Source: a virus
Reading direction: 5' to 3' (one strand)
IMG/VR virus record: IMGVR_UViG_3300027028_000035
Coordinates: 1 to 56,170 of that record
Length of the DNA stretch: 56,170 nt
Of this stretch, positions 1-56,170 are shown one piece after another. The position numbers and the translations under genes are program-made. Below the pieces are notes generated by a model. The model was not told where the DNA came from and ran no database searches. It saw nothing but the letters and a program-made list of their open reading frames with translations. How positions within the stretch are numbered: position 1 is the stretch's first letter; every line of letters begins with the position of its first letter.

Positions 1-1185
1 TTGGCAAGTTTCAAGAAATTGAAAAGTGGCTGGAGGTATCGGTTAAAGAACACCGATCCGTTCACTCAACAACAAAAAGAGAAATCCGAGGCTGGTTTTC
101 GAACTAAACCAGAGGCTGAACTAGCAGCTACTGAATTTTTAAGGCAGCTCAAACAAGGGTTTGAACAGACAGACATTCCTTTGGTCGATTACATTCGAAA
201 TTGGATAAATAACTACAAAAAAGGAGTTGTAAGAAAGAATACGATTAAACTACATGAAAACAACCTTAACACCCATATCAAACCCTATTTTAAGCGTCTG
301 ATGCTCAAAGATTTAAAACCAGATATGTATCAGGTCTTTTTGGACTCTCTATTTAAAAAGGGACTCAGCAAACGTACGGTCGAGATCATCAATTCTACTG
401 TATACTCAGCCATGGAGCATGCATTGATTCAAGGGAAAATATTACGCAATCCATGTAAGGGGTCTATTATTAAAGGAGAGCACAAAAAAAAGTCTATTCA
501 ATTCATTGATTCAGAAGACATTCCCAAATTTCTTCATACGGCTCGAGGGTATGGGTACATTTATTGGATTTTCTTCAAATTGCTTATTGAAACGGGATTA
601 CGAAAAGGTGAGGCTGCCGCTCTAAAGTGGTCGGATATTAATTTCAAAGAAAAGACGATCCGCGTGGATGAAACACTCGATTTTCAAGCTGAAGACGAGG
701 ACGAGCTTTTCGGAGATACAAAAACGGAAAATTCTACTCGCACCATTAGTGTAAGTAACGGCCTTATAAATGATTTAAGGTATCATGCTTCATGGCAAAA
801 TCAAAATAAGATCAATTTAGGGGAATCCATGTACAGACACGATTTAAACCTGGTCTTGTGCAGAAATGATGGTAGTCCGATGCCGAAATCCAGTCTCTTT
901 AACGCTTCGAAGAGAATTTTGAGAAAAGCTGGTTTGAGTGAGGATTTAACAATTCATTCCTTGAGACACACCTATGCCGTGATCATGCTTGAAGCTGGGG
1001 CTGACATCAAGTTTGTACAAGAGCAGCTTGGGCATGGCAGTGTGCAAATTACATCCGATGTGTATGCTCATATTTCTAAAAAGCTAGAGAAGCGTAACAT
1101 TGATAAATATGAAGAGTACACTTCCCGTATTTTTGGATCAGAAAATCAAAAACCGGGGGACGTTTGGGGGACGCAACCTCAATAG
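1..1185 (+). CDS. int: Tyrosine integrase of a neighbouring element (left copy)
   Basis: Site-specific tyrosine recombinase of 394 aa with a TTG start. The N-terminal AP2-like arm-binding region (about 1-55) is followed by a SAM-like core-binding domain (60-155) and the catalytic domain (165-375). The catalytic set is visible: Arg201 (ETGLRKGEA), Lys241, His319 and Arg322 (HSLRH), His345 (LGHG) and nucleophile Tyr355 (DVYAH). It aligns almost throughout with the integrase at 55037-56170, but has an extra C-terminal tail (KPGDVWGTQPQ). It points into the window and lies beyond the probable left end of this prophage, so I infer that it belongs to a related element on the left. A recent duplication is less likely because the two differ at many positions. 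The region upstream of the start is outside the window. Confidence 0.93.
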   Translation: MASFKKLKSGWRYRLKNTDPFTQQQKEKSEAGFRTKPEAELAATEFLRQLKQGFEQTDIPLVDYIRNWINNYKKGVVRKNTIKLHENNLNTHIKPYFKRLMLKDLKPDMYQVFLDSLFKKGLSKRTVEIINSTVYSAMEHALIQGKILRNPCKGSIIKGEHKKKSIQFIDSEDIPKFLHTARGYGYIYWIFFKLLIETGLRKGEAAALKWSDINFKEKTIRVDETLDFQAEDEDELFGDTKTENSTRTISVSNGLINDLRYHASWQNQNKINLGESMYRHDLNLVLCRNDGSPMPKSSLFNASKRILRKAGLSEDLTIHSLRHTYAVIMLEAGADIKFVQEQLGHGSVQITSDVYAHISKKLEKRNIDKYEEYTSRIFGSENQKPGDVWGTQPQ

Positions 1186-1214
1186 AAGTGCAATTCCCTC
1201 AAAACGTCCCCCGG
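1153..1214. repeat. Perfect 13-bp inverted repeat at the integrase 3' end
   Basis: CCGGGGGACGTTT (1153-1165) is the exact reverse complement of AAACGTCCCCCGG (1202-1214), with a 36-nt loop. A second GGGGGACG lies at 1166-1173, inside the coding end of the integrase. It could be a terminator without a T tract, or integrase-binding sites next to the crossover. The sequence alone does not decide. Confidence 0.5.
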
Positions 1215-1635
1215 CTCATCTCTTCAAAACCCCGTAGTTACAAGGTTTTTTCGATTAGTACAACGTAATATATTGATCGCGTTCCCATTGGTGGACTTGT
1301 GTTCTGTTTATGTTCCATGCTTTCAAAGTGAATCATCCACCATAATAAATCGGCTTAAAACAAGTATTATCAGTGATCAGCTTTTCAAAACTAATCATAA
1401 TTATTCAGACTTTTGTGGGCATTTTGTGGGCGTTTTTGTGGGCGCCCTTTTTTTCTTATTATAATGAAGAAACTCGTTTCAAATACTCACTTTGATTGCA
1501 TTACTACTCTGACATTAAACGCGATAAATCTAGTCTATATGACGCTGGTTAAATCGAAAATCTCCTAATTAAAATAATATGCTTATACAGATATTGTAGA
1601 GTATATGCTCGCAATTCCAAAGCGATACTATCTCA
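1186..1635. other. Gene-free 450-bp junction, probable attachment region
   Basis: No convincing gene is present; the only ORF here (1273-1464) has no ribosome site and no family resemblance. The gap lies immediately 3' of an integrase gene, where attP normally sits, and at the left end of the prophage. I therefore infer that attL or an att junction lies here. It holds the inverted-repeat arm at 1202-1214 and the three TTTGTGGGC repeats and hairpin at 1412-1454. The core cannot be fixed because the other att copy should lie just beyond base 56170. Confidence 0.45.
1412..1454 (+). terminator. Three TTTGTGGGC repeats ending in a terminator hairpin
   Basis: TTTGTGGGC occurs at 1412-1420, 1423-1431 and 1435-1443, spaced 11 and 12 bp apart, about one helical turn. 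GGGCG (1428-1432) can pair with CGCCC (1443-1447), followed by seven T, so a rightward transcript would stop here. Helically phased short direct repeats next to an integrase gene also fit arm-type integrase or excisionase sites. Confidence 0.5.
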
Positions 1636-1965
1636 TTAATTAACAGAGACAATTTCGGCTAAAGAAACCCAGCGGAACTCATCCTCTAACATCAACTTTA
1701 TTTCACACCTTGCAGAGTTTAATCCCACAACTACTCCTGATATCGGCTCTTCGAAGAAAGGGTTAAATAGTATCAAATCAACCGTACTACTTCTATTATA
1801 GGAATCAACAAGTACTTCACTGATCCGCTGTATCTCCTGCTCATCTAATTCCGGTTTCACACGTCTTTTCTGCTCATGGATGTGAGTCAACCAGGCCTCC
1901 CTGTGCTCAGGCAATATCATCCGCGAAGATTCAAACAAACCGTTCCCTGTCAACTTGATGCTCAT
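1636..1965 (-). CDS. YolD-like protein, SOS-associated
   Basis: A 109-aa protein. It has the YolD family pattern: the N-terminal LTGNGLFESSRMILPEHREA motif, a central ELDEQEIQRIS helix, and a C-terminal small beta domain ending WVSLAEIVSVN. In Bacillus, YolD-like genes usually accompany UvrX, a Y-family polymerase of the SOS response. No uvrX is present here; the partner is the winged-helix gene 12 bp upstream. The start ATG has a strong GGAGGGG site. Transcription from the LexA-boxed promoter at 2281-2310 would make it damage-inducible. Family call firm, role inferred. Confidence 0.85.
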   Translation of the reverse strand: MSIKLTGNGLFESSRMILPEHREAWLTHIHEQKRRVKPELDEQEIQRISEVLVDSYNRSSTVDLILFNPFFEEPISGVVVGLNSARCEIKLMLEDEFRWVSLAEIVSVN

Positions 1966-1977
1966 GATAACCCCTCC

Positions 1978-2262
1978 TTAGTATTGGGTCCAGTAATCGG
2001 TGTTTCCTTGCGAACGAGTTGGTTCAACTTTAGAACGTTCCCCTTCGCGCTCCCAGCCTTCCAGAATGACGATATTGGACGTATCCGACTTATCCTCCCA
2101 ATGTATGTACCTCTCTGCTATAAGCGTATCCAGTGCCGCCATAACATCAGGTTTATGTTTACCTGTTTTAACCGTCAGTTCGTGGATAGTCGGAAACCTA
2201 CGCCGTCCACCTTTGTAGTTATATAAGATCCGAAGGACCTTTCTTTGATAATCCGTTAACAT
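1978..2262 (-). CDS. LexA-type winged-helix DNA-binding protein
   Basis: A 94-aa protein starting at MLTDYQRK, chosen because AGGTG lies seven bases upstream of this ATG. A longer in-frame extension to 2433 has no ribosome site and would run across the promoter. The N-terminal 70 residues resemble the LexA DNA-binding wing: LTDYQRKVLRILYNY, then PTIHELTVKTGKHKPDVMAAL as the recognition helix region, then a beta-wing. There is no autoproteolytic Ser/Lys domain, so it cannot be a complete LexA. It may compete at, or modulate, SOS promoters, including its own. First gene of a two-gene operon with yolD. Confidence 0.7.
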   Translation of the reverse strand: MLTDYQRKVLRILYNYKGGRRRFPTIHELTVKTGKHKPDVMAALDTLIAERYIHWEDKSDTSNIVILEGWEREGERSKVEPTRSQGNTDYWTQY

Positions 2263-2280
2263 GTAAATCACCTCTTCAAT

Positions 2281-2310
2281 ATTATATGCGAACATACGTT
2301 CTTTTATCAA
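2281..2310 (-). promoter_or_regulatory. SOS promoter: -35, LexA box, -10
   Basis: On the minus strand TTGATA (2305-2310), an 18-bp spacer and TATAAT (2281-2286) form a SigA-type promoter. The spacer contains a box reading CGAACATACGTTC on the plus strand (2289-2301), matching the Bacillus LexA/DinR consensus CGAAC-N4-GTTCG except at the last base. It lies 18 bp upstream of the winged-helix start. LexA bound here would block RNA polymerase. Confidence 0.85.
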
Positions 2311-2419
2311 CAACAAAAATACCCAGTCATTTTGACCAGGTAAATTTATAATAGAACTCATGGGAGAGAGTATATTATTATGGAGATCATCAATCAATGT
2401 ATACCTTTGTAGCAATCTT

Positions 2420-3976
2420 TTATTTAATGTCACCTGAAGCGAATTTCCCTTTGTATTTTATTGTCCCGTCACTATTATATAGTGTGCCTTTTCCATGAAA
2501 CTGATTACTTTTAAAATCACCTTCATATTTGATATTTCCATTATTAAAATATAACTTTCCTTCGCCGTGATAGCGATCCTTCTTTAGTTCGCCTTCATAC
2601 ATTAATACTCCCTGTCCATTATACTGTTTACCATCACCATTTAATTTTCCGTCTTTAAATTCGCCTATATCTCTAACACTTGCTTTTAAAATAGGCATGT
2701 CTGGAAAATAGTATAGTTCTTCTGATTTTTCAAACTTTTTCTCAAATGATTCTATTGCCAATTTATTTACTTTGTAATATTTCAATAAATTTGAAGGTTC
2801 ATCAGTAGAACTTTTCTCATCTATTAATGAGAGAATACCTTCACCATGATACTTTCCGTTCTTGAAGTATCCTTCGTAAACCGGGAAAACTAAGCCATAT
2901 TCATCTAAACCTCCATAATATCCAAAGACATCATTATAGTATTCAGAAGCTAACATAAACTCTGTTCCGTAGCCGTTGAACATCCCATCCTTAAAATCCC
3001 CAATGTAAAGAGGAACCATAACCTTGTTTAAAAAATTAGAGTACGAGTATGTATATAGTACTCCTTCTCCATGTGGCTTGTTATCGCGAGTTTCTCCATA
3101 ATAAATATAATTTTCATATTCTAAAGTTCGTTTATAGTATGGATCTCCAAATAGATTCCAGTACTTGTTTTCTGATTTTAGAAACATCCGTTCACCATTT
3201 GTAATTTTGGAAACTTTCGCTTCAGAGAATCTATCTTTATCAGATAAGAAAATATCTATGTTATTAAATAACTCTTTAACGTCATTCGCATAATTGCCTA
3301 ATTTGTTTATAACAGTACTACCTGTTGCTTCTTTTTCCTCGTTATTTTTATTGACGTCAGAATTTTTACTTTGGGCAGTAACAGTAACTACAGAATCTTT
3401 ATCGGTTTTTGGTTTAGAAGAACCAGGTTCACCTGTCTTTTTGTCTGATGTTTCCTTTATGTGTGACTGTTCTTTTTCTTTGGCTTGGGCCGATTCTGCA
3501 TCCTTTTTTTCTTTTTCTTTTTTCTCTTTCTCTCTCTTTGCAGCTACCTCTTTATTTTGTTTTTCTTTTTCGACTTTTGCTTTTTCTCGTTCAGATTCTC
3601 GTTGTACTATGTAATCTTCTGTATAGAACTTATCTAACATAAAATTTGAGAATCCGAAACAAATAAAAAGCATAATAATAGACAACGTCCACCCAATGAT
3701 TTTCAATGGCCAATTTTTGCTATTGATCAAAGGAAGTCTTCTTCTTATTGAGAGAAAATTAGTAATTAGTATAAAAGGAATCAATCCGAAGAAAACTATT
3801 AGACTTAGTGCGCCTAATAAGCTAATTACTGAGTCTTTAGTTAGGTTATCATCAATAAAGGTACCAAAGACCAGTATCGAAAGAATTAAAGCACCGACTA
3901 CATAGAATATTGATGCAATCACCTTCTTCCAAATAACTCCTGTTCTAAAACCTGGTATAATTGAACCTTTTTTCAT
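2420..3976 (-). CDS. Membrane-anchored MORN-repeat protein
   Basis: About 518 aa from the ATG at 3976, which has AAGGGAG nine bases upstream; the ORF opens eight codons earlier. Three N-terminal hydrophobic segments (about residues 15-45, 55-75 and 95-120) anchor it. Next comes a long Lys/Glu-rich coiled coil, then a Ser/Thr-rich linker. The C-terminal half has MORN repeats such as YIGDFKDGMFNGYGTEF, YEGYFKNGKYHGEGILSL and YEGELKKDRYHGEGKLYF, at least seven by eye. MORN repeats mediate membrane or protein contacts. It is AT-rich and monocistronic, so probably a lysogenic-conversion cargo gene. No enzymatic domain seen. Confidence 0.8.
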   Translation of the reverse strand: MKKGSIIPGFRTGVIWKKVIASIFYVVGALILSILVFGTFIDDNLTKDSVISLLGALSLIVFFGLIPFILITNFLSIRRRLPLINSKNWPLKIIGWTLSIIMLFICFGFSNFMLDKFYTEDYIVQRESEREKAKVEKEKQNKEVAAKREKEKKEKEKKDAESAQAKEKEQSHIKETSDKKTGEPGSSKPKTDKDSVVTVTAQSKNSDVNKNNEEKEATGSTVINKLGNYANDVKELFNNIDIFLSDKDRFSEAKVSKITNGERMFLKSENKYWNLFGDPYYKRTLEYENYIYYGETRDNKPHGEGVLYTYSYSNFLNKVMVPLYIGDFKDGMFNGYGTEFMLASEYYNDVFGYYGGLDEYGLVFPVYEGYFKNGKYHGEGILSLIDEKSSTDEPSNLLKYYKVNKLAIESFEKKFEKSEELYYFPDMPILKASVRDIGEFKDGKLNGDGKQYNGQGVLMYEGELKKDRYHGEGKLYFNNGNIKYEGDFKSNQFHGKGTLYNSDGTIKYKGKFASGDIK

Positions 3977-4053
3977 CAAAGACAACTCCCTTAATATCAT
4001 TTATAATTTTTTTTAATCACAAGTTTCATCTCTTTAAAACCACTAACATCTAC

Positions 4054-4293
4054 TCATAGGAAATATCTCACCTTAACTGTCGCACCTTTCCCTTTAATTG
4101 GTTCTGATAAGATCAAGTCACCCGACCGCATCATTTTTTTCATGGCATGACAGCATGAAGGCATACGACTTTTAAATCCTAAATAGTTATGTATATTCCC
4201 TGATATTACATCCAAGTATTCGTTACCGTCTGCTCTTGCTTCACTAATCCTCTTCCTTAATTCCTCATCAATAATGCTCTTAAGATCGACCAT
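4054..4293 (-). CDS. Small winged-helix-like phage protein
   Basis: A 79-aa protein, function unknown. An N-terminal amphipathic helix is followed by VISGNIHNYLGFKSRMPSCC, which reads like a helix-turn-helix, and a basic beta-hairpin tail (PIKGKGATVKVRYFL). I loosely recall this arrangement of HxxLGxxxRMPxCCxAM plus PPKGKGxT in other phage and mobile-element proteins, but cannot name a family. Its ATG overlaps the stop of a decayed upstream reading frame (ATGTAAATG), suggesting it was once second in an operon. Confidence 0.6.
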   Translation of the reverse strand: MVDLKSIIDEELRKRISEARADGNEYLDVISGNIHNYLGFKSRMPSCCHAMKKMMRSGDLILSEPIKGKGATVKVRYFL

Positions 4294-4470
4294 TTACATA
4301 CCTCTCTCCGCTCTAAATTCAAACTTGTCTCTAAAGTATCGATTTCCAGCGATTTTTACGGACACATCACTGTAAGCTTCCAATAACCCACCATAGTCCA
4401 TAATACGTTCACGCTCAGGTAAGACAAACCAGACTGATACACGTGTCTGTTTGCAATACTCGATATGTAT
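4294..4470 (-). pseudogene. Remnant of an upstream gene (57 codons, no start)
   Basis: The frame directly upstream of the 79-aa gene is open for 58 codons and reads like protein (VSVWFVLPERERIMDYGGLL, then IAGNRYFRDKFEFRAE). It is preceded by an in-frame TGA and has no start or ribosome site at its 5' end. An internal ATG at 4401 would give only 35 aa. I read it as the 3' end of a truncated gene coupled to its neighbour. Confidence 0.4.
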
Positions 4471-4531
4471 TCATTCTCCCACATCCATACATTTTTATAG
4501 AAAATTATACCTAGGTCTGATAGACTACTTT

Positions 4532-4657
4532 ATGTTGTTAATTATTACTATATCAGGAGAAAGAAGAATTAAAAAGATATTCTATAAAATTGCTAATCAG
4601 TATGTAGAAACTCTTCTAAACAATACAAATAATCCTTATAAACTAAAAACGAGGTGA
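4532..4657 (+). CDS. Possible 41-aa small ORF upstream of the next gene
   Basis: ATG at 4532; 41 codons with a hydrophobic start and a basic C-terminal half. Its TGA overlaps the GTG of the following gene. No good ribosome site and no family seen. An extended frame opens at a TTG (4451). Doubtful. Confidence 0.25.
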   Translation: MLLIITISGERRIKKIFYKIANQYVETLLNNTNNPYKLKTR

Positions 4658-4956
4658 TTATCCTGGTTAAGATTGTACGCTCCAAAGAGATAGACGATTA
4701 CTCAAATAACTTAGCATCTGAAATTGAAAGTCACTATAATATACCAGACCTTAAGGGTTCTGTGGCTCAAATTAGATGGGCTAGACAAATAAGAATCAAA
4801 TTTTTTAACGAAGCATCTGACAAAAATATTAAATCCAAAACTCTAATTTCCCTTCAGAAGAGAACCTCTTCAGCTTGGTGGATCAATAATAAGGATCTAT
4901 CTCTTTACCAAGTCATTGAAAAAGCTTCACAACAGCAAAAGAGCGCGGACATTTAA
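4654..4956 (+). CDS. Small phage protein with a GS-x4-RWARQIR / AWWINNKD pattern
   Basis: Up to 100 aa. The middle reads GSVAQIRWARQIRIKFF and, after a spacer, SSAWWINNKD. I recall a family of small uncharacterised phage and plasmid proteins with GSxKQxxWAExIR followed by AKWWIDNR, and this looks like a member; function unknown. The start is uncertain. A GTG (4654) lies inside the GAGGTG ribosome site, while a CTG at 4663 is six bases downstream and would suit that site better. The last codons form the left arm of the terminator at 4940-4973. Confidence 0.6.
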   Translation: MIILVKIVRSKEIDDYSNNLASEIESHYNIPDLKGSVAQIRWARQIRIKFFNEASDKNIKSKTLISLQKRTSSAWWINNKDLSLYQVIEKASQQQKSADI

Positions 4957-4973
4957 GTCCATCGCTCTTTTTT
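4940..4973 (+). terminator. Rho-independent terminator
   Basis: AGAGCG and GGAC pair with GTCC and CGCTCT around an ATTTAA loop, followed by T6. It overlaps the stop of the preceding gene and the stop of the convergent small ORF. Confidence 0.85.
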
Positions 4974-5103
4974 ATTGTTTAGGCCAAGTATACTTTGTTA
5001 GATCTATTGGGTTTTCAACTCCACCCAAATATCTAAATATGTAAATAAGAACAATTACAAAAGTGAAAACTGCAATATGTCCAGCATAATATTTCTTCTC
5101 TAT
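4972..5103 (-). CDS. 43-codon single-span membrane peptide with apparent AUA start
   Basis: An excellent AAGGAGG lies eight bases upstream of ATA (5101-5103). This opens a frame of 43 codons with one hydrophobic span (HIAVFTFVIVLIYIFRYLGG) flanked by a Lys-rich N-terminus (IEKKYY) and a polar tail ending YTWPKQ. No ATG, GTG or TTG is available in frame near the ribosome site. Either AUA initiates here, which is rare, or the start codon has mutated and the gene is dead. The composition fits holin-like or small toxin-like membrane peptides, but no family is recognised. Confidence 0.45.
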   Translation of the reverse strand: MEKKYYAGHIAVFTFVIVLIYIFRYLGGVENPIDLTKYTWPKQ

Positions 5104-5175
5104 TTTGACTACCTCCTTAGCAAAATGGATTTATATATCGCCTTTAAAACAACCTTTCGTTCACATTTATGTTTC

Positions 5176-5224
5176 TAGCGAAAAAGTTCCACTAGTAAAT
5201 GAAACTAGTGGAACTTTTTCGCTA
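5176..5224. terminator. Bidirectional terminator, 21-bp perfect arms
   Basis: Arms 5176-5196 and 5204-5224 are perfect inverted copies around a 7-nt loop, with an A5/T5 stretch within the arms. It directly follows the membrane protein stop at 5228. Confidence 0.9.
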
Positions 5225-5227
5225 AAA

Positions 5228-5674
5228 CTATTTTTTAGTTCCTGAACCATACATAAATAAACCCACTACAATTAACAAAGCGATTAACACTCCAACTTTA
5301 GTGAATAAATAGTTAAAAAAGATACATGAAAGGCCGATCAATATAATACCGGTCAAAGCATACACCAATTTTGATTTGAAACCTTCATCTTCATCGAAAT
5401 AAGAATACCGGTACTGAGCATGTCGATTATCAAACACCGCAATAATCCATAAAACTCCAGCAGCCAACAACCCAAACCCCGAGAAAATGTTAAGCACAGG
5501 TGTAAATAGCATTGTATTTTTTTGAGTTTCAAATTTTTCCATAAGCTCCGAAAAAGAAGCTAACGTTAATTCCTGGAACCAGATCATAGTTACCGCACCC
5601 AGTACTAATAAAACAACTGAAAACACAAACAAAGAGGATTTATTTTTATACGCTTCAGCAATATCACTTAGCAA
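5228..5674 (-). CDS. Four-span membrane protein, unknown
   Basis: A 148-aa protein with TTG start behind AAAGGTGG. Hydrophobic spans lie at about residues 15-33, 57-82, 104-124 and 127-143. A short charged loop (FDNRHAQYRYSYFDEDEGFK) sits between spans two and three. No conserved catalytic motif. It stands alone between two strong terminators and is AT-rich, so it is likely an independently transcribed cargo gene. Function not recognised. Confidence 0.6.
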   Translation of the reverse strand: MLSDIAEAYKNKSSLFVFSVVLLVLGAVTMIWFQELTLASFSELMEKFETQKNTMLFTPVLNIFSGFGLLAAGVLWIIAVFDNRHAQYRYSYFDEDEGFKSKLVYALTGIILIGLSCIFFNYLFTKVGVLIALLIVVGLFMYGSGTKK

Positions 5675-5730
5675 AATAAACGACCACCTTTTCTCTAATT
5701 ATAGTTGTTAATAGAAGTGTAAATAAAAAA

Positions 5731-5778
5731 AGATTGTGACTATGACTTCCCATCACATAAAGTCATAGTCATCAATCT
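5731..5778 (-). terminator. Rho-independent terminator
   Basis: GATTG-TGACTATGACTT pairs with AAGTCATAGTCA-CAATC around an 11-nt loop; on the minus strand the hairpin is followed by a T7 run. It serves the small gene at 5793-5957. Confidence 0.85.
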
Positions 5779-5792
5779 CTAGGGTAGTTCTT

Positions 5793-5957
5793 TTATTTTG
5801 TTGTATCTGTATTTTTTTGTTTCGCCTTCTCTTTTCGTTTCATATACTCTTTATGCTTCTCTTCTGTGACATCGAAACAAAACGCCTCTTTACCTTTTTC
5901 ATGCGCATAAAGTCTTTTTCCGTTTCTCAGTGTAATGAATGGTGTACAAATCATCAT
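5793..5957 (-). CDS. Small phage protein, 54 aa
   Basis: Starts MMICTPFITLRNGKRLYAHE and continues KEAFCFDVTEEKHKEYMKRK. Three ATGs are clustered; I chose 5957, the first with adequate spacing from GAGAGG (5966 is too close). It has a short beta-rich N-terminal half and a helical Lys/Glu-rich C-terminal half. The pattern CPFITLxNGKRxYA-xxGKxxFCFxVT is familiar from small phage ORFs, but no function is known to me. It has its own terminator and a repeat-rich upstream region (6002-6060). Confidence 0.55.
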   Translation of the reverse strand: MMICTPFITLRNGKRLYAHEKGKEAFCFDVTEEKHKEYMKRKEKAKQKNTDTTK

Positions 5958-6001
5958 AATTATCATTTCCTCTCAAGGTTTTTTACCTTGCAAGAGGGAG
6001 T

Positions 6002-6060
6002 TTATAGTGATACATTATAAATACGCCAATATTTAATTATGTAGTGATGGTTCACTATAA
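6002..6060. promoter_or_regulatory. Possible operator: TAGTGA repeats
   Basis: TTATAGTGA (6002-6010) is inverted at TTCACTATAA (6051-6060), and a third half site TAGTGA (6042-6047) faces the latter. They lie 45-100 bp upstream of the small gene at 5793-5957. A repressor or activator site is plausible; the binding protein is unknown. Confidence 0.35.
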
Positions 6061-6078
6061 ACAACACACAGATTCTAA

Positions 6079-6113
6079 AGAACCGTGGGCCCTCTACAAG
6101 GCCGGCGGTTTTT
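6079..6113 (+). terminator. GC-rich hairpin with T6
   Basis: AACCG/GGGCC pairs with GGCC/GCGGTT around an 8-nt loop, followed by T6 on the plus strand. It sits between the ImmA stop (6151) and the small gene; on the minus strand the T tract is poor. It probably blocks rightward read-through into the ImmA gene. Confidence 0.6.
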
Positions 6114-6150
6114 TCTTTCGAATAACATTCCAGCATCACTCTCCTCAATA

Positions 6151-6675
6151 TTATTTTCCGCACGATTTTAATTGTTTACGTGCTGCTTGTTGCGATATTC
6201 CGCAGAAGCGTGCTACTTCAAAAATGGTCATATCTTTAATTATGTGGGGAGGGGCAAGCAGTTCTCCTGCAAAAGCATCGGCTTGCCACTCGGGATTTCT
6301 GAAGGCAGGCAATTTCTCTGCTAGTCCCATAGTTCTTGCGAACGAAACTCTTTCTTTCTTATGAAGAAAGTAATGCCCAATTTCATGAGCAATAGTAAAT
6401 CGATCACGTCCGTTTCCCTTTACCGCTCCTTCATAGACATCTTCCCGGATCTTAATGAGCTTGTCATCGGGATAAGCTAATCCATGTTTAGAACCCATCT
6501 CGAATCTTGAAATAGATTCCCACACGAATTGAGGATCTAATTGCGGCATAACAAATTCCAAAAATTCAACAATAGGAAAAAATTTTGCGTCGATTAATTT
6601 ACATTGTTGACGGAAAAAATTAGCTATCTCTCGAATGTCGACGCGTGATAATGGGGATGCTTCGTATTCACTCAA
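6151..6675 (-). CDS. ImmA/IrrE-type metallopeptidase (left immunity pair)
   Basis: A 174-aa zinc peptidase. HEIGH at residues 97-101 supplies two zinc ligands and the catalytic Glu; WQADAFAGELLAP (about 130-142) matches the downstream helix with the third acidic ligand. In ICEBs1, ImmA cleaves the partner repressor ImmR; the neighbour here is likewise an XRE regulator, 2 bp upstream. TTG start behind GGGAGGTG. The C-terminal part (FEVARFCGISQQAARKQLKS) looks like a helix-turn-helix. It is only distantly similar to the ImmA protein at 54553, so it is a second, separate switch. Confidence 0.9.
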   Translation of the reverse strand: MSEYEASPLSRVDIREIANFFRQQCKLIDAKFFPIVEFLEFVMPQLDPQFVWESISRFEMGSKHGLAYPDDKLIKIREDVYEGAVKGNGRDRFTIAHEIGHYFLHKKERVSFARTMGLAEKLPAFRNPEWQADAFAGELLAPPHIIKDMTIFEVARFCGISQQAARKQLKSCGK

Positions 6676-6677
6676 TA

Positions 6678-7046
6678 TTACACCTCCCCACCATTGTTTT
6701 TACGAAGAATACTCAAAATTTTTGACTTGTCATCTTCGTTGAGTTCCTTAAACTCTCTTGCGAACGCCATAACCAAATTTTTTTCTTGGTTACTAGTGTT
6801 TTTCAAATCAATCTTAACTGATTGTTGTGAGTTCTCAATTGCAGATTCGAGAACTTGGGCTGATTCAGCATTTAGCTGATAAATGTTTGATATTTTTTCA
6901 AGCCAGTCATGAGGGACATTTCGTTTGCCTGTTTCGACAGCTGACAAATAAGATGAGGTCACCTCTAATTTGTCGGCCATGTTCTTAAGCAATTCTCCAT
7001 TATCTATTCTCAATTTTCGGCAAAACACCCCAAACTGAGTCAACAT
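6678..7046 (-). CDS. XRE-family regulator (partner of left ImmA)
   Basis: A 122-aa protein. The helix-turn-helix is at about residues 8-65 (CRKLRIDNGELLKNMADKLE, then SSYLSAVETGKRNVP). The C-terminal half is helical and Glu/Lys-rich, probably for dimerisation or for recognition by the peptidase. ATG follows GGAGGG. A consensus promoter (7088-7116) overlapped by a perfect palindrome suggests autorepression. It could be a target-specific repressor of accessory genes, or the remnant immunity system of an older element. Confidence 0.88.
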   Translation of the reverse strand: MLTQFGVFCRKLRIDNGELLKNMADKLEVTSSYLSAVETGKRNVPHDWLEKISNIYQLNAESAQVLESAIENSQQSVKIDLKNTSNQEKNLVMAFAREFKELNEDDKSKILSILRKNNGGEV

Positions 7047-7087
7047 TGGATACCCTCCTTCCTACTATTAAGTTGTTTACAAGATTT

Positions 7088-7129
7088 ATATTAACATGAC
7101 CTGTAAATCGAGTCAACAATTTTTGTTGA
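7088..7129 (-). promoter_or_regulatory. Promoter with palindromic operator for XRE/ImmA operon
   Basis: TTGACT (7111-7116), a 17-bp spacer and TAATAT (7088-7093) on the minus strand. A perfect palindrome TCAACAATTTTTGTTGA (7113-7129) covers the -35 box. TTGTTTACAA near 7072 may be a secondary half-site pair. Confidence 0.8.
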
Positions 7130-7208
7130 TTAATTTCTAAACTTCTGTTTTCTAAACAGGTATCAGAATTATTAGAGCTATTTATTGGTACATAGAAAAA
7201 TATTTAAT

Positions 7209-7259
7209 AAAAAAAAGAGGCATAGCAGAATGAAAACCTGCCGCGCCTCTTTTTTTTTA
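7209..7259 (-). terminator. Terminator of the MazF-like operon
   Basis: AGAGGC pairs with GCCTCT and the inner GCAG with CTGC, with A7 and T9 flanks, so it works in both directions. It ends the operon 8583-7296. Confidence 0.9.
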
Positions 7260-7295
7260 TTTAATTTTACTTTTCAAAGTAAGTCCTAACTGCCT

Positions 7296-7751
7296 CTAAT
7301 CTTTATTTTTCTTGTCTATTTTTGTTAATTCTTCAACTAAGTTAAGAATTAGTTGACTACTTTCAAATAACGAATCTATCGATTCGCTCAGCTTATCATT
7401 GCTACCCTTCTCATCTTTTACATCTCTGATCCAATCAATTAACCCGTTTACTCCATCCATAAGAGCATGCATAGCATTACTGTACCTATTATAAAGTTCA
7501 TTTTCTTCATCAGTAATACTACCAGAAACCTCTACCATTTCAACAAATTCTGTGGCATTCGCCAACAGTGGAGTTGTTGCATTTTGCATAATGTGTTTTA
7601 TCTTGCTCAATAAATCGCTTAAATCTGGCTCGGTATCAGACACGGTTATAGTTTGAAGAGTTTCAATGATGCTAGACAAAGAAACGGCAGCTTCAGGTAA
7701 GTACGTTAAAAGCGAATTGGTTAGTAAGTCTACAAGCTGCGAACGTTCCAT
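7296..7751 (-). CDS. Acidic helical protein, third gene of the MazF-like operon
   Basis: A 151-aa, strongly acidic and mostly helical protein with no transmembrane segment or catalytic motif. It starts 3 bp after the zinc-ribbon toxin-like gene stops, so it is probably translationally coupled. I do not recognise a family. Given the context it might be an antitoxin, chaperone or regulator of the toxin. Its acidity would suit binding to a basic partner, but this is inference. Confidence 0.6.
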   Translation of the reverse strand: MERSQLVDLLTNSLLTYLPEAAVSLSSIIETLQTITVSDTEPDLSDLLSKIKHIMQNATTPLLANATEFVEMVEVSGSITDEENELYNRYSNAMHALMDGVNGLIDWIRDVKDEKGSNDKLSESIDSLFESSQLILNLVEELTKIDKKNKD

Positions 7752-7754
7752 ACG

Positions 7755-8306
7755 CTAAACCCCCTCCCCACAATGAGGACAATAATTGTACAGAAGATCG
7801 AAGGACTTTTTGCAGTTCTTACACTTCCTTCTATGTATACTATTACAATTTGAACATTTGATAGCATTGGGTCTTACTGGATATGCACATCTTTCACATG
7901 CATCCAGACCAAATGAATGAATAAGAGCCTCTTTAATACCATGCATAACCTGTCTATTAGTTACCTCGCCAACCTTTAGTTTAAGTCTTGATTTACTAAT
8001 CGCCCGAGATTGATTACACAGCAAAACACCATCTTCATGAACAAAACTATGACCATCTCTCTTCAAATCAGCTATGTTGGAAGCAATGACGCTGTAATCA
8101 CTCTTTTTATATGATATATTAAACGGACCGGCTTTAGCTTTTTCATCACTTGTTGACATAGGTACTGCAAGAACTACTGTGCTAGTGACATTCATGAGAT
8201 TGTTTGAAATGATCAAGACCGGACGAAAACCGTTTTGTTCCGATCCTTTCCCCGGTCTTAAATCACTCCAGTATATATCTCCTCTTTTGGGTACGTCATT
8301 ACTCAT
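7755..8306 (-). CDS. MazF/PemK-like endoribonuclease fused to two zinc ribbons
   Basis: A 183-aa protein. Residues 7-130 have the PemK/MazF fold signature: KRGDIYWSDLRPGKGSEQNG, FRPVLIISNN, VVLAVPMSTSD, and LCNQSRAISKSRL with a C-terminal helix (GIKEALIHSFG). MazF toxins cleave mRNA. Residues 137-179 hold four CxxC-type pairs (Cys137/140, 151/154, 162/165, 176/179), enough for two zinc ribbons; canonical MazF is about 110-120 aa and lacks them. The gene overlaps the upstream 94-aa gene by 8 bp, typical of toxin-antitoxin pairs. The zinc ribbons may recruit the ribosome, RNA or a partner. Confidence 0.85.
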   Translation of the reverse strand: MSNDVPKRGDIYWSDLRPGKGSEQNGFRPVLIISNNLMNVTSTVVLAVPMSTSDEKAKAGPFNISYKKSDYSVIASNIADLKRDGHSFVHEDGVLLCNQSRAISKSRLKLKVGEVTNRQVMHGIKEALIHSFGLDACERCAYPVRPNAIKCSNCNSIHRRKCKNCKKSFDLLYNYCPHCGEGV

Positions 8307-8583
8307 TATGTGAACTCAACTCCGAAAGTAGTTTATCCGCTTCAGCCGAAACTGCTCTCATATTCTCAGCGTAAGCAAAATCATCTTCTCCGTTTTCTAT
8401 ATAACTTTGCTGAAGAAGCTTTAAAAATTCCCGATCTTTCTGAATCTCAGCATGTCGCTCTCTGAAAGAGTTTACTAATTTTGCAGTTGCCATAGAAATA
8501 GCAATTGAAGTTGCAGATAGCTTTAAAAACATATCAGTATCTTTCTGTACTAAACTAGCCATATAACTCATCCTCCCATACAT
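8299..8583 (-). CDS. Candidate antitoxin, first gene of the MazF-like operon
   Basis: Up to 94 aa. Two starts are credible: the ATG at 8583 behind GGAGGTG, and an ATG eight codons-from-first-in (MASLVQK) behind GGGAGG. The N-terminal region is mildly hydrophobic and Ala/Thr-rich, and the rest is charged and helical, ending in an acidic tail (EADKLLSELSSHNE). There is no MazE/AbrB or RHH signature. Position and the 8-bp overlap with the MazF-like gene make it the antitoxin candidate. Confidence 0.55.
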   Translation of the reverse strand: MYGRMSYMASLVQKDTDMFLKLSATSIAISMATAKLVNSFRERHAEIQKDREFLKLLQQSYIENGEDDFAYAENMRAVSAEADKLLSELSSHNE

Positions 8584-8654
8584 CTATTTTCACCTCCATT
8601 TACCCAGTTGTCAATATCCTATGCATCCAGTTATCAAATATTTCCAAAAAGGTG

Positions 8655-8700
8655 AAATTAAATACCTCGATATCAGTTAACTGTTCGAGGTATTTAATTT
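8655..8700. terminator. Terminator at the end of the late operon
   Basis: AAATTAAATACCTCG (8655-8669) is perfectly inverted at 8686-8700. Flanking A/T runs let it act in both directions. It separates the lysis genes from the accessory region. Confidence 0.85.
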
Positions 8701-8729
8701 TTTACGATCAGTCACCTAAGCACATTGTT

Positions 8730-9599
8730 TTATTGAATTTTGATACCATTCTCCTTACGATAGTTAATCAAAAGTTGACGCCAAAAGTCATAGCTTCCTG
8801 TCTCATCAGCAATGTAAGGCTTATAGAAATCGTAAGCAGACTTTGCCCAGCTTGGGCAAGTCATGCTTTCTTTGGCCTTCTGAGCTGCTATCCACTTGGC
8901 CTGAGATTCGACAGTAGCCTTCAGTTCGTCCATCTGTTTCTTTTCTTCTAATGTCATCGGATCTCCATCCCCTTCCTTAATTCGCTTTAGTTCAGATTTG
9001 ATGGCTGGAATAAATCCACGCTCAGCACCAGATCTTGTATTCCCGTCACCAAAGAAATTAGTTCCTGGACAAGTCTTGCTGGACTCACCTTGTTCATAGT
9101 CACCTAACCATCCTCCAGATGACGTATACCAGGCGTGATACACGATATGTGATGTATCGATAGGTATGTTTATCTTGAGCGCGAGACAGGCGTATAGGTG
9201 GATTGCAGATTGTTTCTGTGCAGTATTCATCGTATCTCCGCCTTGATCAAAATTGCCTATAATCTCTATGCACAAAGCACCTGTATTGGCTCCCTTAATT
9301 CCAGCAGGCGTTTTATTGAGGTCCCGATCTAAACTGATGGCGATACGTCCATCCTCAAGTACAGTTATGTTTTGTCCTGTACCGGACCATCCCTGAGATA
9401 AATGGAACGTCCTCATTCCCTCAAGACATTTCCAGACATCTTGTTTTGCTATTCCATTGACCACCTGACGAGTAGTATAGTTGGGTGCAGCCGTATGATG
9501 GACCTGGAGCTTGTCTATCTTTCTGGTTATGGTCTGTTTGTCGAGCCACCCTTTAAATTCGGATGGCTCCAGAAGCAAGAAATTCCCTCTTGAGATCAT
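8730..9599 (-). CDS. Endolysin, N-acetylmuramoyl-L-alanine amidase
   Basis: A 289-aa Amidase_2 (PGRP-type) enzyme that cuts the MurNAc-L-Ala bond of peptidoglycan. Zinc-site residues are visible: His34/His35 (QVHHTAAPN), His155 (VYHAWY) and Cys177 (TCPGTNFFG). A linker at about 215-240 leads to a C-terminal segment (SWAKSAYDFYKPYIADETGS, residues about 250-289) resembling a cell-wall-binding repeat. It overlaps the holin gene by 4 bp, forming a standard holin-endolysin cassette. No signal peptide, so it depends on the holin. ATG start overlaps the holin stop. Confidence 0.95.
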   Translation of the reverse strand: MISRGNFLLLEPSEFKGWLDKQTITRKIDKLQVHHTAAPNYTTRQVVNGIAKQDVWKCLEGMRTFHLSQGWSGTGQNITVLEDGRIAISLDRDLNKTPAGIKGANTGALCIEIIGNFDQGGDTMNTAQKQSAIHLYACLALKINIPIDTSHIVYHAWYTSSGGWLGDYEQGESSKTCPGTNFFGDGNTRSGAERGFIPAIKSELKRIKEGDGDPMTLEEKKQMDELKATVESQAKWIAAQKAKESMTCPSWAKSAYDFYKPYIADETGSYDFWRQLLINYRKENGIKIQ

Positions 9600-9865
9600 G
9601 CCTGTTCAGTTCCTTTCCTCGCTTGCTTAATCACCTGGTTACCGAACACCGCAAATGCTCCAACCAATATTCCCTGGATAAGCGATTCAGGAGACCAGCC
9701 AAGTGTCCAACTGGTAATAACAATAGCGAATGCAGTCACGATGAAAACAATGGTCCAGTCCGGAATCTTCGGGATACGCTTTATGCCAATACCAAGGACC
9801 CAGCATGCAGCCAATACAATAAATAACTTAGGATCAATAAGTGAAAATACAGTACTCCAGTCCAT
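9596..9865 (-). CDS. Phage holin (Phage_holin_5-like)
   Basis: An 89-aa protein with three hydrophobic spans: LFIVLAACWVLGIGI, WTIVFIVTAFAIVITSW and ILVGAFAVFGNQVI. The arrangement IDPKLFIV, RIPKIPDW, then a C-terminal GILVGAFAVFGNQVIKQ matches holins of Bacillus and Clostridium phages. It would form the membrane lesion that releases the endolysin. It overlaps the amidase by 4 bp and follows the small membrane protein at 9869-10159. Confidence 0.85.
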   Translation of the reverse strand: MDWSTVFSLIDPKLFIVLAACWVLGIGIKRIPKIPDWTIVFIVTAFAIVITSWTLGWSPESLIQGILVGAFAVFGNQVIKQARKGTEQA

Positions 9866-9868
9866 ATC

Positions 9869-10159
9869 CTATACGCCTCCAATATCTTCTTTTCGGTCAA
9901 TCCGCTTATGGGCCTGCTTGGCCGACTCTTCGACCCTCGTCACCCGCTCTGAAAGGGCATCTACACGCTGTGCCTGCACTCTCTGTTCTAATCGAATATC
10001 GTCCACGCCACGTTTTATGTAATCCACGTCTGCGCGTTGTAGAGCATCCGCCCCGGCCTCTTGGATAATATCTTGTCTGTATGACCTTGATCGGCCCGCC
10101 CATCCTAAAATGAGTCCGCTGAGCGTTCCTAAAATACCCAGGATTGCTATCCAATCCAT
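9869..10159 (-). CDS. Small membrane/coiled-coil lysis-associated protein
   Basis: A 96-aa protein. One N-terminal membrane span (WIAILGILGTLSGLILGW) is followed by a long amphipathic coiled coil of charged heptads. The layout resembles XhlA-type or spanin-like accessory proteins found beside holins. It sits 3 bp upstream of the holin gene and would be its partner or regulator. Exact family not certain. Confidence 0.65.
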   Translation of the reverse strand: MDWIAILGILGTLSGLILGWAGRSRSYRQDIIQEAGADALQRADVDYIKRGVDDIRLEQRVQAQRVDALSERVTRVEESAKQAHKRIDRKEDIGGV

Positions 10160-10294
10160 TTCTACTCCCCCTACAAATTCGACTGCCTAGACGCAAATAG
10201 CCCCTCAACTCAAGGCTCATTAAAATATTTAAAAAGGAAAATCTTCCCTCCGTGTAGAATTCCGTAACACACATAATCTAAGGAGGTTCATTCT

Positions 10295-10846
10295 TTGCTT
10301 GCATATCACATAGATCGTTACAACAGGCTTAAAGAAAACGAAGTTATCAATTTGATGAGTGATATTAATATCGAGCCCAGAGTTCTAAAAGAAATAATGG
10401 ACGAACGTTACCCTGATGGTTTATCGTTTCATGGAAATACATACTACGCCCGACAACCTCAAACAAGAGAAGAAATACAAGATGTCTTTACAGAAAATAT
10501 CTTTGAGTATGAACGAAGGTTGAATTATGCTCACATGCCTTCAAGGTTTCAATCATTCTTCGCCTCGGAAACAATGAAAGAACTTAGATTTTGGTTTAAG
10601 AAGCTAGGAAATCAAGAATCGTTTGCTGTATGGGAAGTTGAATTCGAACACTCCGATTTCGTTAAACTCGATGCTTCTTGGCTTGGAACTGATATGGATA
10701 AACCTTCGTTTTTAACTTCTGCTTATTATGCCGAGAACTATTGGACTGGAAAATCTTCCGATCATCCTCAATACGAGTTATTAATAAAGTCTCCGATCAG
10801 AGTTGTAAAAAGAGTTCCCTACTCAGAACTAATAGTGGGTGAGTGA
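10295..10846 (+). CDS. DUF2441-like moron protein
   Basis: A 183-aa protein on the strand opposite the late operon. TTG start with a perfect AAGGAGG. The pattern YHIDRYNRL, ERYPDGLSFHGNTYY, then YERRLNYAHMPSRFQSFFAS matches my recollection of the DUF2441 family. The HIDR, HG-YY and PSR-S-FA elements also recall ADP-ribosyltransferase folds, but catalysis is unproven. Its 3' end overlaps the convergent gene at 10819 by 28 bp. Opposite strand and isolated position mark it as a moron expressed in the lysogen. Confidence 0.65.
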   Translation: MLAYHIDRYNRLKENEVINLMSDINIEPRVLKEIMDERYPDGLSFHGNTYYARQPQTREEIQDVFTENIFEYERRLNYAHMPSRFQSFFASETMKELRFWFKKLGNQESFAVWEVEFEHSDFVKLDASWLGTDMDKPSFLTSAYYAENYWTGKSSDHPQYELLIKSPIRVVKRVPYSELIVGE

Positions 10847-11052
10847 AAAGAAGTTTCATGACGGTGGGTAATTCCTGTCTCAGGGACATCTCCTATAGCG
10901 CATCGATATACTCCATGGTCATATGATCTGTCTTTCTTCGTAATAGAAACGTTTAACGTATAATCTGAATTAGGGAAGAGGTGGTCAAAGATTTTCTCTG
11001 CCGCCTCTTTGACTTTCTCCATGTTTTTTATTGATTTCTGTTCTTCTGTCAT
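10819..11052 (-). CDS. Small conserved-looking protein, unknown
   Basis: A 77-aa protein starting at MTEEQKSIKN, chosen because GGGAGG lies eight bases upstream; the ORF opens ten codons earlier across a palindrome (11072-11089). It has an N-terminal helix (EKVKEAAEKIFDHLFP), then beta segments ending GITHRHETSFHSP. No family recognised. The palindrome 20 bp upstream of its start may regulate it. Confidence 0.55.
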   Translation of the reverse strand: MTEEQKSIKNMEKVKEAAEKIFDHLFPNSDYTLNVSITKKDRSYDHGVYRCAIGDVPETGITHRHETSFHSPTISSE

Positions 11053-11071
11053 TAAAAAAACCTCCCTTTGA

Positions 11072-11089
11072 TCAGGAAACATTTCCTGA
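11072..11089. promoter_or_regulatory. Palindrome TCAGGAAA-CA-TTTCCTGA (site 1)
   Basis: Eight-bp perfect arms with a 2-bp centre, 20 bp upstream of the start at 11052. The same 18-bp palindrome with a different centre occurs at 40949-40966; related cores lie at 33837 and 45719. Confidence 0.6.
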
Positions 11090-11090
11090 C

Positions 11091-11294
11091 CTAATCAATA
11101 ACTTCTTGTTTATCTTTTTGTTCTTGAATCTCAACTGCTGCCAGTGCATTCCCGATCTCTAAATCTAAAGCTGTCAGAATCTCTTTTTGATTAAGTGGAT
11201 GTGAACTAAGAACAGTAGTAATCACCTGTGCCAATTCTTCAACTGGTTTATTCAGATCCAGTTCAACTTGGAGTGTATGTGTCATCTTTGCCAA
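11091..11294 (-). CDS. Small acidic protein, unknown
   Basis: A 67-aa protein. TTG start behind GGAGGAAAGG. A Thr/Leu-rich beta segment (THTLQVELDLN) is followed by helices with an acidic tail. It may form an operon with the 77-aa gene 38 bp downstream. No family recognised. Confidence 0.5.
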   Translation of the reverse strand: MAKMTHTLQVELDLNKPVEELAQVITTVLSSHPLNQKEILTALDLEIGNALAAVEIQEQKDKQEVID

Positions 11295-11316
11295 GACCTT
11301 TCCTCCTCTCTATACG

Positions 11317-11351
11317 AAAAAAAGCCCCTTCCAATTAAGGAATAGGGCTTT
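11317..11351 (-). terminator. Terminator (leftward)
   Basis: AAAGCCC (11321-11327) pairs with GGGCTTT (11345-11351), with inner TTCC/GGAA; on the minus strand it ends in a T-rich run. The only minus-strand gene upstream is the DUF6338-like gene (stop 11861), so its transcript would run antisense across the three peptide genes. Confidence 0.7.
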
Positions 11352-11462
11352 CTATAGATTCATCTTATTTTATTATTAGTGCTTATACACTACGAAAAAG
11401 AGGAGTCTTGGTCTCGCTGTCGAATTATGGAATGTCACATTTAAATAAAGGAGGGAAACGAC

Positions 11463-11597
11463 ATGTCTAAAAACGAGAAAAATCCTGAAATTCTAAACGA
11501 GTCTGTGAATAAAATTTCTGCAAGATTATCTCCTCCGGCTATCAACAAATCCGATAGTAGTAAAACCAGCAACAGTCAGCAAGGAGATAAAAAATGA
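11463..11597 (+). CDS. Tandem peptide A (44 aa)
   Basis: ATG five bases after AAAGGAGG. The peptide is polar and probably disordered, rich in Asn, Ser and Lys, without Cys or a signal peptide. It contains VNKISARLSPPAINK, a divergent version of the VNKPSARITP motif of the next two peptides. Its TGA overlaps the ATG of peptide B (ATGA), so the two are translationally coupled. Too short for routine gene calling. Family unknown to me. Confidence 0.7.
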   Translation: MSKNEKNPEILNESVNKISARLSPPAINKSDSSKTSNSQQGDKK

Positions 11598-11710
11598 GTA
11601 AAAATAACCAATCCGAAGGTAAGACTCAAAAAAACGAGTCGAGTAAGCAAACGTATTCGGTTAATAAACCAAGCGCTAGAATCACTCCTGCTCCTCCAAA
11701 AAAGGACTAG
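11594..11710 (+). CDS. Tandem peptide B (38 aa)
   Basis: ATG preceded by AAGGAG. The peptide ends SVNKPSARITPAPPKKD. Compared with peptide C, the shared KPSARITP block uses different synonymous codons at most positions (AAA/AAG, GCT/GCC, AGA/CGT, ATC/ATT). That is the expected signature of protein-level selection rather than recent DNA duplication. No Cys, no hydrophobic segment, strongly basic C-terminus. Function unknown. Confidence 0.8.
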   Translation: MSKNNQSEGKTQKNESSKQTYSVNKPSARITPAPPKKD

Positions 11711-11778
11711 TCGGTTGTTCTTTGTTAATTTCGACGAAAACCCAAACCCTCAATATCGAAAATCAGAAGGAGAAACAT

Positions 11779-11889
11779 ATGAGCCAGAACAAAGAAGCAA
11801 AGAGTACCCCTGTGATCCCTGTTAGAGAAACGAGATCAGTGGACAAGCCAAGCGCCCGTATTACTCCGAATCAACCGAAGAAGAAATAG
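11779..11889 (+). CDS. Tandem peptide C (36 aa)
   Basis: ATG preceded by AGAAGGAG. The peptide ends SVDKPSARITPNQPKKK, matching peptide B. Its last 29 bp overlap the end of the convergent DUF6338-like gene. Basic and disordered. I infer a small family of paralogous phage peptides that act by binding a host or phage protein through the C-terminal motif; no direct evidence. Confidence 0.8.
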   Translation: MSQNKEAKSTPVIPVRETRSVDKPSARITPNQPKKK

Positions 11890-12571
11890 GTTCTTCAGTC
11901 TCTTGTTGAGCATTTTTTATTTCTTTTGGATCAAATATTTTGATATATGTACCTGTCTTTGTATCATATAATATCTGATCAACTTTAATATTGTGCTCTT
12001 TGACCAAATCTGTGAAAAATTGAATCTCGTTTAAATTTAGATAGCGTTCCGGCTCAAATGTTCGGGACGCTTTATCAATGCAACCAACTACTGGTTCTGT
12101 ACTACCATTTATTTTACCGATCTCAACAACTTGTGAATCGTTCTTAAGGAAAATTTCATCCCACACAGAAGGATTTATAGAGAAGGCTGCTACATTTCTT
12201 TTTTCGCGTACTTTGTTAATGAATTTAATATATTTATCATACAATTTCACCGCCCATATCCAACTCATTACGAAGCTAACCACTACACTCAAAATCATGA
12301 AAACAACAAGGAAAAGAACGTTGTCAGATTTGGAACTGAGATCCTTTAATGACCAAACAATTTCCGCACCACTAAAGTAACGAGAAACATAAATTCCTCC
12401 GTTATATAGAAGTAGCGTAACGAACGAAGTTGGTAACCACAATAAAGCAGCGATAGCAGCAAATTCACCAGCTGTATGTTTCACTACCGGGTTGACTCCA
12501 AATGACTGAATCCAGAAATACATTAAGAATCCAGGCAATATAAAAACGACTGTACCAATAAAATTCTCCAT
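11861..12571 (-). CDS. DUF6338-like membrane protein
   Basis: A 236-aa protein starting MENFIGTVV; AGGGGG lies six bases upstream, so I prefer it to the ORF start 16 codons earlier. Hydrophobic spans: FIGTVVFILPGFLMYFWI, a second at about 40-60, and a third at about 85-110. The soluble C-terminal domain (about 120-236) has WDEIFLKNDSQVVEIGKIN and a degenerate acidic tail. The ILPGF start followed by three spans and a soluble domain resembles DUF6338. Convergent with the peptide genes; function unknown. Confidence 0.6.
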   Translation of the reverse strand: MENFIGTVVFILPGFLMYFWIQSFGVNPVVKHTAGEFAAIAALLWLPTSFVTLLLYNGGIYVSRYFSGAEIVWSLKDLSSKSDNVLFLVVFMILSVVVSFVMSWIWAVKLYDKYIKFINKVREKRNVAAFSINPSVWDEIFLKNDSQVVEIGKINGSTEPVVGCIDKASRTFEPERYLNLNEIQFFTDLVKEHNIKVDQILYDTKTGTYIKIFDPKEIKNAQQETEEPISSSVDSE

Positions 12572-12661
12572 TCTTATCCCCCTACATATTATCATCTTAT
12601 TCTTCCGTAACTTTACCATTGTTTTGTTATATTTTCACTACGGTATTTCAATGGATACAAG

Positions 12662-12685
12662 AAAAAAGCCTGCTTATATACAGGC
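12662..12685 (-). terminator. Terminator after the secreted moron
   Basis: On the minus strand GCCTG-loop-CAGGC is followed by T6. It lies 23 bp beyond the stop at 12708. Confidence 0.85.
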
Positions 12686-12707
12686 CCCTCAGGTAAATTC
12701 TCTTATT

Positions 12708-13265
12708 CTATTTAGCAGTAAGTAATGCTTCATCAATTAGTGCAAGTTCGGATTTCGCATCGTCTACAAGCTTTTGATAATCATCCACTTTTTGTTTTGC
12801 TAGTGCAGCCACATCCTCTTGGCCTGTCGCTTTAACGGCTTCATACTCCTTGGTTACCTTTTCCAAACCTTCAACCAAAGGAGGCAGGATTTCTGACACG
12901 TACCCTTTTTTCATCGATTCCAGATACGCTTTTGATTTCCCACTAACTGAATTATTGCCTGTCGAAGGGATCGTAGAAGTAGATCCCTCATTAGAGGTTG
13001 AATCACCAGAGGTGATTATTATTGTCTTTCCAGTCACTTCTACATCAGCTCCTAACGCTTCAGAAAGGGCGCGAGCAGGAACGTTAGCTCGTGAGTCTAT
13101 TACAGCGCCCTTGTCAGAAAGATTTTTACCATTGACAACGATTGAATATTCGCCAGTTACCTTTTTCCCGACCATACTTTTCACTGAATCAGCAAAAGCA
13201 CCTGCTGTTGTCGAAAAAACAATACCAATTATAATACCGCCAGCAATGTATGCAATTTTTTTCAT
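12708..13265 (-). CDS. Secreted protein with copper-amine-oxidase-N-like domain
   Basis: A 185-aa protein from MKKIAYIAGG (GGAGG eight bases upstream). Signal peptide to about residue 25 (GIIIGIVFSTTAGAFA). Residues 35-90 carry the IVVNGKNL, then SRANVPARALSEALGADVEV, and GKTIIIT, the stalk/anchor repeat usually annotated as copper amine oxidase N-terminal, abundant in Paenibacillus. It has a Ser/Thr linker and a C-terminal coiled coil. The domain carries no oxidase chemistry. Placed after the tail genes, it may decorate the lysogen surface or act at lysis. Confidence 0.75.
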   Translation of the reverse strand: MKKIAYIAGGIIIGIVFSTTAGAFADSVKSMVGKKVTGEYSIVVNGKNLSDKGAVIDSRANVPARALSEALGADVEVTGKTIIITSGDSTSNEGSTSTIPSTGNNSVSGKSKAYLESMKKGYVSEILPPLVEGLEKVTKEYEAVKATGQEDVAALAKQKVDDYQKLVDDAKSELALIDEALLTAK

Positions 13266-13305
13266 TTCAAAACCTCCGCAATGGTTCTTTTTTCCTATAA
13301 TACCA

Positions 13306-15501
13306 TTACGGAGTAGAGGTTGGGAAGGTTCCTCCCCAATTTGTAGCATTAGCCAGACCGTGGTTATGCGTAGGTAAAGTTACAGAATGTGAGTGGGAAT
13401 AAAATGCCGATTCTAGTGATAGAATTCGATTTCTCAAAGAAGTCAATTCCGCTTGCAATCCATTCACATCAGAAATATCTAAACCGATAACCGCCCCGCC
13501 AAATGTAACAGTTCCTTGAAGCCTAATAGGATTACCGGAGTTGTTCGAACCAAGGAACAAGTTATTACTAATAATAGAAAGTTGTCCACTCGATTGATAT
13601 GAATTAATTTCCCCGACTGAAGATCCGTTTGTATCCCTCCAAATAATCGCTGCTGCTGTAGCATCCTCAGTAGTAGCTATCTGAATTCGTGTACGTCCTC
13701 CTGCATCATAAGAGCGCAATCCCTGAGAATCTAGTTCTACACGTCTTCCTGATTGGGCAGTACGAATTAAGGCACCAGTAATTGTACCACCATTGATATT
13801 TGTACCTGTAACTGTAGATGCGGTAATAGAACCTGAGAAGCTTGCTCCTACGGCCGACATAATCCCACCTGAAGTAACGGTGAACATCCCATTGCCTACA
13901 TTTATTGAGGAACCAACGATGGCCCCGTTTTTAAAGTTAGAATATTCAATGTTTGCGTAATTCGCTGTTAAGCTATTCGCTATCAAGTCACCTTTCATGT
14001 TTAGTCTGAAAGGAGCACTATTGAACGAGGAAGCTCCTGCTGCAATACCGTTTGTATTGATCTGTACAATGTCCTCACCATTACCGATCAACATGGAGAC
14101 AAAGTTACCTAGTTGGCCTATTACTTGCTCAGCTACAATTCCACCTGCTGTGATTGCAGCTCGTATTGTTTTCCAACCATCAGTAGATATCCCAAGTCCT
14201 TTAGAAGTGAACCTGACTTGCTCCAATGGGTTTGTTTTCTCTTGAGCCAATATCCCGCCTTCTGGTGGATAGATCAGCTCGGTTTTACTGTTGTTGATGT
14301 CAATGACTGCTTGCTTTGCAAATGACTCAAAGACATCCGTCCGGATCTTTCCGTTTGAAAACAGGTTGTTGGTGATATTCTTATTTCGTTCCAGATCACT
14401 GATGATATCATCATAGTCTCTTAAATTGATATTGGAGATCGTCGGTTCAGCATGCTTGTCCATACTGTATGGATACTCAGTGAGCTCAGTGATACGAGCT
14501 TTCAATCGGTTCATGCCCATGTCCGGATCGATACACATGACATCATCACCTAAATGAGGTTTAGGTTCGGTGTGATCGATTTTGAACAAGTCTGCCGTGG
14601 ATATGGTTGCCTCAAGAGAAACAACCTCTTGCTCAAGCAGCGCCTTACGTGTAGCCTTCAGCAAGTCCTCTGCTTCCTCAATATCCTGTTCGATGATCTC
14701 CCCATCATAAAATGGAACCGAATCACTTGCCCAATACTGAGCAAATGGTGATATAAGATAGTTGACCACCAGTTTACCATTCACAATTGTTCCTGGTATG
14801 CTCGACAACAGACTTCTTTCGAGATCTGTCAGCAAGGACGCATCCATACCGATGAATGTCCGGCCATCCTTCATTTGGGCATACATCCGGGTTACGAGGG
14901 ATTCCCCTTTGTCCTTGAAGGAACTGGATACGATGTTTTTCTTGAGCCGATACTGCAAGCCATGGTCAGATCCAATTCTCTTCTTGAGGTTAATCACAAA
15001 ATTGTCGGGTTCTACCTCGCATTCATACATATCGACGATCTTATTCAGGGCTTCAAGACAAGTTCCCCGTCCAAAATCCTTAACGTCATGTAGATCAAAC
15101 GTATCGTGGATAACGAATGTAAATCTCCCACCTGTAGCTTTTGTAATCAATTCAGTCAGCTCGTTGAGATGTACGCCATAAGCTTCGTCAATATATGAGG
15201 TATAAGGAAACTTGAAGTCATTAAGTTTGAACATGACATGATTACAATAAATTGAAGCCATAAGCTTTCGACCTTCACGGGACCGGCTCCGGGACTGAAT
15301 GACATAAAATTGGCCACGTTCGTCTTGAACGTGGCCTTTGATTGCTATTTTTTCGCGATAATCATCTGAGGTCATCGGGACCATAAATGTTACCTCATAG
15401 TCACTGTTAATACGTCTTCTTCGTTGTATATCTGAACTATCAACCAACGTACCTACACGCCGGATGTTCTTATCAAATACTTTCATTGTAGGGTTAGGCA
15501 T
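13306..15501 (-). CDS. Tail-associated baseplate/spike protein (Tal-like)
   Basis: About 731 aa from MPNPTMKVFD, with GAGGTG upstream. The N-terminal 350 residues resemble the gp27-like/prophage endopeptidase tail domain that forms the baseplate hub. Residues 380-420 are helical; the C-terminal 300 are beta-helix-like and Gly/Ser/Thr-rich (SITASTVTGTNINGGTITGA). The end has a coiled coil (ELTSLRNRILSLE) and HSHSVTLPTHNHG, a His-rich metal-binding tip found on phage fibres. Probably the central fibre that contacts the cell wall. Follows the Dit-C-like gene by 12 bp. Confidence 0.85.
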   Translation of the reverse strand: MPNPTMKVFDKNIRRVGTLVDSSDIQRRRRINSDYEVTFMVPMTSDDYREKIAIKGHVQDERGQFYVIQSRSRSREGRKLMASIYCNHVMFKLNDFKFPYTSYIDEAYGVHLNELTELITKATGGRFTFVIHDTFDLHDVKDFGRGTCLEALNKIVDMYECEVEPDNFVINLKKRIGSDHGLQYRLKKNIVSSSFKDKGESLVTRMYAQMKDGRTFIGMDASLLTDLERSLLSSIPGTIVNGKLVVNYLISPFAQYWASDSVPFYDGEIIEQDIEEAEDLLKATRKALLEQEVVSLEATISTADLFKIDHTEPKPHLGDDVMCIDPDMGMNRLKARITELTEYPYSMDKHAEPTISNINLRDYDDIISDLERNKNITNNLFSNGKIRTDVFESFAKQAVIDINNSKTELIYPPEGGILAQEKTNPLEQVRFTSKGLGISTDGWKTIRAAITAGGIVAEQVIGQLGNFVSMLIGNGEDIVQINTNGIAAGASSFNSAPFRLNMKGDLIANSLTANYANIEYSNFKNGAIVGSSINVGNGMFTVTSGGIMSAVGASFSGSITASTVTGTNINGGTITGALIRTAQSGRRVELDSQGLRSYDAGGRTRIQIATTEDATAAAIIWRDTNGSSVGEINSYQSSGQLSIISNNLFLGSNNSGNPIRLQGTVTFGGAVIGLDISDVNGLQAELTSLRNRILSLESAFYSHSHSVTLPTHNHGLANATNWGGTFPTSTP

Positions 15502-15513
15502 TATACACCTCAA

Positions 15514-16035
15514 TTAATAAAGGAATTTGTCTCTATGTGTAACACGGATCAGAACGTTTCTACCTGTTTCAGGATCTGTCCATGTGAGATTGTTTTCTCC
15601 AAGATTTAAGTCAAAGAAATCACCTTCGAGCAAGTGTGAGGCATTCACTCCGTTTTGCGTGATCTTATACGTATTGGCATCAATGATAACTTGGTCACCT
15701 GGTTTGAATGGCCCGGTGAATTCAAGAAACTCCACATGGTACCTACTGCCTTTAGCGACTGCCCCAAAACCAACATCCATCACAGCCCGTTTGGTAATCT
15801 CTCGAATGAAATCCGCCTTGGTGCCAGCAGCTACATCCATAACGGCCGCAAATGAGATTTCACGGACAAAATCCCCTGCCGCTCCCGCATTGACATCCAT
15901 AACCGCCGAACCCGTCATTTCCATCGTTGCAGAAGCACCAGCAGATCCTGATATGTCAGCAACTGCCCGGCCAAAGACGAAAACGGATATTTGGCGGTTA
16001 AAGGCCATGCGGTTAAAAGTCCCTCTGTTAAACAT
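15514..16035 (-). CDS. Tail protein with a Dit C-terminal-like domain
   Basis: A 173-aa protein. ATG at 16035 chosen because GGGG lies eight bases upstream. It starts MFNRGTFNRMAFNR. Residues about 40-95 hold three repeats of an AVMDV-AGA-DFIREI unit. The C-terminal third (FTGPFKPGDQVIIDANTYKI, GDFFDLNLGENNLTWTD, VTHRDKFLY) looks like the galectin-like C-terminal half of distal tail proteins. The usual N-terminal Dit half is in a separate gene at 18396, with the fibre genes between them. Confidence 0.7.
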   Translation of the reverse strand: MFNRGTFNRMAFNRQISVFVFGRAVADISGSAGASATMEMTGSAVMDVNAGAAGDFVREISFAAVMDVAAGTKADFIREITKRAVMDVGFGAVAKGSRYHVEFLEFTGPFKPGDQVIIDANTYKITQNGVNASHLLEGDFFDLNLGENNLTWTDPETGRNVLIRVTHRDKFLY

Positions 16036-16055
16036 GGCCTTCACCCCTTTTTGGA

Positions 16056-16087
16056 CAAAATAAAAACACGCTCCGTTATTGGGCGTG
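16056..16087 (-). terminator. Intra-operon terminator
   Basis: On the minus strand CACGC-loop-GCGTG is followed by TTTTTATTTT. It lies between the 43-aa gene and the Dit-C gene, so it could lower expression of the downstream tail-tip genes. Confidence 0.6.
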
Positions 16088-16091
16088 CCGG

Positions 16092-16223
16092 TTAGATGAT
16101 ATTTCCGTTTTGGTCCGTTTCTGCCGCTTCCAATACTTCAGCTACTTTCTCGCGACTGCCTGTTGGTACTTGCTCCAGCTTGATCAATCCTTTATGAATC
16201 ATCATTACGTATACAGCTAACAT
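16092..16223 (-). CDS. CD1375-like small phage protein
   Basis: A 43-aa protein starting MLAVYVMMIHKGLIKLEQVP, chosen because GAGGGGGTG precedes this ATG. An in-frame extension to 16304 would overlap the upstream gene. The MLAVYVxxIxKGxxxLEQVPxxxRxxV pattern is the CD1375 family, frequent next to tail fibre genes in Firmicute phages, function unknown. Confidence 0.75.
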   Translation of the reverse strand: MLAVYVMMIHKGLIKLEQVPTGSREKVAEVLEAAETDQNGNII

Positions 16224-16278
16224 GGTGTCACCCCCTCTCATGAGTTCTACAGCCCAACGGATCAAAAGTCTGGCGAGA

Positions 16279-16686
16279 TTATTCCGCATCTGGCATCGCT
16301 CCAAGCAACATCATGTGAAGCTCCATGAGCGCCAGTTGGTTTGCATTGCTTTCTGCAGCTAACTGATCCACCTGTTTACTGAGAGCAGGACGTGGCTCTT
16401 GCAGCGTTTCGGGATCGTTAGGATCGGGATAGGTAAACAGCGGTTCCAATGTTTCCAGGTCAATGCGACAGATCACCCCACCCTCTGTATAATCTGAGGT
16501 GTAGGCTCCGTACTCGAAATCAATAAAATCGACCGTTTCTCTATTTCTCTCCGACAATTTACTAAAGGCGGTGAAATCATCATCTGCACTTGGGACTTGG
16601 TAATCATCCATAGCAATTCGATCGCCCGTGTTAACTAAGATTTCTCCGTTTAGTTTGCTGTAATACAGCCTCATTCCAACTTTCAA
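16279..16686 (-). CDS. Tail fibre-associated small protein
   Basis: A 135-aa protein. TTG at 16686 is favoured by GGAGGTGA; an ATG five codons earlier sits on that ribosome site. The N-terminal domain is beta-rich (MRLYYSKLNGEILVNTGD) and mentions a conserved FDSYGAYTSDYTEGG-type loop (here FEYGAYTSDYTEGG). The C-terminal part is a helix (QVDQLAAESNANQLALMELH). This layout is common downstream of fibres in Bacillales phages; exact function unknown. Confidence 0.6.
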   Translation of the reverse strand: MKVGMRLYYSKLNGEILVNTGDRIAMDDYQVPSADDDFTAFSKLSERNRETVDFIDFEYGAYTSDYTEGGVICRIDLETLEPLFTYPDPNDPETLQEPRPALSKQVDQLAAESNANQLALMELHMMLLGAMPDAE

Positions 16687-16707
16687 TAAAGTCACCTCCA
16701 TCCATGT

Positions 16708-17940
16708 TTACGCCCATGCCTCTACGGTATAAGTGCCTCCATCCAAATAAACTAACATACTAAAAGTTGTTCCGTTGAAATCAGTTGGCGCACTTAGATA
16801 GTTACCCCCACCTCTACCTTGCCATGTATAGCTAGTTCCACCGAAATTATAAACTTTCACTACCGCTATATACGAACCGTAGCTATTACTTAGTAAAACG
16901 ATATCAGCAGCGAAACCCAAGTTCACACTTATATAAAACCCGGAAGCACTTGAGCCAGGGTACGTACTTTTGAATTTCTTTTGTGGAAGGTAGGTTGCAC
17001 TAACCCGCCCCCCATTGTGGAATCCATAAGGTATGTTAATTGACTGGCCATATGATTGGATTGTTATATCGAATGCGCCCTGATTAGGCATCGAACCGGA
17101 TATTAAACCTGAATCTGTACCAATGGTTTTACCTGTCAAAACGTCTGTTGCTACTGCCGTTCCATACTCACCCCCCTCACCCTGTATGATAAAATTTGTG
17201 CCATTGTAGACCAATGAGTAGACAGAGTTTGCACGGAGTGAATTGGCGGTCATAGCGGTACCATTTGATTTAAGAACGCTTCTAGCACCAAGGCCGTTTA
17301 CGTTAATGGTCACTGCACCAGTATTAGCCACATTGATTCTCACAGTAGCTCTCAGACCAGCTACAAGCGCTGTCGGTGCAGGGTCTAAAGTGACCGAGTA
17401 TGCATTTCCGCTATTTGTTGTGCTTCCATAACCGTCTCTGTTGTTGATGATGGCATGTGCTGCTTGAGCTGCTGTGACCCCTGCGCTGCCACGGTCATAT
17501 GCGTCTTTAACGGCTTTTTCTGTCGCAGCCTCCGATTCGGACATACCATCCGTTTTATTGGACAGTTGGACGACACCCTTATCTGTTAGAGAAGCATCCT
17601 GTGGCGCAGGTATGTTGTTAAGTCGTTGATCCAGATCAGTAATGTTCTCTCGAAATGTATCATGATCATATGCCGTGAAGAACCTCGCCAGCTTTGTTCC
17701 TGCTGCCCATGAAACTGCCCCACTCTCAAACCCTCTCGTTACTCCTGTAATCTCGTTTCCGGTCTTCCCGGTATAAAGTACCGTTTCGGCCGATTCATCC
17801 GTTCCCAGTGTTAGTAGGTTTGGCGCAGGAGGTAAAACAGAACCATCAAGTACCGAGAAGCTTGTTTGAGTATCGTCAATGGCTTCTGCCAACTCTGTTT
17901 GCTTGCTGTTGACCGCAGCCGGATACATGGTTTCAAGCAT
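16708..17940 (-). CDS. Tail fibre protein
   Basis: A 410-aa protein. The N-terminal 100 residues (QTELAEAIDDTQTSFSVLDG, GVTRGFESGAVSW) attach to the baseplate. A T4/lambda-type fibre repeat follows (ASLTDKGVVQLSNKTDGMSE). The middle is Asn/Thr/Gly-rich beta structure, and the C-terminal 130 residues are aromatic- and Gly-rich, suited to receptor or sugar binding (TYTWQGRGGGNYLSAPTDF). Probably a receptor-binding fibre, transcribed with the following small genes. Confidence 0.8.
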   Translation of the reverse strand: MLETMYPAAVNSKQTELAEAIDDTQTSFSVLDGSVLPPAPNLLTLGTDESAETVLYTGKTGNEITGVTRGFESGAVSWAAGTKLARFFTAYDHDTFRENITDLDQRLNNIPAPQDASLTDKGVVQLSNKTDGMSESEAATEKAVKDAYDRGSAGVTAAQAAHAIINNRDGYGSTTNSGNAYSVTLDPAPTALVAGLRATVRINVANTGAVTINVNGLGARSVLKSNGTAMTANSLRANSVYSLVYNGTNFIIQGEGGEYGTAVATDVLTGKTIGTDSGLISGSMPNQGAFDITIQSYGQSINIPYGFHNGGRVSATYLPQKKFKSTYPGSSASGFYISVNLGFAADIVLLSNSYGSYIAVVKVYNFGGTSYTWQGRGGGNYLSAPTDFNGTTFSMLVYLDGGTYTVEAWA

Positions 17941-17953
17941 CGTTCATTCCTCC

Positions 17954-18391
17954 TTAGTTCAAGCGGATCTCTACTTGACCCGTCAGGAATTTGAAAATGT
18001 CATTATTCAAAATGCTTCGTGGTGTTTCGAGCGTCCCGAAATAATAAAGGTTTCCACCCGTAACAGCGTCCCGCAGTCCAAAGTGTGTAACTGTGCCCCA
18101 ATTGGCTGTCGCTACCGCAAAAGCTACATCTGCCGCAGATTTGATGGCCATCTTTTGTATATTGCTCAAGACACCCGTAATCGGGTGAAACTCTTGGACA
18201 GTAACTTGTGCTGGCTCAGCAAAGGTAAGCACTTGTCTGGCGTAACCTCCACCAGACACTTCTTGTCCCGTGTCATTCCAGGTTGGATCGGAATTATAAA
18301 GAGCGACATATAGCCTATCAGGGAATGTGAATTTATCCCCTCTTGCTGATACATTCAGTTGTTTGGTCGCTAGAAATTTACTAATGTTCAT
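17954..18391 (-). CDS. Tail fibre/baseplate adaptor protein
   Basis: A 145-aa protein, small beta-sandwich-like. Motifs YVALYNSDPTWNDTGQEVSG, GGYARQVLTFAEP and ANWGTVTHFGLRDA match a family of phage tail fibre proteins that cap or anchor fibres. It lies 4 bp downstream of the Dit gene and 13 bp upstream of the fibre gene. Confidence 0.75.
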   Translation of the reverse strand: MNISKFLATKQLNVSARGDKFTFPDRLYVALYNSDPTWNDTGQEVSGGGYARQVLTFAEPAQVTVQEFHPITGVLSNIQKMAIKSAADVAFAVATANWGTVTHFGLRDAVTGGNLYYFGTLETPRSILNNDIFKFLTGQVEIRLN

Positions 18392-18395
18392 CGGA

Positions 18396-18953
18396 TCACC
18401 CCTCTAACAAGTATTCATTCTGAATCTTGAACTTTTGAATTGTTATGGAACCTGTGTTGGTTAAAACAATCACTGGACTTGCGCGTTCATCACCCAAAGA
18501 AATTACTTTGATCTTTTCTGGAGAATGAGTAATAGTTTCTTCCAGCATGTTTTCATCACTTTCCGGAAAGGGATGCTCACCCATCTTGATTGGAATTGTC
18601 AGTTCCCCGTCGAAAAGAATCTTTTCTATATCAAGAGTACCAGCATATCTTCCGATGTATCTTCTTCCTGGCAAATCGTCGAAAGTGAATACGATATTCC
18701 CTTTTTTAGCATTAAAAAGAGCCGCCACTTGGGCGACTCTTCTATGATAGTCAAGGGTGGTATCATCAGCCATGATAATACACTCTAGGTTAATTACTCT
18801 TGGGCCATAGGTACTACCAAAATCGATCTCTCCATCCCGTCCTGCAATTTCAAGACTGTAGTCCCTCGTCGGTGGCAATACCGGGATGTTATGCTTCTTC
18901 AGGCCGAGTCCGATATCACGAAAGGACTTCCCATCAGCAGTAGCGTTAATCAT
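18396..18953 (-). CDS. Distal tail protein (Dit), N-terminal type
   Basis: A 185-aa protein with the Sipho_tail N-terminal fold: DGKSFRDIGLGLKKHNIPVL, SLEIAGRDGEIDFGSTYGPR and FDDLPGRRYIGRYAG. It is shorter than typical Dit (about 250 aa), ending at IQKFKIQNEYLLEG where the galectin-like C-terminal domain would begin. That domain is seen in the gene at 15514. Start ATG overlaps the tape-measure stop by 1 bp. It would form the hexameric baseplate hub below the tail tube. Confidence 0.8.
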   Translation of the reverse strand: MINATADGKSFRDIGLGLKKHNIPVLPPTRDYSLEIAGRDGEIDFGSTYGPRVINLECIIMADDTTLDYHRRVAQVAALFNAKKGNIVFTFDDLPGRRYIGRYAGTLDIEKILFDGELTIPIKMGEHPFPESDENMLEETITHSPEKIKVISLGDERASPVIVLTNTGSITIQKFKIQNEYLLEG

Positions 18954-21900
18954 CAGTTCTTACCTCCCCTTGCCTGCATCCTACGCATCAAATTATCACG
19001 CTCACTCCAGAAGACCTTCGCAGCCGATTCATCCGCAATATAAGTATCTCCTGATTTGATTACGAATTGATTACTGGTTCTCTCCGGATTTACTCCGGTT
19101 GAACCTTGAGGAACTGAGAATTCAGGCATTGTGAAGTCTAGTCTGTGCATTCGTAGATTCAGGAGATTGAATAATGAGTCCTGTTGTCGATCATTTAGAA
19201 TAGCTTCTCCAGCATGTGCTATAACTGGAACAGCCGCACCGCGAGGACCTTTGACCACCCCGCCTTCCGAGAAATGCTGAAGTTTACCTGTGTCCTTCTC
19301 AATGCCGTATTTTTTACGTAGGGCTTCGTTTTGTTCTTGAAGGAGCCGCATAGTTTCGGCATCACCACGGGCTTTAGCTGCATTCCAGGCATCCTTGTTG
19401 GAATTGTACGTATAAAGATCAATTTCTTTCTGATATGAAGGGTCCTTCGATGCAGTGCCAGGAGCCAAAGTACCACCAGTAACATCAGTCACTCCAATCG
19501 CAACGCTTGCTGTAGCAATCTGATCAAGACGATTCTGGTACTCCAAAACAAATGCATCAAGCATTCCAAGGATTGTTTCGTTTTTCTCACTTTCCTTTAA
19601 AATCTGAATGTTTTTCAGATTCTCAGCAGACAACTCAGTATTTGAAGAAAACTCATCAAAAGCGGAAGAGAGATTATCATAATGAGATTTAGCGTCTTGG
19701 ATTTTATCGTCAAAATCTTTTTCGCGAGTTGTTTTTTCCTGTTGTAACGCCGCTTTCTGGTCCTCAAGCGCTTGTTTCGCAAGCTTACGCCCGTGTTCAC
19801 GATCCATGTCCTCAATATCCTTTTGGACTTGTTTCCGCTCTGCAATACCTTCCGGTCCAACAGCGGACTGGAGTTTTTCCAGACGCGCCACTTTCTCCGC
19901 ACGCAATCTCTCATAGTCATCCTGATCGTTACTTCGCTCCATCGCTTGTATCAGATCATCAATAGCTTTTATTTTGGCTTCTTGAGCCGAGGTAAAAGCA
20001 TCCTTCTCTGACTGGATACGTTTAATCTCCTCATCTCTCGCATTGTCCATTAACTTTTTCTGCTTGGTTACCGATTCGGATACGGCTTTAGTCATTTCAT
20101 CCATGAGTTTTTTCTTTAAATCATAGACCTTTTCATCGGCATCCATTCGTTGATCGCTTCCTACCAGGTAAGAAGCTTGAAGTTTCATATACTCGGCAAG
20201 TTCTTGTTCGGTAGTCATTTCACCGATCGCCTTCATGTGATTAATTCGTTTCTCAGCAGCAGAATAGTACTCCTTATCCAGATCATTACGCTGCTTATAT
20301 ATTTTCTGTTCTAGATCCCATAGTTGTTCAGAAGACATAGTCTTATCAGCTTGCATCTTCAGAAACTCTTGAAGCTCCCACTTCATGATGTCTACTTTTT
20401 GAGCACCGGACATTTCCATTTTTACAGATTCTTTATTAATCCACTTCTCTGAAAACTCATAACGAGATGCAATCAATTTTTTTGAAGTATCTTGATACAT
20501 TTTCTCAGCTTCTGCACGTTGTTCTGCTTTCAGTGTCGTGTCATTTCGCATACGGTTGTATGCCTCAGCCTGCATTTGATAAATCTCAAACTCAGACTTA
20601 CCTTGACGTTCCATCTGATCCGTTTGTTTATCAATCCAATTGGTTGAATTTTTAAATTTCAGATCCGTAACCTTGTTGGTCAGGTCATACACTTGTTTAG
20701 CTGAATCAACACGCTGTTCCTCCGTTAGGGCAGTATTTTTGAGTTGTCCCTGATAAAACTGAAGTTGAGTCTTGGTCATTTCCATCTCGGAACGGCCTTG
20801 CTGACGCATGCGTTCAACACGAGCTTCCATATTGGCCTGTGCCGTATCGAATTGGTCACTCGCATACTGATCCTTCATGTCTTCTTTTTCAGACTGCACA
20901 TCCCCAATTTTCTCAGTTAGACTCCGGCGCTTATTAATCAACTCATCTGATTTCAGCCCGGATTGCTCGATCATCTGACGCTGCTCTTGCATTAGTTTCT
21001 GAATTTCTGTTTTGAGTTTTAACTGAAGCTCATATTCAGTTTTATACTCTTTTGAATCTTTCTTCATGTTCTTCTGCCGTGCTTCGGATTGTTTTAAAGT
21101 CAACTCTTTGTCAGAGATTTTCATATCTTTGATTCCGAGTTTACTCTCCAATTCCGAAACATCAATATTGTAAAGTTCATCGCTAATCCGAAGCTGTTCG
21201 CTTTCAGCAGTGTTTTTTGCATCCTTCAATTGTTTCTGTGTAGGTTGTGTAGTTGTACCGGACTTTTGTGGAGAATATTCAGCTAAAACTTTATCTACAT
21301 ACCCTACATCTCCGTATACCTTGCTTTTGTATACTTTCTTGTACTTCTCAGAATAGGCAACCATGTCCGCCTTATTGTAACCACCGGACTTTTTGAACCA
21401 ATCGATGATCCCTGATCCCATGTTGTATCCACCAAGAGCCATGGAGACATCTCCACCGGATTTCTTCAGTAGTTCGGAGAGCATCTTAGTCCCTGTATCA
21501 ATACTCTGTTTTACTGTCGCATTGTTCATGCCATTGACTTGCATGACATTAGTAATTCCTTTGGCTCCGAACGAGGATTCGCGTTGAATCACAGCCGCAA
21601 CAAGATGTGGGTCAACATTAAATTGATTGGCAGCAGCATTAATCTCAGAAGCGAATTTACCGGCATATGCCACTCCGCCAGAGGTTGTCTGGTTACTAGT
21701 GGATGTCGGGTAGGCAACATCTGTCGAAAGCCCCGGAATACGAGTTGCTCCGTTGTACTTTGGTGCCCAGTAGCTACTATTCAAATCCGAAACCTTTAAT
21801 CCGGATTCCCCCATTTGAATAAACTTGCTATCACCCATATAAATACCAACATGTGAGTTGTCTTTGCCATTCGTATTAAAGAAGACAAGGTCTCCAACTT

Positions 21901-24900
21901 GTAGATTTTTCTTTGAAACCGCAGTTCCCGCTTTAGCTTGTTGAGCTGCTGTACGCGGTACCTGTACCCCGATCGTTTCAAACATTTCCTGTACAAACTG
22001 AGAACAGTCTGAATAGGCTCGCTGTTTGAAATCATCAAACGAACCGGTAAATTCACCACCTATTTTCTTGTATCTCATCACACCCGAGTTAGCCAGGTCT
22101 ACGGCGGTAGACAGCATTCTTGTAATGTCTGAAGATGGTCCGCCACCAGTCGTAATCTCAGTTTGAGAGGACACGAGTTGGGATGGATCATTGTATCCTT
22201 GTTCGTAAAGTTTCTGTTCCTCCAGCAATGCTTTACGCTTCTCAGCGAGTATATCGAGGTATTCTTTGGACGACTTCGCTACTCTTTTCTGTTGCGAATC
22301 CAATTTTTCCAGGGACTTATTGTAGCCTTCAATCGCCTTCTGTAAGTCCGTCATAATTTCTACGCTTTCTTTTTTTGCCTTGTTATTGTCTTCCACCCCG
22401 TAAGTGTCATCTTTGAGAAGTTCAGTCATAGCTTTAATTTGATCATTGCTTAACTGTAATTGCCCAGCATATTGCTTGATGATATCGTTCAGCTCTTGCA
22501 CTCGTTGTTTTTTTCCGGCTAACTGATCGTTTGACATCTTATTTAGCATCTCGCTTTGACTTTTCAATGCATCGGCAAGTCCGGCTGGTAGGCTTGATGT
22601 CAAATTAGCGAATGGTGGATTCGCAGCATTCTTTTTTTGCTGTTCCGCAATATCAGATTCTATAACTGCAATCTTTTGTTTCGCTTCGGCAAAGCTTGTA
22701 ATAGCCTCAAATTCTTTTCCGTAGAATTGAATACGCTTTAAACTTTCCAAAGCCACGAAGCGAGTTGCATCTCTTTCTGCTCTCAGATCATCTAGAGCCT
22801 TCTTTATTTTTGCTTGTCGTAACTTCTCTAAAACTTGCCCTTCAAATATCCATCCATCTGTAGTTTTCCTTATCTGCGAAGCGAGTTCAGGGTACTTGAG
22901 AATTAAGTCTGCCACAGCGGAAGCACTTAGAGATTGTCCATCAGCGAGCGTCTCAGCCACTTGATTTAGTTCAGAAACAGAAGAAATACTCGTTTGAACA
23001 GATTCACGCAAGGCTTCTGTTTGTTTAATTAAATTTTCAGTCAGTTCTTCAATGGTCTCGGAAACTTTCCCGTTTAATCCCGCTAACGAATCCATCTCTT
23101 TTTGTGCTTCTAAGGCTTCCAATGTCATTTGGCCCATCTGAACGTCAACATCGCTTAAAGATGCTTGCAATTCACGATTCTTCGCTTCTAAAGAAGCCAA
23201 ATCATTTTCAAAAGATTTAAGCTGCTCTGTTCTGTTTAGACTTGAACCAAAAGACTCAATACTTTTATTGACTGCACTTATCTTAGACATAGCATCTTCA
23301 ATAGCAGCAACGTTGGCAGTGAGCTGATCATTCATTGCCGTTTTTTGGCCCTCCAGCACGTTTAGGCGGGACTCTCTCTGCTTCTCGATTAACAAATTAA
23401 GGTTTTGTATTTGTTGCTTGGTAGCTTCATCTGTAAATCCGGCTGCTTCAAGTTGAGCCATTCCTTCTTTGCCAATTGTCATTGTAAGGGCTTTTGATAC
23501 TTCTTCAAGTTGTCTCTTTGCCTGTTCTTGTTTACTGGAAGATAACGTTCCACTATCAATCATTTGTTTAAGTGAGTTATGTGCATTGACCATCTTAGGT
23601 AACAGATCAATTTGCCGTTGATACTGACTGATCATCTGCTGACTGGCTGAATCATTATCCTTTAGGCTCTGAATTCTTTCACGCTCAGACTTATCTGCTT
23701 CTCCACTCTTAAATGCAAATATTGCAATTGCACCTACAAGTAAGGATAATCCGGCAGTTGCTGCGGCCATCGTAATCGTTGCTGTTGCTTGCGCTTTACT
23801 CAGGGCACTTGTAGCCACAGTAGCTGCTCCTGTAGCGACTGCTTGCGCTTCCCTTGCAGCGGTCTGTTGCACAGTAGAGACGATGACTCCTTCGCTGGAA
23901 ACAATATTGACTGTATTCGCAGCACTGTTTGCAGCCGTAGCTACTGTACCAGCAACCGTTGTAGCAGCTTCTTTCGCTTTAGCCAAATTTAGGACTTCAA
24001 TTGCAGCGACTACAGCCATAACAGGACCACGCAACGCTTTATACGCAAGTAATAGACCAGTCAAACCCGCAGTTGCAGCATAAACACCTGTTGGTATTTT
24101 AGTTAATCCGATCAGGAGTTGATCTATACCGTCTAGTACGTCTTTGATCATTTGGCGAAGGCCGTCTTCTCCAGCCGTGTTAAAAATCTCAAGGAGGGAT
24201 GTTTTGGTCTGTGCAGCCTTCCGCTGAATTGTATCCATCTGAACGGTTAGATATTGCATCGTGGAGCCAGTGGAACCGACAGATGCAGCCGTACCAAGCA
24301 GGATGTCACCCACATTAAGAGAGGCAGCCAATTTTGCGTATTGATATACCCCGCGTGAGATATCCGCATAGGATTGTGTGAGGTCATAGTTCTTGTCTGT
24401 CACCTGGATGGACAAATCCAATAGAATGTCTTCGGCTTTACGCCATTGTTCCACGCCATCGACTACCTCTTGGGTTTTGACACCAAGACGCTCAATCTCA
24501 TCTACGGCTTTATCCGTCCGGATTGTACCCAGAACCGTTTTCCACATGTTACCCAAGTTTTCCCCGGACAAGGCTGTATTCCGAACACCCGCGGAAATGA
24601 GTCCATTCATTACATCAAAAGACACTCCGGTTTCAGCTGCAATTTTACCCGTTCTCTGAAAAGCTGCTCCCAGGTCCCTAGCTGGTGCCATCGTGTCATG
24701 GGCAACCTTTGACCAAGAATCCAAAACCCGGTTACCAATTACCATGGCATCATTTGCGTCACTTATGTGCACACCATATTGAGACATTACGGACTCCATA
24801 GACTTGGTTGCTTCCTCAAGCTCAACCATGTCCACAGTAGATAGTTTCGTGGATTGGCGAACGAGTTCTTGTACAACGTTTACATCCTTGTACATACGAC

Positions 24901-25852
24901 CCCAGAGTCGAGCAGATTCCGTGACATCCAAGATATTGGAGCCGAGTTCATGAGCGGTATGGATGAACTGTTGCGTCTCCTTGTTGAGCTTTTGGGTATC
25001 CATAATCATTTTGTTCGTTCCATCTTCAAAATGAACAAAATAGTGCTCATTGGTCTGCACGTATCCGGCCATGTTTGACTCTATTTCTACCAAGCCTTCA
25101 TGCATTGCCTGTGTGACTTCATGCATTACTTTATACATGCTATGAAAAACTACGGCATGAGTAGCCATGTCACCTAATCTACCAATCCAGCTTTTAGAGA
25201 CAGCATCCATAGTGGTACCCATACGCTTGGTCTGCTGTTCAGTTTGAGACAACGCCTGCCGAATCCTTTGTTCCTCAGCTAGCACTTTCTCCCTGAGAGC
25301 TTCTTCTTTTCTCTGCCGCTCTGTCAGGGCGACACGTATTTTCTGCTCCTCCTGCAAAATACGTTCCCTCGTGCGCTCATCTGTACCTGTTCCGGTTGCT
25401 TTCGCGGCCTCCTGCCCTGACTTAACTGAACGATTTTGAAGAATCTGCATCTTTTGTTGATGTTCTCGTTCAGACTGCTCAATCTGTTGATTTCTTCTCT
25501 TAATCAAGGCTTGTTGCGCCTGCATTTTAGCATCGATCAAGCGGTTGGTTTGCTCAATCTGTTGAGCCCTGGCACCGAGCAAAGCAGTTTGAGCAAGTTT
25601 TTGCTTTTGTTGAGCCTCATATTCGGCTACTATCTTCTGGCGGCGCTGTTCCGAGGTTAAAGCCATTTTATCCATTGCTGAAGATATATTTTTGTATGAC
25701 TTCTCAGCGGATGATAACTCAGCATTCAGCGCCTTGAACGCATCAGCATTACCTTTAGCACCCGTATCAATGTTCTTAAATGATTGTAGCACTGTACCAG
25801 TGTCTAGTTTTATCCGCGCAGCAACGACATCTCTATTTGTACCCTCTGCCAT
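18953..25852 (-). CDS. Tape measure protein with NlpC/P60 and transglycosylase domains
   Basis: A 2299-aa protein that sets tail length. The N-terminal 210 residues are coiled coil. Residues about 220-560 have the TP901-type core. A hydrophobic Ala-rich region lies near 580-720. An NlpC/P60 peptidase is at about 1255-1380, with Cys near 1281 (YSDCSQFVQEMF) and His near 1334 (NSHVGIYMGD). A soluble lytic transglycosylase follows at about 1395-1520, with catalytic Glu near 1426 (VIQRESSFG) and LGGYNMGSG. Long helical repeats of a KWINKES/NWIDKQTDQMERQG type fill 1550-2050. Both hydrolases would open the cell wall during DNA entry. Confidence 0.95.
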   Translation of the reverse strand: MAEGTNRDVVAARIKLDTGTVLQSFKNIDTGAKGNADAFKALNAELSSAEKSYKNISSAMDKMALTSEQRRQKIVAEYEAQQKQKLAQTALLGARAQQIEQTNRLIDAKMQAQQALIKRRNQQIEQSEREHQQKMQILQNRSVKSGQEAAKATGTGTDERTRERILQEEQKIRVALTERQRKEEALREKVLAEEQRIRQALSQTEQQTKRMGTTMDAVSKSWIGRLGDMATHAVVFHSMYKVMHEVTQAMHEGLVEIESNMAGYVQTNEHYFVHFEDGTNKMIMDTQKLNKETQQFIHTAHELGSNILDVTESARLWGRMYKDVNVVQELVRQSTKLSTVDMVELEEATKSMESVMSQYGVHISDANDAMVIGNRVLDSWSKVAHDTMAPARDLGAAFQRTGKIAAETGVSFDVMNGLISAGVRNTALSGENLGNMWKTVLGTIRTDKAVDEIERLGVKTQEVVDGVEQWRKAEDILLDLSIQVTDKNYDLTQSYADISRGVYQYAKLAASLNVGDILLGTAASVGSTGSTMQYLTVQMDTIQRKAAQTKTSLLEIFNTAGEDGLRQMIKDVLDGIDQLLIGLTKIPTGVYAATAGLTGLLLAYKALRGPVMAVVAAIEVLNLAKAKEAATTVAGTVATAANSAANTVNIVSSEGVIVSTVQQTAAREAQAVATGAATVATSALSKAQATATITMAAATAGLSLLVGAIAIFAFKSGEADKSERERIQSLKDNDSASQQMISQYQRQIDLLPKMVNAHNSLKQMIDSGTLSSSKQEQAKRQLEEVSKALTMTIGKEGMAQLEAAGFTDEATKQQIQNLNLLIEKQRESRLNVLEGQKTAMNDQLTANVAAIEDAMSKISAVNKSIESFGSSLNRTEQLKSFENDLASLEAKNRELQASLSDVDVQMGQMTLEALEAQKEMDSLAGLNGKVSETIEELTENLIKQTEALRESVQTSISSVSELNQVAETLADGQSLSASAVADLILKYPELASQIRKTTDGWIFEGQVLEKLRQAKIKKALDDLRAERDATRFVALESLKRIQFYGKEFEAITSFAEAKQKIAVIESDIAEQQKKNAANPPFANLTSSLPAGLADALKSQSEMLNKMSNDQLAGKKQRVQELNDIIKQYAGQLQLSNDQIKAMTELLKDDTYGVEDNNKAKKESVEIMTDLQKAIEGYNKSLEKLDSQQKRVAKSSKEYLDILAEKRKALLEEQKLYEQGYNDPSQLVSSQTEITTGGGPSSDITRMLSTAVDLANSGVMRYKKIGGEFTGSFDDFKQRAYSDCSQFVQEMFETIGVQVPRTAAQQAKAGTAVSKKNLQVGDLVFFNTNGKDNSHVGIYMGDSKFIQMGESGLKVSDLNSSYWAPKYNGATRIPGLSTDVAYPTSTSNQTTSGGVAYAGKFASEINAAANQFNVDPHLVAAVIQRESSFGAKGITNVMQVNGMNNATVKQSIDTGTKMLSELLKKSGGDVSMALGGYNMGSGIIDWFKKSGGYNKADMVAYSEKYKKVYKSKVYGDVGYVDKVLAEYSPQKSGTTTQPTQKQLKDAKNTAESEQLRISDELYNIDVSELESKLGIKDMKISDKELTLKQSEARQKNMKKDSKEYKTEYELQLKLKTEIQKLMQEQRQMIEQSGLKSDELINKRRSLTEKIGDVQSEKEDMKDQYASDQFDTAQANMEARVERMRQQGRSEMEMTKTQLQFYQGQLKNTALTEEQRVDSAKQVYDLTNKVTDLKFKNSTNWIDKQTDQMERQGKSEFEIYQMQAEAYNRMRNDTTLKAEQRAEAEKMYQDTSKKLIASRYEFSEKWINKESVKMEMSGAQKVDIMKWELQEFLKMQADKTMSSEQLWDLEQKIYKQRNDLDKEYYSAAEKRINHMKAIGEMTTEQELAEYMKLQASYLVGSDQRMDADEKVYDLKKKLMDEMTKAVSESVTKQKKLMDNARDEEIKRIQSEKDAFTSAQEAKIKAIDDLIQAMERSNDQDDYERLRAEKVARLEKLQSAVGPEGIAERKQVQKDIEDMDREHGRKLAKQALEDQKAALQQEKTTREKDFDDKIQDAKSHYDNLSSAFDEFSSNTELSAENLKNIQILKESEKNETILGMLDAFVLEYQNRLDQIATASVAIGVTDVTGGTLAPGTASKDPSYQKEIDLYTYNSNKDAWNAAKARGDAETMRLLQEQNEALRKKYGIEKDTGKLQHFSEGGVVKGPRGAAVPVIAHAGEAILNDRQQDSLFNLLNLRMHRLDFTMPEFSVPQGSTGVNPERTSNQFVIKSGDTYIADESAAKVFWSERDNLMRRMQARGGKN

Positions 25853-25864
25853 ATTGCCTCCTTC

Positions 25865-26221
25865 CTACCTTGGCTGGAAGAAACCAAGATCGGATAAGTA
25901 TTTTGCTTTCTTCGGCTTTTTGTTTTCAACCGTACCACCATGAAGAGTGATTTCGAATTCACGAGAGCGCTGTTTTTCATTCATTAGTGCTCGGATTTTA
26001 GGTATGGTCATATTAGGCCACTCTGTATCTGATATCCCGTTGCTGATACAGAGTGCCCACAAACCCACCCAGTCCGTTCCTGGTTGATCCACCTCACCAT
26101 CATCCGAATCCTCATCTTCTTCAGAATCAGGATCTGGAGGAAAAGATTCTTTATAGAAATCGATCCAAAACGTTATCCAAAGCCTGGATGCCCTCCATGT
26201 CCACTTGTTCATACTCTTCAT
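25865..26221 (-). CDS. Tail assembly chaperone, downstream frame (GT-like)
   Basis: A 118-aa frame overlapping the upstream chaperone by 71 bp in the +1 frame, directly before the tape measure. This is the classic position of the T part of a G/GT frameshift pair. It has an acidic linker (PPDPDSEEDEDSDDGEVDQP) and a helical C-terminus (DWVGLWALCISNGISDTEWP). An ATG at 26221 has GAGGG eight bases upstream, so separate translation is possible too. If fused by frameshift at UUU-C the product would be about 221 aa. Confidence 0.75.
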   Translation of the reverse strand: MKSMNKWTWRASRLWITFWIDFYKESFPPDPDSEEDEDSDDGEVDQPGTDWVGLWALCISNGISDTEWPNMTIPKIRALMNEKQRSREFEITLHGGTVENKKPKKAKYLSDLGFFQPR

Positions 26222-26531
26222 CCGTTAGGCCCTCAACAAAAATCAGATCGAAGGCTTTTTGATATGCCTGCTCAATAGCCGGACAGTCAATAGCCGGGAT
26301 ATCCTGCTCACCAACTTGCGTTGCTTCAATGGCATCCCGTCCAATTACATAGCTAAAGCGAATACCCTTGAGGTTCTTCGCTTGCTGCCGAACTTCCCGA
26401 ATCAACTTGATCGTTCCGACCTTAATTGTCTTCTGTAGTCCCTCAGCCAAACGTACAGTGCCGCCAATGTTCAAGGTCTGGTCCAACGTTTTCTCTTCTT
26501 GGGTTTCAACTGCTTGTTCAACTTCGCTCAT
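26151..26531 (-). CDS. Tail assembly chaperone (G-like)
   Basis: A 126-aa protein starting MSEVEQAVET (AAAGGAG eight bases upstream of this second ATG). An acidic N-terminus is followed by GTIKLIREVRQQAKNLKGIR, and a helical C-terminus ends at LDNVLDRFL. It lies between the tail tube gene and the tape measure, where chaperones that coat the tape measure are encoded. It ends UUU-CUA-UAA, a sequence allowing +1 slippage into the next frame. Confidence 0.8.
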   Translation of the reverse strand: MSEVEQAVETQEEKTLDQTLNIGGTVRLAEGLQKTIKVGTIKLIREVRQQAKNLKGIRFSYVIGRDAIEATQVGEQDIPAIDCPAIEQAYQKAFDLIFVEGLTDEEYEQVDMEGIQALDNVLDRFL

Positions 26532-26566
26532 GTTCATTCTCCTTTGAATTGAAATATAGTTTATAC

Positions 26567-26600
26567 CAAAAAAAGAACCCCACCGATTACCGGCAGGGTT
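26567..26600 (-). terminator. Attenuator between tail tube and chaperone genes
   Basis: On the minus strand AACCCTGCCG-loop-CGGTGGGGTT is followed by CT7. A partial stop here would give more tail tube than chaperone, as often seen in phages. Confidence 0.75.
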
Positions 26601-26612
26601 GCAAATATTTGT

Positions 26613-27383
26613 TTAGATTCCGAACTTGATTGTCATTGCATAACCGTTCGGATTTTCCGGTGTACGATCCGGCTCCATAACTTGCAAATCCATGGTAGAC
26701 GTATTAGCTTTCTTACGCTCCTGAGAAACGTCAAGCGTACCGCCGCCCAAAGCCTTGAAGATTGTAAGTTGGCATTGAATTTCGCTGTTTGTTTTATCAT
26801 CAATCAGTTTAAAACGATGTGTGAATTTGAATGCAGTAGGACGGCGAGTTCCGCTGAAAGAAGTCTCCGTTCCTTGTTCAGTCCAAACATACGTCACAAG
26901 CAGCTCTTTTCCGTTATTTTCAGCCGTTGATTCAATTAATCCTTCTGCCGTAATGGTGTACTGTTGATCTGTAGGTGTTGATGCTACTCGGGTAAGTGGT
27001 GTCAACGCATCTGTATCAGGGTCTTTCAGATATACTTCGTCACTATCCTCGACGAGCGTATCACCAAAAGCAAGCTTATACCCACCTGATTTCAGGAATG
27101 CTGTCTCTGTTTCATCAAAGGTAATAGACCCTTTCTCTGTTTTACCCCCTTGAGACATATCAGCAATAGCTGCTGAATAACGCGGAACTTCAATACTTAC
27201 TTTGTCTTGAAGGTCCCCTGCGGTGTAGTGAAAAGCATAACCACTGTCGCCGCCCATAACCGCCTGCCAGTCAAATTGGAGTTGTAACGTAACCTTTGTT
27301 ACCTTGTCCTCAACGTACTTAATTGTGTTATCCAAATTACGGGCTACGATTGTTCCTACGCCATCAAAAACGAGTGGTCTCAT
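26613..27383 (-). CDS. Major tail tube protein
   Basis: A 256-aa, beta-rich protein (DNTIKYVEDKVTKVTLQLQF, FDETETAFLKSGGYKLAFGD, ALGGGTLDVSQERKKANTST). It lies between the head-completion genes and the tail chaperones, with a strong AAGGAGG site, and has the tail tube size and fold pattern. The C-terminal region reads FKALGGGTLD and EPDRTPENPNGYAMTIKFG. Its own downstream attenuator supports high relative expression. Confidence 0.85.
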   Translation of the reverse strand: MRPLVFDGVGTIVARNLDNTIKYVEDKVTKVTLQLQFDWQAVMGGDSGYAFHYTAGDLQDKVSIEVPRYSAAIADMSQGGKTEKGSITFDETETAFLKSGGYKLAFGDTLVEDSDEVYLKDPDTDALTPLTRVASTPTDQQYTITAEGLIESTAENNGKELLVTYVWTEQGTETSFSGTRRPTAFKFTHRFKLIDDKTNSEIQCQLTIFKALGGGTLDVSQERKKANTSTMDLQVMEPDRTPENPNGYAMTIKFGI

Positions 27384-27410
27384 ATTTATCCTCCTTGGGT
27401 ATAGAGTTGA

Positions 27411-27617
27411 TTAGACAAGCTCCCAGAGCCGCATATCAATCTCTTCAATTCGTTTGTAATCTTCGGTTTCTTTGTATCCCTCAATAGGCTTCTGACCGTC
27501 TATCAGCCCAAGTTTCTTTGCCAGTCGAATCTTTTCTTGAGTCAGCTTCTTAAGCTCAGGAATTTTTTCCTTAGCTTCAGGTTTTACGTCTACTTCCTCG
27601 TGCTGTTGTTCAGACAT
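27411..27617 (-). CDS. Small acidic/helical protein in the tail module
   Basis: A 68-aa, highly charged and helical protein (KKLTQEKIRLAKKLGLIDGQ). Between the tail terminator and tail tube genes; it may be an assembly factor. No family recognised. Confidence 0.55.
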   Translation of the reverse strand: MSEQQHEEVDVKPEAKEKIPELKKLTQEKIRLAKKLGLIDGQKPIEGYKETEDYKRIEEIDMRLWELV

Positions 27618-27626
27618 ATTTTCACC

Positions 27627-28061
27627 TCAATTCATTCGGAGATAGTCCACATCAAAAATGGCCTTATATCCTTTGACACCTTGTATTCCCGTGGCAAAAT
27701 CAGCATCATATGTCAGTATGCAAAGGTAAGTCGCCCAACCTGGCATTGTAATCCGTTTATCATGCAGAATGCGAAACGCTCTTTCGAACAGCAGCTTCGC
27801 CGCATAACCTGTGCCGGCATAAAAATCTAAACAGAACTTCCCTTCGAACACTAATTGATTCGGAGAAAAGCGTCCCGGCATCACATATTGGCAGATATGA
27901 GGAACAGTTTCATGACTTACAGTGATTTCAGGTTCCATTCCCTTTGTCAATCTCTTCACTACCTCCTCGGAAGGTGAAGATGAGTCAAGCTCAAGTAACT
28001 CCATGAGTTCGGCATCACCTTTAAGCGCATGCTGCACTGCATCCAACAATTGAAGACTCAA
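27627..28061 (-). CDS. Tail terminator / minor tail component
   Basis: A 144-aa protein. The order connector, stopper, HK97-gp10-like, this gene, tail tube is the standard position of the tail terminator. It has an N-terminal helix, FEGKFCLDFYAGTGYAAKL and an IFDVDYLRMN end with alternating alpha and beta. Sequence similarity alone is weak, so the call rests mainly on synteny. It overlaps the upstream gene by 4 bp. Confidence 0.65.
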   Translation of the reverse strand: MSLQLLDAVQHALKGDAELMELLELDSSSPSEEVVKRLTKGMEPEITVSHETVPHICQYVMPGRFSPNQLVFEGKFCLDFYAGTGYAAKLLFERAFRILHDKRITMPGWATYLCILTYDADFATGIQGVKGYKAIFDVDYLRMN

Positions 28062-28636
28062 TCTCTCACCTCCCTGAAGTAACGATGATATGGAAACTCG
28101 GTAATGACACGACTAATCCCGTTTAATATCCGATCACGATTGGATTCAAGAGCGATACGCATGAAATAAGTAGGAGGAGTAGCTTTGAACGAAGGATCAA
28201 GGTCCCCACGTTCTGCCAACTCCTCCAAATCTACACCTGCGTATCCGCCTTTGGACTTTTTAATTGTGCCATCGATAGCTCTGTAAGTACCTCTACCCCG
28301 GCCTACGACTACCCGGCTACCCTTTGACCTCAGCTTGTTCCATGCCTCACTGTTCATGTAGCTGACTAAGCCTGGGTTTTGACTCGGTCCAGCCATAAGT
28401 GAGCCTTTACCGAATTGCTCAAGCCACGCTTGCCAGTAATCAGCGGTGATGTCTCCTGAAATCATTTGGTTCGCTAGCACGATCATTTGCATCTCCAACC
28501 GCTCACGGACAGCAGGGTAATACCGAATGCCGGTCTTCGCAGTAAGTAATACGATTTTCGTTAGACCTGTGATTTCAACCGCCAACTTGTTTTCCAAGTC
28601 CTTCGCTGCACGCTCAGCATCATAACCGGTAATCAT
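28058..28636 (-). CDS. HK97-gp10-like minor structural protein
   Basis: A 192-aa protein with a long N-terminal helix (DAERAAKDLENKLAVEITGL) and a basic centre (SKGSRVVVGRGRGTYRAIDG). The size, position between stopper and terminator genes, and 4-bp overlaps on both sides fit the HK97 gp10 or minor capsid family. Confidence 0.6.
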   Translation of the reverse strand: MITGYDAERAAKDLENKLAVEITGLTKIVLLTAKTGIRYYPAVRERLEMQMIVLANQMISGDITADYWQAWLEQFGKGSLMAGPSQNPGLVSYMNSEAWNKLRSKGSRVVVGRGRGTYRAIDGTIKKSKGGYAGVDLEELAERGDLDPSFKATPPTYFMRIALESNRDRILNGISRVITEFPYHRYFREVRD

Positions 28637-29208
28637 CGCCGGTCCTCACAAAATTGGATGTACAGTAGATTCGGATACTTGATCCGATCAACTACATCCA
28701 CTTGATATTTCTTGCCGGAAATCACAATGCGATCTGGACTCATAAGCGTCGGATCACTCGGCTCTCTAACATCTACATCGGTTTGCAAAAGAAGAATCAA
28801 CGATGTGGTTGGTAGAAGGCCAGGATCTTCTTGTTTTAGTTGTGCGGAGACACGTTGAGCGAACCCAATAACTTCAGCGGCAACAGGTACAAACTCAGGT
28901 TTGCCCTTTGGATTGTCATTCGTATCGAACGCCTGCTTGTACCGCTGGACTTCCGCGGTAACGTTCGTTTTGATTAAAGAACAGTATTTGTCAGTATCCA
29001 CCGTATTTCGGATTGTCTGGACTAAGAAAGAATCACTCGTCCGCACCAAAGAGCCCCTTTCAACCATTGAATCTGGTGAAAACAGCCCATTGTACACGTA
29101 TTCTTTGCCCATTACAGTCGTTGCTTTTGTTTCACGAGACAGAATGACCGATTCCTCATTTTCGTCCACTGTACAGGCAGTGTGACGGTGAGAGAACTCA
29201 TAGAACAA
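28633..29208 (-). CDS. Head closure / stopper protein
   Basis: A 191-aa, beta-rich protein. LMSPDRIVISGKKYQVDVVD and a closing IKYPNLLYIQFCEDRR resemble head-tail stoppers. It lies directly downstream of the gp6-like connector. Synteny-based call. Confidence 0.6.
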   Translation of the reverse strand: MFYEFSHRHTACTVDENEESVILSRETKATTVMGKEYVYNGLFSPDSMVERGSLVRTSDSFLVQTIRNTVDTDKYCSLIKTNVTAEVQRYKQAFDTNDNPKGKPEFVPVAAEVIGFAQRVSAQLKQEDPGLLPTTSLILLLQTDVDVREPSDPTLMSPDRIVISGKKYQVDVVDRIKYPNLLYIQFCEDRR

Positions 29209-29218
29209 TTATCTTCAC

Positions 29219-29785
29219 CTACCTAAATGACCGGAGCTCGAACTCCGACAACAAATCGGCAATCTCCGGTGTGATCATGTTATTTCCAAAGTACTCAATG
29301 CTGTAATCGAAATCCTTCTTCGACTTCACATTAGAATTAGGATTGGTAGCCATCTGACCAATGAGCAACCCACAAGCTACCTTCACTTTATCAGGTATGA
29401 TATCCCACCCGCTTGTGTAGCTCACTTCCAACTCTTCGTAGGCTGATCCAAAAGGTGAATGTCCACACCAGACAGTTCCGATCTCCTTGTCCACATCTAT
29501 GATACTTAGATCATCAATGGTTTCGAAGTTAGGAGAACCGAAGAAATTCCCGAAAACACCCTGTGCAGGTCTTCCTTTTGCGCTAAGCACATCAACAATA
29601 GGGTAATAGGACAAGTGTCCTCGCTGCGCATCAGTGATCCGTATCCGCTCGGTGTATGCCTTTACCCCAATCTCACGCTTACACTTGCCGTCAATAATGG
29701 CAGATGCACGAATGATCAAAGGTTCTGTTAGTTTGACACCGGCAGGAACATAATCGATATCGGTAACTTCGAGGTAACGGCTCAT
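29219..29785 (-). CDS. Head-tail connector (gp6-like adaptor)
   Basis: A 188-aa protein. ELEVSYTSGWDIIPDKVKVA followed by a helix and a Met/Asn-rich C-terminal end are the marks of phage gp6-like adaptors, which dock to the portal. Position right after the capsid module agrees. It overlaps the FIVAR-like gene by 4 bp. Confidence 0.75.
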   Translation of the reverse strand: MSRYLEVTDIDYVPAGVKLTEPLIIRASAIIDGKCKREIGVKAYTERIRITDAQRGHLSYYPIVDVLSAKGRPAQGVFGNFFGSPNFETIDDLSIIDVDKEIGTVWCGHSPFGSAYEELEVSYTSGWDIIPDKVKVACGLLIGQMATNPNSNVKSKKDFDYSIEYFGNNMITPEIADLLSEFELRSFR

Positions 29786-30204
29786 TTCGCATAACCAGCT
29801 TTGATGAGCGTATTTCCTAGTGCGCTTGGAACGAATGTCTTTCCTTCCTGGAATGTCACAATCCCTCCGTTGAAATGGATAGAATGCGAGCCTTTACACT
29901 GGCTTGGCGTGCCGATCAAAGTCAATTCAACAACATCCGGTATTTCTTCTTTTCGCGGTTCAACAACCTTGCTGGATATAAAAGCTTCTCGTGCTTCATT
30001 GAGCGCGTTATTTCCAATTTCAAATTGACTCGGTTCAGCACCATCAGTTGCTACCAATGATTCAGCTTCTTTGATAGCACTTTGAAAAGCTTCAACAGCA
30101 GCGATTGGATAATGCCCCGGATCATCCCCTGCTTTCGTTTGAGATAGCAGTTCAATAGCAGCAGAAATAGCATCCTTCAATTTGTCCAAATTCGATTTTG
30201 CCAC
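29782..30204 (-). CDS. Capsid-module protein with FIVAR-like helical domain
   Basis: A 140-aa protein. Residues 5-80 read like a FIVAR three-helix bundle (LDKLKDAISAAIELLSQTKA, GHYPIAAVEAFQSAIKEAE, NALNEAREAFISSKV). The remainder is a small beta domain (HSIHFNGGIVTFQEGKTFVP) similar to phage head proteins that decorate or bind the capsid. FIVAR domains bind sugars or surfaces, so a role as an exposed head-decoration protein is possible. Confidence 0.65.
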   Translation of the reverse strand: MAKSNLDKLKDAISAAIELLSQTKAGDDPGHYPIAAVEAFQSAIKEAESLVATDGAEPSQFEIGNNALNEAREAFISSKVVEPRKEEIPDVVELTLIGTPSQCKGSHSIHFNGGIVTFQEGKTFVPSALGNTLIKAGYAK

Positions 30205-30224
30205 GATGTAACTCTCCTCTCTGT

Positions 30225-30247
30225 AAGACGGCCCTTCTGGGCCGCCT
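30225..30247. other. Strong hairpin after the capsid gene
   Basis: AAGACGGCCC-loop-GGGCCGCCTT without a T tract, 10 bp after the capsid stop. It could protect the capsid mRNA 3' end or attenuate the next gene. Confidence 0.5.
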
Positions 30248-30256
30248 TGAACTTGA

Positions 30257-31258
30257 TTAGCCTACAGAAGCGATTGTAGGACGTTCGATAGTTCCATACG
30301 CATGAGCGTAACTTGGACCTTTAGCAACCGGCGCACCATATTTCACACCGACGTATTGTTCAAGCAAGTTGCTTGTTGTTCCAAGTTCGAACAAGAACAT
30401 GCCCTTTTCCCCAACATAGTGATACTCAATCATGGATTCGGTAACAATTGCGATACCGTAATCCGTATTGCCTGTGTTAGTCTCGTTTGCTTTAGAAGGC
30501 ATAAACGGCTCAGGGATGATCGGTAACAAGCCAGCCGCTGTCATGATAGTGGGAACCTCAAGACCCGCCACAACTGTTTTACCAAACGGATCAGACATTT
30601 TTCCGCTTTCTACAGCCAAACGTACTTCCTCAGTCATGTGATAATGACCGATTGGGTTAATATAGATCGCTGTCGGTAGTACTTCATATTTCTCGCTTCC
30701 TACCATTGCGGCAACTTTTGCTCGAATAGCAGCAACAATTGAAGCTCCAACACCTACTGTGAACGTATTTGTGATCTGACTTGGAATGCCCATGTATTGT
30801 CTAGTGGTAGGAACAGCCAATGCAGTGTCATTTCCACGCCATAGGGCTTTACCATGTGTCAATGCAATACCATTTAGCATGTCATCGAGATCCTTGGCTT
30901 TCAGTTCAGGGAAGTTATTTTGCTGTTGTCCGAGAGTGACATCGTAATGCCCGAAGTTGACCTGATTCGTCAAAGCCTTGATCTTCACACCATGAGGCGT
31001 GCGCTCATTGCTTGTTGGTGTAGCCGAAGGATTACGAGGATCGATGAAATCCCCACCGTTGACAGTGTTTTGTTCATAGTACGTTGAGATATCACCTGTA
31101 GCTGGGACGTAATTGATTCGTCCATCCAACACCGACTTCCGGCGAAGAATGTCTGTAATTTCTTTTTGATAATCATCCGTAATCAGAGCACCTGGTCCTT
31201 GGAATTGAGTTGCTGCTGCGATATCAACGAATTGAGCTTGCCCTACGCGGCTGTTCAT
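30257..31258 (-). CDS. Major capsid protein
   Basis: A 333-aa protein of HK97-like fold. Placed after the protease/scaffold gene. Segments typical of capsid proteins: SVLDGRINYVPATGDISTYY, RTPHGVKIKALTNQVNFGHY, EVLPTAIYINPIGHYHMTEE and GIAIVTESMIEYHYVGEKGM. There is no long N-terminal delta domain, consistent with a separate scaffold in the upstream gene. It has its own strong ribosome site and a hairpin immediately downstream. Confidence 0.9.
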   Translation of the reverse strand: MNSRVGQAQFVDIAAATQFQGPGALITDDYQKEITDILRRKSVLDGRINYVPATGDISTYYEQNTVNGGDFIDPRNPSATPTSNERTPHGVKIKALTNQVNFGHYDVTLGQQQNNFPELKAKDLDDMLNGIALTHGKALWRGNDTALAVPTTRQYMGIPSQITNTFTVGVGASIVAAIRAKVAAMVGSEKYEVLPTAIYINPIGHYHMTEEVRLAVESGKMSDPFGKTVVAGLEVPTIMTAAGLLPIIPEPFMPSKANETNTGNTDYGIAIVTESMIEYHYVGEKGMFLFELGTTSNLLEQYVGVKYGAPVAKGPSYAHAYGTIERPTIASVG

Positions 31259-31261
31259 ATA

Positions 31262-32311
31262 TTACACGCTCTCTTTCTGGGCAAATTGTGCTTTTGCCTG
31301 CATTTTTAATTTGAATGATTCAGAGGACGAAAGGTTCAGGGCATCAACTGAAGCACAGAAGGTTCTGTAATCAGTCCCATCCTCGCTTCCAGAAAGGTTA
31401 GCACCATATTTGGAAAGCAAAGAAGTAGCACTGATTGTTTTACGTTCCGGCTCACCAGGAGGTGTAGCCGCAGCCTTCAACTCTTTTAGTTCTTTCTCCA
31501 ATGCAGTTGCTTTGTCTTGAGCCGCTTTCAGATCAGCAGCAGCCTGTTCCTCTGCCGTCTTTTGCTCATCCTCTTCCTTCGATGCCTTCATACTTGTAAC
31601 TTCAGTTTTAATAGACCCAACCTCAGTTATAACGTTGTTCATACTCGCGGCAATGGTTGTTATGCTGTCTTGCAACGCCTTCATGGCATCTTCCATTGCT
31701 TTTACTTGTTCCGGTGTCATATCGACATTCCCCTGTCCTTTTGTTGTATTTCGAGCTGCAAAGCTCGTTGTTTTATATGCAGCGGCATCAGCAAACAATA
31801 TTGCAGCTCCTGTGCCACAGAACTCCATAACATCGAGTACATTTTCATCATCTGCGGAATTCTGTACAGATGCTTCCATTTCAAGAGATGCTCCAAACTG
31901 GAACTCACTCCAATTGTGTTCTTTTGCCAACCCATTGTAATAACGGATAGTCGCAACCACGTCAGGGAAGTCTTTCCCGTAGATGAAACCTTCGATCCAA
32001 GCAAAACCATCCATGTTTCGATATGCCTTCTCTATGACTGCGACTTTAAAGCGCGTATCATGATCTGACATGCCGTTGGTATAATCAATGTTGAGAGCCA
32101 TCCCGACAAAAGTATGCAAATTTTTATCACATACGTCTGAAGAAATCCTAATCTTCTTTCCTCCAGCACCATGCGGTGATCCATCGCTCGGCTGATCGAC
32201 AGCAAATAGTGCACACTTGAAAGGGACTTTGTTGGGATGCCCACCTTCATCAGACAATTTAAAGTCCTGTACACGCATCCGTTGATTACTCAATTTCAAT
32301 GTTTTGAGCAT
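31262..32311 (-). CDS. Putative prohead protease/scaffolding protein
   Basis: A 349-aa protein between portal and capsid. The N-terminal 180 residues form a globular domain (FVGMALNIDYTNGMSDHDTR, VIEKAYRNMDGFAWIEGFIY) compatible with a capsid maturation protease of the XkdF or S14-like type. Residues 200-300 form a long Ala/Glu/Lys coiled coil, typical of scaffold. The C-terminus (LSSSESFKLKMQAKAQFAQK) is a likely capsid-binding helix. Catalytic residues could not be assigned with certainty. Confidence 0.7.
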   Translation of the reverse strand: MLKTLKLSNQRMRVQDFKLSDEGGHPNKVPFKCALFAVDQPSDGSPHGAGGKKIRISSDVCDKNLHTFVGMALNIDYTNGMSDHDTRFKVAVIEKAYRNMDGFAWIEGFIYGKDFPDVVATIRYYNGLAKEHNWSEFQFGASLEMEASVQNSADDENVLDVMEFCGTGAAILFADAAAYKTTSFAARNTTKGQGNVDMTPEQVKAMEDAMKALQDSITTIAASMNNVITEVGSIKTEVTSMKASKEEDEQKTAEEQAAADLKAAQDKATALEKELKELKAAATPPGEPERKTISATSLLSKYGANLSGSEDGTDYRTFCASVDALNLSSSESFKLKMQAKAQFAQKESV

Positions 32312-32319
32312 TTAACTTC

Positions 32320-32430
32320 TCACCCCCTCCCACGGAATTGGAGTTCTCGTCTTTCCCACCGATTTCTCGGAGTAGGAACAGACCGCTGATAAGTCATCCT
32401 CACCAGCTTAGAAACTATCTTTGAAAGCAT
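32320..32430 (-). CDS. Possible 36-aa basic ORF
   Basis: ATG at 32430, 36 codons, very basic (KLVRMTYQRSVPTPRNRWER). It ends 9 bp upstream of the protease/scaffold start, so it could couple its translation. The ribosome site GGTGGGG is too close to the ATG. Weak support. Confidence 0.3.
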   Translation of the reverse strand: MLSKIVSKLVRMTYQRSVPTPRNRWERRELQFRGRG

Positions 32431-32451
32431 TTCCCCACCATCTCTCTGTGA

Positions 32452-32485
32452 AAATAAAAAAACACCGACTCATTTAAGCGGTGTT
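32452..32485 (-). terminator. Terminator/attenuator after portal
   Basis: AACACCG-loop-CGGTGTT followed by T7 on the minus strand; the stem includes the portal stop codon. Confidence 0.75.
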
Positions 32486-33800
32486 AAGGTTCATCCTCTT
32501 CAATTGTATTTGGTGGAGGATCACTGGTGGTTTCTTTGGATTGCGGTTGTCCTCCAGCAGAGTCCTTCAGGTTCACTACTGTTGTTTTGCCTGGAACAAG
32601 CAATACTTCTCCGTGACCATTAGGCAATGCCTTTTTAGCTTGCTCATCACGAACCTCATCTGGTGTTATAACCCGTCGATCCAAATAAATCGCATCAATA
32701 TCTGCCTTGAGCTTTCGATCTTTCAAGGAAGTTTCATAATGGAATTTGAATTCAAGAACGCCACCCATACCAAAGATACCGTCAATAATATGATTATTTA
32801 TATGTTCGACAATATTCTCTGATATAGATTGGACGGTATCCTCAGTGTCTTCATCCTCGCTATCAGCGGTGCTTCTATTAACATCCTTGGTTTGTCCAAG
32901 CTTTTTGGGCGATATATCAAAGGAGATAGCCACGATTTCAATCAAGAAACGCTGCCATTCAAGGAACAAAGCTTTGTCATCAGTAGCTCCAAGATCATGA
33001 ACACTTGATTTCTCGCTTCCGATGATCGGGTCAATGCCTCTTCCCATGATTTCATTTTCCCAATAAGAACGAAATGCCTTTATTGCTTTAGCATCAAATT
33101 TGTCACCCAAATTAATAAGCTTCCGCCTGCCTGCATTTGAAGTTTGCTTGCCCGCTGATCGATGAGCTGAAATGAACATTTCAACGGACTCCCAAACTAT
33201 TTCAAGTGGAGAAAGACCAAATGGCGTATTGCTCCTTGGATTCATTCGTATATACATCAATTCAGAGGATTTCAGGTGAATATGCTGTCCGTTAACCCTC
33301 TGTGCATACCTGTATGAATTCGGTTTCCCATCCCATTCTGGATATAAGTCAACCGAAAATGAATCAACCGGATACATCCTGAACGGTCTGCGTGGATCTC
33401 CTGCCCGAAGAACCTCAGATGAACCAGCGCTACATACGAGCATATCTTCAACCAGTTGCTCAATCCATGAGCGAAACGAATCACCAGGATTGGGTTTTAA
33501 GAGAGATCTCTCGATAATTTTACATAATTCTTGATACTTCTCGCTCTCATTCTCATCGATCGTTGTCACAGACCAGTTCAGCTTTGTAATTCCGTTCTTG
33601 ATAACGTTGATTGCCCTTCTCGGAATAGGAGACTCAGACAATTTCCGCAAGTTTGTTGGAGTACGTTTAGGTGCTGGTTGGTTATTACCTTTGCGCATCA
33701 TTACTCCGTACGGAAAAGGATAACTCTCTGTCATTCGGTCAGGCTCATTCTTCGTCCTTCCTGCTTCAAGCCAGTTAACAAACCATGATCTTACCCCCAA
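32484..33800 (-). CDS. Portal protein
   Basis: A 438-aa protein. TTG start at 33800 is preferred because AAAGGAGGT lies six bases upstream; the ORF opens nine codons earlier across this site. Portal-family elements: SPIPRRAINVIKNGITKLNW near the start, PVDSFSVDLYPEWDGKPNSY, SNTPFGLSPLEIVWESVEMF, and a C-terminal helical wing with GILARDEQ-type residues. Forms the dodecameric DNA gate and docks the terminase. It is separated from terL by the caspase-like gene. Confidence 0.9.
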   Translation of the reverse strand: MGVRSWFVNWLEAGRTKNEPDRMTESYPFPYGVMMRKGNNQPAPKRTPTNLRKLSESPIPRRAINVIKNGITKLNWSVTTIDENESEKYQELCKIIERSLLKPNPGDSFRSWIEQLVEDMLVCSAGSSEVLRAGDPRRPFRMYPVDSFSVDLYPEWDGKPNSYRYAQRVNGQHIHLKSSELMYIRMNPRSNTPFGLSPLEIVWESVEMFISAHRSAGKQTSNAGRRKLINLGDKFDAKAIKAFRSYWENEIMGRGIDPIIGSEKSSVHDLGATDDKALFLEWQRFLIEIVAISFDISPKKLGQTKDVNRSTADSEDEDTEDTVQSISENIVEHINNHIIDGIFGMGGVLEFKFHYETSLKDRKLKADIDAIYLDRRVITPDEVRDEQAKKALPNGHGEVLLVPGKTTVVNLKDSAGGQPQSKETTSDPPPNTIEEDEP

Positions 33801-33828
33801 TCGCTTACCTCCTTTCTGACAAAACAAA

Positions 33829-33868
33829 AAGAAGGCAGGAAAAGTTTCCTTACCTTCTTTTTTTGGTC
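33829..33868. terminator. Terminator after the caspase-like gene, containing palindrome site 4
   Basis: AAGAAGG...CCTTCTT with inner AGGAAA-AG-TTTCCT (33837-33850) and T/A runs on both flanks. It separates the caspase gene from the portal gene and shares its core with the three other AGGAAA-NN-TTTCCT palindromes. Confidence 0.8.
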
Positions 33869-33941
33869 ATACTTCTATGGATTTATAATATCATTCAATT
33901 ATTGCGGAATTACTACGGATAAAATAGCACTAATTAGCCCA

Positions 33942-35654
33942 TTACCGCCAACGAAGACCTTCAATTAATTTGATGTACGAATCACTAACAATTTTAAATC
34001 TTTCATGAGAACCATTAAATAGTCCCGCCTTTAAAGGCGGCCATTCATCTTTTAGACGATACGCCTCATTTTTCAATTCAGTTATAGCACTCTCACTGTA
34101 ACCTGTATACTTCCAAGCAAACCTTCCAGGAGGACCCCACACACGCTCGCCTTCTTTATAATCGATATCTGCATAAACTAACGCATAAAAAACTTCGAAT
34201 TTATCAAATGTTTCTTCGTAACTTTTCCCCATGAAAAACAAGTCATCAATTACTGGTTGGATTTCTTTAAACAAATATTCACTTTTGGGTACATATTTTC
34301 GGTCATAATCAGGAAGTCTTCTAAAAATATCATCAATTTCTCGGGTTGGAGGAAATGCCTTAATAATTTCTTGAGCGTTACCATAACGTTCGTTTTTAAC
34401 TTTTGTTGTGAGTACAGTAGCAAGCATTCCATAATTCTCGGTAGCTAAGGCGCTGATTCCAGCAGTATACACCATTAGAATTAATGGGTACCACCTCAAG
34501 TTAAGCCACGGTACACTTCCCGACCCTATTTCATTGACTTCGGCCAGACGCGTGATAATTTTTTTAACAATAACTTCTTTTCTTTCTTCTCCCCAATAAG
34601 CAATAGATGCTATTACTGATTGAAGATTCTCACTGACGTCCTCATATTTTTTTAACCTTTCCAAGAGTTCATCCTGACTGAAATCTCCTTGTGTAGAGAA
34701 ATTCTCGCCGAGAAAGGAAATCAGTTGTCTCAACTGTTGATTGATTATGTCATCTAATTTAATGTGGTATCTATCTTCAGAAAGATATTCTTTGACTTTA
34801 TCTATAATCTCTTCTTTTGAGGAAGTATTCCGCTCTACTGTGGGCGGGATTATAATCATTTGATCAATATCTTTCTGATCATCTCTCAACGATGAAAGTA
34901 TAGGGGCCTTAAATATAAAGTCACCATCTCCATCGAAATATCCATAATGAGGGGTTTGGTTTGAATAGATGTCGTTGGAAACTTTCTGGTATACATATGA
35001 CATTAGTCCGTTCGCAGTTATTGTACCATCACTTTGAGCTGCCTCTCCTTTTAGCCCCTGTAAGAAGTGTCCTGTAAATATTGAATGGTTAGGGAGTGGT
35101 CCTCCTGCATCAGATACAACTTCATCTGCCTTACCAGCAGTTAAGACTTGTCTTGTATATCTTTTAAGCATGTCTTTTAAAAAACGAGCGCTTCCCGGCT
35201 GAAGGGACCTGGTTATTGCAAGGCCTCCATAACATGCATCCATTACAAATAAAATATGTTTTGCATTGAATAAATCTGAATTTCGAGTAAGCTCGTCCCA
35301 TCGTATAAATGTGGAAATATCATCAAGGGTACCATCCACAGGTATCAAGAATCCTATTTCTCCTCTTGTACCTGAAATAGTATGACCATGACCAGCGTAA
35401 AAAACAAAAATTTTGTCATCAGGATCTGTGTTAAAAAATCTCATAAAACTCTTCATGATGTTGGCTTTTGTAGCATCCTGATCAAGCAAGACTGTTACAT
35501 TTTCTTGCAGGAAATCAAATTCTTCTACTAAGGTTGAAGCAACCTCTTCCGCATCACTGCAAGCATAGGACAACGGGCTTACGTGTTGATAATCATTTAT
35601 CCCAATTACTAATGCAAAGTTATTCTTATATTCTGAACTAAAAGTTGTAGACAC
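33942..35654 (-). CDS. Caspase-like (C14) cysteine protease cargo gene
   Basis: About 570 aa. I choose the GTG at 35654 (GGCGGG upstream); the ORF reaches 35780 inside terL. Residues 10-265 form a caspase/metacaspase domain: NFALVIGINDYQHVSPL, catalytic His89 in FYAGHGHT, and catalytic Cys141 in VMDACYGG. About 300 further residues follow with helices and WYPLILMVYTAGISALATEN and FDKFEVFYALVYADI, which I do not recognise firmly; it resembles sensor modules at the C-termini of predicted defence proteins. It is AT-richer than terL (one sampled 60-base line each: 28% against 50% GC) and has its own terminator. A capsid-assembly role is unlikely; anti-phage cell-death protease is my inference. 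Confidence 0.88.
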   Translation of the reverse strand: MSTTFSSEYKNNFALVIGINDYQHVSPLSYACSDAEEVASTLVEEFDFLQENVTVLLDQDATKANIMKSFMRFFNTDPDDKIFVFYAGHGHTISGTRGEIGFLIPVDGTLDDISTFIRWDELTRNSDLFNAKHILFVMDACYGGLAITRSLQPGSARFLKDMLKRYTRQVLTAGKADEVVSDAGGPLPNHSIFTGHFLQGLKGEAAQSDGTITANGLMSYVYQKVSNDIYSNQTPHYGYFDGDGDFIFKAPILSSLRDDQKDIDQMIIIPPTVERNTSSKEEIIDKVKEYLSEDRYHIKLDDIINQQLRQLISFLGENFSTQGDFSQDELLERLKKYEDVSENLQSVIASIAYWGEERKEVIVKKIITRLAEVNEIGSGSVPWLNLRWYPLILMVYTAGISALATENYGMLATVLTTKVKNERYGNAQEIIKAFPPTREIDDIFRRLPDYDRKYVPKSEYLFKEIQPVIDDLFFMGKSYEETFDKFEVFYALVYADIDYKEGERVWGPPGRFAWKYTGYSESAITELKNEAYRLKDEWPPLKAGLFNGSHERFKIVSDSYIKLIEGLRWR

Positions 35655-35739
35655 ACTACATCCCGCCTTTCTGTTACATAATACGATATTTTCTGCAATG
35701 GGATGTAAATTCCCTTCTTTCAATTTTATTAATTTGGGG

Positions 35740-37161
35740 TTAGCCGAATGCAAACCCTGTATCTGTTTCAATCTCCGCAAAAGCTAGTACAAAGGCATCT
35801 GCCCTATCTGGAGATTGAAGACCTCTTTTTTTCATGTCTTCTTTCTTTTCAAGATAGATTCTTCCGTTACTGCCCATCCTCCATTTACGGGATGTCAGTT
35901 GTGTTACCAACTTCTCGTCAGCAGGAAGTTCAAGGACTCCTGGAACTCCCAGCATATAATTGCTCATGTTCTCTTCAAGTAAAGCTTTAATATGTCCCCA
36001 CATCTCGGAACCAAGATTTCCATAATGCGTATCTTCTGCCGACGAACCATTGTTAACGCCGATGATAGTGTATCCGAGCCCCTTCTCATCATTGATCTCA
36101 TTCAGTCGATCCGTCACACCTCCACCTACGCCGCTATCATCGACTCTAATTTCCACTTCATCCACTTCTGTATGCTCTGACTTGATATCATCAACGATCC
36201 GTAATACCCAGCCAGTAGTAGTCATAGTATCCTGCTTATGGTGGAAGTGGCTCTTCACTACCTTCCCGCCAATCTGTCCGTATATGGTAGTTTCATCGTC
36301 ACCAAAACGAGCCACGTCCACGCCAACAGTGAGTTTGTGTCCATTAGATACAATTCGAACTTCATTCTTGGCAAACTCAGCCGCCTCTAACGCGATGAAT
36401 GTGTCCGACTCTCCACGAGGGAATTCTCCTTCAACCCGGACACGCCATACATCAGATCCCTTACCATATTTACGTTCAAGCATAGCTATGTTCTCTTTAC
36501 TTGTCCGAGGACTGTTCAGACATGAAACTTTGTGCGTATTATAATCTGCCCGGTCCCTGTTGTGTGAATCATAAAACACACCGCTGGTCCGAGTCGGGTT
36601 TCCACACATGAGCAACTTGTTGAATTCGCCTGAGAGTGTACCCAGGATCGCTTCCATGATCCGATCCTCAACCCCGGAAGCTTCGTCCACAATGAAAAGC
36701 ATGTAGTCTTCATGGAAACCCTGCATGTTCTCGGGCTTGGTAGCTGTCCGGGCTGTAGCAAACCAGCGTTCCTCGTAATTTCTCATATAAATCTTCGTTT
36801 TGGTCCATTTAAGAATTTTCTTGAGTAGTGGGCTTTTCTCTTGCCATTTGCTAATCTCAGCCCACAAGACATCGTGCAATTGTTGACGAGTGGGTGCTGT
36901 ACAGATAACCTTCGGAAACGGGAAACACGAAAGGAACCAAAGTGCTACCGCAGCCTCAAGCCCAGTCTTACCAACACCTTGACCGGATCGTACAGACACT
37001 CTCGGATTTCCTGCTATGTCCATCAAAACATCTGCTTGCCACTCGTCAGGAGTGAATTTCAGTAGCTCCACGCAAAAAAGCACCGGGTTCTTCCGGTACT
37101 CAGGGATTCGCTTTTTGAATGCAGCAAAGCGGCGTTTCGTTTGAGGAGACTCTTTATTCAC
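35740..37161 (-). CDS. terL: Terminase large subunit
   Basis: A 473-aa packaging motor. ATPase: Walker A SGQGVGKT (59-66) and Walker B MLFIVDEAS (154-162). Nuclease: GVDVARFGDDET (Asp282), DDSGVGGG, and a final acidic SPDRADAFVLA. It cuts concatemeric DNA and pumps it through the portal. Overlaps the small-subunit gene by 8 bp. The following gene is not portal, as expected in such operons, but the caspase-like gene. Confidence 0.96.
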   Translation of the reverse strand: MNKESPQTKRRFAAFKKRIPEYRKNPVLFCVELLKFTPDEWQADVLMDIAGNPRVSVRSGQGVGKTGLEAAVALWFLSCFPFPKVICTAPTRQQLHDVLWAEISKWQEKSPLLKKILKWTKTKIYMRNYEERWFATARTATKPENMQGFHEDYMLFIVDEASGVEDRIMEAILGTLSGEFNKLLMCGNPTRTSGVFYDSHNRDRADYNTHKVSCLNSPRTSKENIAMLERKYGKGSDVWRVRVEGEFPRGESDTFIALEAAEFAKNEVRIVSNGHKLTVGVDVARFGDDETTIYGQIGGKVVKSHFHHKQDTMTTTGWVLRIVDDIKSEHTEVDEVEIRVDDSGVGGGVTDRLNEINDEKGLGYTIIGVNNGSSAEDTHYGNLGSEMWGHIKALLEENMSNYMLGVPGVLELPADEKLVTQLTSRKWRMGSNGRIYLEKKEDMKKRGLQSPDRADAFVLAFAEIETDTGFAFG

Positions 37162-37882
37162 CAGACTCCACCGCCTTTACCCAATCTTCGATCAGATCAT
37201 CTTCGGTATCTCCATCGCCGTTCTTAAGTTTCTCAATCTCAAGGCGGGTTTTATCAACTTTGGCCTGCATCTGATCCAGTTTCAATCTTCGCTCATCTTC
37301 CTGCGGCGCGATATCAAGGAATTGTTTGATAGCTCCCCTGATCTCACGCATGACCGTAGCCTCTGCCTTGATGAAACTAGCGTATTTATCCCAAGCGAAT
37401 TGAATTTCCCATTCGTATTCATCTCCATACTCACCTGGTTTCTCCCTTTTTAACTCTTTGGTCATATCCTCTTTGTCTTTGATGAAGAAGATACACTGCG
37501 CCCAAATGATTTTACGGAATCCCTGGGTGATGTTATGCCAGATCATATCTATCGGTTCCATTTGCTGCACTATATCAATGAGTTCAAGGTATTCAGCGTC
37601 TTGTGGCTCAAATTTACGGAATAGACCATGCGTGACAGCTTTCTGATTGCCGAGTGGACCTCCTTTTCCACCTCGATTACCTTTGGCGTTCTGATTGCCA
37701 CGAGGAGCACCGGGTTTAGCATTCCCCATCTTTCCTTCCCATTGATCAAGTGACTTCCACTTCCGGACTGACTCAGATGTGATGCCCAACTTTTCCGCAA
37801 TCTCTTTCGGCTTCATCACAGCGCCACTATCTTTCCAAATTTTGAACGCCTTCTTACGATTCGGATTCTGCTTCCTGCTCAC
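37154..37882 (-). CDS. terS: Terminase small subunit
   Basis: A 242-aa protein. An N-terminal helix-turn-helix (PKEIAEKLGITSESVRKWKS) for DNA recognition is followed by a Gly/Asn/Lys-rich region (APRGNQNAKGNRGGKGGP), typical of PBSX-like TerS, a helical oligomerisation domain and an acidic C-terminal tail. Binds the packaging site and presents DNA to TerL. Confidence 0.92.
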   Translation of the reverse strand: MSRKQNPNRKKAFKIWKDSGAVMKPKEIAEKLGITSESVRKWKSLDQWEGKMGNAKPGAPRGNQNAKGNRGGKGGPLGNQKAVTHGLFRKFEPQDAEYLELIDIVQQMEPIDMIWHNITQGFRKIIWAQCIFFIKDKEDMTKELKREKPGEYGDEYEWEIQFAWDKYASFIKAEATVMREIRGAIKQFLDIAPQEDERRLKLDQMQAKVDKTRLEIEKLKNGDGDTEDDLIEDWVKAVESGE

Positions 37883-38145
37883 AAAATTATCACCACTTTC
37901 ATGTAATTGAGTTGGAATTCCTATTTAAGGTCAGTAATAGTCAAACGTTACGAATCAAAATAAGCCTCCGGCTGGATCGCAGGCTACTGTTCTGTACTCA
38001 TATCCACTAAATAATGTAAGCTGACTGAAACATAAAGGTAATAGTGTTTCACTCAGTTTAGGCATAAAATATTGCGTTTCTTCATCTAATGCGCATGATA
38101 TTTCTTTTCTGAGTGAACTAAATGTTGTATTATGTTTCACTCATT
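37883..38145. other. Upstream region of terS, possible packaging or promoter region
   Basis: About 260 bp between the recombinase and terS. A 61-codon frame (37955-38140) begins GTG without a ribosome site and is probably not a gene. TGAAACATAA-type words recur in both orientations (GTTTCACTCA near 38045 and 38135). A cos or pac site is expected near terS, but I cannot identify one. Confidence 0.35.
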
Positions 38146-38706
38146 TTATCTCAACTTAAGAATTGCTCTGTCCATCATGTCCTGAGTAAGTCCGATATAG
38201 TCCAGTGTCTCCCTTGGATCGCTGTGTCCGAACATCTCCATTAGTAACGCTAAATTCTCTGGATCGTCCATATAAAGGCGGTATGCCCAGGTCTTCCGCA
38301 GCGAGTGAACGCCGATGTCTTTCAATCTAAATTCACGAGCTGCTTCACTCAGAAAACGATATGCTGTCGTTCGGTCAATCGGCTGTTTCCGCATTCGACT
38401 TACTTTTTTTACTTGGCGGCTTGGAAATAGACAATCATTCGGGAACATGTCCGCAGTGTACTCATCGATATCTGATCGAATACTCGGATGAATTATAAAT
38501 GTTTTGGCATGCTTGTTCTTTTGCTCGACCATGCTGATGTGTGTACCTTTAGTTTGCCACACCCTAAGACTTAGCAAGTCAGAAACACGAAGTCCGCTGT
38601 ATATACCCATACAAAAAAATAAATAATTGCGCATGCTTCGTATATAGAAGTATTCCTTCATTCCATCTATAACCCGTTCATCACGGATCGGCTGTACCTT
38701 TCTCAT
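38146..38706 (-). CDS. Small tyrosine recombinase beside terS
   Basis: A 186-aa, catalytic domain only. GIYSGLRVSDLLSLR holds the first catalytic Arg, VHSLRKTWAYRL the HxxR pair, MFGHSDPRETLDYIG the second His and the Tyr. There is no arm or core-binding domain, so it is unlikely to be the prophage integrase. Such small XerC/D-like proteins upstream of terS are common in Bacillales prophages and may resolve phage genome multimers or act at packaging. Start overlaps the upstream Cys-rich gene by 4 bp. Confidence 0.9.
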   Translation of the reverse strand: MRKVQPIRDERVIDGMKEYFYIRSMRNYLFFCMGIYSGLRVSDLLSLRVWQTKGTHISMVEQKNKHAKTFIIHPSIRSDIDEYTADMFPNDCLFPSRQVKKVSRMRKQPIDRTTAYRFLSEAAREFRLKDIGVHSLRKTWAYRLYMDDPENLALLMEMFGHSDPRETLDYIGLTQDMMDRAILKLR

Positions 38707-38873
38707 TTAGTCACCTTCTCTTGACCATGATTCGACTTCCAGCAGCGCGGCATAATACACATCTGAACAACCCCTGTCCAGGTTCCCAAACAACAGCCCC
38801 GACATTTCTCTGGCTGCTTGTCCGAAACCCTCGGAATAGCCGGTTCATTTCTGCTGTAAAAATGACCTTCCAT
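38703..38873 (-). CDS. Cys-rich small phage protein
   Basis: A 56-aa protein. ATG preceded by GGAGGG; its TGA overlaps the ATG of the recombinase (ATGA). CRGCCLGTWTGVVQMCIMPRC provides five Cys, likely a zinc site. A pattern of CxxCxWGxWxGxxxFCxxPRC recurs in Bacillales phage small proteins in this position, function unknown. Confidence 0.7.
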   Translation of the reverse strand: MEGHFYSRNEPAIPRVSDKQPEKCRGCCLGTWTGVVQMCIMPRCWKSNHGQEKVTK

Positions 38874-38888
38874 ACTCTTCCCTCCAAT

Positions 38889-38918
38889 ACAAAAAGGCCG
38901 CTCAAAAGAGCGACCTTC
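38889..38918 (-). terminator. Terminator upstream of the recombinase operon
   Basis: AAGGTCGCTC-TTTT-GAGCGGCCTT then TTTT on the minus strand. It would stop transcripts from the membrane-protein gene at 39046. Confidence 0.8.
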
Positions 38919-39045
38919 TCATTTACGTTATTATATGGATTTAAGATAACATGCTTTTGATTCGCATTTACTGCGAATTTTGGGTTAATAATTGTCGTAG
39001 GACCTATTGTATTTTCAAGTTATTTTGAATACTGTATCTGATATA

Positions 39046-39456
39046 TTATTTTCCAATATAGATTCTTTTTGAAAAAGTATATCCGAGATTTCCCCATAGG
39101 AAATATGAAATAACACCAATAATTATACTCAAAATGTAAAGATCTGAGTAAATTCCCGTCAGAAGGAATATTACAGAGGAGGCGACTGTTATAGCGCTTA
39201 AACTCAGCAGTATTTTATTTGTAGGGAATCGCGTATTTTTTTTGGATAAGGGAAGGAATGCTGGATAAAATCCAACCAAAAATCCAAGAACACAAAGTGG
39301 TAACATTGGATTCACTAGCCTTATAAAGATGCTGTTTGGAAACTCACCAGATAAATATATTTGGTAACGAATAGAATAATGTAGAGCGAATAATAAAACA
39401 ACAAGATAAATTATAATCTTAACAAGATCAATTACATATTTTGATATATTTAACAT
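39046..39456 (-). CDS. Four-span membrane protein, moron
   Basis: A 136-aa protein. Spans at about 11-30, 46-64, 85-105 and 110-126; a short charged loop lies between spans two and three. AT-rich, divergent from the secreted protein gene at 39544 and ending in its own terminator. Its pairing suggests superinfection exclusion or immunity to the partner, but no family is recognised. Confidence 0.6.
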   Translation of the reverse strand: MLNISKYVIDLVKIIIYLVVLLFALHYSIRYQIYLSGEFPNSIFIRLVNPMLPLCVLGFLVGFYPAFLPLSKKNTRFPTNKILLSLSAITVASSVIFLLTGIYSDLYILSIIIGVISYFLWGNLGYTFSKRIYIGK

Positions 39457-39474
39457 CCCCTTTACAGTAATCTA

Positions 39475-39504
39475 TTGACTTAATATACCATATTTTGTTA
39501 TGGT
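39475..39504 (+). promoter_or_regulatory. Promoter for the secreted protein gene
   Basis: TTGACT (39475-39480), 18 bp, then TATGGT (39499-39504) preceded by TGT, an extended -10 pattern. Transcription would start about 30 bp before the TTG start at 39544. Confidence 0.55.
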
Positions 39505-39543
39505 TTAAAAGGAATAAAAAGTAAATCTAGGGAGAGATAAAAT

Positions 39544-40227
39544 TTGAAAAAAATTAGTAAAGTAGCTAAAATCTTAACTACAGCCGTGTTAATGTCCACT
39601 ATCATGGCTGGTAGTGCACTCGCAGCACCTCAAGTTGATACCACCAGTAGCGCTCCTATTATTTCGGTTCAAGAATTGAATAATGCTCCAATCAATAAGA
39701 AGATGAAAAAAGTCTATACCGCTGACCAAATCCCTACCGTAGCTGAAGTAAATGAAGCCCTGAAAAACTTGAATGTCTCCGATGCCAATCCGTATCAATT
39801 CATTGATCTTGGTAATGGTTTTAATATCGAAGCAGGCGGTTCAAATGCCGTACAACCTTCAGATCAAGTAGGAGCAACTGTAATTCAAAACACAACTGCT
39901 ACAGGATATTACAGGGTCAATGCGTTGGGGTTAAAATTATATGACATAACTGTCTCGGCATCATACTCCTATGATGACAAGACCAATGAAATAAAATCTG
40001 TACAAAACCCTATCAGTGCAAATGCATCTGGTGGTATTGGTTGGACAGGAGAAATCACACAGAAAAAGGCTTATAAGATTGACAACAAAGCATGGGATCT
40101 CATTGCCGATGCCAATTATAGCTACATCAAGGTTATTGGTAATTACGCCGGACATATAGAAGTCCGTTTCACCGGAACAGGTAACTGGTATATGCATGAT
40201 ACATATATTGGTGATTCTCATTATTGA
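39544..40227 (+). CDS. Secreted protein, unknown (lysogenic-conversion candidate)
   Basis: A 227-aa protein. TTG start behind GGGAGAG. Signal peptide: KK-rich start, hydrophobic core, cleavage after ALA (about residue 28). The mature protein has an N-terminal helix-rich region and a C-terminal beta-rich domain with repeated aromatic strands (TATGYYRVNALGLKLYDITV, GNYAGHIEVRFTGTGNWYMH). No Cys in the mature part. Opposite strand to the phage genes, with its own promoter and terminator. Function unrecognised; a secreted inhibitor or bacteriocin-like protein is possible. Confidence 0.7.
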   Translation: MKKISKVAKILTTAVLMSTIMAGSALAAPQVDTTSSAPIISVQELNNAPINKKMKKVYTADQIPTVAEVNEALKNLNVSDANPYQFIDLGNGFNIEAGGSNAVQPSDQVGATVIQNTTATGYYRVNALGLKLYDITVSASYSYDDKTNEIKSVQNPISANASGGIGWTGEITQKKAYKIDNKAWDLIADANYSYIKVIGNYAGHIEVRFTGTGNWYMHDTYIGDSHY

Positions 40228-40243
40228 TTATAAGTAAATGATT

Positions 40244-40278
40244 AAAAGCTCTATCAGTATTCAGCTGATAGAGCTTTT
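40244..40278. terminator. Terminator between convergent genes
   Basis: AAAAGCTCTATCAG (40244-40257) is perfectly inverted at 40265-40278 and flanked by A/T runs. It ends both the secreted-protein gene and the convergent gene at 40299. Confidence 0.9.
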
Positions 40279-40298
40279 TGTACTTATATTCTGAAATC

Positions 40299-40931
40299 CT
40301 ATAAGGCAGGAATCCTGAGTCCGATTTCGCCCTCTTTGTTCCTTCCGCGGCCATAATCAATCGTAACAAGGTCCAAAGTCCGGTTGAATTTAAGGCTGTT
40401 AGCGATATTGGCTATTGCTCTACGCCGTTTATCTGCAAACGTGGTCGCTGCAATACCAGGAACATCTTTGCGATATCCCTTCTCCATGTAACCTTGTGCT
40501 TTTAGATACTTCTTGCCTTCTAAAAATAACAATCTCGCTACTAAACCCTCATGCGGATCTTTAATGTTATTTATGGCGAATTTGATGTTATTAGATATGA
40601 ATACGTACAGCTCGTAGTTGGCGTGCCGCTTGTCCTTCATGATAACTGCGTTTGCTGTGACGTCAGCAGTCAATTCATGGCCTGATTCACGTTTAGCAAC
40701 CGATCCCTCTGCGGACAGTAACTCATACGCCGACATTCCATTCTCGATCTGTTTAAGTGCATATTCATAATTTTGAATGATGTCTATCATGTCTACATAT
40801 TTTCCGAGGAGCCATTTAGTTTTACGGATATCTACTTCGTCCACATCAGAGAAAAAGTTTAGTTGAATGATCTTGTTTGTATCCTCGAAATCTTCCTTGT
40901 TGACTACCACAACTACATCATCGTTAATCAT
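40299..40931 (-). CDS. Putative late transcription regulator (ArpU-like)
   Basis: A 210-aa helical protein. The position between the small early genes and the terminase module is that of the late regulator. C-terminal KGYRKDVPGIAATTFADKRRRAIANIANSL reads like a sigma-like or ArpU-type helical region. AGGAGG precedes the ATG, and an 18-bp palindrome lies 18 bp upstream of the start. The family call is tentative. Confidence 0.45.
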   Translation of the reverse strand: MINDDVVVVVNKEDFEDTNKIIQLNFFSDVDEVDIRKTKWLLGKYVDMIDIIQNYEYALKQIENGMSAYELLSAEGSVAKRESGHELTADVTANAVIMKDKRHANYELYVFISNNIKFAINNIKDPHEGLVARLLFLEGKKYLKAQGYMEKGYRKDVPGIAATTFADKRRRAIANIANSLKFNRTLDLVTIDYGRGRNKEGEIGLRIPAL

Positions 40932-40948
40932 GTTGCACCTCCTCTGGT

Positions 40949-40966
40949 TCAGGAAAATTTTCCTGA
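40949..40966. promoter_or_regulatory. Palindrome TCAGGAAA-AT-TTTCCTGA (site 2)
   Basis: Eight-bp perfect arms, with the same arms as the site at 11072-11089. It lies 18 bp upstream of the putative late regulator start. Likely a DNA-binding site; ligand protein unknown. Confidence 0.6.
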
Positions 40967-40995
40967 TCGTATTTTCATCTGGAATCGTTGTTTAA

Positions 40996-41235
40996 TCATT
41001 CCACTACCAATTTTCCTAATTCCCGAATCTCTGATTTGCTACTAGCCTTTGTGAAGTTGTTCAGATATGCGATTTTCTTCATTGCACGCTTAGATTCAAT
41101 TTTTACAACAATCTTTTCTGAGTTGGACATGTGGCTGCTGTTAGCATCGTAAAATTTACGTTGTAATTTAAGTCCTGTCGTCATGATTTTTTGAATATCT
41201 ACTGCATCGTCATAAGTTAATCCGAATTGTCTCAT
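40996..41235 (-). CDS. Small basic helical protein
   Basis: A 79-aa protein from MRQFGLTYDD (GGGGGCGAG upstream). A helical N-terminus is followed by a Lys/Arg-rich region (IESKRAMKKIAYLNNFTK). No family. Its start overlaps the stop of the next gene upstream by 4 bp. Confidence 0.5.
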   Translation of the reverse strand: MRQFGLTYDDAVDIQKIMTTGLKLQRKFYDANSSHMSNSEKIVVKIESKRAMKKIAYLNNFTKASSKSEIRELGKLVVE

Positions 41236-41429
41236 GCTCTCGCCCCCTTCGTCCATGGACCTCGTCTTTCATCTATAGTCATTCCATGTGTGTGCATCGA
41301 AGCATAGTGACCGCCTACCCACTTCACACCCAAGTCCTCCGGCATGTAAATCTCTCCGGTACAAGAGATGACCGCGAACCCTTCATGGCTCCAATGAGCC
41401 GCTTCTACCAGACATCCGATTTCTCTCAT
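41232..41429 (-). CDS. Small phage protein, 65 aa
   Basis: A short beta-rich protein (GFAVISCTGEIYMPEDLGVK) with a His-rich part (GGHYASMHTHGM). Overlaps both neighbours by 4 bp, hence cotranslated. No family recognised. Confidence 0.55.
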   Translation of the reverse strand: MREIGCLVEAAHWSHEGFAVISCTGEIYMPEDLGVKWVGGHYASMHTHGMTIDERRGPWTKGARA

Positions 41430-41560
41430 GCTTCTTCCTCTCCAGGCTTATTGATCGGCGACCAGTGTGTTACCCACGGTATTAAAGCGTTGTTGATCCG
41501 CCAACCGTATTTACCAGTGCCAGGAATGCTTGCATGCTGCGCAATCAATATCTCGTCCAT
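41426..41560 (-). CDS. DUF551-like small ORF, 44 aa
   Basis: Reads MDEILIAQHASIPGTGKYGW, then INNALIPWVTHWSPINKP. The PWVTHWxPxxxP part resembles DUF551. No ribosome site of its own; it overlaps the upstream 39-aa ORF by 50 bp in another frame and ends in the ATGA of the following gene, so it may depend on coupling. Confidence 0.5.
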   Translation of the reverse strand: MDEILIAQHASIPGTGKYGWRINNALIPWVTHWSPINKPGEEEA

Positions 41561-41630
41561 TAGTGACGATGTGGTCTACATGACTCGGGATACTCCGGTC
41601 TGTCGGTTCGTATTTACGCCAAGGTATCAT
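41511..41630 (-). CDS. Small ORF with CxxC pair, 39 aa
   Basis: ATG behind AAAGGAGCGG. Reads MIPWRKYEPTDRSIPSHVDH and ends DIDCAACKHSWHW. The Cys/His tail could bind zinc. It overlaps the next ORF in a different frame. Confidence 0.45.
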   Translation of the reverse strand: MIPWRKYEPTDRSIPSHVDHIVTNGRDIDCAACKHSWHW

Positions 41631-41684
41631 TCTATATCCGCTCCTTTGTGTGGTGGGAAGGGAGGGTATTCCCTTCCTCCCTAA

Positions 41685-41867
41685 TCAATCAAGCACGTCA
41701 CAGACCGTAGCTTTATCAGGGTTCTTCCTCTTCGCGAGTCGTCGCTTAGCGGTCGGCATTGTCAGCCATACGATATACTTTGCTGTTACACCCATCTGCT
41801 GGGCACATTGATATGACGTACCCATTGCTAACAATTTTTCTCCTTTATACACTGCGTATTGTTTCAT
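41685..41867 (-). CDS. Small phage protein with HTH-like core, 60 aa
   Basis: Reads YAVYKGEKLLAMGTSYQCAQ, QMGVTAKYIVWLTMP, then TAKRRLAKRKNPDKA. The YAVYKGDxLLxxGTxxEcAxxxGVxxxTxxxxxxPxxxRRxxxRKNP pattern is widespread in small phage ORFs, and its core resembles a helix-turn-helix. A GGGAAGG hairpin region lies downstream. Confidence 0.6.
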   Translation of the reverse strand: MKQYAVYKGEKLLAMGTSYQCAQQMGVTAKYIVWLTMPTAKRRLAKRKNPDKATVCDVLD

Positions 41868-41887
41868 GTTTGTTTCCCCTTCCTCTG

Positions 41888-42688
41888 TTAAAAAAGTGCC
41901 ATCTGTCCGACTTTTCCAGCAGCTATCGGATTAATCCATAAAACCTCGGTCCGGATCCGACCCGCTTCTGCTTTGACTGACTTTGTTTCCCTACGCCAAT
42001 CTGCCAATCGCTCGTCATACATTGGATGAGCGTATCCTGAAAGTACAACCGGTCCAGGATGATCCATCAAAGCGTCAAGCAGTTCCGTGTGGTCATCCTC
42101 ATTCATTTCGTTTTTGTACATCCGCTTGCTGCGAGTTGATAGGATGTATGGCGGATCTGCATATATAAGGACTTCAGGGCGTTTATATCTTCCAATCAGC
42201 TTCACAGCAGGCTGACATTCTATCTGAACATCCCTTAGACGGTCCGTCACTTGCATTATTTTGTCCGGTAGCTTCTGCCAGTCACGAGCTGGATGAGGTG
42301 CGTTCAAGTCGATGATATGCCGCCACCCTGTCCGATCACTCGTTTTCCCTCCTCGGGCCATCCAGCACCGGACCAAGAATCTGCGTGCCCGTTCGATATC
42401 GTTCCCTTCGGTTTCATAACCCTTGTAATACTCTTCTCGGGCATATGGAGTCCAATGAATAAGTCTGGCCAGCTCTTCAGGTTGATCCCGAATGATCTGA
42501 AATAGGTTTGATACCTCTCCGTCCAGGTCGTTCACCGTTTCAAGAAAGGATCTACTTTTGTTGAAAAGTATGGCTCCGCTCCCGAAGAAAGGCTCCAGGT
42601 ATGTGGTGTGATCAGGGAACTGGCTGATAATCCAATCTGTCATGCTCCATTTGCTCCCTGGGTAATGTAGAATCCTGGGCGTTTTCAT
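41888..42688 (-). CDS. DNA adenine methylase (Dam-like)
   Basis: A 266-aa N6-adenine methyltransferase. ATG at 42688 chosen because GGGAGAC precedes it and the protein then starts with KTPRILHYPGSKWSMTDWI, the D12-class N-terminus. Motif I YLEPFFGSGA (30-39) binds AdoMet; DPPY (178-181) is catalytic. It follows the Dcm gene by 16 bp. There is no restriction nuclease nearby, so it likely protects phage DNA from host restriction. Confidence 0.93.
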   Translation of the reverse strand: MKTPRILHYPGSKWSMTDWIISQFPDHTTYLEPFFGSGAILFNKSRSFLETVNDLDGEVSNLFQIIRDQPEELARLIHWTPYAREEYYKGYETEGNDIERARRFLVRCWMARGGKTSDRTGWRHIIDLNAPHPARDWQKLPDKIMQVTDRLRDVQIECQPAVKLIGRYKRPEVLIYADPPYILSTRSKRMYKNEMNEDDHTELLDALMDHPGPVVLSGYAHPMYDERLADWRRETKSVKAEAGRIRTEVLWINPIAAGKVGQMALF

Positions 42689-42704
42689 GTGTCTTGTCTC
42701 CCTT

Positions 42705-44474
42705 CTACATACTGAATGCCATTTGTCCTTGCTCCTGCTCTGCATATCTCTCCAGAGTAAGGTTATTTCCAGATCCCGTACAAAGCTCCGGCAGATTCGC
42801 CCGTACCAATGCTTGAGCGAACGGCGGCGGTACTGCGTTGCCGCAACGTGCAACCTGAGCACTTTTCGAATACTTCTGTCCGTTGGCATCAACTGCAATC
42901 GTGTAGTTGCTCGGAAACCCTTGTGCCGCAAACAGTTCGTGTGGTTCCAGCATCCGCATTCCAATGTCGATAATTTGGTAATCCACGCCTTGGATAGTCA
43001 CAAGCCCAAACCGATCCTTGGTTGTAATAGTGTGCAATGGCTGGTCTACGGTTTGTCCGTTATCTGCGCTACCGTAATATTTCATGAGGAACGCCCGGAC
43101 CTCTCCAAAGTGCAATCCGCCTGCTGTAATTGTTTGAAGCGGATCTGTAACCGGCTGACCCGTGTTGGTCCCACGCATCTTGACCAGGTGACTGGTGACG
43201 ATGGCGCTTTTCCCACCACCTCCTGCTGTAACTGTTCCGATTGGTTTTTCAACCGAGCTTCCTATTGATTCTCCAAAATGACGGGCAATGTGTGCAGTCA
43301 CTAAGGCGTTATGATCAACGGTGGTGACGGTATGGAGGGGGTCATCCAAGCTCACTCCTGCCCCGGTGTAATTTCCTCCGTAATGCTTAGCCAAGAATGC
43401 ATTTAATAACATGTGCTGATTACCTGTTGTCACCGTCCTGAGCGGTTCGTCTGGAGAGCTACCGGGGTGACCTGTTGTATTGACCCCAAGAACCGGAGTC
43501 ACAAGCAAATGTTCTGCCTTGGTTGTAATGGTCGTCAGCGGGTCCGTAGCCTTGTATTGCAACCGATCTCCGGCATAACCTGTCTGTCCGATACGTGCGA
43601 TGTATGGTGTAACTAATCCCCATCCGTTTTTGGCTGTGATCGTCTTCAGTGGATCATGGATGGAATCGCAATAATGGTGATTGCTGCCCGAAAAATTGAC
43701 ACGCATTACGAATGGCTCAGGGTTATTGATTACAAACTTCTGCATACCCCTCGCTATCCGGCGCATCGTGTTCTCTGCCAGTGGCTTTTTCCGTTCGAAA
43801 ATACTCGGGCAGGGGATGGACCAGTCAATGATTTCGGCTGCCGTTCTCCACGGAAGTCGCTTTCCTGTCTTAACATCCGGGCTGTCCGGTGCTCCGTGTG
43901 TCGGCTCAGGCCAGACAATAGGGAGTCCATCCCGCCGCGCTACCATAAACAGCCGTTTGCGGATCGTAGGCGCTCCGTAATCACACGCCCGTAACTCTCT
44001 CCATTCAACCTTGTATCCCTGTCGCCGGAGGGCATTCACAAATGTTCGGAACGTTCGGCCCTTCTGGTCCTTGTCGGGATATCCGTCAGCAGTTAAAGGA
44101 CCCCATGTCGTGAATTCCTCCACATTTTCCAGCATAATCACTCGCGGCTTAACTGTAGCTGCCCACCGAACAGCGACCCACGCCAAACCGCGGATCTCCT
44201 TTGCAACCGGCTTGCCCCCTTTAGCCTTGGAGAAGTGTTTGCAATCCGGGCTGAACCACGCCAGCCCCACCGGACGACCGTTGACTGCTTCAACCGGATT
44301 CACTTCCCAAACCGACTCGCAATAATGTTGTGTATCTGGGTGATTCGCTTCATGCATTGCAATAGCTGCTGGGTCGTGATTAATTGCTATATCTACACTG
44401 CGTCCGGTTGCCAACTCAATTCCCGTACTGGCTCCGCCACCGCCTGCGAAATTATCAACGATGATTTCCTTCAT
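42705..44474 (-). CDS. DNA cytosine methyltransferase with seven internal repeats
   Basis: A 589-aa C5-cytosine methyltransferase. Motif I FAGGGGASTG (9-18), catalytic Cys78 in an unusual SPDC context rather than PCQ, ENV (116-118), and motifs IX-X at the C-terminus (AQGFPSNY, RCGNAVPPPFAQALV). Between the catalytic core and the end, residues 274-484 hold seven copies of a (D/E/Q/K)PLxT(I/V)Tx unit at 274, 311, 343, 378, 410, 444 and 478. They occupy the target-recognition region. Probably an orphan modification enzyme against host restriction. Confidence 0.93.
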   Translation of the reverse strand: MKEIIVDNFAGGGGASTGIELATGRSVDIAINHDPAAIAMHEANHPDTQHYCESVWEVNPVEAVNGRPVGLAWFSPDCKHFSKAKGGKPVAKEIRGLAWVAVRWAATVKPRVIMLENVEEFTTWGPLTADGYPDKDQKGRTFRTFVNALRRQGYKVEWRELRACDYGAPTIRKRLFMVARRDGLPIVWPEPTHGAPDSPDVKTGKRLPWRTAAEIIDWSIPCPSIFERKKPLAENTMRRIARGMQKFVINNPEPFVMRVNFSGSNHHYCDSIHDPLKTITAKNGWGLVTPYIARIGQTGYAGDRLQYKATDPLTTITTKAEHLLVTPVLGVNTTGHPGSSPDEPLRTVTTGNQHMLLNAFLAKHYGGNYTGAGVSLDDPLHTVTTVDHNALVTAHIARHFGESIGSSVEKPIGTVTAGGGGKSAIVTSHLVKMRGTNTGQPVTDPLQTITAGGLHFGEVRAFLMKYYGSADNGQTVDQPLHTITTKDRFGLVTIQGVDYQIIDIGMRMLEPHELFAAQGFPSNYTIAVDANGQKYSKSAQVARCGNAVPPPFAQALVRANLPELCTGSGNNLTLERYAEQEQGQMAFSM

Positions 44475-44540
44475 ATGCCCTATCCCCTCCCTATCCCCTA
44501 ATTCTCTTAAATTTACGTTGTTAGGAGAACTAAATGTATC

Positions 44541-45206
44541 TTAATCATCGAATTGTCCGTAACCAAACGGGACTTGATGCTTCTCTTCAACTCTTACAAT
44601 ATCGTTAATTAAAGTCTCGAAAATTGCGATTTGTTTATCATCCATCATTTCAATAAGCCGGACCTCTTTTGCTTTCAATGAACGTCCTGCCGCAGAAGAA
44701 ATTAGTTCTTTAACCGGGTTCAAAGATTGCTGACGGTTCTGTTTCTCCTGATCCGCTTTCTGTTGCACCTCTTGCTTCCGGTTATATTCATCCCAATCCT
44801 GTTCGTCGAACCAGAAGCGGTCTCCATATTTATCACGGAAGACGGAAATCCAAAATTGGAGTAATTCTTCATTGGTTTGAATCCGATCATGACAAGGCCA
44901 GCAAAGCCGAAGGCCGTTGGTTTTAACTCCGCGTCCTTTTCTACCTCGCGGATATACATGATGAGTAGTCGTTGCTTCAACAATCTTGCAGGATTCACAA
45001 ATCCTGTTTGATTCTTCGATAAGTTCAGCTATGACATCCTTAGGGAAATCACCGCGTTCCTTGGAGCCTGGTCGGGTTTGGTGATGAGATAAAATTCCCT
45101 TCTTCCATTCCGGAACAGGTCGCTTTTCTTTCTTGCCACGTTCGAAACTGCTCGCTTTCTTTTCTTTCGCTTTTTTCTCCGGTTTCCAGAATGTCTGATG
45201 GGCCAT
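44541..45206 (-). CDS. HNH nuclease-like protein
   Basis: A 221-aa protein. Basic N-terminal region (KKAKEKKASSFERGKKEKRP), then an HNH/zinc unit at about 70-115: Cys70, Cys73 (ICESCK), His82/His83 (TTHHVYPRG), Asn97, Cys102, Cys105, His106 (LCWPCHD). The C-terminal half is helical and charged. Early-region position, so more likely a homing-type or recombination nuclease than the terS-linked HNH. Confidence 0.8.
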   Translation of the reverse strand: MAHQTFWKPEKKAKEKKASSFERGKKEKRPVPEWKKGILSHHQTRPGSKERGDFPKDVIAELIEESNRICESCKIVEATTTHHVYPRGRKGRGVKTNGLRLCWPCHDRIQTNEELLQFWISVFRDKYGDRFWFDEQDWDEYNRKQEVQQKADQEKQNRQQSLNPVKELISSAAGRSLKAKEVRLIEMMDDKQIAIFETLINDIVRVEEKHQVPFGYGQFDD

Positions 45207-45266
45207 TACTCATCCGCCTTTCCATCGCATTTCCTGTGCTTATGCTTATATTTTGAACCTAATTCA

Positions 45267-45448
45267 CTACGAATCCACTACGGATTTTATAGGTTCTAAC
45301 AGTCCAACTTGCTCTAATACAGCATAGTGTGCTTCTCTTTCCTCTGCCGTTGCTTGAACTCCGTTTACCGAGAATCCAACATAAAAGGCAATAGCTTGTG
45401 CACTTCAGTAGGTTGTTGATCGAAGTTGTTCAAATCTACAGTACTCAC
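45267..45448 (-). pseudogene. Small gene broken by a frameshift
   Basis: GTG at 45448 has an excellent GGAGG site and opens MSTVDLNNFDQQPTEVHK, but this frame stops after 26 codons. The -1 frame continues AIAFYVGFSVNGVQATAEER and stops at 45267. A single missing base near CACAAGC would restore about 60 aa. Either a decayed gene or a sequence error; a programmed frameshift is unlikely since no slippery heptamer is present. Confidence 0.5.
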
Positions 45449-45461
45449 ATCCAAACCTCCT

Positions 45462-45641
45462 TTACAAAGCCGACAATCGACTATGTTTTTCTTCAAATTT
45501 TGATTTTATGTCGGGCGGTAAATCGCTGATCACTGCATCCCATGTATTCATCAGTTCTTTGTTATATGAACTGAATTGTTTGATTTGCGCATATCTTTCA
45601 GATAAAGCTGTGGAGAATTCATCTTTTTCAGCTTCAGTCAT
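45462..45641 (-). CDS. Small acidic helical protein
   Basis: A 59-aa protein from MTEAEKDEFS (GGGAGG nine bases upstream); the ORF opens 13 codons earlier. Helical and charged. No family. Lies between the broken gene and the divergent RHH repressor region. Confidence 0.5.
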   Translation of the reverse strand: MTEAEKDEFSTALSERYAQIKQFSSYNKELMNTWDAVISDLPPDIKSKFEEKHSRLSAL

Positions 45642-45718
45642 AGTGCGTACCTCCCTTTTAACTATTAAGTTCCAGTACAATGTTGATCGTTCCAGTAAGT
45701 TGTTTCTTAATATGAGGT

Positions 45719-45734
45719 AAGGAAATGTTTCCTT
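45719..45734. promoter_or_regulatory. Palindrome AAGGAAA-TG-TTTCCTT (site 3)
   Basis: Seven-bp perfect arms; the AGGAAA-NN-TTTCCT core matches sites at 11072, 33837 and 40949. Located in the divergent region between the small acidic gene and the RHH repressor. Confidence 0.5.
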
Positions 45735-45753
45735 GGACTAAGTTCCGTCCTTA

Positions 45754-45825
45754 GGTTATATAAGTTATATAACCAATATAAACTCCGGTTATCCTCTTGT
45801 CAATATAAGTTATATAACTTATAAT
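45754..45825 (+). promoter_or_regulatory. Promoter and two palindromic operators of the RHH gene
   Basis: TTGTCA (45797-45802), 17 bp, TATAAT (45820-45825): a near-ideal promoter. The spacer holds a perfect 20-bp palindrome, TATAAGTTATATAACTTATA (45804-45823). A related 21-bp near-palindrome with GTTATATAA cores lies at 45754-45774. The RHH protein just downstream is the obvious ligand. Confidence 0.85.
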
Positions 45826-45848
45826 CCCTGTAAAAGGAGGAGTGTGTC

Positions 45849-46031
45849 TTGGCTGTAGATAAGGATAAAAATACTCAAGTACTAGTGACGTTTCCTAACG
45901 AAATGCTGGATGAAATTAAGGAGTTCTGGCACAACGAGAAGTTGTCTAACCGTAATGTGGCAATTAGAACACTTATAACTAAAGGTCTTGAAAAACATAA
46001 GCAAGAAGTGAGGGAGCAAGAGGATAAGTAA
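45849..46031 (+). CDS. Ribbon-helix-helix repressor
   Basis: A 60-aa protein, TTG start behind AAAAGGAGG. Arc/MetJ-like: the beta strand TQVLVTFPNEMLDEIKEFW, a turn at NEKLSNRNVAIRTLI, then a second helix. RHH dimers bind short palindromes, two of which lie in and beside its promoter. On the opposite strand from all surrounding genes, so probably autorepressed and perhaps controlling the early genes as well. Confidence 0.85.
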   Translation: MAVDKDKNTQVLVTFPNEMLDEIKEFWHNEKLSNRNVAIRTLITKGLEKHKQEVREQEDK

Positions 46032-46050
46032 ACCTCTGGCTCCTTTTACT
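46013..46050 (+). terminator. Terminator of the RHH gene
   Basis: GGAGC-AGAGG pairs with CCTCT-GCTCC, loop 9, then TTTTACTTTT. The stem includes the stop codon. Confidence 0.8.
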
Positions 46051-46073
46051 TTTGATTTAGAGAGTATCATATT

Positions 46074-46349
46074 CTAGGGAAGCTCCATCGTATCTCCCTC
46101 AAACCTAAACTCCGTTTGATTGGGATCGTGTGTCGGACCCCAATGACCATTATCCTTGAGAATTTGAACAACATCAGTTGCATAGACCTCATCAGTGTTT
46201 ACGATCAGATACGTGTTCACCGCCTGTTTCCCTTCCGAAGCTCGTCCTGCCCGAACCTTATTGAGAAGCCGCAGCATCTGCACTTTCTCCAGTTCATTAA
46301 GATGTTTTTCAACGTCCTCGTTTTTGATTACGGTATGTTTGATTTTCAT
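46074..46349 (-). CDS. Small phage protein, 91 aa
   Basis: Starts MKIKHTVIKNEDVEKHLNEL (GGGAGAAAG upstream). The C-terminal half (AVNTYLIVNTDEVYATDVVQ, ILKDNGHWG) matches a conserved small-ORF pattern of Firmicute phages. Overlaps the DUF1064 gene by 41 bp. Function unknown. Confidence 0.6.
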   Translation of the reverse strand: MKIKHTVIKNEDVEKHLNELEKVQMLRLLNKVRAGRASEGKQAVNTYLIVNTDEVYATDVVQILKDNGHWGPTHDPNQTEFRFEGDTMELP

Positions 46350-46821
46350 TTTGCTTTCTCCCTTCATCTGCTCGTTTTCTAAGTGCATTTGCCGCTCGTT
46401 TACGCATTGATTTTTCTTTCTTGTATTGTGCAAGCGGAATGAATTCTCCGCGCTTTTTAACAAGTATATCTATTGGTAAAGTCGGATATTTAGCTTGAAA
46501 TAGTTTCAGTTTGACTCGGAATGTGGAGGTCTCCACTCCTTTTATATCCACCACCCGTTGACTGTCATCTAATTCTGTTACCAAGAAGTCAGCAGTGTAA
46601 GTGACCTTCGGTTTCTCTTGAAGAACAAATTTAGGATGACATTCGAAGGCTTTAATCTCCCCAAATTTCTTTTGCTGGAGAAGGAGCTGATAATACTCTC
46701 CCTCAGCTATGCTATCGAATCGTATACCGGTTATATCAAGGTTGTGCTTCTTGACGATCCATTCCGAGAACAATGTCCCGTCTTCAGTAACAATCACTTT
46801 GGTTGCATTGTATTTGTTCAT
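46309..46821 (-). CDS. DUF1064 nuclease-like protein
   Basis: A 170-aa protein. The DUF1064 elements are FDSIAEGEYYQLLLQQKKFG, the block HPKFVLQEKPKVTYTADFLV, VVDIKGVETSTFRVKLKLFQ and AKYP. D, E/D and K residues in YTADFLV and VDIKG form a PD-(D/E)xK-type site. Such proteins are thought to be Holliday-junction or DNA-end nucleases in phage recombination. Abuts the sliding-clamp gene with a 1-bp TAATG overlap. Confidence 0.8.
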   Translation of the reverse strand: MNKYNATKVIVTEDGTLFSEWIVKKHNLDITGIRFDSIAEGEYYQLLLQQKKFGEIKAFECHPKFVLQEKPKVTYTADFLVTELDDSQRVVDIKGVETSTFRVKLKLFQAKYPTLPIDILVKKRGEFIPLAQYKKEKSMRKRAANALRKRADEGRKQNENQTYRNQKRGR

Positions 46822-47951
46822 TACACTTCTTCCGTCCTATAAGGAAGTACAATGTGAACTGATCTTTCATCACTCTCATCCAGAATATAAATTGGCTTCA
46901 ACTTACCAGGGAAAACCAGTGTCACCTTATCTCCTTCTAATGCTTTGATAGCATCTATGAAGTACTTGGAATTCAGTGCAACGGCAAAATTTTCGCCTTT
47001 AAATGAAACTGGAACTATACTCTCATTCGCCTTTCCAGATTCTCTTCCTTTGCCGCGAATGCTCACTTCATTTTCTGTGATTTTGATGACGACCTGGTTA
47101 TGTTTTTCTTCCTTGGCAAGTGTGTATACGAGGTCAAGACAACTCATTATCTCTCCTTTATCTACGATCACCTCGGTAACACCATCTGGCACAATCGACA
47201 TCCGGCTCACATCCGGGAACGCCCCCTCCAACACTCGGGAGTAAAAGGTGAAACGGTCTGTTCTCGCGAATACGTGCACCACTTCTCCGGTGAAGGATTT
47301 CGAAAATCCAAATTCAAGATTGTCTTTATCCAAGATAATCTTTTGCAACTCACCCAATGCCTTAGCCTCAATGACAGCTCCACCCAAGTTGCCTACTTCT
47401 GTGCGCTGCTCCGTTTTTGCAAGTCTGTGCCGGTCTGTCGCTTCAATGCCAAATACTCCGTCATTAATGTAAACATGTGCTCCAGCTAGGATTGCAGCAT
47501 TCTTGCCGGTTGGATCAGCGGCATAGGTCGCTTTTCTGAAAAGCTGTTTAAGTTCTTTTCCAGTAGTTTCAAACAACTCGCTATCATCAATGTCAGGTAC
47601 TCTCGGAAACTCTTCTGTATCAAAGACACCCATATCTATTTCTTTCTTCCGAGAAATGATAATCACGTTGTTTCCCTGCTTCTCAATGCTCACATCGCCA
47701 TTTAATTTCTTGATCACTTCCAGTGATAGCTTAGGGAGTGCAATCTGACCAGGCGATTCAACTTGAACATGTTCACTAAAAATATAAGACTGTATCGTTG
47801 TTCTTGTATCCGTTCCGGTGACCTTTACCCCATCCGCTCCAGCTTCGATCAAAAAGCAGTCCAGAATTGGCATAATATTTTTGCTTGCAATGGCCTTACT
47901 TGCATCTTCCAAGGCTTCTGCCAGCAGTTCGCTATCAACGAATATTTTCAT
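46821..47951 (-). CDS. dnaN: Phage-encoded DNA polymerase III sliding clamp (beta)
   Basis: A 376-aa homologue of DnaN over its whole length, with three clamp domains (LAEALEDASKAIASKNIMPI at the start, ATDRHRLAKTEQR in the middle, VALNSKYFIDAIKALEGDKV and a VLPYR end). It would recruit polymerase III to phage forks, perhaps replacing or competing with the host clamp. Phage-encoded beta clamps of bacterial type are uncommon. It abuts DUF1064 and follows a small zinc-ribbon gene, in the replication operon. Confidence 0.93.
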   Translation of the reverse strand: MKIFVDSELLAEALEDASKAIASKNIMPILDCFLIEAGADGVKVTGTDTRTTIQSYIFSEHVQVESPGQIALPKLSLEVIKKLNGDVSIEKQGNNVIIISRKKEIDMGVFDTEEFPRVPDIDDSELFETTGKELKQLFRKATYAADPTGKNAAILAGAHVYINDGVFGIEATDRHRLAKTEQRTEVGNLGGAVIEAKALGELQKIILDKDNLEFGFSKSFTGEVVHVFARTDRFTFYSRVLEGAFPDVSRMSIVPDGVTEVIVDKGEIMSCLDLVYTLAKEEKHNQVVIKITENEVSIRGKGRESGKANESIVPVSFKGENFAVALNSKYFIDAIKALEGDKVTLVFPGKLKPIYILDESDERSVHIVLPYRTEEV

Positions 47952-48075
47952 AAGGTCGATTCACCTCCAATGGCTTTTTCTTTGCGTTGGGATTGCACTC
48001 CGGGCATGGTCCGAGCATCATCATTGCACCAATAAACTGATATTTCACTGTTGCTCCACCACAAGTTTTACACAT
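47935..48075 (-). CDS. Small zinc-ribbon protein, 46 aa
   Basis: ATG behind GGAGGGG. Four Cys: MCKTCGG and PCPECN, forming a zinc ribbon. Its stop overlaps the start of dnaN by 17 bp in another frame and it begins 5 bp after the loader gene, so it is coupled to both. Function unknown. Confidence 0.7.
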   Translation of the reverse strand: MCKTCGGATVKYQFIGAMMMLGPCPECNPNAKKKPLEVNRPYENIR

Positions 48076-48079
48076 CTGA

Positions 48080-49036
48080 TTATCCCCTCCGTCTATTTCT
48101 TCCGTCTACCGATATTGTTTTTGCAAAAGGTTCAATCCGTTCAATAATCCGCTCCGCCTTCTTCTCATGCTGCTTTCTGTCCATCTCTTTGGCATCCTTT
48201 ACATTAGCCAAGTGGTGTCTCAATTCTTTGATAGTCAAATTGGATGTGTAGATTGTTGGAAGCCGCTCCATGCGTCGCTGGAGTATAGGCCCAATTACTT
48301 CATCCCTTGTCCAAATGGTTAATGTCTCAGCTCCTATATCATCAAGTATCAGTACAGATGCTGTCCGGAGAGAATCAAGTTTGCTCTCAACTGTTTCTGT
48401 TTTGGAACCAATAGCATCCTTGACTTCAAGTAGAAAATCCGGGACATAAACCATGAGAACATCTATGTCACATTTGGCAAGTTCTTGAGCAATCGCTCCA
48501 GCGATCAGGCTTTTACCTACACCCATCGGTCCGTAAAGGTACAACCCTTCTGTCGTTTGCCCTGGAACAAATGTGCTACAGAATTTAACCGCCGCCGTAA
48601 TGGCGGGTAAGCGTTGCGGATCAGGTTCGATGTCATCAAAGGTCGCGTCCAAAATGTGAGCGGGTATAAAATGGCTTTTGATTCTCTGACCAATCCCCTG
48701 CTGTCTCTCGTAGGCCTTTAATAAATTACATTTCCTGAGCCTAAACACCAACTCGTCCTGTTTATTAGGGTTAGGTTCTTCAACGCTCCTGTGACCCTTC
48801 TGGACGTTCTGACATCCTACTAGACCTGGGCACGTCTCGCATGCATCACATTGAGCCAAATGTTCGGATACATCCCTATACCGTCTTGGGCTTGTCAGGT
48901 CTCCGGAGCGATCAGGATAGACCTGTCTGAGTCGTTTGATTTCAGGATGGCTATCAATCTGCTGAATAGCTGCCTGCTGTCTTTCTGCAAACCTTGGGGG
49001 AATTAGTGCTCTGAGTTCCTCCTGAAAGCTGCCCAT
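48080..49036 (-). CDS. Replicative helicase loader (DnaI/DnaC-like)
   Basis: A 318-aa AAA+ protein. N-terminal zinc-binding cysteines (Cys63, 66, 69, 75: CDACETCPGLVGC), Walker A GPMGVGKS (169-176), Walker B VLILDDIGAE (228-237). This is the DnaI type that loads host DnaC helicase. It lies 4 bp after the initiator gene, as expected of initiator-loader pairs. Confidence 0.92.
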   Translation of the reverse strand: MGSFQEELRALIPPRFAERQQAAIQQIDSHPEIKRLRQVYPDRSGDLTSPRRYRDVSEHLAQCDACETCPGLVGCQNVQKGHRSVEEPNPNKQDELVFRLRKCNLLKAYERQQGIGQRIKSHFIPAHILDATFDDIEPDPQRLPAITAAVKFCSTFVPGQTTEGLYLYGPMGVGKSLIAGAIAQELAKCDIDVLMVYVPDFLLEVKDAIGSKTETVESKLDSLRTASVLILDDIGAETLTIWTRDEVIGPILQRRMERLPTIYTSNLTIKELRHHLANVKDAKEMDRKQHEKKAERIIERIEPFAKTISVDGRNRRRG

Positions 49037-49040
49037 GTAC

Positions 49041-50066
49041 TCACACTCCTTGCTTTGACCTTAGATTAGCAAGCAACTCTTTTAAATCATCTGCGGTCAC
49101 GGTTGATGCCGTTTCAATCGGCGCATTTGGTATGGAAGTCACTAATTTAATTTCAGCTGTGTTTGATTTTTCACGTTTGGCATGCAACGAATATACAACC
49201 GTTGCACAGTAACTCAGGTTTCGTATCTGATCCCATTTGTTTTTGGGTTTAAAATTGTCAAACGATTGGTCAATACCATCGATAACTGTTTGGAGCGGAA
49301 TCCTCTCAGCTATGAACTGTTTAACCGCATCTTCATCGTTTAAGGTTATCTCCAGTCCCTTACCTCTTCTCTGGAGATAACGTGCTGCTACTTGATTACG
49401 ATATTCCGTTTGGGAAACCTCCCGATCAGAGTCAGCATCTGCTTCGGTATTAGGAACAGAATCCTTATTTCCCATGTACGGTTCAAATATCGAATCGGGA
49501 TCAGTTAAACAACAACCAACTTTAATACTGTCTTTAAACATGTCTTTAGAGGTGCCTTCATCCTTACTCCCGCAAGGGATTGGACTCTCTTCAACTTCCA
49601 CTTTTCGTAACTCTTCATTTACACTTTTCGTAACTTCGGAGTTACACTTTTCGTAACTTTCGTCGCGCTCTTCACTTTCTGGAGTTACACTTTTCGTAAC
49701 TTTTTTATTGCCTATATTTAAAGAGATAAGTTCTGAAAATTTCTCGCGATCCCACTCTTTCACAAGACTGACACGCCATTCATCATAGTTCTTGTTGAGA
49801 GAATAGACCTGTTTGCCATCCCAATAAATCACTTTACATTGACCCAAGTAAGTGATCTCTTTTTTAGCGTCCTGTATGCGTACTCCACATAGTTCGAAAT
49901 GCTTCAAGAGAGGGATAACTGCCTCTTTCTTCTGGCAGCCATACGACAGCCTTAGAATCAGCTTGAGAATCTTTTGTTGCCTTTCTGTGAACTTCCGGCT
50001 GATTATCTCATCCCATATTTCATTAGCTATGCCGATATATCCGTTACCTAACTGGGGACTTGCCAC
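49041..50066 (-). CDS. Replication initiator (phage O-type, N-terminal wHTH)
   Basis: A 341-aa protein. N-terminal 110 residues fit the phage replication protein O family: NGYIGIANEIWDEIISRKFT, QKILKLILRLSYGCQKKEAV and EITYLGQCKVIYW. The middle is a polar linker that is encoded by iterons (49599-49701). The C-terminal half (about 230-341) is helical and may contact the loader. As in lambda, the origin is inside the initiator gene. GTG start with GGGGTG upstream. Confidence 0.85.
   Translation of the reverse strand: MASPQLGNGYIGIANEIWDEIISRKFTERQQKILKLILRLSYGCQKKEAVIPLLKHFELCGVRIQDAKKEITYLGQCKVIYWDGKQVYSLNKNYDEWRVSLVKEWDREKFSELISLNIGNKKVTKSVTPESEERDESYEKCNSEVTKSVNEELRKVEVEESPIPCGSKDEGTSKDMFKDSIKVGCCLTDPDSIFEPYMGNKDSVPNTEADADSDREVSQTEYRNQVAARYLQRRGKGLEITLNDEDAVKQFIAERIPLQTVIDGIDQSFDNFKPKNKWDQIRNLSYCATVVYSLHAKREKSNTAEIKLVTSIPNAPIETASTVTADDLKELLANLRSKQGV
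49599..49701. repeat. Iteron array, probable phage replication origin
   Basis: Four copies of CACTTTTCGTAACT (49599-49612, 49622-49635, 49645-49658, 49688-49701). The first three are spaced exactly 23 bp apart and the last 43 bp. The same repeat is translated as VTKSV twice, SYEKCN and LRKV, in all three frames, so the DNA sequence rather than the peptide is conserved. Flanking GGAGTTA extensions occur in two copies. Confidence 0.85.
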
Positions 50067-50106
50067 TCACCTCACCCCAAAGTCATACAGATTGAGTTTT
50101 CCATTA

Positions 50107-51267
50107 CTAAACATGTGCGCCGATCTTCAACAATTTTTCTCTAACCTCAGGCCAAAGGTAAGCTTGTCCACCTTCGCCGTTCTGATCTTTGCAAAACCAC
50201 CGGGAGACTGTTGGTTTTCCATGCGATACATAATCGCGTATGTTCTCGACCCAACCTGATTCTGTACCAGACATATGCCTAGGTTTGGGATATAGTGGAA
50301 TAGTTTTAGGTGGATCATATTTCCGTTCACCGACCCTCATGCCAAGAAAATAAGGATTCCCTTCTGTTTCAACAAGACCAAGTCGATTCGTATCCTTAAT
50401 GACAAACTGGAATTTTCGTGATAACCAATTGATTTCATAAAGGTATTCCAGTATAGAGTTAGCAAACTGAACTCTCCCTTCCCTGCCAGCTTGCTTCGCT
50501 TTCCGTTTCCAGTCTTTCAATTGTTCATCTGTTGGAACGAATCTTGATTTTGGATTGTTATGCCCTGATCTACGTATAAGTTTTTTGATAGAGTTTTCAG
50601 GAACAGTATCAAGGTTGAAGAGTTCAAATGCAGCTAGATTTGTATAGTGTTCCTTGTTTACAATCACCCACCACATGTTATTGATGTTGTGATAGACAGT
50701 TCCGCGCATCAGTACACCTTTGCGATCACGGAAGTACTTAACCTCTCCGATGTTGATCCGTACTCCATCTTTATCAAGAGCGTTGTAATCAGGTAAATTG
50801 TCGGATTTCCAATGTCTACTCGGTTCGTTTAGCTTGTGAAACACCTTGTCATATGATGTTTTCAACTCAGGATCAGAGTCACAAGATAAACCTTCTTGCA
50901 ACAGAGCATCCTCAACATGTTTTCGTTCTACCAAAAATCGTTTCTGGATCAAATAAGGCATTTTTTTAAATTTGTTAAAGTCATACCGTCCACCGTTTCT
51001 GTTCTCAACATTGATTTCTTGGTAAAACTCAATACGAGCACCTGTGTTATATTTGTCGGCTATGAAAAGGAGGTCTCCCTTGCTTCCAGCGAAGTGATCT
51101 TTTGAAAGGATCGCATAATCACGATCTATCCTCGGGTCTGAACCAACGGTAAATCCTCTTCCTCTCATCATTTCCAACATCCGCAGAAAGACGGGATGGG
51201 ATACTTCTTTATCTCCCCTAACAGTGATATTCGTTTCCCGGACAGCATAATTCTTATTTTCTTTCAC
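50107..51267 (-). CDS. Large conserved-looking early phage protein, unknown
   Basis: A 386-aa protein from the GTG at 51267 (GGGGGATG upstream). It begins KENKNYAVRETNITVRGDKE. Basic, mixed alpha/beta; aromatic-rich middle (TVYHNINNMWWVIVNKEHYT). No catalytic motif found. Its place between the small early genes and the initiator implies a role in replication or host takeover. Confidence 0.55.
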   Translation of the reverse strand: MKENKNYAVRETNITVRGDKEVSHPVFLRMLEMMRGRGFTVGSDPRIDRDYAILSKDHFAGSKGDLLFIADKYNTGARIEFYQEINVENRNGGRYDFNKFKKMPYLIQKRFLVERKHVEDALLQEGLSCDSDPELKTSYDKVFHKLNEPSRHWKSDNLPDYNALDKDGVRINIGEVKYFRDRKGVLMRGTVYHNINNMWWVIVNKEHYTNLAAFELFNLDTVPENSIKKLIRRSGHNNPKSRFVPTDEQLKDWKRKAKQAGREGRVQFANSILEYLYEINWLSRKFQFVIKDTNRLGLVETEGNPYFLGMRVGERKYDPPKTIPLYPKPRHMSGTESGWVENIRDYVSHGKPTVSRWFCKDQNGEGGQAYLWPEVREKLLKIGAHV

Positions 51268-51364
51268 GGGACATCCCCCTATTTCCATTTTTAAGTTTTC
51301 ATGTTATACTGCCGTTGAATATTTTTTTAAATGATCGTGTTGGTAGCACGATTAACTTAAGGAC

Positions 51365-51727
51365 TCATTTGTTACTGTTGTTGCGGTAGACTCTTCTGCA
51401 GTAGTAGTTACAAAAGAGTCCTTCTTCTTTTGGATCAGGAAATCTCTGGCCCGAGAATACTTCTCTATCACAGTGTTTACACAATCCAATCACTGTCCCT
51501 TCAACCTTATAGCCTGATGGTTCTTTCCAGATTAGTCCTTCATATTCTGCATTCTTATCGATTGAGCGTTCTAATTCCTCAAGATCGTTACGGAGCATCT
51601 TAATTTGTTGTTTGATGGGTTTGATGCTGCGTTCCATTGTTAATGCATCAATCGCAGTATCACATAAATCCCTAATCTGTCTTCGCAATACTCTGGTTTG
51701 CAACAAATCGTGAGAACGTATCATCAT
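51365..51727 (-). CDS. Small protein with C-terminal zinc finger
   Basis: A 120-aa protein. N-terminal coiled coil (QIKMLRNDLEELERSI), C-terminal zinc site: LCKHCDREVFSG and LFCNYYCRR supply four Cys. Its ATG overlaps the stop of the 33-aa gene upstream (ATGA). Function unknown. Confidence 0.6.
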   Translation of the reverse strand: MMIRSHDLLQTRVLRRQIRDLCDTAIDALTMERSIKPIKQQIKMLRNDLEELERSIDKNAEYEGLIWKEPSGYKVEGTVIGLCKHCDREVFSGQRFPDPKEEGLFCNYYCRRVYRNNSNK

Positions 51728-51825
51728 TTCCTTTTAGCAATATTCCGAGTGATTATGGCATGCTGCAATGGATTGTGTGACCAGATACGTGCCAAGTCAT
51801 CCAGAGTTATAAATTTGTATCCCAT
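51724..51825 (-). CDS. Small ORF, 33 aa
   Basis: ATG behind AGGAG. Reads MGYKFITLDDLARIWSHNPL, then QHAIITRNIAKRK. It looks like a truncated helix-turn-helix. ATGA-coupled to the zinc-finger gene. Confidence 0.5.
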   Translation of the reverse strand: MGYKFITLDDLARIWSHNPLQHAIITRNIAKRK

Positions 51826-51839
51826 GGTTTCAACTCCTG

Positions 51840-52268
51840 TCAGATGTAGTCTTCTGGACGAAACTCCTTAATGAATTCAACCGCATCATCAAAGTCGATA
51901 CGCCGTACATGGCTGTATTTCGCTACCTCAAACCGATCTTTCAGTTTACTCCAGACCATCCTACGATAACGACCAACCAGGACCTTGAATTTCTCGTCAG
52001 ACTCTTTATACCTGTCCTTTGTTAACGAGTTTGACTTCTTGCGGACAAGAGACTGGAGTTGGTAACACTCTGCATCCGTCAGCGTTACGCTGTCTCGAAC
52101 CTCCTGCACCATCATCTGAACCTCTCCGACCTTTTCAGCAACGTCATCTTGCATTTGTTTCATGCCATCCCATAATCCTCGGATAGCAACTCCCTGCGCC
52201 TCTGTAAGCTGCAACTGTCTTTCGACGATTGTCAGGTAGTCAGGCTGATTAGGATTCATCAATGTCAT
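51840..52268 (-). CDS. Stand-alone ORF6C-domain protein
   Basis: A 142-aa protein. Residues 60-140 match the ORF6C domain (DAECYQLQSLVRKKSNSLTK, GRYRRMVWSKLKDRFEVAKY, FIKEFRPEDYI) found at the C-terminus of phage antirepressors. The usual ORF6N or BRO-N DNA-binding half is absent; the N-terminal part is coiled coil. Its start overlaps the parB gene by 20 bp. Confidence 0.8.
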   Translation of the reverse strand: MTLMNPNQPDYLTIVERQLQLTEAQGVAIRGLWDGMKQMQDDVAEKVGEVQMMVQEVRDSVTLTDAECYQLQSLVRKKSNSLTKDRYKESDEKFKVLVGRYRRMVWSKLKDRFEVAKYSHVRRIDFDDAVEFIKEFRPEDYI

Positions 52269-53388
52269 TTGTATTTACCACCTTTCTTGAATTAATTGCC
52301 GGACGCATCTGGTCAATGAAAGATTGGAGCATGTCAAGACCTTCTGAAAACCGTTTTTTCTCACCGGCACTAGCACCGGAGACGGCTCCAAGCATAAACG
52401 ATGTGATGCCGACTTTCTGAAAAAACTGATTTATATGGATGCTGATCTGAATGGTATTTCTATCAGCTTCGAAACGAAGTTTCTTCATTTGAGCAGCAGC
52501 ATGTTGTTCATCGAAGTTATCGGGCTGTTGAAGCTGCATAGTCTCCAGCTCTTCTTTTGTACGTTGATAACCAGCTTTCAATTCTTCGATCTTCAGGCGC
52601 TCAGCTTCTACATCTTCTTGGAGTTTCTCTTTCCAGTATTGGTCGCGCTCTTTAATCTGCTTAGCAGCTTCCTGGGCTTTCTGCGCCAGGATAACTTCCG
52701 CCTCCTCGTCTCGACGCTCAACCGCCGCCGCTACAGCCTCATCCACCTGATCTGCCGGAACCGTATCCTTATACCGCCGCTGGAGTTCTTCCTTCTCCTG
52801 CTCAGCTTGGTTAGCACGAGTCTCAGCCTCTCGTAAAGCAGCTTCAAGTCGCTCTTTTGTCTCCACATATGCTTTGTGTGTAGATATGATCCCTTCATCA
52901 AGTTGCTGGATGATTTCTGGTGTCGCATTTTCCATGATGTACTTGGCTTTATCGTAGGTTCTGCCTGATCCAAAGCCAGCTTGATCAGCTACGATATCGC
53001 GAACTTGTCCAGCAGGCTGCTCAGGAATATTTTCCTTGCCTCCTGCCATCCGCTCCTTGGCTTTAATTCGTTCGACTTCCTCCAACCGTTTAGCCCATTC
53101 AACTCGCTCCGAGAAGGTGAATTCTTTCCGGTGCTCGTTCTCGGATATTTCAAGCCGAAGCTGATGTTCGAAGTCGCTAATTTCCATCACTCGGACTACA
53201 ACCTCTTTGCGTCCCAGGTACTGATGAGCACGCAAGCGGCGTTCTCCTGCGATTAACTGATAATCTGGTGTTACAACGATAGGATTAATGAGACCGTTTT
53301 GTTCGATATCTTTTGCTAATTCTTCAATGCCGCCAAAATCTTTGCGGATTCGGTCACTGACTTTGATTTTATTAGTGTCAATTAACAC
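52249..53388 (-). CDS. ParB-like nuclease/DNA-binding protein
   Basis: A 379-aa protein. The ParB N-terminal domain (VSDRIRKDFGGIEELAKDIE, QNGLINPIVV, QLIAGERRLRAHQYLGRKEV) is followed by a helix-turn-helix region (RDIVADQAGFGSGRTYDKAK) and a long coiled coil. No parA gene is nearby, so it is more likely a transcription or replication regulator than a partition protein; the CTP-binding GERR motif is intact. Confidence 0.88.
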   Translation of the reverse strand: MLIDTNKIKVSDRIRKDFGGIEELAKDIEQNGLINPIVVTPDYQLIAGERRLRAHQYLGRKEVVVRVMEISDFEHQLRLEISENEHRKEFTFSERVEWAKRLEEVERIKAKERMAGGKENIPEQPAGQVRDIVADQAGFGSGRTYDKAKYIMENATPEIIQQLDEGIISTHKAYVETKERLEAALREAETRANQAEQEKEELQRRYKDTVPADQVDEAVAAAVERRDEEAEVILAQKAQEAAKQIKERDQYWKEKLQEDVEAERLKIEELKAGYQRTKEELETMQLQQPDNFDEQHAAAQMKKLRFEADRNTIQISIHINQFFQKVGITSFMLGAVSGASAGEKKRFSEGLDMLQSFIDQMRPAINSRKVVNTNDIDES

Positions 53389-53424
53389 CCTGATTCTCCT
53401 TCCAGAACGTTTAAAATAGAATCT

Positions 53425-53694
53425 TCATATTACTGGCTGTTCAGCTAGCCACTCTTCCAAAAATTCACGTGTTTCTCTTGCTGGAAAGTACCATTTACTT
53501 CCGACTTTCCTTTTAGGAAACCTTTTATCAAAGAAGAATTGATCCTGAATGAAATTCCAACTCATGCAAGTCCTGCGCTTCAATTCGGAGGCATCCCAGA
53601 AGATATACTCAGCGTCGGCTTCTTTTAAAATCTCTGTCACTTTCTCCTTTAGGAGTTTTTTTATTTCTTTTTCATCAACGCTGATCGATAGCAT
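53425..53694 (-). CDS. DUF771-domain DNA-binding protein
   Basis: An 89-aa protein of the DUF771 family (FWDASELKRRTCMSWNFIQD, PRFPKRKVGSKWYFPA-type block seen as RFPKRKVGSKWYFPA). Winged-helix excisionase-like fold, usual just after cro-like genes in Bacillales phages. Three operators lie upstream. It could be an excisionase or early regulator. Confidence 0.8.
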   Translation of the reverse strand: MLSISVDEKEIKKLLKEKVTEILKEADAEYIFWDASELKRRTCMSWNFIQDQFFFDKRFPKRKVGSKWYFPARETREFLEEWLAEQPVI

Positions 53695-53718
53695 AAAAAT
53701 CTCCTTTCCCGATAGATT

Positions 53719-53814
53719 GATAATTTAATTATCAATTAGGTCAAAAAAATATATTCTACATTATTGACGATATTTATATTATCGTTTATATTAACAGTAG
53801 ATAATTTAATTATC
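53719..53814. promoter_or_regulatory. Three repressor operators upstream of the DUF771 gene
   Basis: GATAATTTAATTATC at 53719-53733 and again at 53800-53814; a variant GATATTTATATTATC lies at 53769-53783. They match the two operators of the divergent cI/cro region, so the same repressor should control this gene. Confidence 0.8.
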
Positions 53815-54042
53815 GCTTTTTGCATGACTAAGAAGCCTTTCAAAATAATCAGGAAACAGTTTTTCTGCTGGATGACCGAAATATTTTGATAATTTGAACA
53901 TGAGATCTCTGCCAGGAGTGAATGTTCCATTCTCAATCATTCGAACATAAACCGTTGAGATTTTATTATCTTGAGCCACTTTTGCTTGTGTGCCTTTATG
54001 TTTCCTACAGTCTGAGAAAAATTGTCGCTTTTGTGTTTCCAC
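53806..54042 (-). CDS. Cro-like XRE regulator
   Basis: A 78-aa protein from the GTG at 54042 (GGAGGTG nine bases upstream). Helix-turn-helix: CRKHKGTQAKVAQDNKISTV, then MIENGTFTPGRDLMFKLSKY. No peptidase or sensor domain. Divergent from the cI-like gene with shared operators, which is the Cro position. The last operator overlaps its stop codon. Confidence 0.85.
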   Translation of the reverse strand: METQKRQFFSDCRKHKGTQAKVAQDNKISTVYVRMIENGTFTPGRDLMFKLSKYFGHPAEKLFPDYFERLLSHAKSDN

Positions 54043-54067
54043 TAAACTGTTCACCTCCTTGCCTCTG

Positions 54068-54120
54068 ATTATATTTGATAATTATATTATCGTCAATATT
54101 ATTTTGATAATTTTATTATC
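54068..54120. promoter_or_regulatory. Divergent cro/cI control region with two operators
   Basis: Leftward promoter: TTGACG (54091-54096), 17 bp, TATAAT (54068-54073), with operator GATAATTATATTATC (54077-54091) in the spacer. A second operator, GATAATTTTATTATC, lies at 54106-54120, 29 bp away. A rightward promoter TTGATA (54075-54080), 16 bp, TATTAT (54097-54102) is likely for the repressor gene. Confidence 0.88.
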
Positions 54121-54150
54121 TTTCTTATTAAAAAGGAGAAATTGTACAAA

Positions 54151-54549
54151 ATGAAACTAGGTCAGAGGTTAACTGAATTACGCGAAAAAAAAGGATTAAC
54201 TCAAGATCAAATGGCAGAAAGACTCGGTATCAAACGTCCTAGGTACAATTCATGGGAAAATAGTATCGCAAAACCTGACATTGAGTTTATTGATAAATTG
54301 GCCGAACTGCATCAAGTTTCAGTAGATTTTCTGCTGGGTAGAGATTCAACAGTACTTCCCGATTGGGCAACTCCCAAAGATAAAAGAGATTTCAAAACAA
54401 TGTTAGAGGAAGATGGAGACGTAATGTTTGACGGGGTACCTATCTCAGGTGAGGATAAAGAAAAAATCAAACGAGTTATGGAAGCAATGTTTTGGGACGC
54501 TAAAAAAGATAACAAGAAAACCTACGGTCGTAAAAAGAAAGAGGAATAG
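54151..54549 (+). CDS. Prophage repressor (cI/ImmR-like XRE protein)
   Basis: A 132-aa protein from the ATG at 54151; a TTG three codons earlier is too close to AAAGGAG. Helix-turn-helix: QRLTELREKKGLTQDQMAER, then RPRYNSWENSIAKP. Residues 70-132 form an acidic then basic C-terminal part, cleavage target of ImmA in the related ICEBs1 system. Operators in the promoter region suit autoregulation and repression of the lytic genes. Confidence 0.88.
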   Translation: MKLGQRLTELREKKGLTQDQMAERLGIKRPRYNSWENSIAKPDIEFIDKLAELHQVSVDFLLGRDSTVLPDWATPKDKRDFKTMLEEDGDVMFDGVPISGEDKEKIKRVMEAMFWDAKKDNKKTYGRKKKEE

Positions 54550-54552
54550 CCT

Positions 54553-54960
54553 ATGGACGATATCGTTCAAGGACTTATTAAACGCTTCAAGACAAACGAT
54601 CCCTTTATAATTGCAGAAAGACTTAACATTAAGGTTTGGTACAGTGACCTTGGGAAGAATACACGTGGCATGTACTATCGTAAACTAAGGCGGCGCTTTA
54701 TCGTAATTAACTCTGATCTAAGTGAGCCTTGGATGAGATTTGTTTGTGCCCACGAACTCGCCCATGATCGTCTCCACCCCGGCATAAGCAGATTCTTCTT
54801 AGATGAACACTCATTCTTTAATGCAGGAAAATACGAAAGACAGGCAAATCAGTTTGCAATTAAGTTACTGACAGCAACAATTGAACCAGAACATGGGGAA
54901 ACGAAGGAACAGTTACTAAGACGCTGCTCTATTCCACCTGAACTACATAGCTTTATGTAA
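54553..54960 (+). CDS. ImmA/IrrE-type metallopeptidase (main immunity pair)
   Basis: A 135-aa zinc peptidase. HELAH at residues 67-71 gives two ligands and the catalytic Glu; YERQANQFAIKLL is the downstream helix with the third ligand. It lies 3 bp after the repressor, whose cleavage would induce the prophage. Shorter than the left ImmA and without its C-terminal helix-turn-helix. Confidence 0.92.
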   Translation: MDDIVQGLIKRFKTNDPFIIAERLNIKVWYSDLGKNTRGMYYRKLRRRFIVINSDLSEPWMRFVCAHELAHDRLHPGISRFFLDEHSFFNAGKYERQANQFAIKLLTATIEPEHGETKEQLLRRCSIPPELHSFM

Positions 54961-55036
54961 TCTTGCGCTTCCACCGTTGCAAGACGGTTTAACATACACA
55001 AAAACAGAACATATGTTCTTTATGGGAGGTTTTTAT

Positions 55037-56170
55037 TTGGCTAGCTATAAAAAACATGGGACTGGATGGGAGTATCGACTAAGGTACAAGGACCCTTTCA
55101 CACAGAAATTTCGAGAGAAGGCACAAAGAGGATTCGATTCAAAAAAAGAAGCGCAGTTGGCAGTTAGAGAATTTGAAAGAAAGCTTGCTGCTGGCTATGA
55201 ACAATCTGATTTATCGCTTCAAGATTATCTAGATTTTTGGATCAATGAATATAAGAAAGGAAGTGTCCGTAAGAATACATTATTACTTCATCAGAACAAC
55301 ATTAAAAATCATATTATCCCTTTTTTTAAAAACATGCTTATACGAGATGTGAAGCCAATTATGTACCAAAATTTTATAAACCATATTAGTGAGAAAGGAT
55401 ATAGCCGACGTACGGTTGAATTGATTCATTCCACAATGCATAATGCCTTACAAAAAGCTGTTATAATCGGAAAATTAGAAAAAAATCCATGTCTAGGTGT
55501 CGAAATAAAAATTAAGCGCAAAAAGAAGGAAGTACACTTTATTGATTCCGATGATATACCATTGTTTATGCAAAACTCTCGTCATTATGGTTATGTATAC
55601 TGGATATTTTTCCGAGTGTTAATTGAAACTGGTATGCGAAAAGGCGAAGCAGCTGCTCTAAAATGGATCGATATTGATTTGGATAATCATTTTATTACAA
55701 TTGATGAAACTCTAGATTTTACAGCAAAAAACAAAGAAGAATTATTCGGTGAGACCAAGACAGAAAAATCAGAAAGAAAAATAAAAATTACTACAAATCT
55801 AGTAAATGACATCAAATTTCACAGAGAGTGGCAGGAACATAACAAAGGGATACTTGGGGATAGATACCACCATGACCTTGATCTGGTTCTATGTAGGGAA
55901 GATGGAAACTTCATGCCTAAATCATCATTGTTCAATGCCTTCTCCCGCATCTTACAACGTTGTGATCTCCCATCCCTCCCCATTCACTCTCTCCGACATA
56001 CCTGCGCTGTTCTTTTACTTGAGTCCGGAGCAGATATGAAATTCGTTCAAGAACAATTAGGTCACGGGAGTATTCAGATCACATCAGATGTATATGCCCA
56101 CATCTCAGGCAAGATCCAGAAAAGCAATATAGATAGATTTGAGAAATTCACTGAAGAAATTTTCGAATAG
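55037..56170 (+). CDS. int: Tyrosine integrase of this prophage
   Basis: A 377-aa integrase. TTG at 55037 chosen by GGGAGG upstream and by its match to the left copy's start (MASFKK/MASYKK); the ORF opens 20 codons earlier. Catalytic residues: Arg201, Lys241, His317 and Arg320 (HSLRH), His343 (LGHG), Tyr353 (DVYAH). Arm-binding and core-binding domains as in the left copy. Third gene of the cI-immA-int operon at the right end. attR should follow immediately, beyond the window. Confidence 0.95.
   Translation: MASYKKHGTGWEYRLRYKDPFTQKFREKAQRGFDSKKEAQLAVREFERKLAAGYEQSDLSLQDYLDFWINEYKKGSVRKNTLLLHQNNIKNHIIPFFKNMLIRDVKPIMYQNFINHISEKGYSRRTVELIHSTMHNALQKAVIIGKLEKNPCLGVEIKIKRKKKEVHFIDSDDIPLFMQNSRHYGYVYWIFFRVLIETGMRKGEAAALKWIDIDLDNHFITIDETLDFTAKNKEELFGETKTEKSERKIKITTNLVNDIKFHREWQEHNKGILGDRYHHDLDLVLCREDGNFMPKSSLFNAFSRILQRCDLPSLPIHSLRHTCAVLLLESGADMKFVQEQLGHGSIQITSDVYAHISGKIQKSNIDRFEKFTEEIFE

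Follow-up and report, generated by a model that had tools for sequence, protein, structure and literature searches.

A caspase-type variant of the PDC-S65 architecture, probably a mobile anti-phage protease, carried as cargo between terL and portal in a Paenibacillus-type phage

In proteins of the PADLOC phage-defence candidate PDC-S65 (PDLC05061) the N-terminal part is a SIR2 domain, and no paper was found under the name PDC-S65. The caspase-like effector of another defence system, type IV Thoeris, was reportedly described by Rousset et al. in 2025. There, a TIR product activates the effector via N7-cADPR (cited in PMC12847820). The EACC1-caspases are two-gene conflict systems (PMC7159879). 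With regard to genomic location, the anti-phage hotspots of P2 and P4 hold exchangeable defence cargo in a fixed place beside the packaging genes of temperate phages (PMC9122126, PMC9519451), and hotspots of this general kind are already known. In Pseudomonas phage JBD26, the late operon encodes the 83-aa defence protein Tab between terS and terL, from a gene with a promoter of its own and an anti-Tab gene as partner (PMC10884400).

Here we describe a gene in which a caspase domain is joined to the C-terminal domain of PDC-S65, located between the genes for the terminase large subunit (terL) and the portal protein. The window, that is the whole stretch of DNA analysed, is one whole virus record of 56,170 bases, and the features of the locus and its immediate surroundings are as follows:

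32484..33800, (-) strand: portal protein, starting with TTG and bounding the cargo slot downstream (PHROGs/NCBIfam)
33942..35654, (-) strand: gene of the caspase-PDC-S65-type protein, 570 aa, GTG start
33963..34835, (-) strand: C-terminal domain, predicted sensor/regulatory part, residues 274-564, common to SIR2-type PDC-S65 proteins
34950..35618, (-) strand: caspase (Peptidase_C14) domain, residues 13-235, with the His89/Cys141 dyad
35740..37161, (-) strand: terminase large subunit, bounding the cargo slot upstream (PHROG matches)
37154..37882, (-) strand: terminase small subunit, terS (PHROG matches)

Elsewhere in the window, two integrases, 58% identical and in the same direction, lie at both ends of the record (1-1185 and 54977-56170, both (+)), perhaps belonging to two neighbouring integrated elements. 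Near the integrase end, a possible lysogenic conversion gene (2420-4000, (-)) encodes 526 aa that include MORN repeats and hydrophobic stretches.

The GTG start of the caspase gene is preceded by a plausible ribosome site, AAAGGCGGG, and is backed by a relative from a Paenibacillaceae genome (L159) that begins with the same first residue. A complete caspase domain with a partner region of about 300 residues had been proposed in the first-pass annotation of this DNA, and both parts of the proposal hold. A match to Pfam Peptidase_C14 spans residues 13-235 (E 1.6e-17, 64.4 bits against a cut-off of 21.4), with the catalytic dyad at the residues named then, His89 (in YAGHG) and Cys141 (in DACYGG), invariant across five full-length homologues; the partner is a C-terminal domain of ~290 aa that matches PDC-S65. 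A profile search of solved structures retrieved metacaspases (E 1e-10). The S1 pocket of metacaspases is lined by two aspartates, predicting cleavage after Arg/Lys. Asp34 and Asp139 of the window protein, likewise invariant in the five full-length homologues, are candidates for such an acidic S1 pocket, and since both are kept, the caspase is predicted to cleave after Arg/Lys as well. Among NCBIfam models, the one nearest to the caspase domain is caspase_w_EACC1 (E 5e-22), at a score of 78.5 bits that lies below the cut-off of 140. AlphaFold2 was run on two full-length sequences and gave a mean pLDDT of only 33.5.

The match of residues 274-564 to PDC-S65 (E 7e-52) extends over profile positions 298-586 of 592. 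Positions 1-297, which represent the SIR2 part, are unmatched in the window protein, where the caspase is found instead. Because the SIR2 part is absent, the protein is not a PDC-S65 member as defined; it is, as judged by sequence comparison, a caspase variant of the PDC-S65 architecture. Genome G595 matches the full length of the profile, including the SIR2 part, and the caspase-type genome G392 matches it at positions 302-585 only. BLASTP against SIR2 proteins aligned residues 276-569 at E-values of 1e-15 to 1e-19, with the N-terminal halves of the caspase protein and the SIR2 proteins remaining without a match, and hhalign against a SIR2-type PDC-S65 member gave 97.8% probability over the same C-terminal stretch only. 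In plasmid records, the C-terminal region matches 'SIR2 family proteins' at their own C-termini in Halobacterium, Bradyrhizobium, Streptomyces and a Paenibacillus plasmid (the SIR2 annotation was seen for three of these four), and the swap of SIR2 and caspase on one C-terminal domain is seen in bacteria and archaea. A search with the PDC-S65 profile across Bacillota returned few real members, most hits being short matches to SIR2 motifs, and a PDB search with the C-terminal profile returned nothing significant. Coupling of one C-terminal domain to two effectors is the pattern expected of a sensor or regulatory domain, and it is this SIR2/caspase swap that suggests such a role here.

A defence protease could also follow another logic and be switched on by a second messenger, or by a partner whose gene lies at another locus. 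The example is type IV Thoeris, for which an N7-cADPR-activated caspase-like effector is established (cited in PMC12847820). We consider such a mode quite unlikely here, since no TIR gene was found beside the caspase in the window or recognised near four relatives, and since the C-terminal domain is common to SIR2 proteins that occur as single genes.

Full-length relatives of the caspase protein (50-60% identity) were found in 2 out of 400 Paenibacillaceae genomes, and the L159 copy has an integrase-like ORF two genes away (by eye). A third Paenibacillaceae genome (L161, 8910-9887, (-)) has the C-terminal domain only, matched from residue 247 on and 74% identical; its ORF begins directly behind the caspase part, close to the contig end. 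A further full-length relative resides in a Pseudoalteromonas element, adjoining three recombinase-like genes (by eye), and a Mu-like phage contig (L002) carries a caspase relative that is 51% identical. Judged by this distribution, the caspase gene is mobile and present in unrelated mobile elements.

The late operon of the Mu-like phage has the caspase between a virion-morphogenesis (G-like) gene and a protease gene. In a sister phage (F 96%, G 98%, protease 98%), its place is taken by a methyltransferase and other genes, and the interval between the G-like and the protease gene measures 1.0-4.5 kb in all relatives found (L002/L164-L176). Some of these relatives carry PARIS AriA (1e-33) and AriB (8e-16), AbiTii (5e-36), a PD-T4-6-like kinase (2e-31) or a PDC-S42 gene there, which makes the interval an apparent second defence hotspot. 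With a copy in this defence-rich slot, the caspase gene has entered such slots in two unrelated phage groups.

For the first of the two slots, TerL and portal relatives were gathered from viral contigs and from named genomes of Paenibacillus, Cohnella and one unclassified Bacilli MAG. The first-pass annotation had described terL and portal as almost always adjacent and had proposed a survey of the interval for other cargo. Such cargo was found, and the adjacency does not apply to this lineage: of 42 distinct Paenibacillus/Cohnella-type phages (the window counted in), 36 have an interval of at least 300 bp and 6 one of at most 121 bp. The inserts are 0.5-3.7 kb long, AT-rich and nearly all different, and their GC content is below that of the flanks in every case (36/36), by a mean of 9 points. 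The caspase insert itself had been called AT-richer than its neighbours, which is correct in direction, but the figures given (28% versus 50% GC) were wrong, the values being 36.8% for the insert and 44.7% for the flanks. In a control count, gaps of at least 300 bp were present at 23/28 terL-portal junctions, compared with 0/19 between terS and terL, 0/39 and 0/21 at capsid-gene junctions, and 6/40 between portal and the next gene. Cargo is still present in some phages whose terL was swapped for another type. Separately, gaps of 0.7-1.2 kb after portal in five phages (L021, L029, L103, L106 and L133) suggest a second, less used cargo slot.

In the window, no further gene-sized ORF accompanies the caspase between terL and portal. 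The nearest relative (L003; terL 96%, portal 94%) has Mrr and PIN genes at the caspase's place, and the caspase had no match in the relatives tested by tblastn or, by ORF clustering, in the other slots. These searches bear on a possibility raised earlier, that related phages carry the gene as a morphogenesis factor, which was not what we found. Nor did Pfam and PHROGs searches of the C-terminal half, which might have proved to be a capsid or scaffold fold, find any such family, and a defence family was matched instead. A protease gene standing directly before portal does bring to mind a head-maturation enzyme that replaces or assists the prohead protease. However, the gene is not kept in related phages (no caspase match in the relatives tested), the genes after portal are collinear in relatives without it, and the C-terminal domain matches neither a capsid nor a scaffold family, and we therefore hold this explanation to be extremely improbable.

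Forty occupied slots, including four from phages whose portal is of another type, contribute proteins of at least 120 aa that cluster into 47 families. Known defence genes are found in many of the scanned cargos, as judged by the matches seen and not by an enrichment statistic. PD-T7-4 (E 7e-83) is present in three phages at E ~1e-82 (two scanned, one by clustering) and more weakly in a fourth, and other cargos contain ThsB (E 4e-74), a CAP12/Pycsar-type TIR (E 3e-31), AbiJ_NTD4 (E 1.5e-17), DUF4062 (E 4e-23), an Mrr endonuclease (E 2e-10) together with PIN, a TIR-like gene and a TRADD-N-associated membrane domain. DUF4062 proteins are portal-binding NADases in a recent report (PMC13174449). 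Cargo that is not defence-like also occurs, namely metallophosphoesterase, SprT-like and tail-like genes. One cargo family without a Pfam or PADLOC match (L005 10258-11046, L117 3005-3793) looks nucleotide cyclase-like by eye (FLDILGFKELV...RGGISTGDISV).

The boundary between cargo and portal has features of its own, which recur in part upstream of terS:

33826..33862, (-) strand: terminator-type hairpin plus T-run, separating cargo from portal (-21.5 kcal/mol, z -3.6)
33868..33920, (-) strand: late-promoter-like element at the cargo/portal boundary (nhmmer E 4e-12)
38146..38706, (-) strand: 186-aa tyrosine recombinase-like gene, which precedes terS in relatives
38934..38980, (-) strand: second late-promoter-like copy, 228 nt before the small recombinase/terS, with the palindrome TTCGCA-GTAAA-TGCGAA and TATAAT

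An element of ~55 bp is conserved immediately 5' of portal behind unrelated cargos and is absent from the empty slots of L017, L030, L031 and L104. Weaker copies precede the small recombinase upstream of terS in several phages including the window, mostly by 220-233 nt and once by 117 nt, always in late-gene direction and with a TATAAT-like box in several. Most copies of either kind have a hairpin with T-run and a ribosome site behind them. The recombinase-like gene itself keeps a near-constant distance of ~263 bp to terS in relatives. The boundary element is best read as the duplicate of a late promoter, placed at the slot, that would restart the late operon downstream of the cargo. Two element copies flank two successive ORFs in L011 and L099, and these tandem ORF-element-ORF-element arrays, the presence of the element behind unrelated cargos and a recombinase gene usually nearby could together point to an integron-like cassette recombination site, on which the small recombinase before terS would act and by which the slot would have been built. 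We ranked this below the late promoter and regard it as very unlikely: copies also stand 220-233 nt before the start of the late operon with a -10-like box and always in late-gene direction, recombination between the sites would remove terS and terL, and the same pattern is accounted for by homologous recombination at a late promoter.

The caspase gene had also been credited with a terminator of its own. The hairpin is real by its z-score, but it is kept behind unrelated cargos and is thus a property of the slot, not of the caspase gene alone. Upstream of the caspase gene, no sigma-A promoter candidate was better than shuffles. As no promoter for expression in the lysogen was recognised, transcription with the late genes is possible instead. 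This, and the location of the gene inside the late operon, co-directional with terL and 85 nt behind it, would fit a protease serving the phage's own lytic cycle, expressed late with terL and cleaving host proteins or timing lysis, with no part in defence of the lysogen. Such a role is unlikely in our opinion, because the caspase is missing in other phages examined with the same late operon, unrelated defence genes take its place, and its homologues also occur outside phages and with the SIR2-linked domain.

We suggest as the likely explanation that the caspase gene encodes a mobile, single-gene anti-phage protease of the abortive-infection type, which a temperate Paenibacillus-type phage carries in a defence slot as cargo. 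Since sister phages keep other anti-virus genes in the slot, the caspase is probably cargo protecting the host cell from competing phages. An acquired cargo with a probable antiviral role had been the first-pass proposal, and it gains support from the hotspot survey, the PDC-S65 match, the SIR2/caspase swap and the Mu-like copy in a defence-rich slot. The C-terminal domain would sense an incoming phage infection, with the caspase held inactive until then; once released, the caspase would cleave host or phage proteins, probably after Arg/Lys, and infection would be stopped by killing or arresting the cell. In the sister architecture, SIR2 would do the same via NAD+ depletion. The late-promoter-like copy behind the cargo would restart the late operon at portal, making a terminator-bearing cargo tolerable inside the operon.

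No self-immunity gene was recognised in the window. Between cargo and portal, four phages (L004 10021-10236, L008 12683-13105, L010 10387-10653, L011 10226-10492) have a small ORF ending ...YVDAYACVQAKIRSK, behind its own element copy and with different cargos upstream among phages; this ORF could be late-expressed, for self-protection or another function.

A broader picture, which we regard as evenly balanced between right and wrong, is that a single-gene caspase immunity arose when the SIR2 effector gave way to a caspase on the same PDC-S65 sensor and that it travels among unrelated temperate phages via dedicated late-operon defence slots, and that the duplicated late promoter insulates the cargo of the Paenibacillus slot, so that any defence gene would be portable between terL and portal without halting late transcription. 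The open-licence papers searched contained no description of the terL-portal slot, the SIR2/caspase swap or the boundary element. With a sensor-like domain that drives SIR2 elsewhere coupled to a caspase in one gene, the same trigger could be tested with two killing enzymes. The two fixed late-operon slots, terL-portal in Paenibacillaceae phages and G-like to protease gene in Mu-like phages, offer a compact source of defence candidates in their unannotated cargo, and the late-promoter-like copy at the cargo/portal boundary offers an idea of how phages may tolerate inserts.

The window protein resembles PDC-S65 over the whole length of its C-terminal ~290 residues (E 7e-52), in its total size (~570-590 aa), in being encoded by one gene and in its mobile, defence-like settings; it differs in having a caspase where PDC-S65 has a SIR2 NADase, with the caspase form found in prophage late operons. 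It shares with type IV Thoeris a caspase-like protease proposed to halt infection through protein degradation (cited in PMC12847820), whereas the defining TIR partner of Thoeris was found neither by the window gene, whose neighbours are terL and portal, nor near four relatives. Its caspase domain is closest to caspase_w_EACC1, but the score is below the cut-off for that family and no EACC1 gene adjoins it. Unlike in the bacterial gasdermin system, its immediate neighbours, terL and portal, include no gasdermin gene. Tab is a precedent for the window caspase as a defence gene in a late operon by the terminase genes, although the two proteins are unrelated. As in the P2/P4 hotspots, exchangeable defence cargo lies next to packaging genes, but here it does so in Paenibacillaceae phages, at the terL-portal junction and with a duplicated late-promoter-like element at the boundary.
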